Part shown: positions 1 to 64,000 of the stretch, piece after piece
Position numbering within the stretch: position 1 is the stretch's first letter
How the letters are laid out: each line of letters opens with the position of its first letter
Origin: Akkermansia muciniphila
GTDB lineage: Bacteria > Verrucomicrobiota > Verrucomicrobiia > Verrucomicrobiales > V1-33
Length of the DNA stretch: 64,000 nt
Direction: 5' to 3'
Assembly: GCA_945900785.1 (NCBI GenBank)
Contig: CAMDJM010000005.1
Coordinates: 31,866 to 95,865 of the forward strand
Position numbers and translations under genes: made by a program
Notes under the pieces: model-generated
What the model saw: only the letters and a program-made list of their open reading frames with translations
Databases searched by the model: none
Told to the model about the DNA's origin: nothing

Positions 1-131
1 CGCCGTCCGATCCCCGCAAAACCCAAGCCCTCAAAGCCTCCGCCTCTTCCGTTCTTCCGAGGAAATCGCCCCGGACCCAACTGCGGCGCCTCATACGACG
101 CCTTGCGGGCAAACCCGCCCGTCAGCAGCTC

Positions 132-3100
132 ATGCCGCTGCTGATCAAGGTCTACGCCGGATTCAGCACCCTTGATGGCGAAGCCTCGGAAGAGGATATC
201 GAAAGCAGCCTCGGCTTCATGCGGCACGACTATCCGGAAGCGATGTATTCCGAGCTGCGGGAACTTTACAGCGGTGCCCTGCGCCAGCCCCAGGACCTCG
301 GGAGCATGGCCGCCGATCTCGCCGGCCAGCTCTCCCACGAGGAAAAAGTGCTCTTGGCCGTGCAGCTCTATGTGCTGATCACCCGCTCCCACTCGCCGGA
401 AACGGAGCTGCAGGCCTTTCAATCCTTCATGACCAGCATGGGGGCCGCCAGCGTGGCCCAGGGCGTGCTGGGACAGCTCACCGAAAAAGACGCCATGGAA
501 ACCGGCACCGCTGCCCCCGCTGGAGCCGTCCTGGAATCCCTCGAACTCGGCCGCACCACTCCGGCGGATCTCGTCCTGGATGACCTCTCGCCAGGCTACC
601 GCGTCACGGTCTTCCGCTTTCAAAATCTGCTCCTGCTCAAAAACTCCGGCGAGCGCCCCGTCATCGCCCGCGGACGGCAGTTGGCGCGCGGTGGATTCCT
701 CCGCCTCTACGAAGGACAGCGCGTGGTCATGGGCGATCTGGTGCTCGACTATCAGGATCTCGTCTTTTATCTGAATGCCCGCAAAGGGGTCTCCTCCACC
801 CAGCTCTATCTCGGCCTCAGCGCCAGCGGCAGCCCCTTCGTGGAGCGGGAGCGCAGCAAGCTCTCCGCCATCCTCCTCCAATTCGGCCTCCAGGTCACCG
901 CCACCGCGCTCAAATCCTCCGGCATCCGCGTGGGCGGGCGCACCCTCGGCCGGGATGAAATCCGCGTCGTTCCCCTGACCGAGCGCCTCCGTTTTCCTGA
1001 CACCTCGGAAATCACCTTCGCCGACCTGCGCCGCCGGGCCCGCGAGATGGGCGGGCGCTTCGACCTCAACTCCGGGCGCACCGACTACCTGGTCTCCAAC
1101 AATCCCAGCCTGCTCAAAAAAGGCGACATCATCCTTTCCCCCAGCCTGCGCAGCGAAATCCTCCTGCGGCTCCGCTGTGATTATGAAGGCAAAAGCGGCT
1201 TTGTGGAAGTCCTGAAAGCCTCCCGCACCATCCAGGTGGGGCGCACCACCCTGAAGGAACGCGATGGCATGATGCTGGAGGACGGAGCCGTCATCAGCCT
1301 CGGGGAGGGACAATACCTGCGCTGCCGCTTCAGCGACCGCATCATTGAGGAGGAGCGCAACATCATCCGCGAGCTGGAACTGGCCGATATCACCCACCGC
1401 TTCGGCAAAAACACCCCCGCCGTGGAGGGTGTCTCCCTGACCGTGAGACGCGGCGAAATGATTTGCGTGATGGGCCCCAGCGGCAGCGGAAAAAGCAGCC
1501 TGCTGCGCATCCTCGCCGGCCACCTGAAACCCCGGGAAGGCGAAGTCAGGATGAACGGCCTGCCCCTTTACGATAACCTTTCCACGCTCTGCCCCTTTAT
1601 CAGCTATATCCCGCACGAGGACGCCTTCGATCCGCTGCTCACGGTGGAGGAAAACCTCAGCGCCGCCGCCGCCATCCGCTCGCCCCACCTCCAGTCCAGC
1701 GACATCTCCCGCCGCGTCAGCGCCAAGCTGATCGAGCTGGGCCTGCAGGAACGGCGCAGCCGGCTGGCCGGCACCCCGGAGCAAAAACACCTCTCCAGCG
1801 GCGAGCGCAAGCGTCTCAACATCGGCATGGACATGATCACGCCCGCCGACGTTTTCCTCTTCGACGAGCCCACCTCCGGGCTCTCCTCCAAGGACTCCGA
1901 GCATATTCTGGAAATCATCCGCGGCCTCGCCCATAACAAAATCGTCTTTGTCAGCATCCACCAGCCCAGCGCCCGGCTCTTCCAACTCTTCCACCGCGCC
2001 ATTCTCCTGGATAATGGCGGAAAACTCGTCTACTTCGGCACCCCCGCCGGCATGCAGGATTATTTCCGGGATGCCTGGCAGGATCAACTCGCCCGGCCCG
2101 AGGGGGCCGAAGCCCAGCCCCTGCCGGACTTCAACCAGCCGGAGTTCATTTTCGACGTGCTGGAAACCCCACTCCGCGATCTCAGCGGGGACATCCTCTA
2201 CGAGGAAGACGCCCGCGGCCACTCCGCCCCGGCGCGGCGTTTTGCCCCTGACTTCTGGCGTGACCGCTATCAAACCCACCTCGTGCTCAGCGAGGCCAAC
2301 GCGGTCACCCTCCAGCCTGGTGACAGCGGCACCCATACCCGGCCCGTGCTGCCGCCGGAGATCGACCGCACCGGAGCCCGCAATGGCGGGGCCCGGCTCC
2401 AGGTCATGATCCAGCGCGCCTTTCTCAGCAAATTCCGCAACCGGGGCAACCTCGTCACCACCCTCCTCGAAGCCCCGCTGCTCGCCACCCTCATCGCCAC
2501 GGTGTTGCGTTATTCCGAGGATGGCAACTACACCTTTGCCTCCGCCTTTCACGTCCCCACCTATCTTTTCCTTTCCCTGGTGGTGGCCATGTTCCTCGGC
2601 CTCACCAACAGCGCGGACGAAATTATCCGCGACCGCATTCTCCTCCAGCGGGAACGGAACTATAACAAAAATGTCCTTGGGTATCTCGCCGGCAAGGTTG
2701 TCAGCCTCGGAGCCTTCGCTCTGATCCAATGCTTCATCTACCTCCTGATCGGCAATTCCATTCTGGAGATCCGGGAAATGTTCACCCCCTACCTCGCCTG
2801 GATGTTCGCCACCAGCCTCTGCGGCGTCACCATTGGCCTCACCATCAGCAGTGTGGTGCGCGATGCCAAGACCGCCCTCAATATCATCCCGCTCATTCTC
2901 ATTCCCCAGATCATCCTCGGCGGGGCGCTCATCAAATACGAGGAGATGAACCGGAACCTCGACTTCGCCTACAGCATCCGCCGCTGGATCTCGCCGGACC
3001 CGGAAACCGGCGACAAGCCCAGCAATCTGAAGGTGCCCCTCATTTGCGAATTCATGCCGCTGCGCTGGACTTACGAATCGCTGGTCCTTGCCCAGGCCAA

Positions 3101-3614
3101 CCACAATCCCCTTGCCAGCGCCCAGGAGGAACTGAACCAGCGCATCCGCAATCTCACCTCCATCCAGACCCTCAGCCCCGGCCAGGAAGAGGAACTCACC
3201 CATGCCAAGGAAGCCCTCGTCAAGGTCTCCGGCCTGGAGGAACGCAATGCCGACGCCCTCTACCGGCGCATCACCAACATCATGAAAGCCGTGGCCGCCG
3301 GCACTTATGATCCGGCCTCCCACGATGCCAGGGAGAAGGACCGCCTCGTCTCCGCCGAGTCCGTCTTTGAAAACCAGAAGATCCGCGATCTTGTCAGCAA
3401 AGCGGAAATGGAGCGCCGCGATTTCCGGCGCAAAACCCAGCCCAACGTCTTTTTCGGCAATGAAAAACGCTACACCCTGCGCCTCTTTGGCTTCACCCTG
3501 ATCGACCTCAAGACCGATACCCTCAGCCTCAACGGCACCATGATCGTGCTCTGGATCCTCTTCCCGCTCATGATTCTCTGGCTGGTCCTGCGCCGCCAGC
3601 TGCGCCGCGTCTGA
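132..3614 (+). CDS. ABCG-like ABC transporter, ATPase and permease, with N-terminal TerB-like and FHA-like regions
   Basis: Walker A GPSGSGKSS, signature LSSGERKRLNIGMD, Walker B VFLFDEPTSG, C-terminal TM segments; the frame is open upstream to base 3, so the true start may lie outside the window. Confidence 0.85.
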   Translation: MPLLIKVYAGFSTLDGEASEEDIESSLGFMRHDYPEAMYSELRELYSGALRQPQDLGSMAADLAGQLSHEEKVLLAVQLYVLITRSHSPETELQAFQSFMTSMGAASVAQGVLGQLTEKDAMETGTAAPAGAVLESLELGRTTPADLVLDDLSPGYRVTVFRFQNLLLLKNSGERPVIARGRQLARGGFLRLYEGQRVVMGDLVLDYQDLVFYLNARKGVSSTQLYLGLSASGSPFVERERSKLSAILLQFGLQVTATALKSSGIRVGGRTLGRDEIRVVPLTERLRFPDTSEITFADLRRRAREMGGRFDLNSGRTDYLVSNNPSLLKKGDIILSPSLRSEILLRLRCDYEGKSGFVEVLKASRTIQVGRTTLKERDGMMLEDGAVISLGEGQYLRCRFSDRIIEEERNIIRELELADITHRFGKNTPAVEGVSLTVRRGEMICVMGPSGSGKSSLLRILAGHLKPREGEVRMNGLPLYDNLSTLCPFISYIPHEDAFDPLLTVEENLSAAAAIRSPHLQSSDISRRVSAKLIELGLQERRSRLAGTPEQKHLSSGERKRLNIGMDMITPADVFLFDEPTSGLSSKDSEHILEIIRGLAHNKIVFVSIHQPSARLFQLFHRAILLDNGGKLVYFGTPAGMQDYFRDAWQDQLARPEGAEAQPLPDFNQPEFIFDVLETPLRDLSGDILYEEDARGHSAPARRFAPDFWRDRYQTHLVLSEANAVTLQPGDSGTHTRPVLPPEIDRTGARNGGARLQVMIQRAFLSKFRNRGNLVTTLLEAPLLATLIATVLRYSEDGNYTFASAFHVPTYLFLSLVVAMFLGLTNSADEIIRDRILLQRERNYNKNVLGYLAGKVVSLGAFALIQCFIYLLIGNSILEIREMFTPYLAWMFATSLCGVTIGLTISSVVRDAKTALNIIPLILIPQIILGGALIKYEEMNRNLDFAYSIRRWISPDPETGDKPSNLKVPLICEFMPLRWTYESLVLAQANHNPLASAQEELNQRIRNLTSIQTLSPGQEEELTHAKEALVKVSGLEERNADALYRRITNIMKAVAAGTYDPASHDAREKDRLVSAESVFENQKIRDLVSKAEMERRDFRRKTQPNVFFGNEKRYTLRLFGFTLIDLKTDTLSLNGTMIVLWILFPLMILWLVLRRQLRRV

Positions 3615-3660
3615 TCCGGCCCTTCCTCCCTTCACCCTCCACCTTCCACTTCCCTATCCC

Positions 3661-4479
3661 TTGCCTGCGCCTTCCTATCCATGGTCCTTTCCTATCATCA
3701 CCGGAGCCAGCAGCGGATTCGGTGCCGAATTTGCCCGGCACCTGGCCCCTTCCGCCAAAGCCATCGCCCTCACTGCCCGGCGGGCGGATGCGCTGGAAAC
3801 CCTGGCCACGTCCCTCCGCTCCGCCCATCCTGGCCTGATCGTCCATTGCCTGCCCTGTGATCTCGCCGATGAAGGCGCGCGGGCCCGCCTGCCGGAGCGT
3901 TGCCAGACTCTTGGTTTTACCCCCGACCTGCTCATCAACAACGCCGGTCTCGGCGACTATGGCACCTTTCATGAAGCCGCCTGGAGCAAGCTCGCCCAGC
4001 TCCTCGCCGTCAACATCACCGCCCTGACCCACCTCACCTCCCTTTTCCTCCCCCTCCTGCGCCAGCATGCCTCCTCCGGCATTCTCAATGTCAGCTCCCT
4101 CGCAGGAGAAATGCCTATCCCTGACTTCGCCGTCTACGCCGCCAGCAAAGCCTATGTTACCCGCCTCACCGAAGCCCTCAGGATCGAATTCCGCCCCTTC
4201 GGCATCCAGGTTACCGCCCTCTGTCCCGGCCCGTCCCCCACCTCATTCGGGCAAACCGCCCAGCGGCGTGGCGAACGTTTGCCCACCGCAGAATTCGCCA
4301 GGAAATCCCCTGCCGAAGTCGTCCGCGCCGGGCTCAAGGCCCTCGCCGCCGGGCGTCCTGACGCCTTTCCGGGTGCCATCGTCTGGCTCACCTCCCGCCT
4401 GCTTCGGCTCTTGCCTGCGCCCGTGCTCCGGCTCATCCTCTCCCGCCGTCCCCGTCAGGCCCGGCCTCTCCCTTTATGA
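3661..4479 (+). CDS. short-chain dehydrogenase/reductase (SDR)
   Basis: ITGASSGFGAEFA cofactor motif, NNAG, YAASKAYV active site; probable TTG start. Confidence 0.88.
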   Translation: MPAPSYPWSFPIITGASSGFGAEFARHLAPSAKAIALTARRADALETLATSLRSAHPGLIVHCLPCDLADEGARARLPERCQTLGFTPDLLINNAGLGDYGTFHEAAWSKLAQLLAVNITALTHLTSLFLPLLRQHASSGILNVSSLAGEMPIPDFAVYAASKAYVTRLTEALRIEFRPFGIQVTALCPGPSPTSFGQTAQRRGERLPTAEFARKSPAEVVRAGLKALAAGRPDAFPGAIVWLTSRLLRLLPAPVLRLILSRRPRQARPLPL

Positions 4480-4844
4480 CCCTTCTCCTCACCGCCCCCG
4501 CCTTCCCCAGCATCTCCGATTACTACGCCGTCTTTGGAGGCGTCAGCATTATCCTTGGTATGCTGGGATTCGTCCGCGCCAAAAGCCGGGCTTCCTTCAT
4601 CGCCGGCACGATTTCCGGTCTGGCCCTGCTCGGGGCCGCCTTCGTCATCGCCAAGCACTACAGCACGGATCCCAGTTCCAAAACCGGCTATGTCCTTGGC
4701 CTCGTCTTTTCTGCCCTCCTCCTGGGCCGGTTCCTGCCCGGATTCATCAAATCCAAAAAATTCTATCCTGCCGGCATCCTCGCCCTCCTCAGCCTTGGCG
4801 GCGTTATCGCCGGCATCCTCGGCCTCCTCGGCAAAGCCTTATAA
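4476..4844 (+). CDS. small membrane protein, TMEM14-like
   Basis: 122 aa hydrophobic protein with Gly-rich TM helices (YYAVFGGVSIILGMLGFVRAKSRASFIAG); ATGA overlap with the upstream SDR. Confidence 0.7.
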   Translation: MTLLLTAPAFPSISDYYAVFGGVSIILGMLGFVRAKSRASFIAGTISGLALLGAAFVIAKHYSTDPSSKTGYVLGLVFSALLLGRFLPGFIKSKKFYPAGILALLSLGGVIAGILGLLGKAL

Positions 4845-4880
4845 CCGTTCACCTGCCGCCCCCATTCCCCATCCCCTATC

Positions 4881-5228
4881 ATGACCGTCCTCAAAGTTAA
4901 ATACGCCCTCTGGGCCGCCGATTGGCAACGCTGCCTCCACTTCTACCGCGACCTCTTCGGCGGCACTATCACCATGGAAATGGAAGTCTGGAGTGAAATC
5001 GTCATCGCCGGAGCCACCCTCGGCATCCACGGCGGCGGCGAAGGAAAACGCACCTGGACCGGCCTCACTTTTCAGGTCGATGACCTCCGCGAAGGCATCG
5101 CCCAACTCACCGCCCACGGCGGCTCCCTCGCCTGCCCGCCCAACGACACCCCGGAAGACCCCCTGCATTTGGCCATGTGCATCGACCCCGAAGGCAACGA
5201 ATTCATGATGACCCAGCGGCGGCACTGA
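4881..5228 (+). CDS. VOC/glyoxalase family protein
   Basis: LYFYRDLFG-like start (CLHFYRDLFGGTITME), C-terminal DPEGNEFMMTQ. Confidence 0.8.
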   Translation: MTVLKVKYALWAADWQRCLHFYRDLFGGTITMEMEVWSEIVIAGATLGIHGGGEGKRTWTGLTFQVDDLREGIAQLTAHGGSLACPPNDTPEDPLHLAMCIDPEGNEFMMTQRRH

Positions 5229-5470
5229 GCTGACAAGGATTTCCTCAACCAGCATGACTGACAGGGGGATGTTCAAGCGCCTTCCCTCCCTCATGGCAAA
5301 AATGTTTAAAAAGTTCAGGCCTTTCCTTTCCACTTGCACCACCCCCCCAGTGGTGCTCCTTTCCCGCCCCCCGCGAGCCATCCTTCAGCTTGCCGTCGGT
5401 CTCTGTGGCTGAAAACACCCCCGTTTTCAACCGGCTCGCCAGAGGTAACCCGGTAAAAACCAACTAAAAC

Positions 5471-6568
5471 ATGTCCGTCAGACTCGCCCGCTTCGAAATG
5501 CCCAATCGTCTTACCAAAGACGAATCCACCGCCACCGACACCTACGGGAAATTTATCGCCGAACCCTTTGAAGGCGGCTACGGCTACACCATCGGCAACG
5601 GCCTGCGCCGCGTTCTCATGTCCTCCCTCGAAGGAGCCGCCGTCACTTCGATCAAAATCAAAGGAGCCCAGCACGAGTTCTGCAGCCTTCCCGGCATTGT
5701 GGAAGATGTCACCGACATCGTCCTCAACCTGAAGAAGATCAAGTTTTCCCACTCCGACCTGAAGGAACCCAAGCTGCTCACCATCCAGGTGGACCGCGAT
5801 GGCATCGTCACCGCCGGAGACATCCGCGAAGACGCCCAATATTCCGTCATTAACAAGGACCAGCACATCTGCACGCTCGACCGCAAGGTCAAGTTCGAAG
5901 CCGAAATGGAAGTCCGCGTGGGCCGTGGTTTTTCCTCCGGAGATGAAAACAAGCGCGCGGAAATGCCCATCGGGGTGATCCCCATCGATAGCATTTTCTC
6001 CCCCGTCACCCGTGTCCGTTATGCGGTGGAAAACACCCGCGTCGGCCAGAAGACGGACTACGATAAACTCATCATCGAAATCTGGACCGATGGCCGCATC
6101 ACGCCCCACGATGCCCTCACCCAGGCCAGCTCCATCCTGCGCAAGCACCTCGACGTCTTCGTCGCCTACGACGACAGCCAGATCGAATTCGAAGCCGCTC
6201 CGGAAGCCCAGTCCGAGGAAAACAGCGAACTCCGCAAGCTGCTCAACATGAGCGTCAACGAAATCGAACTCAGCGTCCGCGCCGCCAACTGCCTCAACAA
6301 CGCCAACATCACCAGCGTGGGCCAGCTCGCCCTCAAGTCCGAGGCGGAAATGCTCAAATACCGCAATTTTGGCAAAAAATCCCTCAACGAAATCAAGGAC
6401 AAGCTTCTGGAGCTGGGCCTTGGACTCGGCATGAAATTCGAAGGCAATCTCATGGAACCCTTCATGGGGGGCCGCGGGGCCGCCTTCAGTTATTACAAGG
6501 ACGAGGACGACGCCAAAGGCGGCCTGACCGATCTCATCAACCAAAACATGGACGAAGACGACGAATAA
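5471..6568 (+). CDS. rpoA: DNA-directed RNA polymerase alpha subunit
   Basis: FEGGYGYTIGNGLRRVLMSSLEGAAVTSIKI; C-terminal domain with LRKLLNMSVNEIELSVRAANCLNNANITSVGQL. Confidence 0.97.
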   Translation: MSVRLARFEMPNRLTKDESTATDTYGKFIAEPFEGGYGYTIGNGLRRVLMSSLEGAAVTSIKIKGAQHEFCSLPGIVEDVTDIVLNLKKIKFSHSDLKEPKLLTIQVDRDGIVTAGDIREDAQYSVINKDQHICTLDRKVKFEAEMEVRVGRGFSSGDENKRAEMPIGVIPIDSIFSPVTRVRYAVENTRVGQKTDYDKLIIEIWTDGRITPHDALTQASSILRKHLDVFVAYDDSQIEFEAAPEAQSEENSELRKLLNMSVNEIELSVRAANCLNNANITSVGQLALKSEAEMLKYRNFGKKSLNEIKDKLLELGLGLGMKFEGNLMEPFMGGRGAAFSYYKDEDDAKGGLTDLINQNMDEDDE

Positions 6569-6620
6569 GACGCCTTCCCTTCCTTTCTCCACCCCACTTC
6601 AAATCCAATAACTAAAAGTC

Positions 6621-7109
6621 ATGAGACACGGCCGTAAAACCATCAAACTCCAGCGTCGTCAGGATCACCGCGACTCGCTGCTCTCCAACCTCGTCTGCTC
6701 CCTCATCGAGCACAAACAGATCAAGACCACCGTCGCCAAAGCCAAAGCCATCCGTCCCTTTGCGGACCGCATGGTCACTCTGGGCAAACGCGGCGACCTG
6801 CATGCCCGGCGCACCGCCATCCGCTATCTCCACAGCAAGGATTCCGTCAAGGAACTCTTCAACACTGTGGCCCCGGCTGCCAGCCACCGCCAGGGCGGCT
6901 ACACCCGCATCATCAAACTCGGCCAACGCCCCACCGATTCCGCTCCGATGGCCTTCATCGAGTGGGTGGACTGCGTTACCGTGGAACCTGCCAAGGTGCC
7001 CAGCACTCCGGACACCGTGACACTCTCTGCGGAACCGGCCGCCGCCAAGCCGACCAAAACCGCCCAAGCCAAGGAAAAAGCGGTCGAAGCCGAACCGGCC
7101 GCTGAATAA
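6621..7109 (+). CDS. rplQ: 50S ribosomal protein L17 with C-terminal extension
   Basis: MRHGRKTIKLQRRQDHRDSLLSNLVCSLIEHKQIKTTVAKAKAIRPFADRMVTLGKRGDLHARR. Confidence 0.96.
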   Translation: MRHGRKTIKLQRRQDHRDSLLSNLVCSLIEHKQIKTTVAKAKAIRPFADRMVTLGKRGDLHARRTAIRYLHSKDSVKELFNTVAPAASHRQGGYTRIIKLGQRPTDSAPMAFIEWVDCVTVEPAKVPSTPDTVTLSAEPAAAKPTKTAQAKEKAVEAEPAAE

Positions 7110-7133
7110 TTCCCCTTTGTTTCCTTCTCCGTG

Positions 7134-7199
7134 ACGCAGGCTTCCAGCCTGTGCACGCAGGCTTCCAGCCTGTGCGGCCAGTAGGCTTCCAGCCCGCTG
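7134..7199. repeat. two perfect tandem copies of a 21-bp unit (acgcaggcttccagcctgtgc) plus a degenerate third
   Basis: direct reading; each unit contains the palindrome caggct-tcc-agcctg. Confidence 0.9.
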
Positions 7200-7256
7200 G
7201 GTTCCAAAGGCAACAAAATAACCACATCCAGCCTACACCTTGGCAAATCCTCCCGG

Positions 7257-7286
7257 AAGCGGCCACGAAAGTGGCCGCTTTTTTTG
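7257..7286 (+). terminator. Rho-independent terminator after rplQ
   Basis: aagcggccac-gaaa-gtggccgc followed by a T tract. Confidence 0.9.
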
Positions 7287-7352
7287 TTGCACCACTGGCC
7301 GCGGTTGGTAAGCTCAGCCCCGCCCACCGGAACCCCCAGACCCGTTCCCCGA

Positions 7353-8276
7353 ATGCTTCCCTCCCAGCATCCCTCCCTCATTCTAACGGCCTTGGGCCTG
7401 ATTTTTGGGAGCCTTGTGTCCCTGAATGCAACCACCGTAGAGACCAAGACCAAGTCCAAGGCAAATCCTCCGGCAAAATCACCCGCCAAGCCCAAAGAGG
7501 AAAAATCCACCCCAACCGCAGCCAAAGGAGCCCAAGGGGCGGTGGGACCGATTGCTCCCCTGCCCCGCGTTTACGCGCCGACCCGTCCCCGCGACGTGGC
7601 CCCTAGATTCCCTTGGAAACGCAATATCACCACCACCATCTTCTGGATTGGTGAGGCCCCGGATGGCCGCAACACCACTCCCAACCACAAAAGCTCATGG
7701 GACACGGAATGGCAGGAGAATTATGGGGGCTTTGATGATCCAAACCGCGAGAACCGCACCTACGACTTCCATCCGAAAGGCTTCGTCCCCAATCTGAATC
7801 CGTTTTACGTCGCCCTCCCCTTCAATGACCAAACGAACCCTGAGGTCGCAGCGGTGAAGATCCCATGGTATAAAACCAACCGCAATCCCATCAGCAAAAG
7901 CGCCTGCCACGGGACTTGGATCGCCATTAAATTTGGCAACAAAACCTGTTTTGCCCAATGGGAAGACTGCGGCCCCTTCGTGACGGACGATCACAACTAC
8001 GTCTTCGGCACCGCCCCACCCAAAAACCCGGAAAATGGCGGAGCCGGCCTGGACGTGTCCCCCGCCGTGCGCGATTTTCTGGGCATCAGCAGCGGAGCCC
8101 AATGCGATTGGCGCTTCTGCTCCGCCAAGGAAGTGCCGGATGGCCCATGGACCCGCTTCGGCGCCGGCAAAAAGCTCGCCGCCGGTGGAGAACAGGACAT
8201 CGAAGCGATCCGCGCCAAATACGCCGAACTCGTCCGCCAACGTGAAGAATGGCTGAAGCGCAACCCCGGCCGTTAG
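7353..8276 (+). CDS. secreted protein, possibly double-psi beta-barrel/RlpA-like
   Basis: signal-peptide-like N-terminus from ATG 7353; CHGTWIAIKFGNKTCFAQWEDCGPF...GAGLDVSPAVRDFLGI. Confidence 0.65.
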   Translation: MLPSQHPSLILTALGLIFGSLVSLNATTVETKTKSKANPPAKSPAKPKEEKSTPTAAKGAQGAVGPIAPLPRVYAPTRPRDVAPRFPWKRNITTTIFWIGEAPDGRNTTPNHKSSWDTEWQENYGGFDDPNRENRTYDFHPKGFVPNLNPFYVALPFNDQTNPEVAAVKIPWYKTNRNPISKSACHGTWIAIKFGNKTCFAQWEDCGPFVTDDHNYVFGTAPPKNPENGGAGLDVSPAVRDFLGISSGAQCDWRFCSAKEVPDGPWTRFGAGKKLAAGGEQDIEAIRAKYAELVRQREEWLKRNPGR

Positions 8277-8337
8277 TCCCGCAGCCGGATCATTGCAGCT
8301 TGCAGCGCAGGCGAAACCGCCGCATGAACGCCGCACC

Positions 8338-9723
8338 ATGGGACGAGTCAACCAATCCAAAGGCAGGGAAACCACCCCGGAACGCCAGGCCACCCGCCGC
8401 CTCATGAGCGAACGCGGGATCGATCCCAGCTATGGCATGGGGCAAAACTTCATGACAGACCCCGCCGTCGCCTCATGGATCGTTGATCAACTCGACATCC
8501 AGCCGCAGGACACTGTTATTGAAATCGGCCCCGGCATGGGTGCCCTCACCGAACACCTCGTCACCCGCGGGGCCCGGCTCCTCATCCTCATCGAGAAAGA
8601 TGACAAACTGGTCGATTTTATCAGAAGCAAGTTCGGGCATCTCCCCCAGCTCGAAATCATCCACGGCGATGCCATCCGCTTCGACACCCGCCCCTACTAC
8701 GCGGAGCAACCCCTGAAAATTCTCGGTGCCCTGCCCTACTCCTGCGGCACGGAAATCATCCGCAACTTCATGTCGCACCCCAGCCCCGCCTGCCGTGCGG
8801 TTTTTACCCTCCAAAAGGAAGTCTGCCTGAAGCTGAGCGCCAAACCCAACGACCACCTCTACGGCCTCCTCACCGTCCGCAGCCAGGCCTGGTGGGACAT
8901 CGCCTACCTGCGGGAACTCCCGCCCGGCATTTTTGTGCCCCGTCCCGCCGTCGACAGTGGCGTCATCGCCATGACCCCGCGGCCCCGCCCCGGCCTCCCC
9001 GTTTTTGAAGAGCGCCTCTTCGACCGGCTCCTGACCCACGGCTTCTCCCAACGCCGCAAAATGCTGCGCAATCTCCTGCCAAAACATCCCGGGCACCCCT
9101 GGGAAACGCTCGCCGCCCGCATCGGCTGCAATCCCCTCGCCCGTGCCCAGGAACTCAGCCTCCGGGAATGGATCCTTCTCACCAACGAATACGACCCCAG
9201 CCCGCACCCTCACCACGCCCAGAGCGGCGACGAAGTCTTTGATGTGGTCGATGAAAACGACCAGGTGATCCGCCAGGAACGGCGCTGCATGGTCCACGCC
9301 GAAAATCTCCTCCACCGCGCCATCCACCTCTTTGTCTTCAATGACGCCGGCGATCTCTTCCTCCAGTTGCGCAGCCACCTCAAAGACAAGATGCCCGAAC
9401 GCTGGGACAGCAGCGCCGCCGGCCATGTCGATGCCGGCGAGGACTACCTCACCGCCGCCGTCCGCGAAGTCGCGGAAGAACTCGGCATCAAAACCACCCC
9501 CGACCGGCTCACGCTCGAATTCACCCTGCCCGGCGGCCCCGGCACGGGTTATGAATTCGTGCACCTTTATTCCCTGACATGGAGCAATCCCCTCCAGTGG
9601 CCCCCCGGCGAGATCGAAACCGGCCAATGGTTTCCCCCCGCCATCATCGACCAGTGGACCCGCCAACGCCCCGGAGATTTTGCCGATGGCTTTCTCGAGT
9701 GCTGGCAACGCTACCGCCCCTGA
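8338..9723 (+). CDS. RsmA/KsgA-like 16S rRNA dimethyladenosine transferase fused to a C-terminal Nudix hydrolase
   Basis: GQNFMTDPAVASWIV, EIGPGMGALTEHLV; Nudix box GHVDAGEDYLTAAVREVAEELGI. Confidence 0.88.
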   Translation: MGRVNQSKGRETTPERQATRRLMSERGIDPSYGMGQNFMTDPAVASWIVDQLDIQPQDTVIEIGPGMGALTEHLVTRGARLLILIEKDDKLVDFIRSKFGHLPQLEIIHGDAIRFDTRPYYAEQPLKILGALPYSCGTEIIRNFMSHPSPACRAVFTLQKEVCLKLSAKPNDHLYGLLTVRSQAWWDIAYLRELPPGIFVPRPAVDSGVIAMTPRPRPGLPVFEERLFDRLLTHGFSQRRKMLRNLLPKHPGHPWETLAARIGCNPLARAQELSLREWILLTNEYDPSPHPHHAQSGDEVFDVVDENDQVIRQERRCMVHAENLLHRAIHLFVFNDAGDLFLQLRSHLKDKMPERWDSSAAGHVDAGEDYLTAAVREVAEELGIKTTPDRLTLEFTLPGGPGTGYEFVHLYSLTWSNPLQWPPGEIETGQWFPPAIIDQWTRQRPGDFADGFLECWQRYRP

Positions 9724-10032
9724 CAAATCCCCCAGGCGAAGTTCAACCTTCCCCGGCCAGCAAGTATTTCCCGGTCACCCGGGAAAAGACTTGTCCTTTC
9801 CCGGAACCCACCGCATTATCCTGAGCCAGTGCGTCCCTCCAGCCACATCGTAAAAATTTAGTATTATCCATGATATTTGTGCACTGCAATATCACCCGAA
9901 AAAGGTCGAATCAACGCGAAACCGCCCGGTTACTCCGCTATTTTTACCGTATTTCCTCATTAGAAAATATCACTTTACAGCCCCAGATTTGGGGCTGAAT
10001 CCATGTTCGCCCAAGTTAATCTACCAATCTCA

Positions 10033-10497
10033 ATGAAACCAACGATCAAGCGCCGACTGCTATGGGCATTCACGTTTCCTATAGTGGCAGTTGCCGCTCT
10101 TTGGGCTTACGGGTCAGTTCCTATCACCGCATCGTGGGCCGAGTTTGGCTACTACGGTAAGTTTAATCAGGTTCAAAGGATCATTCGCGCAATTCCGGGT
10201 TTGACTATTGTCGACCATACGCAGCACCACGACGTCATTATGGAGGATTTTAGCTTCACTGTAGCTAACCCAGACGGAGCTATCATTCGGATTGATTTTT
10301 GGGAGAACAGGCCTGAGATGCGGCTCACCAAAGATGATGATATCAGACTTTATATTGAGATGGTGATTGCCGGCCGTATTCGAGTGATTAGTTCGAGCGA
10401 CGCTTCATTCCATAGACTGTCCTCGCCCTGCCCTACCCACCATGAGCGAATGACCATGGTTATCATCGGGCGAAGCCCCGATGATAACGGTTGTTGA
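10033..10497 (+). CDS. hypothetical protein with N-terminal TM segment
   Basis: ORF in a locally AT-richer region; MKPTIKRRLLWAFTFPIVAVAALWAYG; the C-terminus is encoded by a palindromic repeat. Confidence 0.5.
   Translation: MKPTIKRRLLWAFTFPIVAVAALWAYGSVPITASWAEFGYYGKFNQVQRIIRAIPGLTIVDHTQHHDVIMEDFSFTVANPDGAIIRIDFWENRPEMRLTKDDDIRLYIEMVIAGRIRVISSSDASFHRLSSPCPTHHERMTMVIIGRSPDDNGC
10459..10488. repeat. REP-like palindrome gttatcatcggg-cgaagc-cccgatgataac
   Basis: perfect 12-bp stem, 6-nt loop. Confidence 0.9.
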
Positions 10498-10949
10498 ACG
10501 ATTCGCGGTTGGCCTTTGGGCATCGTCCGGTTCAGGACCGGTTTGTGGCCGGGGCGTCAGTGGGCAAAGCTTCCCGGCGCTTCTCCTCACTGAATTCCGG
10601 TTTTTGCTTCCATCGGGTCAGGCTGGACGGGATGAAGGGGGCTTTGATCGCCGTCGCGACTCCGGGAGCGGGCTCTGTTGGTGCCTGGAAGCAGAGGCTG
10701 GGCTTGGATTTCCAGAGCCATAGCGCAAAATCCACGGCTTCGGGGCATGATCCGCCAGAGCCGGGCCTGACGGATTTTGATGGCGTCAGGATTGGCTGGG
10801 CGGAATTTAGATTTGCCGGTGACTGCTTCATGCGGGAATGGCGATGGCGCAGGAGCTTCCCGGTGGCAGCGGGAGCTGGGGCGGGGGCCGGGCGCGGGTG
10901 CGCAGGGCGTGGAAAAAATCATGACGTGACCGCAGCAGGGACAGAGGAT

Positions 10950-11084
10950 TTCCGCCTTGTCGGGGAGAGACAGCAACACGTCGCCGGCCCGCAGGAGCTG
11001 GCGCACCCGGGCCGGGGTGGCTGCAAGTGCCGGGGAGAACAGCCGTCCCGGCATCCTGCCGGGTGCCGGAGCCATGGGAATTCA
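10950..11084. repeat. dispersed repeat A, copy 1
   Basis: close match to 37632-37779, which carries a 13-bp insertion relative to this copy. Confidence 0.85.
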
Positions 11085-11461
11085 AGGCACCGGTCCATGG
11101 TAACCTTGCAGTGGGTTCCTGCCATGGCACCGGCACCGGGTGGGACACCCGGCGGGACAGGCGGGACGCCTGTTCTCCCCCTCATGCCGCCGCACGCGGG
11201 TGAACCCACGCGGCAAATGGAAGGGGAGCACACGCGCCCCGCGTGTCATCTTCCGCGCCGCGCGGAAGCCTTGTCACCTTTCCGCGAAGCGGCTAATTGA
11301 TCCCATCGCAGCCACGGTTGGCGCTATGGCAGAACGTCGGGAATCCATCTGCGCCGCATCGTGACGGATGCGGTGGAGCCTGGAGCGATCTTGAAGTGCA
11401 CCCGGGGCGCGCCGCCGGGATATGCTGGAACTGAAATGCGGCTGAGCCGGGGGGATTTCAA

Positions 11462-11485
11462 GTGGAGGGCGGGGGCGCCCTCCAC
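11462..11485. repeat. stem-loop gtggagggcg-gggg-cgccctccac
   Basis: perfect 10-bp inverted repeat. Confidence 0.8.
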
Positions 11486-11607
11486 GACACGCGGGAGTGA
11501 AGGTGTGTCGCGCGTGAGCCGGAAGCACGCCAATAAGCCCCGCTAACGGGGGACGCAGCAGCTTGGCGTGCCGCAGGATTCCCTGGCCTCCTGCCGTCCG
11601 CCCTGGC

Positions 11608-11946
11608 TCAGTCCTTGGCGGGCTTGCTCTTTTTGGCGGGTTTTTCTGCGGTCACAGGTGTGGGGGTCGGGGCTGCGGCAGGGGTGGTGGTGGAACTGCT
11701 GTCGGCCGTCGATGCTGTGGAGGCCGCTCCGTCCTGTTTGGCTCCAGCCTTGTAGTTCTCGCTCCGGTAGTCGGTGATATAGAATCCGGATCCTTTGAAG
11801 ACCAGGCCGGCCCCGGTGCCGATGAGGCGGCGCACTTTGCCTTTGCAGCCTTTTTCCGGACATTTGGTCAGACGCTTGTCATTCATGGACTGAAAGACCT
11901 CGAATGGTTTTTCGCAGGTTTCGCAGACGTAATCGTAGTGGGGCAT
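11608..11946 (-). CDS. FmdB-family zinc-ribbon protein
   Basis: MPHYDYVCETCEKPFEVFQSMNDKRLTKCPEKGCKGKVRRLIG...GFYITDY. Confidence 0.9.
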   Translation of the reverse strand: MPHYDYVCETCEKPFEVFQSMNDKRLTKCPEKGCKGKVRRLIGTGAGLVFKGSGFYITDYRSENYKAGAKQDGAASTASTADSSSTTTPAAAPTPTPVTAEKPAKKSKPAKD

Positions 11947-12052
11947 GACAGGGCGGGGCAGGAGGGGAGAGGGGAGTGGAACAATGGATCAACCAAAAGT
12001 GAATCCTGCGGCGGGCCGGGACGAAGCCAGCCGCAGGAAAGCAATGGCCGGA

Positions 12053-12547
12053 CTACTGAAGCTCAGCCAGCTTGGCTTTGATGGCCGCAAAGTCGACTGG
12101 TTCTCCGGGGTTGTCGTGCACTTCCGTGTATTGGATGACGCCGGCGCGGTCGACGATGAAGGCGGAACGCTTCGAAACGCCAGCCTGCCCGAGATTTTTT
12201 TCAGCGAGGAAGCTATCGTAGGCGATGTCATAGGCCTTGGTAACGCTGTGGTCGTAGTCGCTTAGCAGGGGAAGCCTGATGCCTTCCTTCTCCGCCCAGG
12301 CGGCCTGGGCAAAGGGATTGTCGCCACTGATGGCGAGAACGGTGGCATTCAGGCTGGTGAAGCTATTGAGGCTGCCGGTGACTTCACACAGCTCGGTGGT
12401 GCAGCCGCCGGTGAAGGCCATGGGCACGAAGAGGAGGAGGGTATTCGTTTTCCCGGCCTGAGCGCTGAGGGTGACGTATTCCGGGCCATGGGCGCCGAGG
12501 GTGGTGAGCTTGAAGTCAGGAGCGGAGGTGCCGGGTTGGAGAGCCAT
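12053..12547 (-). CDS. peroxiredoxin (AhpC/TSA-like)
   Basis: PGTSAPDFKLTTL...FVPMAFTGGCTTELCEV. Confidence 0.9.
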   Translation of the reverse strand: MALQPGTSAPDFKLTTLGAHGPEYVTLSAQAGKTNTLLLFVPMAFTGGCTTELCEVTGSLNSFTSLNATVLAISGDNPFAQAAWAEKEGIRLPLLSDYDHSVTKAYDIAYDSFLAEKNLGQAGVSKRSAFIVDRAGVIQYTEVHDNPGEPVDFAAIKAKLAELQ

Positions 12548-12756
12548 AATAAGTTAGGGAAGTTGAGTGGGTTGAGTTTACGCGGTAAAACAGGATTTCT
12601 TCCGCCAGGGCTGATTTATTGAGGCGGCGCGATGGAACCCTTCCGGGATAAACGCAGGCGGCTGGCGGGTCAAGCGGCATGGGCCGGGGAGCGCGGCCTG
12701 TGCGTTGGACTTTCCGGGCAAAAGGCCGTGCTTTTTGCTCGAAATCAGGCCAAAGC

Positions 12757-13509
12757 ATGGCACTAAAGCTCCTCATGAACGCTTTTCAACTATTACTGGC
12801 CGCTGCGGCGGGGTTTTGCCTGGTGTCCTGCGCGGTCCCCTCATCCCCGGGCGGCCGCAGTGCTGGCCGGAGCGAATATGGCCATCGCCCTGGGCCTCAG
12901 GGATTCCACACCGTGATCCTGGATGCCGGGCATGGCGGCAGGGACACTGGGGCCACCAGCCCGTGGACACGCCAGTATGAGAAAGACGCCGCGATGGATA
13001 CGGTGCGCAGGATCCGTCAGGAGCTGGGCAGCGGCTTTCAGGTGATCCTGATGCGCGATGGCGACTATTTTATTGAATTGGACGACCGGGTGAGCCGGGC
13101 CAATGCCCACCCCGGGGCCATCCTGGTCAGCATGCACTATAATTATGGCGGCACGAAAACCCGTGGGCCCGAAACCTTTTACTGGCGCATGGACAGCTAC
13201 AGCCTGGCCAAGCGCATCCAGCGGGAATTGTCAGCGGCGGTGCCCTCCCAAAATGGGAACCGGGGGCTGGTGCGCCGCCGGATCCGCCTGACACGCAATC
13301 CGGAGATCCCCTGCGTGCTGGTGGAAGGCGGTTACCTGAGCCAGGTCTCGGAAAGCCGGCTGATCGCCGATGCCGGCTACCGGCAGCGCCTCGCCAAAGC
13401 CATCGCCAAAGGCATCCGCGACCAGGCCGCCTATGGTGACGCCGGGATGGGCCCCCTGCCTCCACCGATCAATGCTCCCATGAGCCGGCCCGCTGATGCC
13501 CGGGAATAA
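12757..13509 (+). CDS. N-acetylmuramoyl-L-alanine amidase (Amidase_3)
   Basis: VILDAGHGGRDTGA, ILVSMHYNY, CVLVEGGYLSQVSE; lipoprotein-like N-terminus. Confidence 0.88.
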   Translation: MALKLLMNAFQLLLAAAAGFCLVSCAVPSSPGGRSAGRSEYGHRPGPQGFHTVILDAGHGGRDTGATSPWTRQYEKDAAMDTVRRIRQELGSGFQVILMRDGDYFIELDDRVSRANAHPGAILVSMHYNYGGTKTRGPETFYWRMDSYSLAKRIQRELSAAVPSQNGNRGLVRRRIRLTRNPEIPCVLVEGGYLSQVSESRLIADAGYRQRLAKAIAKGIRDQAAYGDAGMGPLPPPINAPMSRPADARE

Positions 13510-13599
13510 GGCCCCGGCCCTGACATTAACTAAAAAACCGGGATGAATTTGAACGGAAGGGAGCAAAGGGCAGGCAGGAGGAGGATTTGGCTCTGGAGC

Positions 13600-15672
13600 C
13601 TACTTCAGGTTATCAGGAAGGCTGGCATCCTTGAGCTTAATGTCGGTTTTCGCACCGCCATCGATCCACCACTTCAGGATCGCCACTTCCTTTTCAGTGA
13701 GCTGTTCCTTGTTGGAGGGGGGCATGTGCTCGTCTTCTTCCTTGGGGAGGGCGGCGCGTTGGATGATCAGGCTTTCCCCTGATTTTCCGGCCACTACGGT
13801 CGCTTTGCCGCTGTCGCCGTTTTTCATGAGATCGGCAAAGGTGTGCATCTTCAGCTTTCCCTTGGATTTTTCCTCCCCGTGGCATCCGGTGCACTTGGCC
13901 GCGAAAATGGGGTGGATCAGGGTTTCATAGATCGGCTTTTCAGGATCGGCGGCAGCGGCCACGACAGGAGCCGCCGGGGTGGCAGGCGTGTTTTGAGCGA
14001 CGACGGCGACGGCGGTTTTCACTTCCTGATCCCAGCCCAGATTGATCACGATGGAGGGGAGTTTCGCATGCAGGGCCTCTGCAGCGGGCTTGGTGGCCCC
14101 GGTCTGCCACACGTAGAGGTGCTTCAGATTGGGGAGTTTTTCCAACTTGGCGAGCCCGGCGTCGGTGATCTTGGTGTTGAAGAGATTCAGGTATTCCAGC
14201 TTGGAAAGGCCGAGCAGGGAATCGATCCCGGCATCACTCACTGCGGTGTTCGGCAGGTGGAGCTTTTTCAGATTGCTCATCCCCGCCAAGCTGGCCAGGC
14301 CAGCGTCGGTGACCTTGCTGCGGCTCAGGTTCAACTCCGCCAGGCGGCCCGCGAGGGGGACAAACTTGGCCAACTCGGCATCCCCGAATTTATCCGCCAC
14401 ATTCACGCAATTGAAGCTGAGCGCCGGATCATTCTGAGCCAGCGGGAGAATCGCCACGCCCAATTCTTTTTCCAAAGCCTGAACCGGTGCCATGTCCGGC
14501 GCAGGGGCTGCCTCGGGAGTGGCAGCGGATGCAGGTGCCGCTGCGGGTGCAGGAGCCGCAGCGGGTGCAGGTGCCGCTGCGGGTGCGGGTGCCGCTGCGG
14601 GTGCAGGTGCCGCCGCTGGTGCAGGTGCCGCTGCGGGACCTGCCGCGCCGGCTTCGCCTTGTGCACCGCTGGTCACCATCGGGCCCTTTACCAGGGCTTC
14701 CATCTTTTCGCGGATTCCTGCGGGAATGGCTGGGTCGCCCAGCTTCATCTCCTGACTGGCCCCGGCATCCACCCACCATTGCAGAACCGCCAGTTCCTCC
14801 GGGCTCACCTGCGGCTTATTTTCCGGTGGCATGTGGTCCTCATCGCTGACGGGCAGGAGCAGGCGCGCGATGGACTCGCTGCCGGCGGCCTTACCGGGCA
14901 CGATGGCGGGTTTTTCACTATCGCCGGCCTTCACCATCTCCGGCAGGCTATCGAGCCGCAGGCTGCCTTTTTGTTTTTCAGCCCCGTGACAACTGACACA
15001 ACGGGACTCCAGGAGCGGGGCAATCACTGCCGCGTAAACCGTTTGCTCTGCAGCCGCTGCAGCCGCTGCCCCCGTGGCCACCCCAGCCGCCGGCTGGTTC
15101 ATCAATTTTTTGACCCCTTTCAGAATATCTCCGTGGGACATGGTGCCGCCAAAATGGCCTGCCACCATAAGGGCAGCAGCAGTGGTCAACAGGGGTGCTC
15201 GGTAAAGGGAAGTAGGCATAAGTAGGTTTTTTTGCTGATGGTGGAGCTTGGCAATGAGGGTAATAAACGTAAGAACCGGCACAGAAATTCCAGCCCAAAA
15301 GTGCCATTTTAAAGTTTCCGGATCATATCCCCCGGAGAGGGACAAAAAGTAGCCGGCAAATACCGCCTTGATCCCAAAAATAAAACCCAGCCACAACAAC
15401 AGGGTCACTGCGGCATCATGGCGCCGCGTGCGTCCGCCACACCACTCCGCCGCCACCGCCCCCAGCAGCAGGCCGATGGGCAGATGCAGCAGCAGCGGAT
15501 GAAACAGCCCAGCCGCCGCCAAGCCCCAGGGCAAACTGGAGCCCTGCGGGAATTTAATCACGCAAACGGTGAAAGCCAGGCAGGAAATCACAAAAATCGC
15601 CGTCGCAGCAAATTTTTGAAGGGAGGGGGAAAGCAGTCGGGACAGCATGGAACTATTGGTTAAACGGGTCAT
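13600..15672 (-). CDS. membrane protein with two PSCyt-type cytochrome c domains flanking an LRR region
   Basis: CVSCHGAEKQKGSLRLDS and CTGCHGEEKSKGKLKMHT with MPPxNK motifs; LRR (LAELNLSRSKVTDAGLASLAGMSNLKKLHLPNTAVSDAGI); N-terminal TM domain. Confidence 0.88.
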   Translation of the reverse strand: MTRLTNSSMLSRLLSPSLQKFAATAIFVISCLAFTVCVIKFPQGSSLPWGLAAAGLFHPLLLHLPIGLLLGAVAAEWCGGRTRRHDAAVTLLLWLGFIFGIKAVFAGYFLSLSGGYDPETLKWHFWAGISVPVLTFITLIAKLHHQQKNLLMPTSLYRAPLLTTAAALMVAGHFGGTMSHGDILKGVKKLMNQPAAGVATGAAAAAAAEQTVYAAVIAPLLESRCVSCHGAEKQKGSLRLDSLPEMVKAGDSEKPAIVPGKAAGSESIARLLLPVSDEDHMPPENKPQVSPEELAVLQWWVDAGASQEMKLGDPAIPAGIREKMEALVKGPMVTSGAQGEAGAAGPAAAPAPAAAPAPAAAPAPAAAPAPAAAPAPAAAPASAATPEAAPAPDMAPVQALEKELGVAILPLAQNDPALSFNCVNVADKFGDAELAKFVPLAGRLAELNLSRSKVTDAGLASLAGMSNLKKLHLPNTAVSDAGIDSLLGLSKLEYLNLFNTKITDAGLAKLEKLPNLKHLYVWQTGATKPAAEALHAKLPSIVINLGWDQEVKTAVAVVAQNTPATPAAPVVAAAADPEKPIYETLIHPIFAAKCTGCHGEEKSKGKLKMHTFADLMKNGDSGKATVVAGKSGESLIIQRAALPKEEDEHMPPSNKEQLTEKEVAILKWWIDGGAKTDIKLKDASLPDNLK
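14531..14637. repeat. six tandem copies of an 18-bp unit encoding an Ala-Pro linker
   Basis: gcaggtgccgctgcgggt units, in frame in the minus-strand cytochrome/LRR gene. Confidence 0.9.
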
Positions 15673-15800
15673 TGTGAGAATCTTTCAAGGTGTCCGGTAG
15701 TCAAATGACGTTCTCCTCATCCCCGTGACCTCCAGCCAAGCTCCGATCAGGCCGCCAAAACCGATGCCGCTGCGGATTTCCGCACCAGCCGGGCAGCCGG

Positions 15801-16451
15801 TTATTTCCCCAGAGTCTCTTTTTTCCCGAGGTGTTTCGCCCCTGTTCCCAAAACCCACTCCTCGAGGGCTGCGTTGATCCGGGCCAGCCACTCCCTGATC
15901 CGTGTCTTTCCTGACAGCTCCCAGGAAATCCCCGGTCCCTGAAATCCTGTCGCTGTCATCCCCCGCCGGTCTGCCAGCCAGATCGCCCGGGGCAGATGAA
16001 AATCATCCGACACAATCACGCAGCGGGTCACCCCGAAAGTTTCTTTGGCCCGGATCACAGAATCGAGGGTGCGCAGCCCCGCACAATCAAGGGTGATCAC
16101 CTGACCGGGCACCCCGCGTGCCACCAGACCATCCCTCATATCCCGGGGCTCATTGTAATCCGCCTCCCGGTTATCCCCGCTCACCAGGATCTGCTTCACC
16201 CGGCCTGCCTTCCACAGCGCCGCCGCCGCATCCATCCGCATCTTCCAGTGGAGATTGATCGAACCCGAGGCCAGATTCCGGCTGGTCCCCAGCACCAGGG
16301 CCACGGGGGCCTCCGGCACCTGCGCCGCCACCTGCGTCACCCGTCCGCTGCTGCGCCGCACGATCCAGAGATTGAACCCCACCAACACCAGCACCCCAGC
16401 CAGCAGACTGAGTCCAAGCCAGCGGAAGAGTCGTTTGATAAGCCGTTGCAT
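15801..16451 (-). CDS. YdcF/SanA-like DUF218 protein
   Basis: start MQRLIKRLFRWLGLSLLAGV; ALVLGTSRN, ILVSGDNREADYNEPRDMRDGLVARGVP, FHLPRAIWLADR. Confidence 0.87.
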   Translation of the reverse strand: MQRLIKRLFRWLGLSLLAGVLVLVGFNLWIVRRSSGRVTQVAAQVPEAPVALVLGTSRNLASGSINLHWKMRMDAAAALWKAGRVKQILVSGDNREADYNEPRDMRDGLVARGVPGQVITLDCAGLRTLDSVIRAKETFGVTRCVIVSDDFHLPRAIWLADRRGMTATGFQGPGISWELSGKTRIREWLARINAALEEWVLGTGAKHLGKKETLGK

Positions 16452-16511
16452 CAGGTGGGGGAAAACGCGTCTCTTTCCATCCCCCAACCTGGCGGCCCTG
16501 TCAATTCCACT

Positions 16512-18251
16512 ATGAAAACCATCTTCCGCGTCCTGCCCTGGCTGCGACGCTACCCTGCCCTCGCTGCCGGCCAGTTCGCCTGTGCCATCCTGGGCGTCCT
16601 CATGGTCCTCGTGCCTCCCAATGCGGTAAAGACCATCATCGACGAGGTGATCGACAAGGGCCATGCGGAGAAACTGCTGCCCTGGGTGCTCTACGCCGCC
16701 GCCGCGTGGTTTGGCCGGGACTTCCTCACCACCGCCCGCATCATCCTCAATAACACCCTGGAACAACACGTCATCTATGACATCCGCAGCGATCTCTACC
16801 GCCGCCTGCAGTTGCTGCCCCTGCCATGGTTTGACAGCAAACCCACCGGCGACCTCATGACCACCGTGGCGGAAGACGTCACCGCCATGGAGCGCGTCCT
16901 CATCGACGGCGTGGAGCAGGGGCTCATCGCCATCCTGCAACTCGCCGTGGTAGGCGGCTGGATGTTTTATAACAATATCACCCTTGCCTTCATCGGCATG
17001 ATTCCCCTGCCCTTCCTCGCTGCCGGGGCCTGGTGGTATACCTCCACCGCCCGGGGCCGCTACAAGGATGTCAGGAACGCCACCAGCGAGATGAATTCGA
17101 TGCTCCATGATAACATCAGCGGCATCCGCCAGATCAAGGCCTACGGCATGGAAGAGCCGGAGCACGGGCGCTTCAACAGCTTCAGCCACCGCCTGCGCAC
17201 CGCCACCCTCCGCGTCATGCGCGCATGGTCGTTTTACAATCCCAGCATGAACTTCATCGGTGCCCTCGGCACGGTGCTGGTGCTTTATTTTGGCGGCCAG
17301 GCCGTGCTGTCCAAGGCCATGACCCCGGGGCAATTCACGGGGTTCCTCTTCCTCATGCCCTTTTTCTACGAACCCATCGGCCGCCTCCACTCCCTCAATC
17401 AAATCCTCCAGGCCGGCCGCGCCGCCGCCGACCGCGTCTTTGACATTCTGGAAGCCCCCACCGAGTTGAATGCCGACACCGGCGAAACCCTCCACCTGAC
17501 CAAAGGCCACGTCCAGTTCAACGATGTCCGCTTCACCTACTCCGGCAAATCGGCCACCCTCGCCGGCGTCACCCTCGAGGCCAAACCCGGCCAAGCCATC
17601 GCTCTCGTAGGCCCCACCGGTGCCGGGAAGTCCACCATCATCAACCTTCTCACCCGCTTCTACGAATTTGATAGCGGATCCATCACCATCGACGGCCAAT
17701 CCATCAAAAACCTCAACAAACAAAGCCTCCGCAGCACCATCGGCTACGTCACCCAGGAGAGCTTCATGTTCAACGGCACCGTCCGCGAAAACCTCCTCAT
17801 CGCCAAACGTGACGCCACAGATGCCGAACTCTGGAGCGTCCTCGAATCCGCCAACGCCACCCCCTTCGTCCAGCGCCTCCCTGAGCAGCTCGCCACCCAG
17901 GTCGGCGAGCGCGGCGTGCGCCTCAGCGTTGGTGAAAAACAGCGCATCTCCATCGCCCGCGCCCTTCTCAAAAACCCGCCTATCCTATTGCTCGACGAAG
18001 CCACCGCCAGCGTCGACACCGAGACCGAGCGCCTCATCCAGCAAGCTCTCGAGCGCCTCATGGTCAACCGCACCACCTTCGTTATCGCCCACCGCCTCAG
18101 CACCGTCCGCCACGCCGACCGCATCTACGTCCTCAACCTCGGCCAGATTTGTGAACAAGGCACCCACAGGGAACTCCTCCAGCAAAACGGCCTCTACGCC
18201 GGCCTCTGCCGCACCTCCCTCATCGCCACAGAAGCCGAAGCCGTAGTCTAA
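16512..18251 (+). CDS. ABC transporter, MsbA-like (TM + ATPase)
   Basis: GPTGAGKST, LSVGEKQRISIARALLKNPPILLLDEATASVDTETE, N-terminal six-TM domain. Confidence 0.93.
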   Translation: MKTIFRVLPWLRRYPALAAGQFACAILGVLMVLVPPNAVKTIIDEVIDKGHAEKLLPWVLYAAAAWFGRDFLTTARIILNNTLEQHVIYDIRSDLYRRLQLLPLPWFDSKPTGDLMTTVAEDVTAMERVLIDGVEQGLIAILQLAVVGGWMFYNNITLAFIGMIPLPFLAAGAWWYTSTARGRYKDVRNATSEMNSMLHDNISGIRQIKAYGMEEPEHGRFNSFSHRLRTATLRVMRAWSFYNPSMNFIGALGTVLVLYFGGQAVLSKAMTPGQFTGFLFLMPFFYEPIGRLHSLNQILQAGRAAADRVFDILEAPTELNADTGETLHLTKGHVQFNDVRFTYSGKSATLAGVTLEAKPGQAIALVGPTGAGKSTIINLLTRFYEFDSGSITIDGQSIKNLNKQSLRSTIGYVTQESFMFNGTVRENLLIAKRDATDAELWSVLESANATPFVQRLPEQLATQVGERGVRLSVGEKQRISIARALLKNPPILLLDEATASVDTETERLIQQALERLMVNRTTFVIAHRLSTVRHADRIYVLNLGQICEQGTHRELLQQNGLYAGLCRTSLIATEAEAVV

Positions 18252-18442
18252 CCACCGTCGGCACCGGGAACCCATTTCAATTGGCGGGAGCGGCGTGCCT
18301 TCACACTCCCGTCTGTCCCCGCATCCAAACCCCAACTTTCCCATTTTAATCCCCCACAGCATCCGTTAAAGCCAAGCCATACGCTTCCTGCACCCTGTTT
18401 CCTGGTAACCGATAACTGATCACCGCCAACTCCCCACGCCCA

Positions 18443-20950
18443 ATGACGATCTCCCCTTCCGACTACGAAAAGCCCGGCACCTTCTACCTCGGCCGGGAAT
18501 ATGATATCAGCACCAAAACCACCGAGGAAAAACTCGTCCTCTACGACTCCAAGGACCTCGTCACCCACGGCGTCGTCCTCGGCATGACGGGCAGCGGGAA
18601 GACCGGCCTCTGCTTCGCCCTCCTGGAGGAGGCTGCCATGGATAACATCCCGGCCATCATCATCGACCCCAAAGGCGACCTCTCCAATTTTCTCCTCACC
18701 TTCCCCGAACTCACCGGCGACTCCTTCCGCCCCTGGATCAACGAGGAAGACGCCGCCAAAAAAGGGAAAACCCCTGACGAATTCGCCGCCGGCCAAGCCG
18801 CCATGTGGGAGAACGGCCTCGGCGAATGGGGCCAATCCGCCGCCCGCATCAGGACCCTGCGCGAGACCGTCGATATCAACATCTTTACCCCCGGCAGCAA
18901 CGCCGGCATTCCCGTTAGCATCCTCGCCTCCCTCGGCGCTCCGGACTTCGAAATCATCGACGACAACGAACTCTTTTCCGAGCGCATCGAGACCACCACC
19001 AGCTCCATTCTGGGCCTCATCGGCATCACCGCCGATCCCATCAACAGCCGCGACCACATCCTCCTCTCCAACATCTTCAACCACAGTTGGCGGGCCGGGG
19101 AAAACCTGGACCTTGAGAAGATCATCAACTACGTCCAGACCCCGCCCTTCGCCAAAGTCGGAGCCCTCGACCTCGAAGCCTTCTATCCGGAAAAGAAGCG
19201 CTCCGAACTCGCCATGGGTATCAATAACTTGCTCGCCAGCCCCGGATTCAGCACGTGGCTCACCGGGGAAGCCCTCGACATCAAGCGCATGCTCCACACC
19301 CCGGAGGGCAAGCCCCGCGTCAGCATCTTCAGCATCGCCCACCTCAACGACAGCGAGCGCATGTTCTTCGTCTCCCTCATTCTCAATCAAATGGTAGGAT
19401 GGATGCGCAGCCAGAGCGGCACCACCAGCCTCCGCGCCTTGTTATACATGGACGAAATCTACGGCTACCTCCCCCCCATCGCCAATCCCCCTTCCAAAAA
19501 ACCCCTCATGATTCTCCTCAAGCAATCCCGCGCCTTTGGCCTCGGACTGCTCCTCGCCACCCAAAACCCCGTCGATCTCGACTACAAAGCCCTTTCCAAC
19601 ATCGGCACCTGGTTCCTCGGCCGCCTCCAGACCGAGAGGGACAAAGCCCGCGTCCTCGACGGACTCGAAGGCGCCGCCTCCTCCCAGGGCAGCAAGTTCG
19701 ACCGCAGCAGCCTGGAGAAAATGCTCTCCTCCCTCGGCAACCGCATCTTCCTCATGAACAACGTCCACGAGGACTCCCCCTGCGTTTTCCAGGTCCGTTG
19801 GGTCATGTCCTACCTCCGCGGCCCCCTCACCCGCACCCAGATCAAAAAACTCATGGACCCCAAGCGGGCCGCCTTCACCGGCACGCCTGTCTCAAATCCT
19901 CAATCCCAAATCTCAAATCCCGCACCAGCAGCGTCTTCTCCATCAACCATCCACCAACCCCCATCAACCCCTGCCACCTCTCCCGCCAGCGGCCGTCCCG
20001 GACTCCCTTCGACCGTCAACGAATTTTTCTATCCCGTCACCAGCCCCAGCGCCCAGGCCATGCCCATGGTCTACCTCCCCGCCATCCTGCGCTCCGCTGA
20101 AATGACCTTCTCCGACGCCCCCAAAGACGTCTTCGTCATGCGGCGGCTCAGCCTCCTCAGCAAACTCAGCGAAGACATGATCACCCTCGACGCCGCCAAC
20201 GCCATCCGCAGCCGTCTCGACGCCTCCGTCCTCAGCCGCGAACCCGTCCCGGGCCCCGTCACCTACGCCGCCGTCCCCCCCTTCGCCCTCAAAGCCAGCA
20301 CCTACACCGCCGCCCGCGACCAGGCCGTCGACTGGCTCTTCGCCAACGAAACCATCGGCCTCTCCTACTGCGAAAAGTATAACATCTATAGCAAACCTGG
20401 CGAACCCGAAGTCGACTTCCGCCTCCGCCTCCAGCACCGCGCCAAGGAAGAGCGCGACCGCGAACTCGAAGACCTCCGCCAAAAGTATCAGGGCGACTAT
20501 CAAAAACTCGGAGCCGCCGCCGCCAAAGCCCAGGCCACCATGGAACGCGAAGCCGCCCAGGCCCGCAGCGCCAAAATCACCACCGTCGTCAACATCGGCC
20601 AAACCATCCTCGGTGCCCTCTTTGGCCGCAAAGCCCTCAGCCGCACCACCATCAGCAAAACCAGCACCGCCGCCCGCAGCGCCGGGCGCGCCTTCGAACA
20701 GCACGGCGACGTCAGCCGCGCCGGGGCCAAACTCGAAGACATCGAAGGCGAAATGGTCGCCCTCAAAAACCGCATGGACCACGAAATGGAAGCCATCCGC
20801 CTCGCCGCCGATCCTGACCACCTCCAGTTCACCAATGCCCCCATCCGCGCCCTCAAAAAGAACATCGCCATCAACGCCTTCGGCCTCGCCTGGCTCCCCT
20901 ACTATCAAACCGGCACCGGCTCCCTCGAACCCGCCTGGGACGAATCCTGA
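18443..20950 (+). CDS. HerA/VirB4-like ATPase (DUF87/DUF853 type)
   Basis: GMTGSGKTGLCFALLEE, IIIDPKGDLSNF, LLYMDEIYGYLPP, LLLATQNPVDLDYKALSN. Confidence 0.85.
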   Translation: MTISPSDYEKPGTFYLGREYDISTKTTEEKLVLYDSKDLVTHGVVLGMTGSGKTGLCFALLEEAAMDNIPAIIIDPKGDLSNFLLTFPELTGDSFRPWINEEDAAKKGKTPDEFAAGQAAMWENGLGEWGQSAARIRTLRETVDINIFTPGSNAGIPVSILASLGAPDFEIIDDNELFSERIETTTSSILGLIGITADPINSRDHILLSNIFNHSWRAGENLDLEKIINYVQTPPFAKVGALDLEAFYPEKKRSELAMGINNLLASPGFSTWLTGEALDIKRMLHTPEGKPRVSIFSIAHLNDSERMFFVSLILNQMVGWMRSQSGTTSLRALLYMDEIYGYLPPIANPPSKKPLMILLKQSRAFGLGLLLATQNPVDLDYKALSNIGTWFLGRLQTERDKARVLDGLEGAASSQGSKFDRSSLEKMLSSLGNRIFLMNNVHEDSPCVFQVRWVMSYLRGPLTRTQIKKLMDPKRAAFTGTPVSNPQSQISNPAPAASSPSTIHQPPSTPATSPASGRPGLPSTVNEFFYPVTSPSAQAMPMVYLPAILRSAEMTFSDAPKDVFVMRRLSLLSKLSEDMITLDAANAIRSRLDASVLSREPVPGPVTYAAVPPFALKASTYTAARDQAVDWLFANETIGLSYCEKYNIYSKPGEPEVDFRLRLQHRAKEERDRELEDLRQKYQGDYQKLGAAAAKAQATMEREAAQARSAKITTVVNIGQTILGALFGRKALSRTTISKTSTAARSAGRAFEQHGDVSRAGAKLEDIEGEMVALKNRMDHEMEAIRLAADPDHLQFTNAPIRALKKNIAINAFGLAWLPYYQTGTGSLEPAWDES

Positions 20951-20985
20951 AAACAGGCCCGGCTCCCACCGCGTAATTTGCAGGA

Positions 20986-21603
20986 ATGTGCAACACCTAC
21001 ACCTTGCGGAGGGACTTCGTGAAGACCCGCTGGAAGGGTGGCAAATGGAATCCCGGCAAGCTCCAATTCAGCCAACTGGAGCATGGCGAAACATGGATCA
21101 TCCGTCCTACCCGCCCAGCCCCGGTCTTCCTTCAGGACGAAACCTGCCGCCTGATGCGATGGGGATTTGTGCGGCCCTGGGCCAAGGCCATCAACAATGC
21201 CCGGTTGGAAAAAGCCCATTCCCCCATGTGGCAGGAGGCTTTTGAAAAACGCCGCTGCCTGATCCCGATGAGCGGCTGGTATGAATTCACCGGCCCCACC
21301 GGCAACATGACTGCCCACCTGCTGGACGGAGCCGGGGATGAGCTATTGCTGGCGGCTGGCCTATGGGAACAGAGCCCGGAGTGGGGTGAGTGCTATACCA
21401 TGCTCATGACGGAATCCGAAGGCGTGATGAAGGAAATCCATACCCGCATGCCCATCATCCTTTCCCTGGAAGACGGGGAACAGTTCCTGGCCGGAAACGC
21501 AGGCAGCCGCGTCCAGCCTTCCAGGATCGCCGTGCGCTCAAAAATCGTCCCCAGCCCGCTCAAAAAATCCCGGTCAGGCTATGTCCAGGAGGACCTCTTT
21601 TAG
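20986..21603 (+). CDS. SRAP domain protein (YedK/HMCES family)
   Basis: Cys2 start MCNTYTL, MRWGFVRPW, NARLEKAHSPMWQEAFEKRRCLIPMSGWYEF, HTRMPIIL. Confidence 0.93.
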   Translation: MCNTYTLRRDFVKTRWKGGKWNPGKLQFSQLEHGETWIIRPTRPAPVFLQDETCRLMRWGFVRPWAKAINNARLEKAHSPMWQEAFEKRRCLIPMSGWYEFTGPTGNMTAHLLDGAGDELLLAAGLWEQSPEWGECYTMLMTESEGVMKEIHTRMPIILSLEDGEQFLAGNAGSRVQPSRIAVRSKIVPSPLKKSRSGYVQEDLF

Positions 21604-21611
21604 GCAACCCC

Positions 21612-22322
21612 TCAACTGATCAACAGCAATCGCGGGGGATCGCCCGGCAGGGTGTCCGGAGCCCGGTGGATGCAGGGCGGCACCGGGCTGCCAGGATACT
21701 GCACCGCGATGCGCCAGAGGTTCCCCTGGCCAAAACCAAACGGCTGGGCACCATCCACCGGAGCATAGTGCAGATCATAACAGCATTCCTCAAGGTAGAT
21801 GAGGAACGCCCTGTCATCCTGGCCACCAAACTCCTCCAGCAGGGCCGCCCGGGTTTCTGGCAGGTCCACCCGGCGGCAAGCCTGGTCATGGCGCAGACCT
21901 TCGCTGGAAGGGCCAAAGTAAGTGCAAAGCCAGGTATCCGCCCGGGCGGTGGCGCTATCAGCATGAAAGGAATAGACATCTGTGCGGACTGCTCCGGGCT
22001 CTTCCTCCCTGGGATAGCTGGCGATGCAATCAAGGATAGGATCCAGACCATGATCGCGGAGCAGCTGCTGGTCTTCCAGCAAAACCTCCACGGCTGCCTT
22101 GCCCTGTTCACTGAGCGGCAGCGCCCGGAGGGTGGCTTCATCCAAGGTATCAATGCCATCCCGCACCTGCAGGTGCTGGACGACCTCCGCAAAATCCCCC
22201 GGCAAATCCCGCTGCCAGCACAGGGCATTGACCCCATCGGCAAATTCCGTCCCGATCAATTCCTCAAAGCTCCGCACCACTTTGATGCGGGGATAATCAG
22301 GAGGGACAATATTCGGGGCCAT
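21612..22322 (-). CDS. hypothetical protein, possibly DUF1826
   Basis: NALCWQRDLPGDFAEVV...FHADSATARADTWLCTYFGPSSEGL. Confidence 0.6.
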   Translation of the reverse strand: MAPNIVPPDYPRIKVVRSFEELIGTEFADGVNALCWQRDLPGDFAEVVQHLQVRDGIDTLDEATLRALPLSEQGKAAVEVLLEDQQLLRDHGLDPILDCIASYPREEEPGAVRTDVYSFHADSATARADTWLCTYFGPSSEGLRHDQACRRVDLPETRAALLEEFGGQDDRAFLIYLEECCYDLHYAPVDGAQPFGFGQGNLWRIAVQYPGSPVPPCIHRAPDTLPGDPPRLLLIS

Positions 22323-22638
22323 TCCTGATCTTAAAGTGATCCAGTGTGGAGTTGAACGGGGAATTTTTGGAAAACCCAGCGTGCTGCGACATCTCCGTGA
22401 GTTTCCGGATTAGGGCCGTGTTGCGCGCTTCCTCCTCCGCAAGCTCCTTCATTGAGGCGGACGACAAGCTGCCAGTCCCAGTTTTTGAGAAAAGCGGCTC
22501 GGCTTTGTAGCGGTGATTGTTCGCCAGCACCTCCTCCAGCAGGTCCTCCGCCGTCACCTGTTCCAGTAGATCCAGTCGCAGTTTCGTGGCGCATAAAATG
22601 GCATGTTGAGTAGTGCGTGGCAAGCCGTCAAGTTCCAA
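22297..22638 (-). CDS. hypothetical short protein
   Basis: ORF only; no recognised domain. Confidence 0.25.
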   Translation of the reverse strand: MELDGLPRTTQHAILCATKLRLDLLEQVTAEDLLEEVLANNHRYKAEPLFSKTGTGSLSSASMKELAEEEARNTALIRKLTEMSQHAGFSKNSPFNSTLDHFKIRNGPEYCPS

Positions 22639-22780
22639 GGCTGCATTTCTCTACTTGGTAAGTAAAATGACGGGGCACGGATGGCAGGAGGATGACATCA
22701 CCCCGGGTGGATGAGGGAATGGCTGCGGCATTTCCTTCTGGATAAATGCGGCCCATCCCCTACGTATTCCCCATCCAAAC

Positions 22781-23626
22781 ATGAAAAACATCCTGTCCGT
22801 TACTCTGCCTGTCACCCTCACCTGCTTCGCTGCCGTTACCTTTCTGGCCACCGGCCAGGATTCCTCCCCTGCCCCGAAGCCCCTGAAAGCCCTCCTCGTC
22901 ATCGGAGGCTGCTGCCATGACTATGCCAAGCAAAAGGAGATCCTCAAGGCTGGCCTTGAGGAGCGCGTCAATCTCACCGTGGACATCTGCTACTCTGCGG
23001 ATAAGGGCACCAAAGCAACCTTCACCTGCTACGACAAGCCCAACTGGGCGGAAGGCTATGACGTCATCATCCACGACGAATGTTCTGCGGACATTAAGGA
23101 CCTGGCGGTGGTGAACCGCATTCTGGATGCCCACCGCAATGGCACCCCAGGAGTGAATCTGCACTGCGCCATGCACTCCTACCGGACGGCGGCGGACGTG
23201 GGCAAACCTGCTGAGGCCGGCACCAACGATGCCCTTTGGTTTGACTATCTGGGCCTGCAATCCAGCAGCCATGGCAGGCAGGCCCCCATCTCCATCACTT
23301 ACGCCAGCCTCCCGGCTCTCACCGGCCTGACCAACTGGACCACGATCAACGAGGAACTCTACAACAACGTCAAGGTCCACGGGGACAGCATTATCGTCGC
23401 CAAGGGCAAACAGGACAACCAGGAAACCGTCGTCGCCTGGGCTCACGAATACGGCGCTAAAAAAACCAAGGTCTTTTCCACCACCATTGGCCACAACAAC
23501 GAAACCGTGGCCGACCCGAAATACCTTGACCTCGTCGCCCGCGGTCTCCTCTGGACCACCGGCCGCCTGACTGAAAACGGCCAGCCCAGCCCCGGCTATG
23601 GTCCGGCAAAGGCCCCGGTCAAATAA
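22781..23626 (+). CDS. ThuA-domain protein
   Basis: signal peptide; ALLVIGGCCHDYAKQKEIL, GVNLHCAMHSYR, WAHEYGAKKTKVFSTTIGHNNET. Confidence 0.88.
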   Translation: MKNILSVTLPVTLTCFAAVTFLATGQDSSPAPKPLKALLVIGGCCHDYAKQKEILKAGLEERVNLTVDICYSADKGTKATFTCYDKPNWAEGYDVIIHDECSADIKDLAVVNRILDAHRNGTPGVNLHCAMHSYRTAADVGKPAEAGTNDALWFDYLGLQSSSHGRQAPISITYASLPALTGLTNWTTINEELYNNVKVHGDSIIVAKGKQDNQETVVAWAHEYGAKKTKVFSTTIGHNNETVADPKYLDLVARGLLWTTGRLTENGQPSPGYGPAKAPVK

Positions 23627-23654
23627 GCGCAAGCCACCGCGCTTCGAGGTCCCG

Positions 23655-23692
23655 AAAAGCAGCCTGGCCCCTCCGCCAGGCTGCTTTTTTTG
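23655..23692 (+). terminator. Rho-independent terminator after the thuA-like gene
   Basis: aaaagcagcctggc-ccctcc-gccaggctgctttttttg. Confidence 0.92.
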
Positions 23693-23859
23693 TATCACTG
23701 CGGAAAACCCATCCATGCGCGCACGGTCCGGGCACTTCCGGGGGCAGGTTTTCCCCCAGGCCCAGAGCGCATGCCTCCCGGATTGCCTGAGTGGAACGCA
23801 ATTGCATCCTTTTCCCCATCGCTTAAAGCATCGCATTCCGCACCCGTTTCCTCCCCTAA

Positions 23860-25446
23860 ATGACCCGAGCCATCCTCACCGCCTCCGCCGCCCTCGCCTG
23901 CTGCTCCTCCGTCATGGCTGATGACTTTTCCTTCGAAACCGTCCGCTCCCTTGCTAAAGACCGCGCGGCGGTTCCCTTCGTGGCTCCGGCGGATGACCTC
24001 GCGGATTTCTGGAAAAACCTGACTTATGACCAGCACCGCGACATCCGCTTCAAAATGAACGAAGGCCTTTGGGCCATCGGCAAAAAACCCTTCTCCATCG
24101 ACTTCTTCCACCCTGGCTGGACCGCGAAAAAATCGGTCAAAATCTACGAAGTCAACGGAGCCGAAGCCAAACCCCTGTTCTTTGACCGCAGCCTGTTCGA
24201 CTACGGCAAACAACAAATTCCCAACGGCATCCCTGCCCCTCCTGGCTACGCCGGCTGGCGGGCCCGCACCCACCTGAACTCCGCAGACTACATGGACGAA
24301 TTTCTCGTCTTTCTCGGGGCCAGTTATTTCCGCAGCATCCCCGCCAAAGCCCCCTACGGTCTCTCGGCCCGCGCCATCTCCCTCAACAGCGGCCTGCCCG
24401 GGGTGGAGGAGGAATTCCCTGACTTCCAATCCTTCTGGCTCAACACCCCGCAGCCGGAGGACAAATCCCTCACCACCTGGGCGCTCCTGGATGGCCCTGG
24501 CGTCTCCGGGGCCTATCAATTCATCGTGACCCCCGGCACAGAAACCGTGATGGAAATCGAAGCTGAAATCACCCTGCGCCAGCCCGTCCAGCAGCTCGGC
24601 CTGGCCCCGTTTTCCAGCATGTTCTGGTTCGGCGAACTGACCCATCCGCGGGCCTACGACTTCCGTCCGGAGGTGCATGACAGCGATGGTCTGCTGATGG
24701 AATTGAGCACGGGGGCGAAACACTTCCGGCCCCTTGACCACACCCCGGACCAATTCCGGCACTGCGTTTTCACCCTCGAAAAGCCCCAAGCGTGGTCTCT
24801 CGTCCAGCGCGACCGCTCCTTCACGTCCTATCAGGACGTTGAAGCCCACTATCACGACCGGCCCAGCGTCCGTGTCGAACCCCTCGAAGGCTTTGACAAG
24901 GGCCAGCTCCACCTGATCGAAATGCCCACCAACGATGAGACCAACGACAATGTCATCCTCGTCTTCGAACCCGATCCCAAACCGGAAATTGGCAAGCCCT
25001 TCCATTATAAATACCGCCTGATCTGGCAGCGCGATCCCGCCCCCTCCGGTCTCTTCGCCGTCAAGGACACCCGCTACGGTCACCCCGTCCAAAAGCCCGG
25101 CCAGCTTCTCTTCACCATCGACTTCGCCAAACCCCTCGTCCCCGAAAAAAAGGTGGGCGACCCGAAATGGGACGATATCACCGGTTTCATGCCCGTCGTC
25201 ACCACCAATAATCCCGCTGTCAAAATCCTCCACGCTGACATTACAGACCTCAGCATGGCCAACGTCGACAGCCTGCCCTTGGAAATGGGCCGCAGCCCCG
25301 GGGTCCACATGCCCCAGGTGCTCCGCGCCTTCTTCGTGCTTGAACCCCCGGCTGACCTCCGCGACATCGACCTTACCTGCGAACTGCAAAACGCCGCAGG
25401 CAAAGCCATCAGCGAACGCTGGCTCTACCTCTGGAAAAAACCCTGA
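23860..25446 (+). CDS. opgG: periplasmic glucan biosynthesis protein (MdoG/OpgG)
   Basis: FSFETVRSLAKDRAAVPFV, DQHRDIRFKMNEGLW, IDFFHPGW, FLGASYFRSIPAKAPYGLSARAISLN. Confidence 0.93.
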   Translation: MTRAILTASAALACCSSVMADDFSFETVRSLAKDRAAVPFVAPADDLADFWKNLTYDQHRDIRFKMNEGLWAIGKKPFSIDFFHPGWTAKKSVKIYEVNGAEAKPLFFDRSLFDYGKQQIPNGIPAPPGYAGWRARTHLNSADYMDEFLVFLGASYFRSIPAKAPYGLSARAISLNSGLPGVEEEFPDFQSFWLNTPQPEDKSLTTWALLDGPGVSGAYQFIVTPGTETVMEIEAEITLRQPVQQLGLAPFSSMFWFGELTHPRAYDFRPEVHDSDGLLMELSTGAKHFRPLDHTPDQFRHCVFTLEKPQAWSLVQRDRSFTSYQDVEAHYHDRPSVRVEPLEGFDKGQLHLIEMPTNDETNDNVILVFEPDPKPEIGKPFHYKYRLIWQRDPAPSGLFAVKDTRYGHPVQKPGQLLFTIDFAKPLVPEKKVGDPKWDDITGFMPVVTTNNPAVKILHADITDLSMANVDSLPLEMGRSPGVHMPQVLRAFFVLEPPADLRDIDLTCELQNAAGKAISERWLYLWKKP

Positions 25447-25499
25447 AGCCCGCTCCACCGCCCACCGCCCACTGCCACGAGTCCCCGGATTTTTTCCCG

Positions 25500-26735
25500 A
25501 TGCCTGAGCCCCAGCTACCCACCGCCGCCCCGGCGTCCCTGCCTCATCTGGTCAGCTTGTGCGGCACCTGGCTCAAGCCGGAGATGCAAAGCCTCTATCG
25601 GCAGGTGATCCATCTGAGGCGCTATCAGAATACTGTTCTCACTGAGCAGATTCAGAATGCCGGGCGGTTTCCCTTTGAACCGGTGCTGCTGATGGAGCGC
25701 CAGCCCCGGCCCCGGCCCAAGGGCAACTTCATCCTCCGGTTTTGGTATAAACACATCGTCAAGCATTGGCCGCCGCCCCGCGCTATCACCCGCTGTGCGG
25801 AATTCTTCCCTTACAATCTCCCCGGCCTGCTCCGCAGTTGCCGGACCGATCTCGTTCACGTCTACTACGGCCACAAAGCCGTCAAATATCTCGACATGAT
25901 CAAAGCCTGGGGCGGCCCCTTCCTCGTTTCCTTTCACGGCGTGGATGTGGTCAAATTTACCAGCGACCCCGCCTACGTGGAAAACCTCCAACGCGTTTTT
26001 ACGGAAGCCCGCCTCATCCTCGCGCGCAGCCAATCCCTCCTTGATGGCCTGAAAGCCCTCGGCTGCCCGCCGGAAAAACTGCGGCTGAACTACACCCCCA
26101 TCCCCCTCGACGCTTTTCCCGCCAGCGTCCGAACCGAGCCCCCCAACGGCTCCTGGCGCATCGTCCAGGCCTGCCGCCTCATTCCCAAAAAAGGCCTCTT
26201 CACCACCTTGGAAGCCCTCCGCCTCGTCGTCCCCCACTATCCCAAGCTCAAATTCCTGCTCTGCGGCACGGGGCCTATCCGGAATGACTTCCTCAAAAAA
26301 CGCGACGCCCTTGGCCTCACGGATAACATCGAAGTCCCCGGTTGGATGGACCAGCCCCGCCTCCTCAGCCAATACCAGCGCGCCCACCTTTTCCTACACC
26401 CCAGCGAACTCACGGACACCTCCGACCAGGAAGGCATTCCCAATTCCATGCTCGAAGCCATGGCTTCCGGACTTCCGGTGATCGCCACCCATCACGGCGG
26501 CATCCCCGAAGCCGTGACTCATGGACTCGATGGCCTCCTTGTCCCCGAGCGCTCCCCGCAGCAACTTGCCGAAGCTATCCTGACTCTCCTGGGCGACCCT
26601 GCGCTCCTCACGCGACTCTCCACGGCGGCCCCGCAAACCGTCCGCGCCCGCTTTGGCCTGGAAGCCAGCATCAGCCGGCTGGAAGACTGCTACGACGAAG
26701 CCCTCACCGGAAAATCCCGCGAAACAGGAAACTGA
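25500..26735 (+). CDS. GT4-family glycosyltransferase
   Basis: VSFHGVDV, CRLIPKKGLFTTLEAL, EGIPNSMLEAMASGLPVIATHHGGIPEAV. Confidence 0.92.
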   Translation: MPEPQLPTAAPASLPHLVSLCGTWLKPEMQSLYRQVIHLRRYQNTVLTEQIQNAGRFPFEPVLLMERQPRPRPKGNFILRFWYKHIVKHWPPPRAITRCAEFFPYNLPGLLRSCRTDLVHVYYGHKAVKYLDMIKAWGGPFLVSFHGVDVVKFTSDPAYVENLQRVFTEARLILARSQSLLDGLKALGCPPEKLRLNYTPIPLDAFPASVRTEPPNGSWRIVQACRLIPKKGLFTTLEALRLVVPHYPKLKFLLCGTGPIRNDFLKKRDALGLTDNIEVPGWMDQPRLLSQYQRAHLFLHPSELTDTSDQEGIPNSMLEAMASGLPVIATHHGGIPEAVTHGLDGLLVPERSPQQLAEAILTLLGDPALLTRLSTAAPQTVRARFGLEASISRLEDCYDEALTGKSRETGN

Positions 26736-26776
26736 GGTCCGGCGTTTCCGCCCCTTGGGCATGATCGTGATCGCGG

Positions 26777-26797
26777 ACTGCGGGCAAGGCCCGCAGT
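26777..26797. repeat. palindrome actgcgggc-aag-gcccgcagt
   Basis: perfect 9-bp stem. Confidence 0.75.
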
Positions 26798-26873
26798 GCT
26801 GGGGATTCCTCAACGTCATTCCCTGAAGCCTGCGGAACCCCGGGCATCCCTCCCGCAACCTTGATGAACAGGA

Positions 26874-27110
26874 TCAGGACAAATCCGCCTGCACAACCGA
26901 CCGGCGCTCCCGGTTCCCCAGCAGGCGGGCCTGTTTGACGACCGCCTCAACCCCTTCCTCGAAGCGGTAGCTCGCACAATTCGGGCAAGTGTGCGTCTTC
27001 ATGAGAACGATGGAATCGCAGCCTTGGCAAATCTTGTAATTTGACGGGTTTTTAATGATCTTGTCCGCCTGTTTGGCGCGGTCAGGGGGGGAATCAGCAA
27101 GAGTTGACAT
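26874..27110 (-). CDS. small zinc-ribbon protein
   Basis: ICQGCDSIVLMKTHTCPNCASYRF. Confidence 0.7.
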   Translation of the reverse strand: MSTLADSPPDRAKQADKIIKNPSNYKICQGCDSIVLMKTHTCPNCASYRFEEGVEAVVKQARLLGNRERRSVVQADLS

Positions 27111-27331
27111 TTCGGTGACAGTATCGCCGCAGGAGCCGGAAATTCAACTTTTTTCCCATGGGACCATAAACTTCCGCAGGATTGAGCGGCCGGCAGGGGA
27201 TGGCTTTCGCATTATGGCTGCTGCTGGTTTTCTGGATGATGGGATCCGAAGCCGGAAACCTCCTGGTTTTTAACTGATTCTGGAAACCCATGCGGGGATA
27301 GCACCGCCTGCCGATTTCATGCCCCTCCGCT

Positions 27332-27826
27332 TCAAGCCCAGCGGCGCAAGGCCGCACGCAGCATGCCCGCCCCGCCAGCAGCAAAGAGCAGCGGCCACCA
27401 CAGGGTGTAGTATGCGGCCTTGGTGGAATGCTCCAGCACCGCATCGGACGGGTTCGCCGGATTGACCAGCGCCGGCACCTCCGTTCCAGGCGCATAACGG
27501 GCGGCGGTCGCCTCGGCCTTTTCCCGGTGAGGGCTGGGCCCTTCGATCCGGCGCACTTTGCTGCCATGATACACCTGACCTTCAAACTTATAACGATACT
27601 CCACTTCCGCCTGCCATTTCTCCGGGTCATTCTCGCTGAATTTCGACGTATTCACCCCGGAAACCAGCACGGTTGCGGGCACCGGCGTCCACTGCCGGGT
27701 GATCATCGCCCGCTCCCCCGCCTGCCAGAGCCACCAGGTAAAGGCCAGGCCCAGAGCAATCAAAAACACGCCCACCGATCCCAAAAACCACCGGGCGGGC
27801 ACAGAAGTAGGGGTCGCAGCAATCAT
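27332..27826 (-). CDS. DUF3592-like membrane protein
   Basis: two TM segments flanking WTPVPATVLVSGV...VEYRYKFEGQVYHGSKVRR...YAPGTEVPALVNPANPSDAVLE. Confidence 0.75.
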   Translation of the reverse strand: MIAATPTSVPARWFLGSVGVFLIALGLAFTWWLWQAGERAMITRQWTPVPATVLVSGVNTSKFSENDPEKWQAEVEYRYKFEGQVYHGSKVRRIEGPSPHREKAEATAARYAPGTEVPALVNPANPSDAVLEHSTKAAYYTLWWPLLFAAGGAGMLRAALRRWA

Positions 27827-27970
27827 TGGAACAGACACTCCCGCACAAGCCGGGAGCACAAGAAAGGGGATTTCCCGAGCTACGCGGCAAAGGCGGCAAA
27901 GGCCTTCTGAAACAAGGCACTTTGGACTTTTCGCGGAATATCCCCATCCGGCGGCACGTAGGATTCTGCG

Positions 27971-29866
27971 ATGCGCCCCCCCGCTGCTGGCTTCCTTCCT
28001 CTCCTGTCTCTGACCCTGCTGCTCCTCACCGTCCTGCGGCTGCCCGCTGCGGCCGGGGCCGAGGCCACGTGGAAGGAGCAGGTTTGGCCCATCATTCAGA
28101 CCTATTGCATTGATTGCCACGATGCTGAATCCCAAAAAGGCGGCATCGATCTGGCCTCCCTGCAGACCTTGCCCCAGGCCCGTGCCGCCCTGCGCCTCTG
28201 GTGGCGGGCGCGGGATCAATTGGAATCCGGCCAGATGCCGCCGCCCAAAAAAGACCAGCCTGACGCCGCCCAAAAACAAATTCTACTTGCCTGGATCGCG
28301 GACAACGAAAACTTCCTGCGCAGCGGCAAAGTCCTGGATCCCGGCGAGCGCCGCCTGCGCCGCCTCAACCGCACCGAATACGCCACCGCCCTGCACGACC
28401 TGCTGGGCGTGCCGCCAGAGCTGATCAGGGATACCTTTGCCGAGGAAGGGGCCGGTGGGGAAGGCTTTGATAACGTCGGCGACACCCTCTTCATCCCGCC
28501 CGTGATGGCAGAGCAATACCTCGCCGCCGCCGAAACCGCCCTCATAGAGGTCTTCGCCAAGCCGGAACTGAAAGCCCGCCTCCTCTTCAGCCCCCCTGCG
28601 CCGGAGCGCGATCCTGCCACCGCCACGCGCCTGACCCTTGCCAGAATGCTCCGCCCGGCCTTCCGCCATACCCTCCCGGAGGAAACGCTCGCCCCATATC
28701 TGAATCTCGCCGCCCAGCGCCAGGCCCGCGGCGGCACTTGGGAAGACGGGGTGCGCCTCGCCGTCAAAGCGGCCCTCTGTTCACCGGATTTTCTCCTCCT
28801 CACAGAATCCAATCAATCCGCGCCCCTCTGGCCCGTCACCGGCCCGGAGCTGGCCACCCGGCTGAGCCTCTTTCTCTGGTCCTCCGTGCCGGATGCGCCC
28901 TTGCTGGACGCCGCTGAAGCCGGGCAACTCCAGGACCCCGCAGGCTTGGAAACCCAGGTCCGCCGCATGCTGGCCGATCCCCGCGCCCTCGCGCTCGCCC
29001 GCAATTTCGCCGGCCAGTGGCTGCAATTTGAAAAGGTGCTCGGCGCCGATCCCGACCGCTCGCGCTATCAGTTCAGCGGCGAAACCCGCCAGCTCCTTTA
29101 CGGGGAAGCCCTGCGCTTTTCCGACCACCTCCTGCGCGGTGGGGGCTCCCTCCTTGACATCCTTTCCAGCGATTACGCCTGGCTGAATGAAACCCTCGCA
29201 ATCCACTACGGCATCCCCAATGTCACCGGCCCGGATTTCCGTCAGGTGCCTCTCACCAACGGCATCCGGGGCGGCGCCCTGGGCCTGGGCGCGGTGCTCA
29301 CTACCACATCCCTGCCCCGGCGCACCAGCCCCGTGCTGCGGGGAAAATGGATCCTGGAACAACTGCTGGGCACCCCGCCGCCCGCACCCCCGCCCAACGT
29401 CGGCACCATCCTGGAAGACGACCGGAAAATCACCCACCCCACCATCCGTCAGGAACTCGAAGCCCACCTCCGCCGCGATGACTGCCGCGCCTGCCACGCC
29501 CGCATGGACCCGCTGGGATTTGCCTTGGAAAACTTCGATCCCGTAGGCCGCTGGCGCGAAAAACTCAACGACCAGGTCCTCGACACCAGTGGCACCCTGC
29601 CGGATGGCCGCCACTTCACCGGCCCGGCGGAACTGAAGCAAATTCTCCTGTCAGAAAAGGACCGCTTTGCCCGTAATCTGGCGGTAAAACTGCTGTCCTA
29701 CGCCCTCGGCCGCAGCATCGAAGCCGGTGACCTGCCTACCCTCTCCAAACTGGAATCCAGCCTGCACACCACCCATTTCCAGGCCTTTCCCCTCATCCTC
29801 GAAATCTGCCGCAGCCTGCCCTTCACCCACCGCCGCCTCACCCCCGTCCCCATTCCGTCGGAATGA
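27971..29866 (+). CDS. planctomycete-type DUF1592/DUF1588/DUF1585 cytochrome-containing protein
   Basis: CIDCHDAESQKGGIDL, RRLRRLNRTEYATALHDLLGV, DYAWLNETLAIHYGIP, CRACHARMDPLGFALENFDPVGRWR. Confidence 0.95.
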   Translation: MRPPAAGFLPLLSLTLLLLTVLRLPAAAGAEATWKEQVWPIIQTYCIDCHDAESQKGGIDLASLQTLPQARAALRLWWRARDQLESGQMPPPKKDQPDAAQKQILLAWIADNENFLRSGKVLDPGERRLRRLNRTEYATALHDLLGVPPELIRDTFAEEGAGGEGFDNVGDTLFIPPVMAEQYLAAAETALIEVFAKPELKARLLFSPPAPERDPATATRLTLARMLRPAFRHTLPEETLAPYLNLAAQRQARGGTWEDGVRLAVKAALCSPDFLLLTESNQSAPLWPVTGPELATRLSLFLWSSVPDAPLLDAAEAGQLQDPAGLETQVRRMLADPRALALARNFAGQWLQFEKVLGADPDRSRYQFSGETRQLLYGEALRFSDHLLRGGGSLLDILSSDYAWLNETLAIHYGIPNVTGPDFRQVPLTNGIRGGALGLGAVLTTTSLPRRTSPVLRGKWILEQLLGTPPPAPPPNVGTILEDDRKITHPTIRQELEAHLRRDDCRACHARMDPLGFALENFDPVGRWREKLNDQVLDTSGTLPDGRHFTGPAELKQILLSEKDRFARNLAVKLLSYALGRSIEAGDLPTLSKLESSLHTTHFQAFPLILEICRSLPFTHRRLTPVPIPSE

Positions 29867-30207
29867 GGCTTAACTGAAATCTTTCCTTAGCCCAATAAAC
29901 CTCCAGGAACAAAAGCACCGCATTGCCCTGCATTCGCTTTTTTCATTAGGCTTGCCAGCCATGTTTTTATTCATCCAACCAATTCACCAACAGGTCAAAG
30001 CCAACCGTGCCGGGTGGACTCTCCATGGCTTTTTCGGCTTTCCGGTGAAAACCACCGGCAGCAATTCAACCGGGCGACCATCCCGAATAACATTAACTTC
30101 CTCAAGAATCGAATCGATATCTGGATCAGCAGCCCAATGGTCCTACGCCGCCAAACAAGTCCTGAATCGCTGGATCGAAGATTTCTTCGCCTGGTCCCCT
30201 TAACGAT

Positions 30208-31587
30208 ATGAAAGCTCCCTCCACCACCCGCCGCACCATCCTCCGGGGCATCGGTACCAGCATCACCCTGCCCTTTTTGGAATCCCTCGCCCCAAGGGCC
30301 CGCGCCGCCACCGGGCCCGCCACGCCGCCCACACGCATGGCCTTCCTCTTCATGCCGAACGGCGTGCACCCGGACCGCTGGACCCCGGAAGGCACCGGCC
30401 AGGATTGGAAAGCCAGTCCGCTCCTTGCCCCTCTGGAAAACCACCGGCAGGATCTCACTATCCTCTCCCATCTCCAGAACGCCCTCGCCGACGGCGGCGA
30501 TGGCCACTACGCCAAATCCGCTTCATGGCTGACCGGCTTCCGTGTCAGGAAAACCACGGGCCGCGACGTGGATGTTGGCGGCCCATCGCTGGATCAGGCC
30601 TATGCCGCCCAGGTCGGTCACCTCACCCGCCTCCCCTCCCTGGAACTCGGCATCGAGCCCGTGCGCAAGGGCGTGGACCTCCAGGTGAACTTCACGCAAC
30701 TTTACGGCGGCCACATTTCCTGGCGGGACCGCCACGTTCCCCTCCCCGCCGAAATCAATCCCCGCACCGCCTTCGACCGCCTCTTCCGCGAGCGAGGGGA
30801 AAACGACCGCCAGACCGCCGAAGACACCCGCAGCGTGCTCGACCTCACCCTCACCCAGGCCAAAACCCTGCGCGGCAAAGTCAGTCAGGAAGACCAACGC
30901 CGGCTGGACGAATACCTGGAAACGATCCGCGCCCTGGAAACCCGCATCCAAGCCGATATCGCCCGCGTCGCCAGTGGCGAAAACCTCGATCCCTCCCTGA
31001 AACCGGAATTGGATCGCCTCCGCAACCGTATCACCGCCTTTGAAGCCGCCAAAGACCCTGGTGGCCAAACCCGCCTCGACCACACCGAGCACGCCCGGCT
31101 CATGCTCGACCTCATCGCCATGGCCTTCTGGGCAGACAACACCCGCGCCGCCACTTTCATGTTCGGGGTGGATGTCAGCAGCAAAAACTTCAGTTTCCTC
31201 CCCGGCGTCAGCGAGAGCCACCACGAAAGCTCCCACCACAGCGACAAAGCGGAAAAGCTGGAACAATACGCCCGCATCAATCTCTGGCACGTGGAGCAAT
31301 ACGCCTATCTCCTCGACCGCCTGAAATCCATGAAGGAAGGTGAGGGCAGTGTCCTCGATCATAGCATGATTCTCTTCGGCAGCAGCCTGCGGAATGGCAA
31401 CGCCCACCAATGGAAAAACCTCCCCCTCGTCCTCGCCGGCCGGGGCGGAAACCTCAAACCCGCCGGACATCTCATCCAGCCGGAAAATACCCCGCTCTGC
31501 AATCTCTATCTGAACCTCCTCCAACGCAGCGGCCTGCCCCTGGAACGCTTTGGCGACAGCACCGCTGGCCTGTCCGGACTGGGTTAA
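30208..31587 (+). CDS. DUF1552 protein
   Basis: TRRTILRGIGTSITLPFLESLAP, MAFLFMPNGVHPDRWTP, HHESSHHSDKAEKLEQYARINLWHVEQYAYL. Confidence 0.95.
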   Translation: MKAPSTTRRTILRGIGTSITLPFLESLAPRARAATGPATPPTRMAFLFMPNGVHPDRWTPEGTGQDWKASPLLAPLENHRQDLTILSHLQNALADGGDGHYAKSASWLTGFRVRKTTGRDVDVGGPSLDQAYAAQVGHLTRLPSLELGIEPVRKGVDLQVNFTQLYGGHISWRDRHVPLPAEINPRTAFDRLFRERGENDRQTAEDTRSVLDLTLTQAKTLRGKVSQEDQRRLDEYLETIRALETRIQADIARVASGENLDPSLKPELDRLRNRITAFEAAKDPGGQTRLDHTEHARLMLDLIAMAFWADNTRAATFMFGVDVSSKNFSFLPGVSESHHESSHHSDKAEKLEQYARINLWHVEQYAYLLDRLKSMKEGEGSVLDHSMILFGSSLRNGNAHQWKNLPLVLAGRGGNLKPAGHLIQPENTPLCNLYLNLLQRSGLPLERFGDSTAGLSGLG

Positions 31588-31725
31588 TCTCCATTACCAG
31601 CCCGCATTGCATGCCTGCGCGAAAACAAATGATTGACGCCTGACAGCCTGTTAACCCAGGATGAATTTCCTCTGCCCCCGCTCACCTGGTGCGGGAGGTG
31701 CTTTGCCCCAGAGCTGCCCCTTCCC

Positions 31726-34700
31726 ATGATGAAATCCGCTCCCGCTCCCTTCCTCCCCGATTGCCGCCGCCTCGCGGTTCTGATTTTCCTGACGGCCCCG
31801 TGCCTGCCTGCGGAGGCCGCTCCGGTGATCTCCGAAGTCATGACTTCGAACAGCGGCACCAGCACCGATGAGGATGGCGATTCCCCGGATTGGGTGGAAC
31901 TCTACAATCCCGATGCCACCCCGGTGAATTTGGAAGGCTGGTATCTGACCGACAATGCCGCGCGGCCGACCAAGTGGGCTTTCCCTTCGGGCGTGATTTT
32001 AGGGCCAGGCCAGTTCCTCGTGGTCTGGGCTTCGGGGAAAAACCGCACGGCAAATCCAGCCCATTTACATACGAATTTCTCCATCAGCGCCAACGGAGAA
32101 TACCTCGCCCTGATTTCCCCGGACCTCACGCTGAAGCCCAGCGTTTTTTCCCCTACCCTGCCTCCCCTGGAGCCGGATGAAGTCTACGGCCTGACTTTTT
32201 CCACCACCCGCCTGCTCGGCAGTGGCACTCCATCCCAAATCCTGGTGCCGGCGGACGGTGCCCTCAGCACCACCTGGACCCAACCTGATTTTACCCCAGG
32301 GGACGGCTGGACCACCGGCCCGCTCCATGCCGGCTTTGGCATCCCCACCCCCGGATTTTTCATTGAGGAGCGGCTGTCCAAAAACACCGTCACCTCCATC
32401 GCCACCGCAGAGTCCGTTCTGGCAGGAACCAATGCCCAGGATCTCCTGACCGCCGTGGTGCCCTTCGTCAATTTTTCCGGGGATACCGGCACGGACGGCC
32501 GCTTTGATGACGGTGTGGCCCCCCTGCACGGCGGGGACCAGTCGAACTTCGTGATCCGCGCGTCCGCCACGATCGTGATCCCCACCGCAGGGCAATGGAC
32601 GTTTCATGTGAACTCCGACGAGGGATTCCGGCTCCGGATCAATGGGGCCATCGTCACCTCCGAAGCCGGCCTGCGGGTGGCATCGGACACCCTGGTGTCC
32701 CGCACCCTGACTGCGGGCAACCAAACCGTGGTCCTGACGTATTTTGAAAATCTGGGCGCGGATGAACTGGAGTTGTCCGCCGCCAAGGGCACCCACACCA
32801 GCTTTTCCAGCTTCTTCAAGCTGATCGGGGATACCGCCCATGGCGGCTTGGCGGCGCTCACGCCGGCTGGCAGCGGGCAGTCGCTGGTCACCACGGATCT
32901 GGCTTCCCGCATGCTGCCGGTGAATCCCTCGGTGTATGTCAGGGTGCCCTTTACCCTGGCGGACCCGGCCGCCCCCGGCAGTCTGAACCTGACCATGCGG
33001 TATAACGACGGCTTCATCGCCTGGCTGAATGGCAGCGAGGTGGGACGCCGCAACGCCCCGGAACTGCCCGCATGGAATGCCACCGCCACAGCAGCGCGGG
33101 CCGTCCTGCCTTCCCTGGAACCGGAGATCCTGAATCTGACGGCCTCCCGCTCCCTGCTGAAAGCCGGGGATAACCTCCTGACGTTTCAGGGATTGAATGC
33201 GGCGGCCAATGACCCTTCCTTCCTCCTCGCCCCGGAGCTGGGCCTCTCCCAGCCGGATCCAAGCGGTCCGCGTTTTTTCCGGAAGGCCACCCCAGGCACC
33301 GCCAACCCGTCCACCGGCTACCTGGGCCATGCCGGGGATACCAGCTTTTCCCATAAACGCGGGTTCTACACCGCGCCCTTTTCCCTTGCCATCACCACCA
33401 GCAGCCCGGGCACCTCCATCCGTTATACCACCGATGGCAGCTTCCCCACCCCGGCCAACAGCACGGTTTATACCGCCCCGGTGCTGATCAGCAAAACCAC
33501 CGTGGTGCGGGCCATGGCCTTCCGGGAAGGCTACGAGTCCTCCAATGTGGACACCCAGACCTATCTTTTCCTCGACGATGTCATCCTGCAGGGTGGACCC
33601 AGTTCCCCCTACCACACCAGGCCCGGCCCCACCTGGCCGCTCCATGGCAGCGTGGCCGGGCAGGTCATCGATTACGGCATGGACCGCACCATCATCAACT
33701 CCACCAACGCCAACATCGGCGGTGCCGCCAGGGTCAAGGAAGCCCTCGCCGCCATTCCCAGCATGTGCATCACCACGGATGTCAGGAATCTCTTCGACGC
33801 CACCACCGGCATTTACACTCATCCCGGCAGCCACGGATCCAGTTGGGAACGCGCTGGAGCCCTCGAAATGCTGGGCGATCCCAACACCCCGGAGCGCGGC
33901 TTCCATTCCACCTGCGGCCTGCGCATCCGCGGGGGCTTCAGCCGCAGCACGGACAATCCCAAGCATTCCTTCCGTATTTTCTTCCGTTCGGAATATGGCC
34001 CCTCCAAGCTGGACTATCCAATCTTTGGGGCCGCCGGGGCCCATGAATTCGACGCCTTTGATATCCAGTGCTCACAAAATTACTCCTGGTCCTTCGGAGG
34101 GGATGCGGCCTACAATGCCCTGCGCGAAATCTGGAGCCGTGACGCCCAACTGGACCTCGGCTGGCAAAGCACCCGCGGGCGCTATGTCCATCTTTACCTG
34201 AACGGCATTTACTGGGGCCTCTACCAAATCCAGGAACGCGCCGAAGCCGCCTTCGGATCCACCTACATCGGCGGCAACAAGGACGACTACGATGTCATCA
34301 AGCACACCGGCAGTCCCGGGGGTTATACCACGGAAGCCACGGATGGTTATTTTGTCTCCCTGCCCGACGGCTCGCCCTCCGCCTGGAAGCAGCTCTGGAC
34401 CGCCGCCCGCGCCGCCTACTGGATCAATAACAACAAAAATCCCGCCTCCCCCGGCGTCACCCTCAATTCCTCCCCGCAGGACAAACTGACTGCCTTCTAC
34501 GGCCTGATGGGCCTCCAGGCCGATGGACGCACCCCCACGGGCAAGGCCGCCCTGCTGGATGTGGACAATCTGATCGACTACATCATGATCGTCTTCTTTG
34601 CCAAAAATGCGGACTCCCCCCTAACAGGCGGCGGCAGCAATCCGAATAACTTTTACTGCATGCGGGACCGGATGGGCCCCTTTGGATTCATCAGTGTGGA

Positions 34701-36894
34701 GCACGATGCGGAGCACTCCCTGGACGCCGGCGGAGCCAGCGACCGCTGGGGGCCTTTTGAAAGCCCCACCACCGGCAACTGGAATAACATCAACTACAGC
34801 AACCCGCAATACCTCCACCAGGACCTCGCCGCCTCTGCGGAATACCGGCAACGTTTCGGCGACCGCCTCTACCGCGCCTGCTTCAACAATGGGCCGCTAA
34901 CTCTGGCCAAAAACCATGCCCGCTTCGACCGCCGGGCCAGCCAGATCGAGACCGCCGTCTATGCGGAATCCGCCCGGTGGGGCGATGCCAAAACCACGCC
35001 AGCCCTGGGCGCCGGCAGTTGGCGGGCGGCGCGGACCGGCACCCGCAGCTTTTTCAACACCCGCACCACCCAATTCATCACCGAAGCCCGCTCGCGGGGC
35101 TTTTACCCGTCTATCGAGCCCCCTTCCTTCAACCAGCGCGGCGGAGCCGTCCCCCCTGGGTTCAACGTCGTCCTCGCAAATCCCAATACCCCGAACAGCC
35201 AGATCTTTTACACCCTGGACGGCTCCGACCCCCGGCCCATCGGCGGCGGCCTGATCAATACCGTGATCATCCCGGAAACCTCCACCGTCTCCTGGCTGGT
35301 GCCTTCCGGGGCCAATGGCGGCAGCCGCCTTTCCATCCCAGCCTGGACCGGCATCCTGCCGCCCCTCCGGGAAGCCACCTGGGAAACCGGGCCCATGGGT
35401 TTCGGCTTCAACCCGGCCGGCCGCACCGCCGCCACTAACTTCACCCCCTTCATCCGGACCGGCCTCGCCAGCGCCATGCAGAGCACCCCCGGCGCGGAGC
35501 TGGGCAGCCTTTATGTCAGAATGCCCTTCACCCTGACCCAGGAACAGATCCAATCCTTCCTGACCTTCCGCCTCCGCGTGCGTTATGACGATGGCCTCGT
35601 GGTCTATCTGAATGGCCAGGAAGTCGCCCGCAAAATCTTCCCCGCCGGCTCCATTCCCGCCTGGAACAGCCCCGCTGGAGGCAGCCATGCCGATGCTCTC
35701 GCCATCGTAGCCGAGGAAATCCCCATCGCCAGTTTCAAAACCCTGCTGCGCGAGGGCCCCAACGTGCTGGCCTTCCACACCATCAATCAAAGTCCGGTCA
35801 ATACCGACTTCCTCTTCAGTGCCTATGTGGAAACCGATGTTGCTGGCCCTGGATTTGGACAGCGTTATGCCGGCCCCATCCCCATCCCCGCCGGCACCAC
35901 CATCCGCACCCGGGTGCTCAATGGCAACGTCTGGTCCGCCCTCAATGAAGCCACCTTCTACACCGGCACCGTGCCTGCCAGCGCGGAAAATCTGGTGGTT
36001 TCGGAATTTTCCTATCAACCGGATGGAGCCCGCAGCGCCCTGGAATCCGCCTGGTCCTCCAGCGATTTCGAATTCATCGAGCTGTTGAACATCAGCAGCA
36101 ATAACGTCGATCTCTTCAATGTCACCCTCGCCAATGCGGCCAGCCTGGTGCTCGGCACCGTGCCGCAGCAGGTGGTCCTGCCCCCCGGCGGGCGGGTCAT
36201 CGTGGCCTCCAACCCCGCCGCCTTCACTCAGCGCTATCCAGTCAACGCCCGCGTCCTCGGCCCCTTCGTGGGCAGTCTGGATAACGGGGGGGAGTCCATC
36301 CGCCTCTCCGCCGCCGACGGCACCGCCATTAAAGAGTTCACCTACAGCAGCAGCGATCCCTGGCCCGAAGGCGCGGCAGGCGAAGGATTCACCCTGGTCC
36401 TGATCAACCCCGCCGCCAATCCCAACCACAACCAGGCCCCCAACTGGCGTTCCAGCACCACCCTTAACGGTCAGCCCGGCCAGCCCAAAGGAACCACTGC
36501 CTACACCGATTGGAAAACGGCCTGGCCGGAGTCCGCCGAAGACTTCGATGGCGATGGCGATGGCCTCCTTCCCCTGGCCGAATACGCCCTCGCCACCTCT
36601 CCCATCGTCCCCAGTCCCGCGGCCCTCCCCAAAGCCGAAATCCGTGAACTGGCCGTCGGTCAGCTCCGGGCTCCCTACCTCACCCTCAGCTTCATCCGGA
36701 ACCTCGCTGCCGATGATATCAAATACGACATCGAAAGCGCCCCGGACCCCGCCGCCCCCTGGAGTGCCGGAGCCGGCGTGCTCGTCAGCGAATCCAACAA
36801 CGGCGACGGCACCGCCACCATGATCTACCGCTCCCCCACCCCCGTCACCGCCGGCCAACGCCTCTTCCTCCGCCTCAAACTGACTTTGCGCTAA
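31726..36894 (+). CDS. giant secreted protein: lamin-tail domains, PA14-like and chitobiase-like modules, CotH-kinase-like domain
   Basis: EDGDSPDWVELYNPDATPVNLEGWYLTDN; GQWTFHVNSDEGFRLRING; YTTDGSFPTPANSTVYTAPV; FHSTCGLRIRGGFSRSTDNPKHSFRIFFRSEYG; DFDGDGDGLLPLAEYAL. Confidence 0.9.
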   Translation: MMKSAPAPFLPDCRRLAVLIFLTAPCLPAEAAPVISEVMTSNSGTSTDEDGDSPDWVELYNPDATPVNLEGWYLTDNAARPTKWAFPSGVILGPGQFLVVWASGKNRTANPAHLHTNFSISANGEYLALISPDLTLKPSVFSPTLPPLEPDEVYGLTFSTTRLLGSGTPSQILVPADGALSTTWTQPDFTPGDGWTTGPLHAGFGIPTPGFFIEERLSKNTVTSIATAESVLAGTNAQDLLTAVVPFVNFSGDTGTDGRFDDGVAPLHGGDQSNFVIRASATIVIPTAGQWTFHVNSDEGFRLRINGAIVTSEAGLRVASDTLVSRTLTAGNQTVVLTYFENLGADELELSAAKGTHTSFSSFFKLIGDTAHGGLAALTPAGSGQSLVTTDLASRMLPVNPSVYVRVPFTLADPAAPGSLNLTMRYNDGFIAWLNGSEVGRRNAPELPAWNATATAARAVLPSLEPEILNLTASRSLLKAGDNLLTFQGLNAAANDPSFLLAPELGLSQPDPSGPRFFRKATPGTANPSTGYLGHAGDTSFSHKRGFYTAPFSLAITTSSPGTSIRYTTDGSFPTPANSTVYTAPVLISKTTVVRAMAFREGYESSNVDTQTYLFLDDVILQGGPSSPYHTRPGPTWPLHGSVAGQVIDYGMDRTIINSTNANIGGAARVKEALAAIPSMCITTDVRNLFDATTGIYTHPGSHGSSWERAGALEMLGDPNTPERGFHSTCGLRIRGGFSRSTDNPKHSFRIFFRSEYGPSKLDYPIFGAAGAHEFDAFDIQCSQNYSWSFGGDAAYNALREIWSRDAQLDLGWQSTRGRYVHLYLNGIYWGLYQIQERAEAAFGSTYIGGNKDDYDVIKHTGSPGGYTTEATDGYFVSLPDGSPSAWKQLWTAARAAYWINNNKNPASPGVTLNSSPQDKLTAFYGLMGLQADGRTPTGKAALLDVDNLIDYIMIVFFAKNADSPLTGGGSNPNNFYCMRDRMGPFGFISVEHDAEHSLDAGGASDRWGPFESPTTGNWNNINYSNPQYLHQDLAASAEYRQRFGDRLYRACFNNGPLTLAKNHARFDRRASQIETAVYAESARWGDAKTTPALGAGSWRAARTGTRSFFNTRTTQFITEARSRGFYPSIEPPSFNQRGGAVPPGFNVVLANPNTPNSQIFYTLDGSDPRPIGGGLINTVIIPETSTVSWLVPSGANGGSRLSIPAWTGILPPLREATWETGPMGFGFNPAGRTAATNFTPFIRTGLASAMQSTPGAELGSLYVRMPFTLTQEQIQSFLTFRLRVRYDDGLVVYLNGQEVARKIFPAGSIPAWNSPAGGSHADALAIVAEEIPIASFKTLLREGPNVLAFHTINQSPVNTDFLFSAYVETDVAGPGFGQRYAGPIPIPAGTTIRTRVLNGNVWSALNEATFYTGTVPASAENLVVSEFSYQPDGARSALESAWSSSDFEFIELLNISSNNVDLFNVTLANAASLVLGTVPQQVVLPPGGRVIVASNPAAFTQRYPVNARVLGPFVGSLDNGGESIRLSAADGTAIKEFTYSSSDPWPEGAAGEGFTLVLINPAANPNHNQAPNWRSSTTLNGQPGQPKGTTAYTDWKTAWPESAEDFDGDGDGLLPLAEYALATSPIVPSPAALPKAEIRELAVGQLRAPYLTLSFIRNLAADDIKYDIESAPDPAAPWSAGAGVLVSESNNGDGTATMIYRSPTPVTAGQRLFLRLKLTLR

Positions 36895-37044
36895 TCGGTA
36901 TTTCCTCATCCAGCAGGTTCTCCAGGGACGCGGTCAGGTATTCCATCGCGTAGCGTGTGGTAATTGGCGTCAGCACCTTCGTCCCATCTGCACCAGCCTT
37001 CTTTTTCCCGCCCCATCAGGGCTCCAGCATCATGCGGGCGGTCT

Positions 37045-37625
37045 AACCCATGGCGTTGCCCGGCTGTGTTGTGGCCGCCCCGTTGGGGCTTTGGAGGCAC
37101 CGGAGGGCGGGTTTTCGAACCCGCCATGGGCACGAGGCTCAGTCATCCTGACCTGCGGGGAAAGGGGACCTATTTCAAGGACCAAGTGTCCAACGTCACC
37201 CCGGCCACCACCACCACGCCGGACTTGTAAGAACGCATCGTGGCCACGCAAAAATCGCCCACCACGGGTGTCACCACGGATCTGACCCTGAATGATCCCG
37301 TGCAATACCTGCCGCTTGCCGCCGAGCCACTGAGCCTAAAAAGGATGCTAACGGGCCACGGATGGCACGGATACAACTGATAATCACGGATATACGCAGA
37401 AGGGGAGATTCACCCGAAAGGTGAATCGTTCAGTTCCCATAAATCAGTGATTATCAGTATCATCAGTGCCATCCGTGGCACGTCATTTTCCCAAGTAGGC
37501 TGAGCTATGATGATGATGGCAACCTCATGAGCGATGGGCGCTGGACGTTGACTTCGGCTCACCGAGGACAGTGCGGACCGCTTGGTCAAAATGGTCAGCC
37601 TGCCGTTCTACCAACCGGCCACCAC
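37045..37625 (+). pseudogene. RHS/YD-repeat protein remnant, interrupted by an insertion, a stop and a frameshift
   Basis: GGTGGRVFEPAMGTRLSHPDLRGKGTYFKDQVSNVTPATTTTPDL*ERIVATQKSPTTGVTTDLTLNDPVQYLPLAAEPLS // YDDDGNLMSDGRWTLT // EDSADRLVKMVSL. Confidence 0.75.
37335..37499. mobile_element. 165-bp MITE-like inverted-repeat element with 5-bp target-site duplication CTGAG
   Basis: 53-bp co-linear inverted arms containing perfect GCCACGGATGGCAC/GTGCCATCCGTGGC and TGATAATCAC/GTGATTATCA pairs; CCTA...TAGG ends; CTGAG at 37330-37334 and 37500-37504. Confidence 0.75.
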
Positions 37626-37631
37626 CCTGCC

Positions 37632-37779
37632 TGCCACTTTGTCAGACAGACGCAGCAACACGTTGGAGACCCGCAGGAGTTGGCACACCCGGGACGGGGA
37701 GGCTGCACGTGCCGGGGAGAACAGCCGTCCCGGCTGTCCCGCCCGGCATCCTGCCGGGTGCCGGAGCCTTGGAAATTCA
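37632..37779. repeat. dispersed repeat A, copy 2
   Basis: cagcaacacg...cccgcaggag.tggc.cacccggg.cgggg.ggctgca.gtgccggggagaacagccgtcccgg...catcctgccgggtgccggagcc, shared with copy 1. Confidence 0.85.
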
Positions 37780-37851
37780 TTGCATCGGCCCATCGGGGCA
37801 GGATGGATGGGCCATTTCATTCTTCCCGGATGGCGTTCAAAGTCCCGCACT

Positions 37852-38811
37852 TCAAGGATAGAGTTCCGCCAATTTCCGCAACAGGTCTTCCAATTTTTGA
37901 TAGTATTCTGCTTCCGGCAGGGCGGATTTTTGAAGGCGGAGGGCGCTGATTTTGGCTTCCCATTCATCACGCCGCCCAAGTTGAGCCGGGGTCATGGTTT
38001 GGGTGGCCGTGTCAGGCGTCAGGAAAGTGCGTTGGGCGTAGGACCCATCGACGGGCGTGTTGTCCTTGGCCTTGGAAGTGGCGCGCAGGCCGCGGAACCA
38101 CTCCGAAGGGGTGCCTTTGCCGTCGCCATTGTCATCGATCAGCGCGTGCTCGGTGAGGAGGCGTCCATCGGCTTGGTAGAACCCGGCAGTGAGACTGGAG
38201 GCACGGAGAAACCACTCCAGCACGGAAACGCTGCCGTCCTGGTCATAGTCGGCAGCGGGATCTGTCAGGGTGAGGGCGAGGTTATCGCCGAAGCGGGCGT
38301 AATTCCGCTCATTGCCGCTGCGGGTGGCGGTAACGATCGTGCGGTTAGGCCCGGCCAGCAGCGGGATGAAGGGAGCGCTGCTGGAACTGGTATTGATGAC
38401 GGTGAGCGGGCGTTTGAACGGGCGCAGCCACGTGGCGAGATCGGTGGCGGCGAGGTCGGGACCCTCAAGATTGAAGCGTGCTTCCTTGCCGTCCCACGTG
38501 CCGTGGCCGATCAGGATGATCCAAAGCGGGGCGGGTCCTTCCTTCGGGATATCTGTCAGGATTTTTTCAAGACGGGACCGGTCGTTTTCACCTGGTTTTG
38601 CCTCAGGCGAAACGGTGGGCAGAGTCAGGATTTCCGCGCCAGCCTGGCCCGCAGCCTTTTGCCAAGAGTCCGTTTGGTGCTGGAATTTTGTGCCGTAGTC
38701 CGCCTCCCCGGCAGCTCCCTCCACGAGGATGAGGGTCGTCCGCACGACAGAATTCTCCCCGGCAACGGAAGTGGCGGCCAGCAAGGTGGAGCAAAGGAGG
38801 AAAATCTTCAT
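37852..38811 (-). CDS. secreted caspase/C13-like protein lacking a catalytic Cys, with EF-hand-like loops
   Basis: IILIGHGTWDG, VINTSSSSAPFIPLLAGPNRTIVTATRSGNERNYARFGDNLA; DYDQDGSVSVLE and DDNGDGKGTPSE loops. Confidence 0.75.
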   Translation of the reverse strand: MKIFLLCSTLLAATSVAGENSVVRTTLILVEGAAGEADYGTKFQHQTDSWQKAAGQAGAEILTLPTVSPEAKPGENDRSRLEKILTDIPKEGPAPLWIILIGHGTWDGKEARFNLEGPDLAATDLATWLRPFKRPLTVINTSSSSAPFIPLLAGPNRTIVTATRSGNERNYARFGDNLALTLTDPAADYDQDGSVSVLEWFLRASSLTAGFYQADGRLLTEHALIDDNGDGKGTPSEWFRGLRATSKAKDNTPVDGSYAQRTFLTPDTATQTMTPAQLGRRDEWEAKISALRLQKSALPEAEYYQKLEDLLRKLAELYP

Positions 38812-41168
38812 GGTAGTCCCTGGGTGCGGCGCAATCCCCATTCCGCGATGAGGCAGCCGAGTGCAGTGAGAAAAAGCCACGGAGTGTGCCAGAGGGGCTC
38901 CTGCTGCGATTCCATGAGCGGGGCCTTTTCCCGTGGCAGCCGGGCAGCCAGGGCATCCAGGCCGGCGGGATCGGTCAGAGCACCACCCGTCCTGCGGGCG
39001 AGGGTTTCCAGCAACGCGGTGTCCGGGGTGAGGGAACGGAGTTCCTGCGCGGCAAGGTCGGTGGCCCATCCGGCAGAGGCCCGTCCTTCTTCCGCTCCGG
39101 CGGCATTGATGGCACGGGCGGTGACTTGATAGCCCCCGGTTTCACGGGGCAGGTAATTGGCGATGTAGAGCCCTGGCTCCGTGGGGGATGGTTCGGCCTG
39201 AAGGGTGAGGGAAGCCGGCGCGGGTGACGCTCCACTGTCGAATTTCACGGGTTTCACCTCAAGGGTAACCGTGGCGTTTTCCACGGGCTGGAATTTGTTG
39301 TCGCGGACTCTCACCTGCAACTCCACCACGCCGCTGGCATCCCCGGCTTTGGGTTCTGTGGTCAAGGCTACCCGGCCGGGCACATCGGCAACCAGCCAGC
39401 GCAGGAGCTGCCGCCAGGATTTTTCCAGATCCAGCCGCGCTTCCGGGCTGGTCATGCCCCACTTCCAGAGATCTCCAATCGTCAGGGCCGCGCTGCGTCC
39501 CCGGCCAAAACGCTGCACCACCAGCGCCGGGGCTTTTTCCCCGGATTTGTCAGTGGCGGTGGCGATCACTTCGGCTCCGGCCTTCACACCCCGCACCCGG
39601 TTCATCACCTGAAGCGGCGGCATCCCTGACAATCTCAACTTCTCCCCCGCTTCATCCGCCCTCAGCCGGGCCCAGGGTTGGAGCCAGCCCTCGCGGTCGA
39701 GATCAAATTTGAAGGGCTCGCGCGCTGGTGTTTCTGACGGGCGATCCAGACTCACCGGAAGCATTTCACCAATCGGGGTGCGGGCATAGGCCCCTTCGGA
39801 GAAACACTCCATCCCCCCCAGCATAAGAAAGCCGCCGCCGCGTTCGGAAACAAAGCGTTGCAGCAGGGCGGCCTGCGTTTGGGTGAAAAAGGCGCTCTCA
39901 AGGTCGTCGATGATCACGGCATGATAACCAAATAAATCCTCCGGGATGGCAGGGAAGCCGGAGCGCAATTCCACGTCGTCTTTGGTATTCAGCCGCACCA
40001 GCACAGGTTGATCATAACTGGCCACTTCGCCCTTGGCCTGATCTTCCGTGCCGCGGAATAACGGATTGCTGGTTTCCCCGGCGCGGCCTAGAAACGAAAA
40101 TTTCGGCTCGCGGCGGGCGACCCGGATCAGTCCGGTCAATTGCACCTGGGAATCGCTATCCAGGGCACGGTTGAGGAATTTGTATTCCCAGTTCGGCCGG
40201 CCGGAGACATAAAGAATGCGATAGGGGCCGCTGTTCCGGTCCACCACCACCACCCGCTGGTTATTGGCGAGGGTCGCTTCGCGGGTGGTGTTTCCGGTTT
40301 CAGCGCTGTCGCGGATGGAAAATTGGTGGAAAGAGACGCCGGGCGGAGCGGTTTTGATTTGAAAGCGGAAGGGCAGGACGGCGCTCCCGGGCGGGACTTC
40401 ACGGCTTTGTTCCTCGATTACTTTGCCGCTGCTGTCCATCATCCGGGCGGAAAGGCTGCTTCCGCTGAAGCCGGTGGTGCCGACCTCGGCATCGACGGTG
40501 ACAGGCGCGTCCTCGAAAGCGGTCTGCGTCACCGAAACCTTGCGCACTGACAAATCATGGGCTGGCCCTTTTCCGCCGATCACCACCGGATAAACCGGAG
40601 GCAGAGCGCCAGCATCAGCCGGCAGGCTGGTGAGGTCGGTGGCCAGGCCATCCGTCAATAGCACAATTCCCGCGAGGGGCCGGCCCCGGAAGCGTTCACT
40701 GATCAATTGCAGTGAGGTGCCCAGTGTCGAAGCCCGGCCATCAAAAGTAAGTCCGGCAAATGATTCCACCTGTTGCAGCCGCTGGTCGAAGGTGTAACGG
40801 CGGAGATCGAAGGAATCAGCGAGAGCGGTCTGCCATGGGGAAAGCGCAGGGTCCAGGATCGCCTTCAGTGCCGCCGAACGTGGCCCGGTGGCTCCCTCAT
40901 CGGTGACCTGCAGGCTGCTGCTGTTGTCGGCGAGGATCACCATCAGATTGGCTCCCGGGCGGGCCCGCTGCCGGGTCCATTGCGGTTCCAGAACACACAT
41001 GGCGAGCAGCGTCAGCGCGGCAATCTTCAAGCCGGCGCATAACCAACGCCGGCGCAGCCGCGCGGAGCGGTAACTCCAGAGCACCGCGACCGCCGCCATG
41101 GCCAAGCCCGCCAGCACCGGCCATCGCCAGCTCTCCCCTGAAAAAGTGATCGTGGCCGAAACTATCAT
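38808..41168 (-). CDS. membrane VWA-like protein with GATase1-like domain
   Basis: MVILADNSSSLQ, GIVLLTDG, RILYVSGRPNWEYKFLNRAL, ERGGGFLMLGGMECFSEGAY; ATGA overlap with the next gene. Confidence 0.85.
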   Translation of the reverse strand: MIVSATITFSGESWRWPVLAGLAMAAVAVLWSYRSARLRRRWLCAGLKIAALTLLAMCVLEPQWTRQRARPGANLMVILADNSSSLQVTDEGATGPRSAALKAILDPALSPWQTALADSFDLRRYTFDQRLQQVESFAGLTFDGRASTLGTSLQLISERFRGRPLAGIVLLTDGLATDLTSLPADAGALPPVYPVVIGGKGPAHDLSVRKVSVTQTAFEDAPVTVDAEVGTTGFSGSSLSARMMDSSGKVIEEQSREVPPGSAVLPFRFQIKTAPPGVSFHQFSIRDSAETGNTTREATLANNQRVVVVDRNSGPYRILYVSGRPNWEYKFLNRALDSDSQVQLTGLIRVARREPKFSFLGRAGETSNPLFRGTEDQAKGEVASYDQPVLVRLNTKDDVELRSGFPAIPEDLFGYHAVIIDDLESAFFTQTQAALLQRFVSERGGGFLMLGGMECFSEGAYARTPIGEMLPVSLDRPSETPAREPFKFDLDREGWLQPWARLRADEAGEKLRLSGMPPLQVMNRVRGVKAGAEVIATATDKSGEKAPALVVQRFGRGRSAALTIGDLWKWGMTSPEARLDLEKSWRQLLRWLVADVPGRVALTTEPKAGDASGVVELQVRVRDNKFQPVENATVTLEVKPVKFDSGASPAPASLTLQAEPSPTEPGLYIANYLPRETGGYQVTARAINAAGAEEGRASAGWATDLAAQELRSLTPDTALLETLARRTGGALTDPAGLDALAARLPREKAPLMESQQEPLWHTPWLFLTALGCLIAEWGLRRTQGLP

Positions 41169-44100
41169 TTATGGTTCCTTCCCCAGTTGCTCATAATACC
41201 GGCGCACCAATTCGGAATACCGGCCGGGCACGGGATCGCGGTCGATCGGCACGAGGGCTTCCGTGGAAGCGCGCCGGGCCACTTCCTCGCGGACCTGTTT
41301 CCGCACCTGGACGAGTGGGGTCAGGATTTCTGATTTCACCACGGCCCAATCCGGTTTTTTCAAATCACGCTTTGCCTCCACCCGCAGCTGCCGCGCGCGC
41401 TCGCGGGCGTTGGCCAGGCTATTGCGCAGGTCCGGGAATTCGACCATTTCCTCGACATCACGCAACCGGTCAGACCATGGCGCATAACCATCGCCGGCAA
41501 TGGGTGAGGAGGACCCGCCGCGGCCGCTGGCGGTTTGCGTGGCACTGCTGTTTTGTGGAGTGGAGCGGCCAGGCCCGCCCGGGCCGCTGCCGCCGGAAGG
41601 GTTTTGGGCGGCTTGGCGCGTTGGAGAGCCCTGGCCCTGGCCTTGCGCTTCACCTTCACCTTCACCTTCACCTTCACCTTCACCTTCACCTTCACCTTCA
41701 CCTTCACCTTCACCTTGGCCTTGGCCTTGGCCTTCACCTTTGGCTTGGGTATTCCCTTCGCCTTCGGTGCTGGCGGTAGCTGAAGCAGGTTTTTGGCTAT
41801 CGTCTTTTGGCTGGCCTTCGCCTTGGCCTTGGCCTTGGCTTTGGCTTTGAGGATCTCCTGAGGCTTCGGATTTGGATTCGCCCGGGCTGGTGGCTTTTCC
41901 CTGGTTGGAGGGGTTCGCCGGGTCGGCTGGCCCCGTCGTGCTCCCGGATAATTCCTTTTCCAATTCATCAGTTAAGGAAGCGAGTTCGCGCTCGGCCCGC
42001 TTGAGGGCTTCCGTGTCGTCGCCCAGGACGCTTTCCGTGGCCCGCTCGATGCCGGATTTGAGATTATCGATGCCGGCTTGTGCCAGGGTGGAGCTGGTTT
42101 TGGCTTCCTCCAGAAGATCCTGCTCCAAAAGACCGGAGGTTAGTTGCTGGGTCTTGGCGGTGTCCGGACTTTGCTGGAGTTCGGAAAGTTCGTCCATGAA
42201 CTTCCGGGTCATGCGGCCTTCGTCGATCAGTTGCTGTTGGGTCTTCCTGATGGAAGCGGCGTCCTCCTGGGTGAACGTCCGCATCGTATCGTAGAGCTGA
42301 CGCGAGACCAGCGGCTCTGCGCTTTCGGCTTCTTCAGAGAGCGTTTTTGCCTTTTTGGTCAGGCTTTCGGTGCGTTGTTTTTGTCCGGCGAGTTGTTTTT
42401 GCGCCGCCTCCCGCTCCGGGGTGTCGCTGAGGGATTTTTGTTGGGGGTTTTCCAAATCGGCCAATTTTTCCGTGAGTTGCTGTTGTTGGCTGGCCAGCTC
42501 GCGGGCTTCAGCGCGCATGTCGCGGAGATCCTGGGAAAAGGCGGTGCTGCTCTTCTTCCGCAAGTCCTCGCGCATCTCCTGAAGCTGCCGCTCGGCGCGG
42601 GTGCCGGAGGCGAGGGCTTTGGGAACATTTCCCTCTGCGGTGGCTTTGGCGGCTTCCTGCACATTTTGGCGGGCTTCTTCCAGAGCCTTTTTCTCCTGGG
42701 CCAGGGTTTCCTCGTTCTCCGGCTTTTCCATGCGTTGGCTCAGCTCATCCACCTCGGCCAGCATCTGGCGCTGTTCTTCTTCCAGTCTTTTCAGTTCGCG
42801 CTTCAGTTCCCCGCGCTGCGCATCGGATTCCGCCGCCTGCAGGGCAGTTTGCAGTTCCTTCAATTTTTCATTCACTTCCTCCTGACGTTTCGCCAGCTCC
42901 TGCAACCGGCTCAGGACCTGACGTTGCTCGCGTTGTGCAGCGTCCTGCGGGGATTCTGCCTCGCTCCTGGTTTCATACCGGTTTTCCTCCTTGGTCAGGT
43001 CCAACTGGTCCAATTCTTCCTGACGTTTTTGCTCCGCGGCAGAGGGCGGGCCTCCTTTGCTTTTACTTTTCGAAATCCGGTGTTCCCGCGCCGCGAGGGC
43101 GAGCAGGGCCTGATAGGCGGATTGTTCTGCGGCGAGGGCGGGGTTGAGCGGGGCAGGTTGATCGACCACCGCCTGGAGGGCCGCGCCGGCTTTGGTCATG
43201 GCTGTTTTGGCGCTCTCCCAAGCGCTGATCAATCGGGGATCGGTGGCTTCGGTGGCAGCCCCGGTGGCTTGTTCCAGAGCATCCGCCTGGGATTCCCGGA
43301 CTACTTTGATATCGGCCGTGGCGGGGTTGGCGCTGCGCTGGAGCTTCCAGGTGGCATTGATGATTTGTTTCTGGAGTTCGGCTAGTTTCGCAGAAGGAGT
43401 GCCCTCCGGCGGAGCTTGGCCAGGCGGAGGATCGCCGGCGGCTTCTTCACCCTGGCGGTAGATTTCATCAAAGGGTCTCACTTCGCCAAAAAACAGGTCA
43501 CTTTGGGTGCGGCGGGGTTTTCCGTCCATGCCGGTATCATCCGCCCAGACGGACCACGAGAGCAGATCGTCCGGTTTCGCGCCGGATTCTTCGAGGCGGA
43601 GCAGATAGTGGAAGGCCCGTTTTTCGCCGCCCGGGGCGCCCTTGCCCAGCTCGATAAACTGCGGTTCGCCGCCTCCCCTGGTGATGGCAAGTCCCCAGGC
43701 GTGCAGGCCAAAGTCATCCCCGGCGGTGCCTTCGAAAACCAATTCCTCCAGAGCGGAGGGACGTTGATCGCCGCGTGGGGAGGTCAATTTGAGATCGGGT
43801 ATTTTGTTGGGGAGCGCCTCGAAGGTGAAGGTGGCGGGGACCTTGTTGGTGCGGGAACTGGAATCTGTCAGGATGAGGTCGTATATCACGCTGGAAGTCA
43901 GGGCGAAACCGCGCAGGCTGGCGGTGGCTTTGCCGGGATCAACTGTCAGCGGAATATCAGCCGCGCCTTGGGTGCGGGCTTTGAGGACGGCGGTGGCGAC
44001 GGGTTTGTTGAGTTGCAGATCCAGTCCCAGCAGGGTGCCTTCCACGGCACTGGCGCGGTGGGAGTCTTCGATGCGTTTTTCCGCCAGACCAGTCCAGCCT

Positions 44101-44936
44101 GGGTAAGTCAGGGTGACGTCAGGGCGCTCCAGCCGGGGATATTCAAAGACGTTGACGGAAAAATCCCGGCTGCGTTTGCCATCGTAATCAATGCGGTAGC
44201 GGAAGTCGTCTTTGGCGTCAGGGATGCTGCCGCCGAAAACGGGATCACTCAGGCTGCGGACGAGGAACTGGCGGTGTTCGGTTTCCCGAGTATGGCCGGT
44301 CACCAGTTCGACGGACGCAGGCAGGGCACCGCTGAAACGCGCCATGACGAGGAGGCTGGTGCCGCGCTCGATGGCGGTGTCGCCCGGCGTGACTTCGGTA
44401 CCGTCCGGCAATCCAAGGGAGTCAAGGCTGGCCGTGGAACTGGAAGTGAACCCGGATTTCGGGGCAAGGAAGACGACGGCAAAACAGGCGAGCGCAGCGG
44501 CATAACAAGCGACCCGGGGGGTGGCAGCGGCGCGGGGGGAGAGGAGGCTATGCCAATCGTGATCCAGGCTGTGCTGGATGGTTTGCTGGAGCAGACGCTC
44601 TTTGATAAAGGCGGGTTCATCGGTGTCGTCCACCTCGACTGCGGTGAGGAGGCGACCGTCGAGAGCGGGTTGATGGGATTCGAGGCGGCGGGCGATGCGG
44701 CGGAAGTCGGGCTTGGCCCAACGCCCTGCCAGCCAAATCACGCCCACGCCAAACAGGCTGGCTCCCAGCCAGGCAGGCATCGTCCATGAGGGAAGGGCGG
44801 CCGGCTCGAGGAATAAAACGGTCCAACCAACGAGTGCCGCGAAGGCCAGCCAGAGGGCGAGGCGCCGGTTGGTTTGCCAGCGGTGGTAGCGTTGCCACAC
44901 GGGCAGCAGGCGTGCTTTCAGATAGGGATTGATCAT
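41169..44936 (-). CDS. large coiled-coil membrane protein (DUF4175-like)
   Basis: start MINPYLKARLLPVWQRYHRW; N-terminal TM pair; long Glu/Gln/Lys/Arg coiled coil; GQGEG low-complexity tract. Confidence 0.8.
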   Translation of the reverse strand: MINPYLKARLLPVWQRYHRWQTNRRLALWLAFAALVGWTVLFLEPAALPSWTMPAWLGASLFGVGVIWLAGRWAKPDFRRIARRLESHQPALDGRLLTAVEVDDTDEPAFIKERLLQQTIQHSLDHDWHSLLSPRAAATPRVACYAAALACFAVVFLAPKSGFTSSSTASLDSLGLPDGTEVTPGDTAIERGTSLLVMARFSGALPASVELVTGHTRETEHRQFLVRSLSDPVFGGSIPDAKDDFRYRIDYDGKRSRDFSVNVFEYPRLERPDVTLTYPGWTGLAEKRIEDSHRASAVEGTLLGLDLQLNKPVATAVLKARTQGAADIPLTVDPGKATASLRGFALTSSVIYDLILTDSSSRTNKVPATFTFEALPNKIPDLKLTSPRGDQRPSALEELVFEGTAGDDFGLHAWGLAITRGGGEPQFIELGKGAPGGEKRAFHYLLRLEESGAKPDDLLSWSVWADDTGMDGKPRRTQSDLFFGEVRPFDEIYRQGEEAAGDPPPGQAPPEGTPSAKLAELQKQIINATWKLQRSANPATADIKVVRESQADALEQATGAATEATDPRLISAWESAKTAMTKAGAALQAVVDQPAPLNPALAAEQSAYQALLALAAREHRISKSKSKGGPPSAAEQKRQEELDQLDLTKEENRYETRSEAESPQDAAQREQRQVLSRLQELAKRQEEVNEKLKELQTALQAAESDAQRGELKRELKRLEEEQRQMLAEVDELSQRMEKPENEETLAQEKKALEEARQNVQEAAKATAEGNVPKALASGTRAERQLQEMREDLRKKSSTAFSQDLRDMRAEARELASQQQQLTEKLADLENPQQKSLSDTPEREAAQKQLAGQKQRTESLTKKAKTLSEEAESAEPLVSRQLYDTMRTFTQEDAASIRKTQQQLIDEGRMTRKFMDELSELQQSPDTAKTQQLTSGLLEQDLLEEAKTSSTLAQAGIDNLKSGIERATESVLGDDTEALKRAERELASLTDELEKELSGSTTGPADPANPSNQGKATSPGESKSEASGDPQSQSQGQGQGEGQPKDDSQKPASATASTEGEGNTQAKGEGQGQGQGEGEGEGEGEGEGEGEGEGEGEAQGQGQGSPTRQAAQNPSGGSGPGGPGRSTPQNSSATQTASGRGGSSSPIAGDGYAPWSDRLRDVEEMVEFPDLRNSLANARERARQLRVEAKRDLKKPDWAVVKSEILTPLVQVRKQVREEVARRASTEALVPIDRDPVPGRYSELVRRYYEQLGKEP
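41648..41713. repeat. 11 perfect tandem copies of the hexamer cttcac
   Basis: direct count; encodes (GE)n on the minus strand; followed by cttggc units encoding GQ. Confidence 0.95.
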
Positions 44937-47044
44937 GCGGTGGTTCCTCCTGGAGTGGCCCGCCGGGCGCTGAGGCCGGCGAGCAGGGTTTCCATAAACA
45001 ATACGGCGAGCGCGGTGACGATGATCCACCGCCAGAGTTTTTGGCGGCTTTCGGTCTCCATGGCGGGGCCAGCCCCGGCGGGGTCCGGTTTTTTAATGCT
45101 GGTGCCAGGGACTTTCAGGGGGACGCCCAGCCGATCCAGTTCATCCGGGGCCATGGGGGCGGTGTGGGATTCCACGGGATCCAAATTGACCGCGAAGGCA
45201 CGTGTCAGGATGCCGGCGGTGGCTTCATAAATCCCGGGCGGGGTGGCTCCCTCGAACAGGCCGGACCCGGCGGCGACGCCGGTGCTGGTTCCATCCGGAT
45301 GTTTGATGGTGATGGCGTTTTCCTTCCTGAATCCCAGCTGGAACAAGGAGATTGGTGGTCCGGCGAGGAATTGTGAGGGTGGGGTGACGATGGCTCCACT
45401 CCATTCCAGCAGGGAGGAAAGCAGGGGTGCGAATTTTGAAGAGAGGGCGAGTTGGCTATCGTGGGGATGCCAGCCGGTTGTTAGAATCACCAGCCGCCCG
45501 GCACCAACCGGCATTTCCATGAGGGCGGGATCGCCGGAATCAAATTTGGCCAGGACACGGCTGCCAGGCAAGGCGGCGGCGGCGAGACGGCGGTAGTTCC
45601 AGACGCGGATTTTGGTGAAGTCGCTGAAACGGGGGTCCGCAAACGGAGCGAAGAGCGGATGCTGGAAATCGATTTGCGATAACATGCCGTAGTTGGCCGG
45701 TTTGGTTTCTTCCAGTTTCACGGCTTCTTCCGCCAGACCGGCAAGACGGGCGAGGGTGCTGCCGGCCTGGTGGTCCGTCAGGGAATAGAGAACGGTTTTT
45801 CCAGAAGTGAGCTGGTTATGAAGGAAGCCGGCCTGGACTGGCGGCAGGGCACCGCTGGCGGTGAAACCGACGGATTTGCCAGTCAGGATGGCTGGTGGAG
45901 CATCGGCAGGGGCGATGGCAGTCACGGTGGTTTTTACCTGACTGTTTTGAGGCAGGGCCCGGTTGAGGAAGAAGAGCGGCTGCTGGGCATCCGTGGGAGA
46001 TTCCGCGCCAAAATAGAAGACCTGAATATCGGTGGTGACGGGCGGGGTGGCGAAGAGGAGGTTGTCGAAAGTCTCGTGATCTCCACGCAGGAGAATCCTG
46101 CCGGGAGCGGTTGATCCGGCCGGCCATGGCAGGCTAACCACCCGCAATTGGCCGGGAGGCACGTAAACATCCTGCGCGGTTCCGCTGAAGGTCTGGCCAT
46201 CGGCAGCGGCCCAGCCCAATTGGAATTGTTCGGTGGTGGAATCCTGGGCATTCCAAACGCGGACGCGGGCAGCGGGTTCGCTGGTGGTGGTGATTCCGGA
46301 AAAATCCGGGGCCAATTGCAGACCGGCGTTGCCGGGTTTGGTTGGTTTGATAGGAACGGGAATGACCTGCACGCCCTGGGGCCATTCCCAGCCTTGGAGG
46401 CCTTCGGTTTTGCTGCCGTCCTGGAAGTCGCTGATAACCATGATATCTCCGCCGGGCTGGGAGCTGGCCGGGGCAGTTTCGGCCAGGATTTCTGCGGCAC
46501 TTAGCAGCGCAGCAGAAAGCGGAGTGGCGGACCAGCCGGGCTTGGATTCTGTGAGAAAGCCCAGGGCGGTGGCGGCCCGGGTTTCCGTGGGAAGGGCGTT
46601 CCATTGGGCGAAGTCGAAGAGGCGGTGCGTGGTGGAGTCGAAGGTCCAGAGGGCGAGTTGATCGCCCGGTTTGGTGGAGTGGATGAAGTCACGTGCTTTT
46701 TCCAGGGCAGCGGCCTGCAGGCCATCGCGCTGCATGCTGGCGCTTTGATCGACCAGCAAAATCATGCGCCGGCCGGAGCCGGCGGAATCAGTCTCCGGGA
46801 AGACGCTGCGGATGAAGGGGCGGGCGAAGGCGAGTGCCAGCAGGGCAAGGGCAGTGGCGCGCAATAGCAGGAGCAGCCAGTGCTCGATACGGCTGCGTTG
46901 GGTGAGGCGCGGTGGGTCAGGACGGAGAAAAAGCAGGGAGCTGAAGGGGATCTTTTCCCGGGTGGTGCGCCGGATGAGGTGGAAGAACACCGGGGCGGCG
47001 ATGGCCAGTGCACCGAGCAGGAAGAAAGGAGCTAGAAGGCTCAT
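44933..47044 (-). CDS. BatA/VWA-domain membrane protein
   Basis: MSLLAPFFLLGALAIAAPVFFHLIRRTTREKIPFSSLLFL; MIDAS ILLVDQSASMQ. Confidence 0.93.
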   Translation of the reverse strand: MSLLAPFFLLGALAIAAPVFFHLIRRTTREKIPFSSLLFLRPDPPRLTQRSRIEHWLLLLLRATALALLALAFARPFIRSVFPETDSAGSGRRMILLVDQSASMQRDGLQAAALEKARDFIHSTKPGDQLALWTFDSTTHRLFDFAQWNALPTETRAATALGFLTESKPGWSATPLSAALLSAAEILAETAPASSQPGGDIMVISDFQDGSKTEGLQGWEWPQGVQVIPVPIKPTKPGNAGLQLAPDFSGITTTSEPAARVRVWNAQDSTTEQFQLGWAAADGQTFSGTAQDVYVPPGQLRVVSLPWPAGSTAPGRILLRGDHETFDNLLFATPPVTTDIQVFYFGAESPTDAQQPLFFLNRALPQNSQVKTTVTAIAPADAPPAILTGKSVGFTASGALPPVQAGFLHNQLTSGKTVLYSLTDHQAGSTLARLAGLAEEAVKLEETKPANYGMLSQIDFQHPLFAPFADPRFSDFTKIRVWNYRRLAAAALPGSRVLAKFDSGDPALMEMPVGAGRLVILTTGWHPHDSQLALSSKFAPLLSSLLEWSGAIVTPPSQFLAGPPISLFQLGFRKENAITIKHPDGTSTGVAAGSGLFEGATPPGIYEATAGILTRAFAVNLDPVESHTAPMAPDELDRLGVPLKVPGTSIKKPDPAGAGPAMETESRQKLWRWIIVTALAVLFMETLLAGLSARRATPGGTTA

Positions 47045-47991
47045 CGTGCCCCCTTTCTAACGAGGCGTCCGCGTTGCAGTCGGTCGTGGAGAAATTCCGT
47101 GAGGACGGTCTCCAGCGGGGTGACCGTGGAGACGGTGTGCCAGCCGATCCCCAGCTTGCGGCAGATTTCACCCAGAGCCGTTTGGTGGGCGGTGAAGCGC
47201 TCCAGATACCCACTGCGGGCCGCGGCGGGGTCCACGAAGAGGGTGCGGCCGGTTTCGGCGTCCTCAAAAATGGCTGGTGCGGTGAAGTTGAAGGTGAGTT
47301 CCGCCAGATCGAGGATCTGGAAAAGCACCACCTCGTGGCCTGAAGCGGTGAGGGAAAGGAGATGGCGCTCCAGTTCCTCCAGCGACGTCAGGAAGTCGGA
47401 GATGACGACCATGAGGGCGCGCTTCCTGACGATTTCCGTAATCCGCTGGAGGGGCTTGATGAGATCCGTGGCGGTGCCGCCGGCGGGCTTGTCGAGGGCG
47501 ATGATGATTTGGCGGAGGTGGCCGTGGCGCTGTTTGGCAGGAAGGTAGTCGCGCAGGGCGGCATCGAAGCTGAGCAGGCCGACGGCATCGCCCTGGAGAT
47601 GAAGAAATCTGGCGAGGGTGGCGGCCAGGGTGGCAGCGTAGGCGGCCTTGGTCCAGCCGGTAGTGCCGTAGGCCATGGAGTGACTTTGGTCCACGATCAG
47701 ATGGCAGCGTAGGTTGGTTTCGTCCTCGAACTTTTTGATATAATAACGATCGCTCCGGGCATAGACGCGCCAGTCGAGATGCCGGGGATCATCGCCCGGG
47801 GTGTATTGGCGGTATTCTGTGAACTCAACGGAAAATCCATGGTAGGGGCTCCGGTGCAGGCCGGACCAGAAGCCTTCCACCACGGCGCGGGCGCGGAGTT
47901 CCAGGCTGCGGATGGACATCAGCGCGGCCGTGTCAATCCGCGACGCCGGCGGGGGAGCCGGGGGGAGGACGGAGGCGGGCAGGGCGGACAT
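47041..47991 (-). CDS. DUF58 protein
   Basis: ARAVVEGFWSGLHRSPYHGFSVEFTEYRQYTPGDDPRHLDWRVYARSDRYYIKKFEDETN. Confidence 0.96.
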   Translation of the reverse strand: MSALPASVLPPAPPPASRIDTAALMSIRSLELRARAVVEGFWSGLHRSPYHGFSVEFTEYRQYTPGDDPRHLDWRVYARSDRYYIKKFEDETNLRCHLIVDQSHSMAYGTTGWTKAAYAATLAATLARFLHLQGDAVGLLSFDAALRDYLPAKQRHGHLRQIIIALDKPAGGTATDLIKPLQRITEIVRKRALMVVISDFLTSLEELERHLLSLTASGHEVVLFQILDLAELTFNFTAPAIFEDAETGRTLFVDPAAARSGYLERFTAHQTALGEICRKLGIGWHTVSTVTPLETVLTEFLHDRLQRGRLVRKGAR

Positions 47992-48116
47992 AGGAGCACA
48001 GGCGTCTCGCCTGTTAGGTTAGGAGGTTTTCCCTTGGGGGACTTTTTTGGCCGACGATGTTGTTTTGGCAGATGATGTTGGTTCAGGAAACGAACAGGCG
48101 GGACGCCTGTGCTCCT
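47992..48116. repeat. 125-bp inverted-repeat element with 24-bp arms between moxR and the DUF58 gene
   Basis: aggagcacaggcgtctcgcctgtt / aacaggcgggacgcctgtgctcct, 23/24 complementary; each arm is itself palindromic. Confidence 0.88.
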
Positions 48117-48121
48117 GTTTC

Positions 48122-49141
48122 TCAGGCTTTTACATGGTCCATGAGTTTTTGAATAACGTCATCGATTCGAATGCCGTCGGCTTCAGCGCGGTAGTTGAGG
48201 AGGACGCGGTGGCGGAGGACGGGGGCGGCGAGGAACTGGATGTCCTCCAGTTTGACATGGACGCGGCCATGGAAAAGAGCGCGGGCTTTGGCGGCCAGGA
48301 TGAGGGATTGCCCGGCGCGGGTGCCAGCTCCCCAACTGACCCAGTTATTGACAAAATCCGGAGTGCCAGGCTGGCGGGGGCGCGAAGCCACCGCCAGACG
48401 GACGGCGTAGGTGATGAGTTCGGTGGTGACGGGGACTTGTTGGACCAGCTGGTGGAAGCGCTGGACATCGGCTCCGGTGAAGAGCGGCTCGATTTTGACA
48501 GGACGGCCGCTGGTGGTGCGCCGGACGACTTCAACTTCGTCAGCCTCGGGGAGGTATTTCATGACCACATTGAACATGAAGCGGTCCAGCTGGGCTTCCG
48601 GCAAGGGGTAGGTGCCTTCCATTTCGATAGGATTCTGGGTGGCGAGGACAAAGAAGGGTTCTGCCAGAGGATGGCGGATGCCCATGGCGGTGACCTGGTG
48701 TTCCTGCATGGCTTCCAGCAGGGCGGCCTGGGTCTTGGGCGGGGTGCGGTTGATTTCGTCAGCCAGCACCATGTTGGCGAAGATAGGGCCAGGGACAAAA
48801 GTCATCCTGCGGCCTGCGCCGGAGTCCTGGAGGATCTCCGTGCCGGTGATGTCGGCGGGCATGAGGTCCGGGGTGAACTGGATGCGCTGGAAGTGGAGAT
48901 CGAAGATTTGGGAGATGCTTTTCACCAGGAGGGTTTTGGCCAGGCCAGGGGCACCGGTGATGAGACAGTGGCCACCGGCGAGGAGTGACAGCATGATCTG
49001 TTCAATCACTTCGCGCTGGCCGACGATGGCTTTTCCCAGCTCCGTCTCAATGAGGCTGCGGCCGGTGAGGAGGCGCTCGACGAGGGCGGAATCGGTCTCC
49101 GGAGAACCGTGCTGGGTGGGGGAAGTGGGGTCCTGGTTCAT
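48122..49141 (-). CDS. MoxR-family AAA+ ATPase
   Basis: GAPGLAKTLLVKSISQIFDLHFQRIQFTPDLMPADITGTEI, LADEINRTPPKTQAALLEAMQE. Confidence 0.96.
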   Translation of the reverse strand: MNQDPTSPTQHGSPETDSALVERLLTGRSLIETELGKAIVGQREVIEQIMLSLLAGGHCLITGAPGLAKTLLVKSISQIFDLHFQRIQFTPDLMPADITGTEILQDSGAGRRMTFVPGPIFANMVLADEINRTPPKTQAALLEAMQEHQVTAMGIRHPLAEPFFVLATQNPIEMEGTYPLPEAQLDRFMFNVVMKYLPEADEVEVVRRTTSGRPVKIEPLFTGADVQRFHQLVQQVPVTTELITYAVRLAVASRPRQPGTPDFVNNWVSWGAGTRAGQSLILAAKARALFHGRVHVKLEDIQFLAAPVLRHRVLLNYRAEADGIRIDDVIQKLMDHVKA

Positions 49142-49987
49142 TCAGTGGGTCATGACGTAAAAGATGATATTGATCGCGAGGGGGTAGGCGGTGCGCTCGG
49201 AAAATTGTTTGAAGTAGTAGGCGCTCTCGCCTTCGCGTTCCCAGCCGTCGCCGTTGTCCGTGTTATGCAGGGCGATGACCATGGGGCGGCCTTTGTCGTC
49301 GAAGATGGCGCGGTGGTGGACTTCCTGGGCGTCGTCGCGTTCCCAGGTGCGGCCACCGTATTCGCTGGCGGCACCGAGATCGATATTCGGGACCTGGGCC
49401 TTTTCCTTGATCGTGAAAACGCTGCGGTAGATCGGATGCGTGAGGGGGATTTCCTGGAAGGAGCGGTTGGGCAGGACCTGTTTGAGGACTTCCTCGCAAT
49501 TCGTCCAATCTTCCTCACCCCAGAAGTCATCCAGCAGCAGGAAGCCGCCGTTTTCCAGATACTTCCGCATGGCGAGAGTTTCTTCCTCACTGAACGACAG
49601 GCCGCCGGGCTCCGCGATATAAACAAAAGGAAAGGTCATCAGCTCCGGATCGGTGGGGCGGATGATGCGGGTGTCAGGATCGACCTTCAGGCTGGTCATC
49701 TGTTGGAGACGCCACGAGAGATTGAGGTCGCTGTCCGGCAAGTCAGTCGCCCAGCCGCCCCGCCCCCAACCGCCGCCACCGCGCTCATACCGGATGCGGG
49801 TGAAGGTGAAGACGTCCGCCTTGAACGCTTCCGGACACTCCCAGGTGGGCGTGCCGGTGCTGCCGGAGGGCACTTCGCGGGCGGTGCGGACTTCTTCCAT
49901 GCCATTGCCCCGGCGTCCCCAGCGCTGGGCGGAAGCCACCCCCGCAGCAATCAACAGGAGCAGAGCGGGAAGGCGGCGGAATTTCAT
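49142..49987 (-). CDS. DUF4159 protein
   Basis: DVFTFTRIRYERGGG.W, MRKYLENGGFLLLDDFWGE, LPNRSFQEIPLTHPIYRSVF. Confidence 0.9.
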   Translation of the reverse strand: MKFRRLPALLLLIAAGVASAQRWGRRGNGMEEVRTAREVPSGSTGTPTWECPEAFKADVFTFTRIRYERGGGGWGRGGWATDLPDSDLNLSWRLQQMTSLKVDPDTRIIRPTDPELMTFPFVYIAEPGGLSFSEEETLAMRKYLENGGFLLLDDFWGEEDWTNCEEVLKQVLPNRSFQEIPLTHPIYRSVFTIKEKAQVPNIDLGAASEYGGRTWERDDAQEVHHRAIFDDKGRPMVIALHNTDNGDGWEREGESAYYFKQFSERTAYPLAINIIFYVMTH

Positions 49988-50123
49988 GGGGAAGGTGGAG
50001 CGTTATCCTGAACGCACGAACCAACCGCAGCATTTCAATTGAGGAACGATGGCATACAAGAAATGGTTGGGCTATAAAAAGCTTTTGGGAAAATGGGTTC
50101 GTTTGGCAAAAAAGCGCTTTTAC

Positions 50124-50590
50124 TTACTCCCGTTTGGAGACCTCCACGGAGAGTGGGGGAGGGAGGGATTCCCCCCGGCGCATGCGTTGCACCCGTTCCA
50201 GTTGAGCCATGGCAGGATACATTTGGCGCTCCAGTTTGGACTCATAGCGCAGGATCTTATCCAGCACCTCCCCTTAGGGCAGAATGGCTGGCGCCTGTTT
50301 GGCTTCCTCTTCGGCGGCTTCATCTTCCTCGCAGCGCTCCATCCGGCAATGAATGAAGGCCAGCTTCCGATCCAGGAAAGCCAGCGTCTCCATCCGAGGC
50401 GCTTCACCGAGAGCAGTTCCCGCCAGCTTCAGCCGGAAATCCTCCAGTGCTATCACCAGACTGTTCGGCTTCCCGCCAAACTTGCTCTTCAGTTGCTCCA
50501 CCGCCGCTTCCGTCAGGGTATGGTGGTTGTGGGCATGATGTTCCTGGGGTTGAAACCCCAGGCTGTCATGCGACGCGCCGTTGGCGCTGA
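50124..50590 (-). pseudogene. frameshifted short conserved hypothetical protein
   Basis: frame 1 TEAAVEQLKSKFGGKPNSLVIALEDFRLKLAGTALGE...AILP*, then another frame GEVLDKILRYESKLERQMYPAMAQLERVQRMRRGESLPPPLSVEVSKRE*. Confidence 0.65.
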
Positions 50591-51000
50591 ATGCGCCACC
50601 CCATTCACGCGCTGTTGGCGCTGATTGAATGGCACTGATCAAATGGCTCTGCGGGATTGCTGGGGAAAATGGGATTTGTTATCGCGCGACCCGGCGGATA
50701 ATCATCCGGTGCGGCGACGTTCCATTCATGTCGAGGTTGCATTGGCGGCGATTTCCCATTCAGCGCCAAAGGCGCATTCCATGACAGCCTGGGGTTTCAA
50801 CCCCAGGTTGCTATCGCGTCCCATTCCCCAGCGCTGAAAGCGCGTCCCATGAACCACCCGTCCACGCCGACGTTCCCAACACTGACCATCTCCATCCAAA
50901 TCGGCCCCTCATGGAACGCGCCGTTGGCGCTCCCGGCGTTTGGTTATGACCATCCCCTGGGGTTGAAACCCCAGGCTGTCATGGGATGCGCCGTTGGCGC
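50543..51000. repeat. modular palindromic repeat array
   Basis: cctggggttgaaaccccagg at 50543-50562 and 50956-50975, cctggggtttcaaccccagg (opposite orientation) at 50788-50807, each joined to ctgtcatg..a.gcgcc.ttggcgct; extra second-module copies around 50911 and 50827. Confidence 0.9.
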
Positions 51001-51055
51001 TACGGAAATGGGCGATGGTGTTTGGCCGCACCCTGCCCGCTGGCTTCCGACTGCT

Positions 51056-51125
51056 GACCTCTGACCTCTGACCTCTGACCTCTGACCTATCACCTCTGAC
51101 CTCTGACCTCTGACCTGTGACCTCT
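51056..51125. repeat. 10 tandem heptamers (gacctct)
   Basis: direct count; units 5, 6 and 9 each carry a substitution. Confidence 0.95.
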
Positions 51126-51196
51126 CCTCCTCAATCCCAAACATACGCCTCGACCCATGATACCCTCAGGGGCGGCATGCAAAGTGACGGTCCAGT

Positions 51197-53764
51197 TTAT
51201 GGAGGTGAATCAGGAGGAATTTCGGTGAGGAGCTTCAGGGCGGCGCGGTGGCGGGGTGTTTCTTCGAGAGCGAGGAGGACCTGGCGGCGGGCTTCGGGGG
51301 AGCCGGCCTGGTGAAGGAGGCGGGCGAGTTGGTAGTGGAGTTCGGCGGGGTTGGGCGGATCCAGCTGGAGAAGGGTGCGCCAGGCGCTGATGGCAAGGGC
51401 GGGTTGGCCGGATTTTTCTCCGGCGAGGGCGAGATGGCTCCATGGGGCGGGGATGAGCGGATTGACGGCAAGGGCGCGGCGGGCCTGACGTTCTACGGTG
51501 GGCCAGTCTCCGGCGGCGGTGGCGAGTTCTGCGAGGCGGAGGGAGGCACCAGGGGCGGCATCGTCGAGGGCGGTGAGTTTGAAAAGGATGGCGCGCTCGG
51601 CTTCGGTTTCGTTCAGTTGCCGGTGGACCTGGGCGAGGAGGGTGTAGGCGCTGTCAGGGCCGGATTGGCGGGGGTAGCGGTCGAGGAGGGATTGCAGGGG
51701 GATTTTGGCGGCGGCCCACTGTTTGCTGTCGATGAGTTGGGTGGCTTCGCGCTGGAGCATCCAGTAGTTGTCAGGGTGGGTTTGGGCCCAGGCGGCGAGG
51801 GCGGCTTCGGAGCCGGGGATGAGCAGGGCGGGGGCGGGGCGGTCCCAGTTGAGGGCGGGGGCCAGTTTTCCTGCAAGGTCGCGGGTGTGGGCGCTGAAGT
51901 CGCGCTCCAGGATTTCCAAAGGAGCAGTGCGGGCGGCGATGGCGGCGTTGATAGGAATGCCTTCGCCAAGGTCGTGAAGGATGGCTTTGAGGGCATCCAG
52001 GCCGTAGCGCCCGATGATGAATTCGACGACGAGGGAAGATTGGAAATAGGCGAATTGCAGGTGTTGGGGGGTGGGCGGGGCGAGGAAGGCACCGCTGAGG
52101 GCGGAGATGGGGGTGAGCTGGCCGCCGAGGATCATTTCACGATAGTCCGGGTCCATCTGCTCGCCCCATGAGGGATCGGCCTGACGTTCCTCGTAAACGG
52201 AGATGCCTTCGCTGAGCCAACGGGGCATTTTGTTATTCGTGGCCTGGAGGGTGACGGTGTGACAGAATTCGTGCCAGAGGACGGATTCCCAATTGATGGC
52301 ACGGCCCTGATTGGCGGCGGGGCTGACGGCGGTGACGACGCGGCCAAAACAGACGCCGAGGAAACCGGGATTGTCCGGCATGCCGAAGGTGCGGACGCCG
52401 AAGTCTTTTTGCTGGGGGAAGATTTCGACAATGATAGGACGGGTGACGGTGACGCCGTATTTGGCACCGAGTTTGGTGCGGGCTTCGCCGAGGAGTTCGA
52501 GGACGCGGGGTCCGTAGATAGCGGCTTCGCTGGTTTTCATGCGGACGGTGAAGTCGCCGTTTTCCAAGGTAGTGAAGCCAGCGGTCATGGCGTCGCGTAG
52601 GGTCATGAGATTGAAGGCGGCGACGTCGTAGGCATCGCTGGCGGCCACGCTGGCGGCGAGTTTCCAGCCTTCGTCTTCCTCGCCCAGCCGCAGAAGATCG
52701 GTGGCGAGCTGGGCTTTGGCCGGTTGATAGTCCGGAGAAAAAGCCAGGGCCTGGCGCTGGCGGGCGGCTCCTTCGGTAAATCGGTATTTTTGGGAGAGCT
52801 TCCGGCCGATGAGGTGGTCAGGGAGCGGATTGGCGGGGGCGAATTTCAGAGCGGCGGCGCGGGCGGCGGATTCGGCGGCGGGGTCGTTTTTCAAATGGGC
52901 AAGAACGGCGCGGTAGGCCCACATTTCCGTGCGGTGGGGATTAGTTTTTTCGATGCGGTCGAGGAGAGCGGCAGCTTCCCCGTATTGTTCCTTATCAATA
53001 TTGCTGTCGGCCAGCCGGAGCAGGGAAGGCGTGTGATTCGGATTGATCTTGAGCGCGGCTTCCAGATTTGTGGACATGAGGGCGCGGTCGCTGGACGCAT
53101 AGGCGAGCGCGAGGCCATGAATAATGTCAGGATCCTGCGGGAAAACTTTGAGGGCTTCCTGGTATTTTTTGGCGGCGAGGGCGTCGTCATTCCTGGCAAG
53201 GGCGAGGTCACCGGCGGCGAGGAGGGGCTCGCGGGCGGTGGGGTCCATCTTTTTGGCAATGGAGTAGATTTTGTCCAGCACGGTTTTGGGATCGGTGCCC
53301 AGTTCCAGCATGGCGCGGCCATAGACCACGACGCTCCTGACATCCCGGTAGGACCAGCCGCGGGTGGTCATGAGGTTTTTGATTTCGTCCAGGATGGGGG
53401 CCGCGCGGGCGGTTTCGCCATTGGCGAGGAAGACTTCGCGGGCGGCCCATTGCAGGCGGAGGCTGTTGGCATCGTTAGCCAGGGCGGCCTCGGCGGCCTT
53501 GAGGGCTTCCGGATATTGCCCGGTGGCCATGAGGGCTTCCATGCGGATGAGATGCCAGGATTCCGAGGCGGAAAACGCATCGGACAAAGCCGCAGTGGAG
53601 GCTGCGAGGGCAGTGGCGTAGTCTCCGGTGCGGAGTTGGGCCAAGGCTTGGTCAGGGTTGTCCGCAGCAGCAGCGGGCTGGGTCAGGCCGGCGGCGAATA
53701 TCGCCAGGGACAACAGAAAACCCGGCAGGCGGGAGGACCACAAGGAGGAGGCGGGGCCGGTCAT
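51197..53764 (-). CDS. TPR protein with gluzincin (peptidase MA-like) domain
   Basis: LWHEFCHTVTLQATNNKMPRWLSEGISVYEE (HExxH plus downstream E); repeated TPR-like helices; signal peptide. Confidence 0.9.
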   Translation of the reverse strand: MTGPASSLWSSRLPGFLLSLAIFAAGLTQPAAAADNPDQALAQLRTGDYATALAASTAALSDAFSASESWHLIRMEALMATGQYPEALKAAEAALANDANSLRLQWAAREVFLANGETARAAPILDEIKNLMTTRGWSYRDVRSVVVYGRAMLELGTDPKTVLDKIYSIAKKMDPTAREPLLAAGDLALARNDDALAAKKYQEALKVFPQDPDIIHGLALAYASSDRALMSTNLEAALKINPNHTPSLLRLADSNIDKEQYGEAAALLDRIEKTNPHRTEMWAYRAVLAHLKNDPAAESAARAAALKFAPANPLPDHLIGRKLSQKYRFTEGAARQRQALAFSPDYQPAKAQLATDLLRLGEEDEGWKLAASVAASDAYDVAAFNLMTLRDAMTAGFTTLENGDFTVRMKTSEAAIYGPRVLELLGEARTKLGAKYGVTVTRPIIVEIFPQQKDFGVRTFGMPDNPGFLGVCFGRVVTAVSPAANQGRAINWESVLWHEFCHTVTLQATNNKMPRWLSEGISVYEERQADPSWGEQMDPDYREMILGGQLTPISALSGAFLAPPTPQHLQFAYFQSSLVVEFIIGRYGLDALKAILHDLGEGIPINAAIAARTAPLEILERDFSAHTRDLAGKLAPALNWDRPAPALLIPGSEAALAAWAQTHPDNYWMLQREATQLIDSKQWAAAKIPLQSLLDRYPRQSGPDSAYTLLAQVHRQLNETEAERAILFKLTALDDAAPGASLRLAELATAAGDWPTVERQARRALAVNPLIPAPWSHLALAGEKSGQPALAISAWRTLLQLDPPNPAELHYQLARLLHQAGSPEARRQVLLALEETPRHRAALKLLTEIPPDSPP

Positions 53765-54028
53765 TTGGATGGGACCTTAGCGGAGAGGTGGGGGCGACTC
53801 AAGCTACGATTGGCGTTTGATTCCGGCGGTTGCGGCTTGGCGGGGAAGTTGCCGTCGGCCTTGGAATGGCGGGAATCCGGGACTTGGTTGTGGCTTATAC
53901 CACCGATACCTCACGGTTCGGAAGGTGTATGGTGCTGTTGCGTTTTTTCATGAGGAATTGGTTTCCTGGTTGGAGTTGAAATGATGTCCGGCAAGGAAAA
54001 TTTTCCGGATTCAGGAGTGCCCCGGATG

Positions 54029-54562
54029 CTATTTGCCAGTGCTGATGGCGGTGGCATTGACCAGGAGAATTTCCGGGGAAGATCCTTCGGCCACTTTTCC
54101 GGTCACAGTCACATGGGCGAGTTTTGCAAGACCGCCCTGGCCTTCAAGACCCTCTTTGAGCACCTGGCCGGATGCGTCCACGATTTGAACCAGGGCGGTG
54201 CCCGCCTTCTTGGCCTCGGGCGTGTCACAGCAATTGTCCCAAGGGCTTCCACAATCTTCGGTGCAGGCGGTTAAGGTCGCTGTGTCAGCCAAAATGAAGG
54301 CCGCGCGTCCCTCAACAAAAGGCGCACGGTTTCCCATAATCTGCCCTTTGAGCGTTACCACATCGCCCGGTTTGACGGTGGCGCGGGCCTTTGGAATCGC
54401 CACGGCTTCCCCGGACGGCTTTGCCGCCAGAACCTGGCGCACCGCTTCGCTTTGCGTGGCAGGGGGCGTGCCCCGGTCAATGGCGGCGGCTTCCTTTTTG
54501 GAATCGCAGGAAACGGAAGTCAGGAGAATACAGACGGCGGAGAGGGCAAGGATCGGTTTCAT
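54029..54562 (-). CDS. putative lipoprotein, Cys-containing, possibly OB-fold
   Basis: LTSVSCDSKKEAA lipobox-like; VKPGDVVTLKGQIMG...ACTEDCGSPWDNCCDTPEAKKAG...VTVTGKV. Confidence 0.65.
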   Translation of the reverse strand: MKPILALSAVCILLTSVSCDSKKEAAAIDRGTPPATQSEAVRQVLAAKPSGEAVAIPKARATVKPGDVVTLKGQIMGNRAPFVEGRAAFILADTATLTACTEDCGSPWDNCCDTPEAKKAGTALVQIVDASGQVLKEGLEGQGGLAKLAHVTVTGKVAEGSSPEILLVNATAISTGK

Positions 54563-54611
54563 TATGTTGTTTGTGTTGTTGGTTGGTTGGTTGTCGGGGA
54601 CAGATGGAAAA

Positions 54612-55763
54612 TCAGGCGGAGCGCAGCGCTACGGTGAGAGGGGGGCTGAGGCAACGGTAGGCAGGCGGTAGGGTGCCGATCACGCCCAGAAGCAAGCCGG
54701 TGAAAATGCCGGTGATGGCCACTTCCGGCCCCACCTCCAGCGTGAACGCCCCGATGGAAAAAGGCACGGTCACCCCATCGAGCAGCAGCACGGCCACCAC
54801 GGAGGCCAGCAAGGCTCCCGTCAGGCACGCGAGGATGCTTTCCTGCATCAGACTGGCGAGGAGGGCACCGCGTCCATAACCGATGGCCTGCAGGGCGGCC
54901 ATTTCCTTCACTCTGGGGGCAATGGCCGCGTAGAGTGTATTGATGCCGCCCAGCACGGCCCCGGCCGCAATGAGTCCAGCGGTAATCCAAGTCATCACCC
55001 GCAGGGGTTGGAAGAATTGGGTGAGACGGAAATAATAGTCGCTTTCACGAAGCGTGCTCAGCTCCAAGTCCAGCCGCTGCTTGGCGAAAAGTTCCGCATC
55101 CGGAAAGCCCGCCGGATCATCCAGCCGCACGACCACACAGGAAACTGTTTCCCGCTTGGACAGCACGCGGAGGTCGCCCAGCACGCCCCAGATTTCAGAC
55201 TCCAGCACGGTGCCGGGGGCGGCAAAAATCCCGGAAACGGTCAGGCTCTGGCCATCAAGTTTCACGCGCACGCCAAGCTTCAGGGCTTCGGCAGGAACGC
55301 CGAGCTTCCGCCAGGCGAGCCGACCCACCATGACCTCACCCGCTTTGGGGAATGTCCCCTCTATCACATGCAGGTCGGGATAAACCCGCAGCGCCTGGGG
55401 AGTGACGCCCCGGAGCAAGGCCTGGGCCCGGCTACCATCCGCAAATTCCAGATGATTCATGTAATGGATTTCACTGGAAACGGCACGGACCCCGAGCTTT
55501 TCGGAAATGCCGGGAATCGACGCTTGAGCGATCTCCGCACTGCTGTCCGGCACCTCGCTCCGCTGCACACTTTCCTCCGAGCCAGCGCCGATGAAAATGA
55601 CGTTATGAGGCGAACCCGATGCGGAGAGCACGCGGGTCATTCCGGTGTTGATGGCCACGGAGGCCATGACCAGCAAAACCACCAGAGCGCTGCCTCCCAC
55701 GGTTTGGAGGAGGCGCGAACGGGAGCGGAAGAGATTCCGCACGGCATAGGAAAAGGGAAGCAT
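54612..55763 (-). CDS. ABC transporter permease (FtsX/MacB type)
   Basis: N-terminal TM then MacB periplasmic-like region; KEMAALQAIGYGRGALLASLMQESILACLTGALLA. Confidence 0.9.
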   Translation of the reverse strand: MLPFSYAVRNLFRSRSRLLQTVGGSALVVLLVMASVAINTGMTRVLSASGSPHNVIFIGAGSEESVQRSEVPDSSAEIAQASIPGISEKLGVRAVSSEIHYMNHLEFADGSRAQALLRGVTPQALRVYPDLHVIEGTFPKAGEVMVGRLAWRKLGVPAEALKLGVRVKLDGQSLTVSGIFAAPGTVLESEIWGVLGDLRVLSKRETVSCVVVRLDDPAGFPDAELFAKQRLDLELSTLRESDYYFRLTQFFQPLRVMTWITAGLIAAGAVLGGINTLYAAIAPRVKEMAALQAIGYGRGALLASLMQESILACLTGALLASVVAVLLLDGVTVPFSIGAFTLEVGPEVAITGIFTGLLLGVIGTLPPAYRCLSPPLTVALRSA

Positions 55764-55771
55764 AGGCCGTG

Positions 55772-56920
55772 TTAGGTGCGGAGGTTTTTGACGATGGACT
55801 CATTGACCGCCTGCCAGGCGGGCCACAGGGAGGCCAGAATGCTCAGGCCGACTGCGGCCAGCACGCCGATCACCACGACCGGAGCATCGGGCCGGATCGC
55901 CAGGGTCTGCCCCTCATTGCCCAGCGTGAAGCTTTGCCAGTGCAGAAACGCGGCGGCCAGTCCCACTCCGGTTATTCCTCCCAGCAGTCCAAGCAGCCCA
56001 CCTTCGCTCACCACCAGGCAAACAATCGCGCGTCCGGGATAGCCGAGGGTGCGGAGAACCGCATTTTCCTTGACCCGTCCCCGGACGGTCAGGAGAAGCG
56101 CATTGGCCACCAAAGTGGTCACTGCCAGCACCGCCCCCAAACCCAGCCAGCGCGTGAAGCCGATGAGTTCGATCAGATCCGCGGCTGTTTCGGCGAAAAA
56201 CGCCTTTTCAGGCCGCGTGTCGGTCGGTTGTTGATCGGAATGAAAATGTGCATCAATGGACTTGGCCACGGAAGCGAGTTTCTGTTGTGCGGTAACACGG
56301 ACGTTGAACTGGGTGACCACGCCCAGTCCCGATTTCGAAGCGGTCTGTAAAAAGGGAAGCTTCACATAGGCCACGTTATTGTCCTGGGGAAACGGGGAGC
56401 GAAGCACGCCCGAGACATGCACGGTGATTCCGGCGGCCTCAAAACGATCTCCCGGCTTGAGACCACGCCGGGCGGCAAACACTTCCCCGAGCAGCGCTCC
56501 ATCGTCCCGTGTTTTCCACTCCGCTTCCGTGCCGGCGATGTATTCAATTTCCGGGGCAAACTTGCCCAGCAAACCTTCAGGCACCCCCCGGAACGTAATC
56601 ACATCCATGGAAGCCCCGCAGTTGTTGACCACAATCTGCACGGGAATCACTTCCCGGACGCCATCAATGCGGCGGATTTCATCGGCATAGTGTTCCGGCA
56701 GCCGACTGGTCGAAGGACAGAAGCGGTTTTGACGATACACGACCAGCGTAGTGTCCGCCGCGCCTTCCTCCGTGGCCTTGGCCAGGGAGCGCTGCATCGT
56801 TTCCACCGCCGTGAAAAGAAACATTCCGGAGGCCACGCCGATCACGGTTAGAAGCGACCGCACCCGGTGTCTCACCAACTGCTTCCAGGCAAGGTGCAAA
56901 AGATTAAGGACAGCATTCAT
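55772..56920 (-). CDS. ABC transporter permease (FtsX/MacB type)
   Basis: LAWKQLVRHRVRSLLTVIGVASGMFLF; RVKENAVLRTLGYPGRAIVCLVVSEGGLLGLLGG. Confidence 0.9.
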   Translation of the reverse strand: MNAVLNLLHLAWKQLVRHRVRSLLTVIGVASGMFLFTAVETMQRSLAKATEEGAADTTLVVYRQNRFCPSTSRLPEHYADEIRRIDGVREVIPVQIVVNNCGASMDVITFRGVPEGLLGKFAPEIEYIAGTEAEWKTRDDGALLGEVFAARRGLKPGDRFEAAGITVHVSGVLRSPFPQDNNVAYVKLPFLQTASKSGLGVVTQFNVRVTAQQKLASVAKSIDAHFHSDQQPTDTRPEKAFFAETAADLIELIGFTRWLGLGAVLAVTTLVANALLLTVRGRVKENAVLRTLGYPGRAIVCLVVSEGGLLGLLGGITGVGLAAAFLHWQSFTLGNEGQTLAIRPDAPVVVIGVLAAVGLSILASLWPAWQAVNESIVKNLRT

Positions 56921-57600
56921 GCGGCTTCAAGAAGCTGGCCTTTCTCCAGATGCAGGGTGCGGTCGGCGGCTTCAGCCGCGCGGGGATCGTGGGTGACCAT
57001 GACGATGGTTTTCCCGTGCTCCCGCGAGAGCTGCCTTAACAGATCCAGAATCTTCCTGGCGGATTCCCGGTCAAGGTCACCGGTAGGCTCATCCGCGACC
57101 AAAAGCGGTGGGGCGGCAACCAGAGCGCGGGCAATAGCCACCCGCTGTTCCTGTCCTCCGGATAGTTCCGAAGGGGTGTGATGGATGCGGTCCCCCAGAC
57201 CCACCAGATCCAGCACGGATTTCACCCGCTCATGGCGCTCTTTTTTGGACATGGGCGAGAGCAGCAGCGGCAGCTCGACATTCTCAAATGCCGATAGCAC
57301 CGGCACCAGATGGTAAAGTTGGAAAATGTAGCCCACATGCTGGGAACGCCATTTTGTCAGTTCACGCCGGGAGAACCTGGCCAATTCGTTTCCGGCAATG
57401 ACGAGTGATCCTTCCGTTGGCGAATCAATCCCCGAGAGCAGATTGAGCAGGGTGGTTTTACCGGAACCGGACGGCCCCATCAGGGCAAGGAATTCCCCAC
57501 GCCGGACGGAGAGATCGAGCTTTTCCAGCGGCGTCACGGTGGTGCTTCCCCGCCGGTAGCTTTTGGAGACCCCCGTGCATTGAATCATGTTATCGTTCAT
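56917..57600 (-). CDS. ABC transporter ATPase (LolD/MacB type)
   Basis: GPSGSGKTTLLNLLSGIDSPTEG, ELSGGQEQRVAIARALVAAPPLLVADEPTGDLD. Confidence 0.96.
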   Translation of the reverse strand: MNDNMIQCTGVSKSYRRGSTTVTPLEKLDLSVRRGEFLALMGPSGSGKTTLLNLLSGIDSPTEGSLVIAGNELARFSRRELTKWRSQHVGYIFQLYHLVPVLSAFENVELPLLLSPMSKKERHERVKSVLDLVGLGDRIHHTPSELSGGQEQRVAIARALVAAPPLLVADEPTGDLDRESARKILDLLRQLSREHGKTIVMVTHDPRAAEAADRTLHLEKGQLLEAA

Positions 57601-59117
57601 TTTGTTGAAGTGGTTGGTTTGACCCTTTGTCCCTCGCGCAAACCCGTGGGACTGAGAACGGTTTGCTCACCGGGGCGCAGGCCGTTGGTTACTCTCACAT
57701 ATCCGTCCCGTTCCCCGGCCGTGGTCTGCACCTCGCGTTTCGACACACGTTTGGACTCCGGATCATAAACCCAGGCTGCGCCGTCCAACAGCGCCCGCGA
57801 GTGAACCCAAAGCGCCAAAGCCCCCGCACTGCCTGAACCGGCGGATGGACCTTCGGTCCCGCTCCCTTTCATTTCCAGAAACTCCACGCGGCAGAGCATC
57901 TCGGGACGGAGCTGTCCCGCCGGGGCATCAATTCCGACTTTGGCTTGGAGCGTATTGCGCTGGACGTCCGCCTCTCCCGTGATGCGTATAACCTCTCCCG
58001 CAAATACCTTGTCAGGCAAAAGCCCGCAGTGAATTCTGACACGCTGTCCGGGCTGCATTTTGGCGGCATCCGCCAACGGCACATCCACGCGGACCTGAAG
58101 GTTCGCGGGATCATACAGAACACACACTGTGGAACTGTCGGCATGATCCATCGCGAGAATTTTTTTGTCGCCCGGAGCCGCCAGCAGCCTCAGCACTTGT
58201 CCTGTTATGGGAGCCGTGATGCGCGTGCGGGCCAAATTCAATTCCGCCTGCTGCACCGCCACTGCGGCGAGCGCGATTTCATCGTCCCTGGTCGCTGTCT
58301 CCAGTCCCATGCGCTCCACCTCAGCCGCAAATTCCGCCGTTTTAGCCTGCGCCGCGAGAGACAGCGAGCGCTCGCGCTCCACCCGCAGTTTCGCGGAATT
58401 GACTTCCGAGCGCGAAACCGCGTTTTCCGGCAATTGTTCAAATCGTCCGAAAACATCACGCGCTTCGGCTCCAAGCGAATTGGCTGCGATGGATTCAGCC
58501 TCCGCCGAATCCCGCTTCTTTTGCGCTCCGCCAATCGCAGCCAGATGTGCGGCCCGCGCGGAAATCAGCATCCGGTGGCGTTGCCGTGCGGCGTCCAAAG
58601 CCAAATGGGCATCATCATCAATGAGGGTCGCGAGCAACGCCCCTTTTTCAACCATTTGCCCTTCCAGCGCATGAACTTCAGCAATGACTCCATCGGTTAA
58701 CGTCGTCGCTTTGACCGGTAGCGGGGAGGGTTCAATCCAGCCGCTGGCCTGAAAGATCATGGCCTGATTCGCAGGTGATACAGCGTTTTTTGAGGGCGTT
58801 TCCCCTGCACTTTTTGTTGTCGCATCGGCACCTGCCGTCGCAAGGACGGCTAAAATTTCCACTCTGCGGGCTGGCAACAGCCGGTCACGGAGCAGGAAGA
58901 AGAACAGACAGCCAAACCCAAGAACGATGGACGCGGGAATCATCCAAGCCGAAACACGGCGTGCGGATGAGTGAGTGGGAAGAGGGGTGTCTTTAGGACG
59001 AATCAGGTAATCAAGAGACGGGGGCACGCATGGTGAGGGAGTAGAATTTGGAGAAACGCGCCTGGTTCCAGACCGGGCGGAGAAGCGGTAAAACCTGCGC
59101 TCAGCGCAGGACCGCAC
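57597..59117 (-). CDS. HlyD/RND-type periplasmic adaptor
   Basis: DGVIAEVHALEGQMVEKGALLATLIDDDAHLALDAA; LNLARTRITAPITGQVLRLLAAPGDK; start uncertain. Confidence 0.87.
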   Translation of the reverse strand: MRSCAERRFYRFSARSGTRRVSPNSTPSPCVPPSLDYLIRPKDTPLPTHSSARRVSAWMIPASIVLGFGCLFFFLLRDRLLPARRVEILAVLATAGADATTKSAGETPSKNAVSPANQAMIFQASGWIEPSPLPVKATTLTDGVIAEVHALEGQMVEKGALLATLIDDDAHLALDAARQRHRMLISARAAHLAAIGGAQKKRDSAEAESIAANSLGAEARDVFGRFEQLPENAVSRSEVNSAKLRVERERSLSLAAQAKTAEFAAEVERMGLETATRDDEIALAAVAVQQAELNLARTRITAPITGQVLRLLAAPGDKKILAMDHADSSTVCVLYDPANLQVRVDVPLADAAKMQPGQRVRIHCGLLPDKVFAGEVIRITGEADVQRNTLQAKVGIDAPAGQLRPEMLCRVEFLEMKGSGTEGPSAGSGSAGALALWVHSRALLDGAAWVYDPESKRVSKREVQTTAGERDGYVRVTNGLRPGEQTVLSPTGLREGQRVKPTTSTK

Positions 59118-59138
59118 GGAATCGCAGAGTCCCGATTC

Positions 59139-59561
59139 TCAAATTCTCCAAACACTCAGAAGTGCCCGTCGCTCCGATGCGGTGTCCGGTCGTGGGACAG
59201 CCTGGGGCAGGATTTTCGTGGTTTCAGCAATCTCTGAAGCCTGAAATGGATTGAGCAGGAACTCCGGAAGCTCGAGGACCGTGAAAAGTGGAGGCGCTAT
59301 TTTGAGAGGGAGGCCGGGCGGCATCCCATTGGGCATGATGCCCGTCTCGAAACAGCAGGGAGAATCTTTGGGCGCTTCCTCTTTTGGTCCACTATCGGAG
59401 CAGCAGTCGCCAGAAGCATTGCTTTCCGTTGCTTCATCGCAAGACTGAAACCCAAGCCGCACCATTCCGCTATCCGCGAGGCAAATGTTCAACGGCATCC
59501 CGGCTGCGGGAATAAACATTCCGAAGCAGAGCAGCAGCAGCATTGAAACGAATCGGCGCAT
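59139..59561 (-). CDS. small secreted Cys-rich protein
   Basis: signal peptide; CDEATESNASGDCCSDSGPKEEAPKDSPCCFETG. Confidence 0.55.
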   Translation of the reverse strand: MRRFVSMLLLLCFGMFIPAAGMPLNICLADSGMVRLGFQSCDEATESNASGDCCSDSGPKEEAPKDSPCCFETGIMPNGMPPGLPLKIAPPLFTVLELPEFLLNPFQASEIAETTKILPQAVPRPDTASERRALLSVWRI

Positions 59562-59683
59562 GATGCTGACACCAATCCCCGGAATTAGGGCGGCGTCAAA
59601 AACTTTCCGTCGTTAAGCAGAATCCGCACGGTAAACGCATTTTAGGCGTCAGATGGGGGTTTTGGACGAGGGAGGCGAGGTAG

Positions 59684-59944
59684 TTGGGGTTCATGGAGAC
59701 GACGTATTGCCGGGAGCGGCCCTGCTCAAGACCTTGGAGAAGCGCCGCCGCGGCCCCGGCACTGAGCGGGGCGGCCCGGGAGCGGCTCGATAAGTCCGGC
59801 ACCTGTTTCCGTAACAACCTTTCCCTGATGGATTATGCGGAGCGTCTGCGGGAAACCCACCTGATCGCCAGCGGAGTGACCGAAACGGCCTGCGGATTGA
59901 TCATCAAGAACAGCATGATTCCAGGGTCTCACTCGAACTTTTAA
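59684..59944 (+). pseudogene. ISKra4-like transposase C-terminal remnant
   Basis: RNNLSLMDYAERLRETHLIASGVTETACGLIIKNSMIPG resembles the ISKra4 C-terminal IASGVIEGACRHLVKDRM region. Confidence 0.6.
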
Positions 59945-60075
59945 TCCCCGCCTGAATTCCTGGAAATCCTGCTTGAGAAAATGGCCCGCCACCGAAAAGC
60001 GGAGCAACTTTTTTTCTGTAAATTCTTCGATTCAGTTAGGTTGGGGAGTGGGGATGGGATAAAGTTTTTAGGATT

Positions 60076-61008
60076 TCAGCGGGAGTGGGTGGTTTTGGGA
60101 AGGGAAAGATAGCATTTGGAGGTTTCCCAGTCCCCGGAGATTTCCATCAGGATGGCGCTGACGAGGCGCAGGAGGGAGGCTTCGTTGGGGAACAGGCCCG
60201 CCACGGCGGTGCGGCGGCGGACTTGGCGGTTGAGGTTTTCACAGGCATTGGAGGTGCGCAGGCGACGGCGTTGTGCCTCGGGCTGGCCAAAGACAGCGAA
60301 GCCTTCGGGGAGGTTTTCCTCCAGCCAGGCAGCGAGTTTGGGAGCGCTGCCACGGTATTTGGTGACGAGCTGCCGCAGTCGTTCTTCGGCTTCGGCGAGG
60401 CTGGCGGCGTCGAAGATGCGGCGGATTTCGCCGGCGACGACGGGTTTTTGATCGGCTTTGGAAATGTAGGCCTGGGCGTTTTGCTGGAGGTGGAATTGGC
60501 AGCGCTGCCACGGCACGCCGGAGAAGACGGCGGCGCGGGCGGCCCCGAGGCCGGGGTGGGCATCGCTGATAATCAGGGCGGGGCTGCCAATGCCGCGTTC
60601 CCGGAGGCTTTGCAGGAACCCGCGCCAGTGGACTTCGGCTTCTGCCAGGGAGACGGAGACGCCGAGGATGACGCGGAGGCCATCGGCCTCGCGGATCTGG
60701 GGAATGGCGAGTTCGACGGGGCCGCTGCGGGTGAGGAGGGTTTTGGGTTTAAAGCCGTTGGCGAAGCCGAGGCGCTGGTCGGTGCGCTCGTCGGCGGTGG
60801 CCTGAAGGTGCTGGGAGCGCTCGATTTTCATGGCGGCGTTGATGAGCAGGCCAATCGCGCCAGGCAGGCCTTCGAGTCCGTCGGCGAGGAAATGATTGAG
60901 CATGGCGTCGGACTGGGTATGGGAGAGGTGTGGTTCGGTCATGGGGATGTTGGATTGAGGAGACGTCGAATATCTCTCCATCCTGCTTTCCCTGGCCGGA
61001 CCCGCCAC
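60076..61008 (-). mobile_element. IS256/Mutator-family transposase with apparent in-frame internal deletion
   Basis: LRVILGVSVSLAEAEVHWRGFLQSLRERG, LIISDAHPGLGAARAAVFSGVPWQRCQFHLQQNAQAYI, TSNACENLNRQVRRRTAVAGLFPNEASLLRLVSAILME. Confidence 0.9.
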
Positions 61009-61571
61009 CCCGCATCCTCCGGCATCGGAGGGAGGGGGAGAGGCGGCCCGGATTTTTCCAATAATCCTAACTTCGCTTCACTCCGTCAGGATTATTGCAA
61101 AAAATCCGCCGTGCTATGCTGAACCAGATTGCAGAAGAACTGTTACACCCCCCAATCTTTTATCCAATGTCATTAATTTCCACTGCACCTTCCGCTCCAC
61201 TAGCCTGACACTCTGCCTCCTCCCTGTGGCTCTTTCTGCGGCTACCCTGGAAAAGAGCGTGCAATCCGATTTCTGCCGGGAGATCGAAGGATTCCCCAGC
61301 CGGCTTGAAGATCAGAGGTCCCACCTGTTTGGGACACGGAATCCAGGAGTCGCTGGCGGGTTCTGCGGGCTTCGTTTCCCCGCGTCCGGACGTGGGGGTT
61401 TCCATCATCCGGGGACAAACGGGGCCAGACACCGAAACAGGCAGGTCCGCGGGAAAAGCCAATCCCTTTTCGTTGGCAAGGTGGGAGGGAATAGTATTTC
61501 CTTCCTCGAAATTCACCGCTTCCCCCACGCCGCCTTCCCCGGCCCGCTTTACCCCGGGCCAATCCCGCCCC

Positions 61572-62819
61572 ATGACGCCACCGTCGATCCGTAAACCCGT
61601 CCCGGGTGCTCCCCCCTATCTGTCAGGGCCATACCTCCCCCCGGGGGAACCTGCGGCCGCCGCCTCCCGGCTACTGTCCCTAACCGGGGAGCCGGCCACC
61701 CACCTCGTCTACGCCCCGGGGCGGGTGAACCTGATCGGCGAGCACACCGATTACAATGGTGGCTATGTCCTGCCGATGGCGATCGACCGGGGAATTTACA
61801 TCGCCGCGCGGCCAGTGGCGGGGCAGCGGGTCCGGTTGTGGAGCACCGACGCCGGGGGCGGGGCCGCTGAATTTGCGGTAGGCGGGCCCATGGCACCGGG
61901 AGAACCGCGGTGGAGCAATTATGTGCGCGGCGTGATCGCTGGCCTACAGCGGGCCGGTGCCCGGGTGCCCGGATTTGACGCCGTGATTCATGCGTCGCTC
62001 CCGGTCGGCGGCGGTCTCAGCAGCAGTGCGGCCCTTGAGGTGGCGGCGGCACTCCTCGGCGGGATTCTGAGCGGCACGGCCCTTGAACCGGTGGCCCTGG
62101 CCCTGCTCTGCCAACAGGCGGAGCACGAATTTGCCGGGGTCCCCTGTGGGATCATGGATCAGTTTGCTGTCGTCATGGGGCAAGCCGGGCACCTGTTGCT
62201 GATCGACTGCCTGAACCAGGAAACGCGTCAGGTTCCCATGCCGGGCGGCGGGGTGTCGGTGCTGGTGATCAACACCATGGTAAAACACGCGCTGACCGAC
62301 GGAGGCTACCGGGCCCGCCGCAACGACTGCCATGAGGCGGCGCGGCTCATGGGGGTTCCCGACCTGCGGCGGGCCACGCCGGAACTGCTCGAAAGCAGCC
62401 AAAGCCTGCTCCTGCCGCGGCTTTACCGGCGCGCCCGCCACGTCATCACAGAAGACCGCCGGACTCTGGCAGCGGTGGCGGCCCTGGAACGCGGCGCATG
62501 GGCCGAAGTGGGAGGCCTGATGAATGGAAGCCACGCCTCCCTGCGGGATGATTTTGAAGTGAGCTGTCCCGAACTGGACGCGGTCGTGGCGGCTGCGGGG
62601 GCGATCGGAACGGACGGTGGGATTTACGGCTGCCGCATGACGGTAGGAGGATTCGGGGGCTGTTGCGTGGCGCTGGTGGACACCGGGTGCGCCGCCGAAG
62701 CCGCCGGGCGCATCGCCGCCGCCTACCGGTCCGCGACCGGAATTGAGCCCGTCTGCTTTGTCACCCGCCCTTCAGACGGACCGTCCGTGCTCCTGCAACC
62801 TGGAATGCTGCCGTCATGA
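61572..62819 (+). CDS. galK: galactokinase
   Basis: APGRVNLIGEHTDYNGGYVLPMAIDRGIYIA; LPVGGGLSSSAALEVA; MTVGGFGGCCVALV. Confidence 0.93.
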   Translation: MTPPSIRKPVPGAPPYLSGPYLPPGEPAAAASRLLSLTGEPATHLVYAPGRVNLIGEHTDYNGGYVLPMAIDRGIYIAARPVAGQRVRLWSTDAGGGAAEFAVGGPMAPGEPRWSNYVRGVIAGLQRAGARVPGFDAVIHASLPVGGGLSSSAALEVAAALLGGILSGTALEPVALALLCQQAEHEFAGVPCGIMDQFAVVMGQAGHLLLIDCLNQETRQVPMPGGGVSVLVINTMVKHALTDGGYRARRNDCHEAARLMGVPDLRRATPELLESSQSLLLPRLYRRARHVITEDRRTLAAVAALERGAWAEVGGLMNGSHASLRDDFEVSCPELDAVVAAAGAIGTDGGIYGCRMTVGGFGGCCVALVDTGCAAEAAGRIAAAYRSATGIEPVCFVTRPSDGPSVLLQPGMLPS

Positions 62820-64000
62820 CCGAGCTCCTCCAACTCGACGGCATTGTGAAATGCTTCGGTGCTTTCACCGCACTCAAGGGTGTGTCATTCCAGCTCCGCG
62901 CTGGCGAGATCCATGCGCTGATGGGCGAGAACGGGGCAGGCAAAAGCACTCTCATCAAAGTCCTGACGGGGGTGCATGAAGCGGATGGCGGCACTATGAC
63001 CGTCGCAGGACGCAGGATCCGTCCCGCCAACCCACGCGACGCTGAGTCGGCCGGAATCAGCACCGTTTATCAGGAAGTCAATCTGCTGCCCAACCTCAGC
63101 CTTGCGGAAAACATCCTGATGGGACGCCAGCCGATGCGCGGCCCGTTCATCCGGCACGCCGAAGGAAAGCGCCGCGCCCGGGCCGCGCTGGCGCGGCTGG
63201 GCCTTGCAGCGGACGTGACCGCTCCCCTGGGCTCGTTTCCGGTGGCAGTTCAGCAAATGACCGCCATTGCCCGGGCTCTCGACCAGCAGGCCCGCGTCCT
63301 GATTCTCGACGAGCCCACATCAAGCCTTGATGCAAAGGAGGTGGAAGAACTTTTTACCGTGATGCGGCGGCTCCGCAGCGAAGGCATGGGCATCGTTTTT
63401 ATTAGCCACTTCCTTGATCAGATTTACGCGGTGTCGGACCGCATCACGATCCTGCGCGACGGATCAGGGGTGGGCACCTGGGAAGCCGCCGCCCTGTCCC
63501 GCCTGGCCCTCGTCAGCCACATGATCGGCAAGGAAGCCCCGGGCCTGGCCGGACCAAGCGGCAGGGCGGAGGCCCATGGCACGGAGGCGATCCGGCTTGA
63601 ATCCCTCGCACGGCGCGGGACGGTCGGGCCCCTGTCGTTTTCTGTGATGGCGGGCGAAGCCACCGGACTGGCGGGCCTGCTGGGCAGCGGGCGGACCGAG
63701 ACCGCCAGGATGCTGTTTGGAATCGATCCCGCCACCAGCGGCGCCGTATCGGCGGGCGGCAAGGCCCTCGCCCTGCACTCTCCACGGGCGGCGATGGCGG
63801 CCGGTTTCGCCTTTTGCAGCGAAGACCGGAAGGCCGAAGGCATCCTTCCATCGCTGAGCGTGCGCGAGAACATTGTGCTGGCCCTGCAATCGTCGCGCGG
63901 GGCGCTGCGGCGGGTGCCGCGGGCCGAGCAGGACGCCCTCGCCGACCGCTTCATTAAAGCGCTCAACATCCGGACCCGTGGGCCGGATACTCCCATCGGA
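62816..64000 (+). CDS. sugar ABC transporter ATPase (RbsA/YtfR-like), truncated by window end
   Basis: own translation: MTELLQLDGIVKCFGAFTALKGVSFQLRAGEIHALMGENGAGKSTLIKVLTGVH...VLILDEPTSSLDAKEVEELF; ATGA overlap with galK; absent from the ORF track. Confidence 0.93.
   Translation, partial: MTELLQLDGIVKCFGAFTALKGVSFQLRAGEIHALMGENGAGKSTLIKVLTGVHEADGGTMTVAGRRIRPANPRDAESAGISTVYQEVNLLPNLSLAENILMGRQPMRGPFIRHAEGKRRARAALARLGLAADVTAPLGSFPVAVQQMTAIARALDQQARVLILDEPTSSLDAKEVEELFTVMRRLRSEGMGIVFISHFLDQIYAVSDRITILRDGSGVGTWEAAALSRLALVSHMIGKEAPGLAGPSGRAEAHGTEAIRLESLARRGTVGPLSFSVMAGEATGLAGLLGSGRTETARMLFGIDPATSGAVSAGGKALALHSPRAAMAAGFAFCSEDRKAEGILPSLSVRENIVLALQSSRGALRRVPRAEQDALADRFIKALNIRTRGPDTPIG

Follow-up and report, generated by a model that had tools for sequence, protein, structure and literature searches.

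The locus raises the question of what a protein that resembles a caspase or legumain, and has no cysteine with which to cut, could do beside the genes of a MoxR/VWA system. It was analysed within a stretch of 64,000 nucleotides (the window), where the gene P0001 lies on the same strand as genes for MoxR-type, DUF58, BatA/VWA and DUF4159 proteins (Table 1). We read its product, with moderate confidence, as a secreted C13/legumain-like pseudopeptidase that is translationally coupled to a membrane VWA/GATase-like protein and acts as a periplasmic subunit of a MoxR/DUF58/BatA-type envelope system. The motifs on which the preliminary description had been built, namely the His motif IILIGHGTWDG (residues 98–108), the later strand motif (VINTSSSSAPFIPLLAGPNRTIVTATRSGNERNYARFGD, residues 138–176) and both loop sequences, are all present in the ORF, and C7, the only Cys, falls inside the putative signal peptide and leaves the mature protein without any, as that description had stated. 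The hydrophobic N-terminus is shared by 72 of the 88 orthologues checked, and the window protein is probably secreted. The gene is present as a single copy in its own genome. No model of Pfam or NCBIfam covers the protein above the cut-off: the Pfam scan gave only EF-hand matches below the threshold, and the NCBIfam scan gave no match.

Table 1. Features of the C13-like gene and of the genes around it, with positions in the window
Feature	Position	Strand	Basis or remark
C13/legumain-like pseudopeptidase gene P0001	37852..38811	-	319 aa + stop
Signal peptide, residues 1 to ~19 (MKIFLLCSTLLAATSVAGE)	38755..38811	-	predicted from sequence, by eye and hydropathy; holds the sole Cys, C7
Gly-His-Gly, residues 102-104; H103 is the catalytic His homologue	38500..38508	-	aligned with GHG of C13 domains
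Ser143, catalytic Cys homologue	38383..38385	-	profile and multiple alignment
Thr141, variable column, 2 residues upstream of Ser143	38389..38391	-	nucleophile of the preliminary description
Asp loop 1, residues 188-199 (DYDQDGSVSVLE)	38215..38250	-	canonical EF-hand-type 12-residue loop
Asp loop 2, residues 226-237 (DDNGDGKGTPSE)	38101..38136	-	near-invariant first half
C-terminal helical segment, residues 275-317	37861..37989	-	two modelled helices, 275-293 and 300-317
Upstream partner: membrane protein with GATase1-like domain	38808..41168	-	PF07090 above cut-off; putative VWA-like N-terminal region, from sequence reading only
Long membrane coiled-coil protein	41169..45029 (ORF limits)	-	real start probably internal, near MINPYLKARL
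BatA/VWA membrane protein	44933..47044	-	PF07584 and PF13519
DUF58 protein	47041..47991	-	PF01882
MoxR-type AAA+ ATPase	48122..49141	-	PF07726, 208 bits
Secreted DUF4159 protein	49142..49987	-	PF13709

The model computed with ColabFold from 37 orthologues (mean pLDDT 91.8, pTM 0.88) predicts a central sheet with flanking helices, in which the His comes after one strand and the nucleophile position after the following one, as in the caspase-haemoglobinase fold of clan CD. In the Foldseek comparison with the PDB, plant legumain was the top match (E 1.9e-7); metacaspase-9 and caspases came next, while MALT1 and GPI transamidase ranked lower. All these matches had a probability of 1.00 and moderate TM-scores (0.30–0.61). 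The preliminary description had proposed a caspase/C13-like fold and had suggested a comparison of a predicted structure with legumain and caspases, and the model, the Foldseek matches and the profile match to C13 domains given below all agree with it. Since the direct search of the PDB with the sequence of the window protein or with the family profile found nothing useful, the structure model and a bridge alignment of C13 domains were needed. This bridge alignment (A2) consists of bacterial C13-like domains whose His-Cys dyad is intact, mostly from one Desulfobacteraceae genome, and in profile comparison it matches legumain at 7e-10, with its CxSG Cys opposite the CESG Cys of legumain. The family profile in turn matches A2 with a probability of 98.7 and an E value of 1.6e-16, while the best E value was 0.03 in 100 column shuffles and 0.12 with the reversed alignment. 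Moreover, PF01650 was detected by 6 of the 37 orthologues (best 2.3e-5), with no match for the window protein and none in its own genome. The fold and the homology to C13 domains are computational results, as are the family-wide lack of the catalytic Cys, the conservation of the Asp loops and the operon linkage described below. The family shares with peptidase family C13 (legumain, GPI transamidase; PF01650) the fold, the GHG motif and the order of motifs from the strand with a CxSG-like segment and F through GPxR to T/S-A/S, and differs from it by the absence of the catalytic Cys in 94 of 94 orthologues and by the extra Asp loop 1 and the C-terminal helices. Among the features of an active C13 peptidase, the GHG-type His is present, the Cys of C-x-S-G is absent and the gathering cut-off of PF01650 is not reached. 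We file the protein as C13-like by descent and not as a C13 peptidase, since the Cys that defines such peptidases was looked for and is missing.

The fate of the nucleophile was followed in 94 orthologues of full length, which come from Verrucomicrobiota, Planctomycetota and Acidobacteriota and are among the matches listed in the genome search; this sample corresponds to the loci returned by that search, some Acidobacteriota matches having been left out as loci. The fact that these orthologues keep H103 (94/94), D188 (94/94), D226 (90/94) and E199 (93/94) argues that the family is not a product of chance. The gene of L008, a record titled Klebsiella pneumoniae, is almost identical to that of L006, a record titled Akkermansia muciniphila, and lies within a verrucomicrobial branch; these MAGs seem to be mislabelled as to species. 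In the profile alignment, VINTSSSSAPF of the family stands without gaps opposite VIYDACKSGSF or FILESCYSGTF, which places Ser143 at the position of the catalytic Cys. The preliminary description had placed the nucleophile at Thr141; as the homologue of the nucleophile, this residue is ruled out by the profile and the multiple alignment, both of which point to Ser143. Column 143 holds Ser in 79, Ala in 8, Glu in 5 and Pro in 2 of the orthologues and never Cys, which answers the proposed survey of Cys versus Thr/Ser and bears out the pseudopeptidase reading. Column 141 holds Cys in 37, Thr in 34, Gly in 9, Ala in 8, Leu in 5 and Ser in 1. Thus, a Cys conserved elsewhere, which would have spoken against that reading, was not found, as Cys141 occurs in only 37 of the 94.

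The protein could instead be a hydrolase that is active through an unusual nucleophile, either Ser143 (by a change of Cys to Ser), Ser145 or, in other orthologues, Cys141. The invariance of His103, the presence of Ser145 in 92 of 94 orthologues and the frequency of Cys141 in Planctomycetota are in its favour, and because of His103 some chemistry could remain, which counts against the pseudopeptidase reading. However, 15 of 94 orthologues have Ala, Glu or Pro instead of Ser143, and 10 changes between Ser and non-Ser are needed at this position on a tree of 95 rows built without a C13 outgroup, which makes a Ser/Thr nucleophile, the variant offered in the preliminary description, unlikely; Ser143 was therefore rejected in this role. 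The shifted nucleophile Cys141 of Planctomycetota was rejected as well, being not conserved and requiring 8 changes on the same tree, 6 of them forced by well-supported branches (at least six gains or losses). The conservation of Ser145 is explained without catalysis, since it equals the Ser that accompanies the Cys in the CxSG motif of dyad-bearing C13 domains. Neither column 143 nor column 141 shows the behaviour of an essential nucleophile, and we regard the active hydrolase as very unlikely. Rooting the loss of Cys with L119, a standalone planctomycete protein described below, was abandoned, as this protein sits on a long branch (3.24) whose placement is poorly supported; the direction of the change was accordingly taken from the presence of Cys in the C13 outgroup alone.

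The two Asp loops had been described as canonical 12-residue loops, which holds for loop 1 and not for loop 2. Loop 1 has the EF-hand pattern (ligands 1, 3, 5, 9 and 12), and in the 94 orthologues D188 is present in 94, S196 in 93 and E199 in 93, with D190 (Asn in 11) and D192 also conserved; EF-hand_5 (PF13202) scores 18.4 bits on it, below the cut-off of 25.9. In loop 2, D226 (90/94), D227 (94/94), D230 (93/94) and G233 (93/94) are conserved, and the pattern fails at position 12, where 78 orthologues have Asp (42), Glu (17), Thr (8), Ser (5) and others. Without a conserved ligand at that position, only loop 1 can be called a canonical EF-hand-type loop. Loop 2 is a DDNGDGxG loop, which recurs as LDDNGDG in the dyad-intact C13 domains L083, L084 and L074 and as IDDNGDG in L086. 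As relatives with the dyad also carry the loops, these are not a consequence of lost activity. We infer from the pattern of ligands that Ca2+ is bound in the Asp loops and that the fold is stabilised in this way. The loops might alternatively work as a Ca2+ sensor that switches the pseudo-pocket or the docking helices and reports external Ca2+ to the VWA/MoxR machine. This would agree with the loop ligand positions being among the most conserved in the protein and with the Ca2+ activation of several clan CD peptidases (PMC4357240); nevertheless, loop 2 occurs in dyad-bearing C13 domains and both loops in the standalone L119, so that a structural role of Ca2+ is simpler and the sensor seems unlikely.

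The coupling to a MoxR/VWA locus that had been predicted for this gene is supported across the family. In the window, the gene shares 4 nt with the VWA/GATase-like gene upstream of it (ATGA, where the start codon of the former overlaps the stop codon of the latter), and MoxR, DUF58 and BatA genes are adjacent, as is characteristic of Bat-type operons. The VWA/GATase-like gene lies directly upstream on the same strand in 88 of the 94 loci; in 85 of these 88 the pseudopeptidase gene starts between -20 and +50 nt from its stop codon, and 68 have a 4-nt overlap of the NTGA type. The neighbour went undetected for the remaining 6 orthologues, two of which are matches at contig ends, and the coiled-coil gene is also upstream in most loci with enough flank. 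Matches at E<=0.001, including distant ones, were found in 32 of 388 genomes of Verrucomicrobiota, 39 of 294 of Planctomycetota and 37 of 149 of Acidobacteriota. Concerning the coiled-coil gene of the window, the listed ORF begins within the BatA gene, and the Met start at MINPYLKARL would leave a short overlap of the two genes; its part at 41360-41968 (minus strand) is a long low-complexity repeat of Gly, Glu and Gln (GEGEGEG..., QGQGQG...), with spurious ORFs in other frames. It may also be that the GATase1-like and DUF4159 domains of the neighbouring proteins are non-catalytic too, which would make an operon of several pseudo-enzymes.

More divergent homologues occupy other positions within related loci, either after VWA-DUF4159 genes (L157, L158, L160, L161, L172) or before MoxR-DUF58 genes (L162, L163, L164, L173). 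According to alignments that rest on low identity, most of them have no Cys and in some the GHG is altered too. Five proteins of 700-900 aa (L061, L062, L066, L068 and L164, the last one directly before MoxR-DUF58) have an N-terminal domain that is a degenerate relative of the family. In three divergent planctomycete loci (L167, L168, L170), downstream of a VWA/GATase-like gene, the His of GHG and a Cys are kept at the catalytic columns; judged from these residues, the three may be active occupants of that slot in the operon, which is thus not always catalytically dead. Two others (L165, L166), which by their scores belong to the same divergent subgroup, have Ser at the catalytic column, so Cys and Ser appear to exchange within one subgroup and one operon slot. 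In addition, the planctomycete protein L119 (1492-2856, P0002) has PCHSGGF at the catalytic column, an intact His-Cys dyad and both Asp loops, and within its 15 kb neighbourhood no homologue of the window MoxR/VWA genes was found.

For caspases, c-FLIP is a decoy regulator. By analogy, the window protein might regulate an active peptidase of clan CD by binding either that enzyme or its substrates, a typical mode of action of pseudopeptidases; the three divergent relatives that keep the dyad in VWA loci of other genomes would be compatible with it. Against this, in a search with PF01650 only, no C13 match was found in its own genome or in 7 of 8 other genomes that were searched by way of family loci, the remaining one (Desulfobacteraceae) having 21 matches, and we think such a decoy quite unlikely. 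A binding or scaffold subunit is preferred, since the fold and pocket without a nucleophile, the export, the coupling to a membrane partner and the conserved C-terminal helices, in which R281 and E285 are nearly invariant, all fit. Such a pseudopeptidase would fold in the periplasm, its Asp loops probably occupied by Ca2+, and dock onto its membrane partner through the C-terminal helices. The retained pocket (GHG, FNLxGPD, R157, TAT) would bind but not cleave a peptide or protein segment, and the MoxR ATPase could remodel the assembly from the cytoplasm via the VWA/DUF58 proteins.

Two groups of known proteins are precedents in kind for the window family. The first is the bacterial pseudo-orthocaspases, prokaryotic proteins of caspase fold that have lost the His-Cys dyad, often with Ser in place of Cys (PMC6426788). 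Those described belong to C14/p20, occur mostly in Alphaproteobacteria and Cyanobacteria and usually have Tyr for His (PMC6426788), whereas the window family has an invariant His, C13-like affinity, hosts in Verrucomicrobiota, Planctomycetota and Acidobacteriota, and a MoxR/VWA operon. The second is the inactive caspase domains of the MoxR-vWA ternary conflict systems, where inactivity is reported for about 70% of the caspase domains that are joined to the vWA component (eLife 2020, PMC7159879). Like these systems, the window locus combines MoxR, vWA and a caspase-superfamily domain. However, their caspase domains occur as fusions with vWA or VMAP components (PMC7159879), while the window protein is a separate protein, predicted to be secreted, beside DUF58, BatA, DUF4159 and GATase-like envelope genes. 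No VMAP, iSTAND or beta-propeller third component was seen among the eight neighbouring proteins scanned. The window MoxR exceeds the cut-off of the bpMoxR model (37.3 versus 27 bits), yet its AAA_3 score is far higher (208.5). The locus resembles the Bat (Bacteroides aerotolerance) operon in its MoxR, DUF58 and BatA-type VWA membrane proteins, and in the literature searched we found no description of Bat loci with a C13-like subunit, nor, in open-access literature, of a C13-like family bound to such an operon. When all bat genes were deleted in Leptospira biflexa, no phenotype was seen either in growth or under oxidative stress (PMC3557215).

MoxR/VWA envelope operons are widespread, and a coupled, putatively secreted pseudopeptidase points to recognition of extracytoplasmic proteins or peptides as a part of their job, and the pocket, the Asp loops and the partner protein offer a handle for testing the role of such operons. 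Relatives with and without the Cys, sitting in one and the same operon slot, form a natural set for studying the passage from protease to pseudoprotease. Speculatively, and with considerable doubt, we suggest that the MoxR/DUF58/VWA/DUF4159 envelope machines of Verrucomicrobiota, Planctomycetota and Acidobacteriota have their own C13-like recognition arm, mostly dead and loaded with Ca2+, as the periplasmic equivalent of the MoxR-vWA-caspase systems inside the cell, the peptidase being kept active in a few lineages. Elsewhere in the window, an ORF of 1753 aa on the plus strand (31633-36894) reads like a secreted protein of lamin-tail and CotH type with repeated domains.
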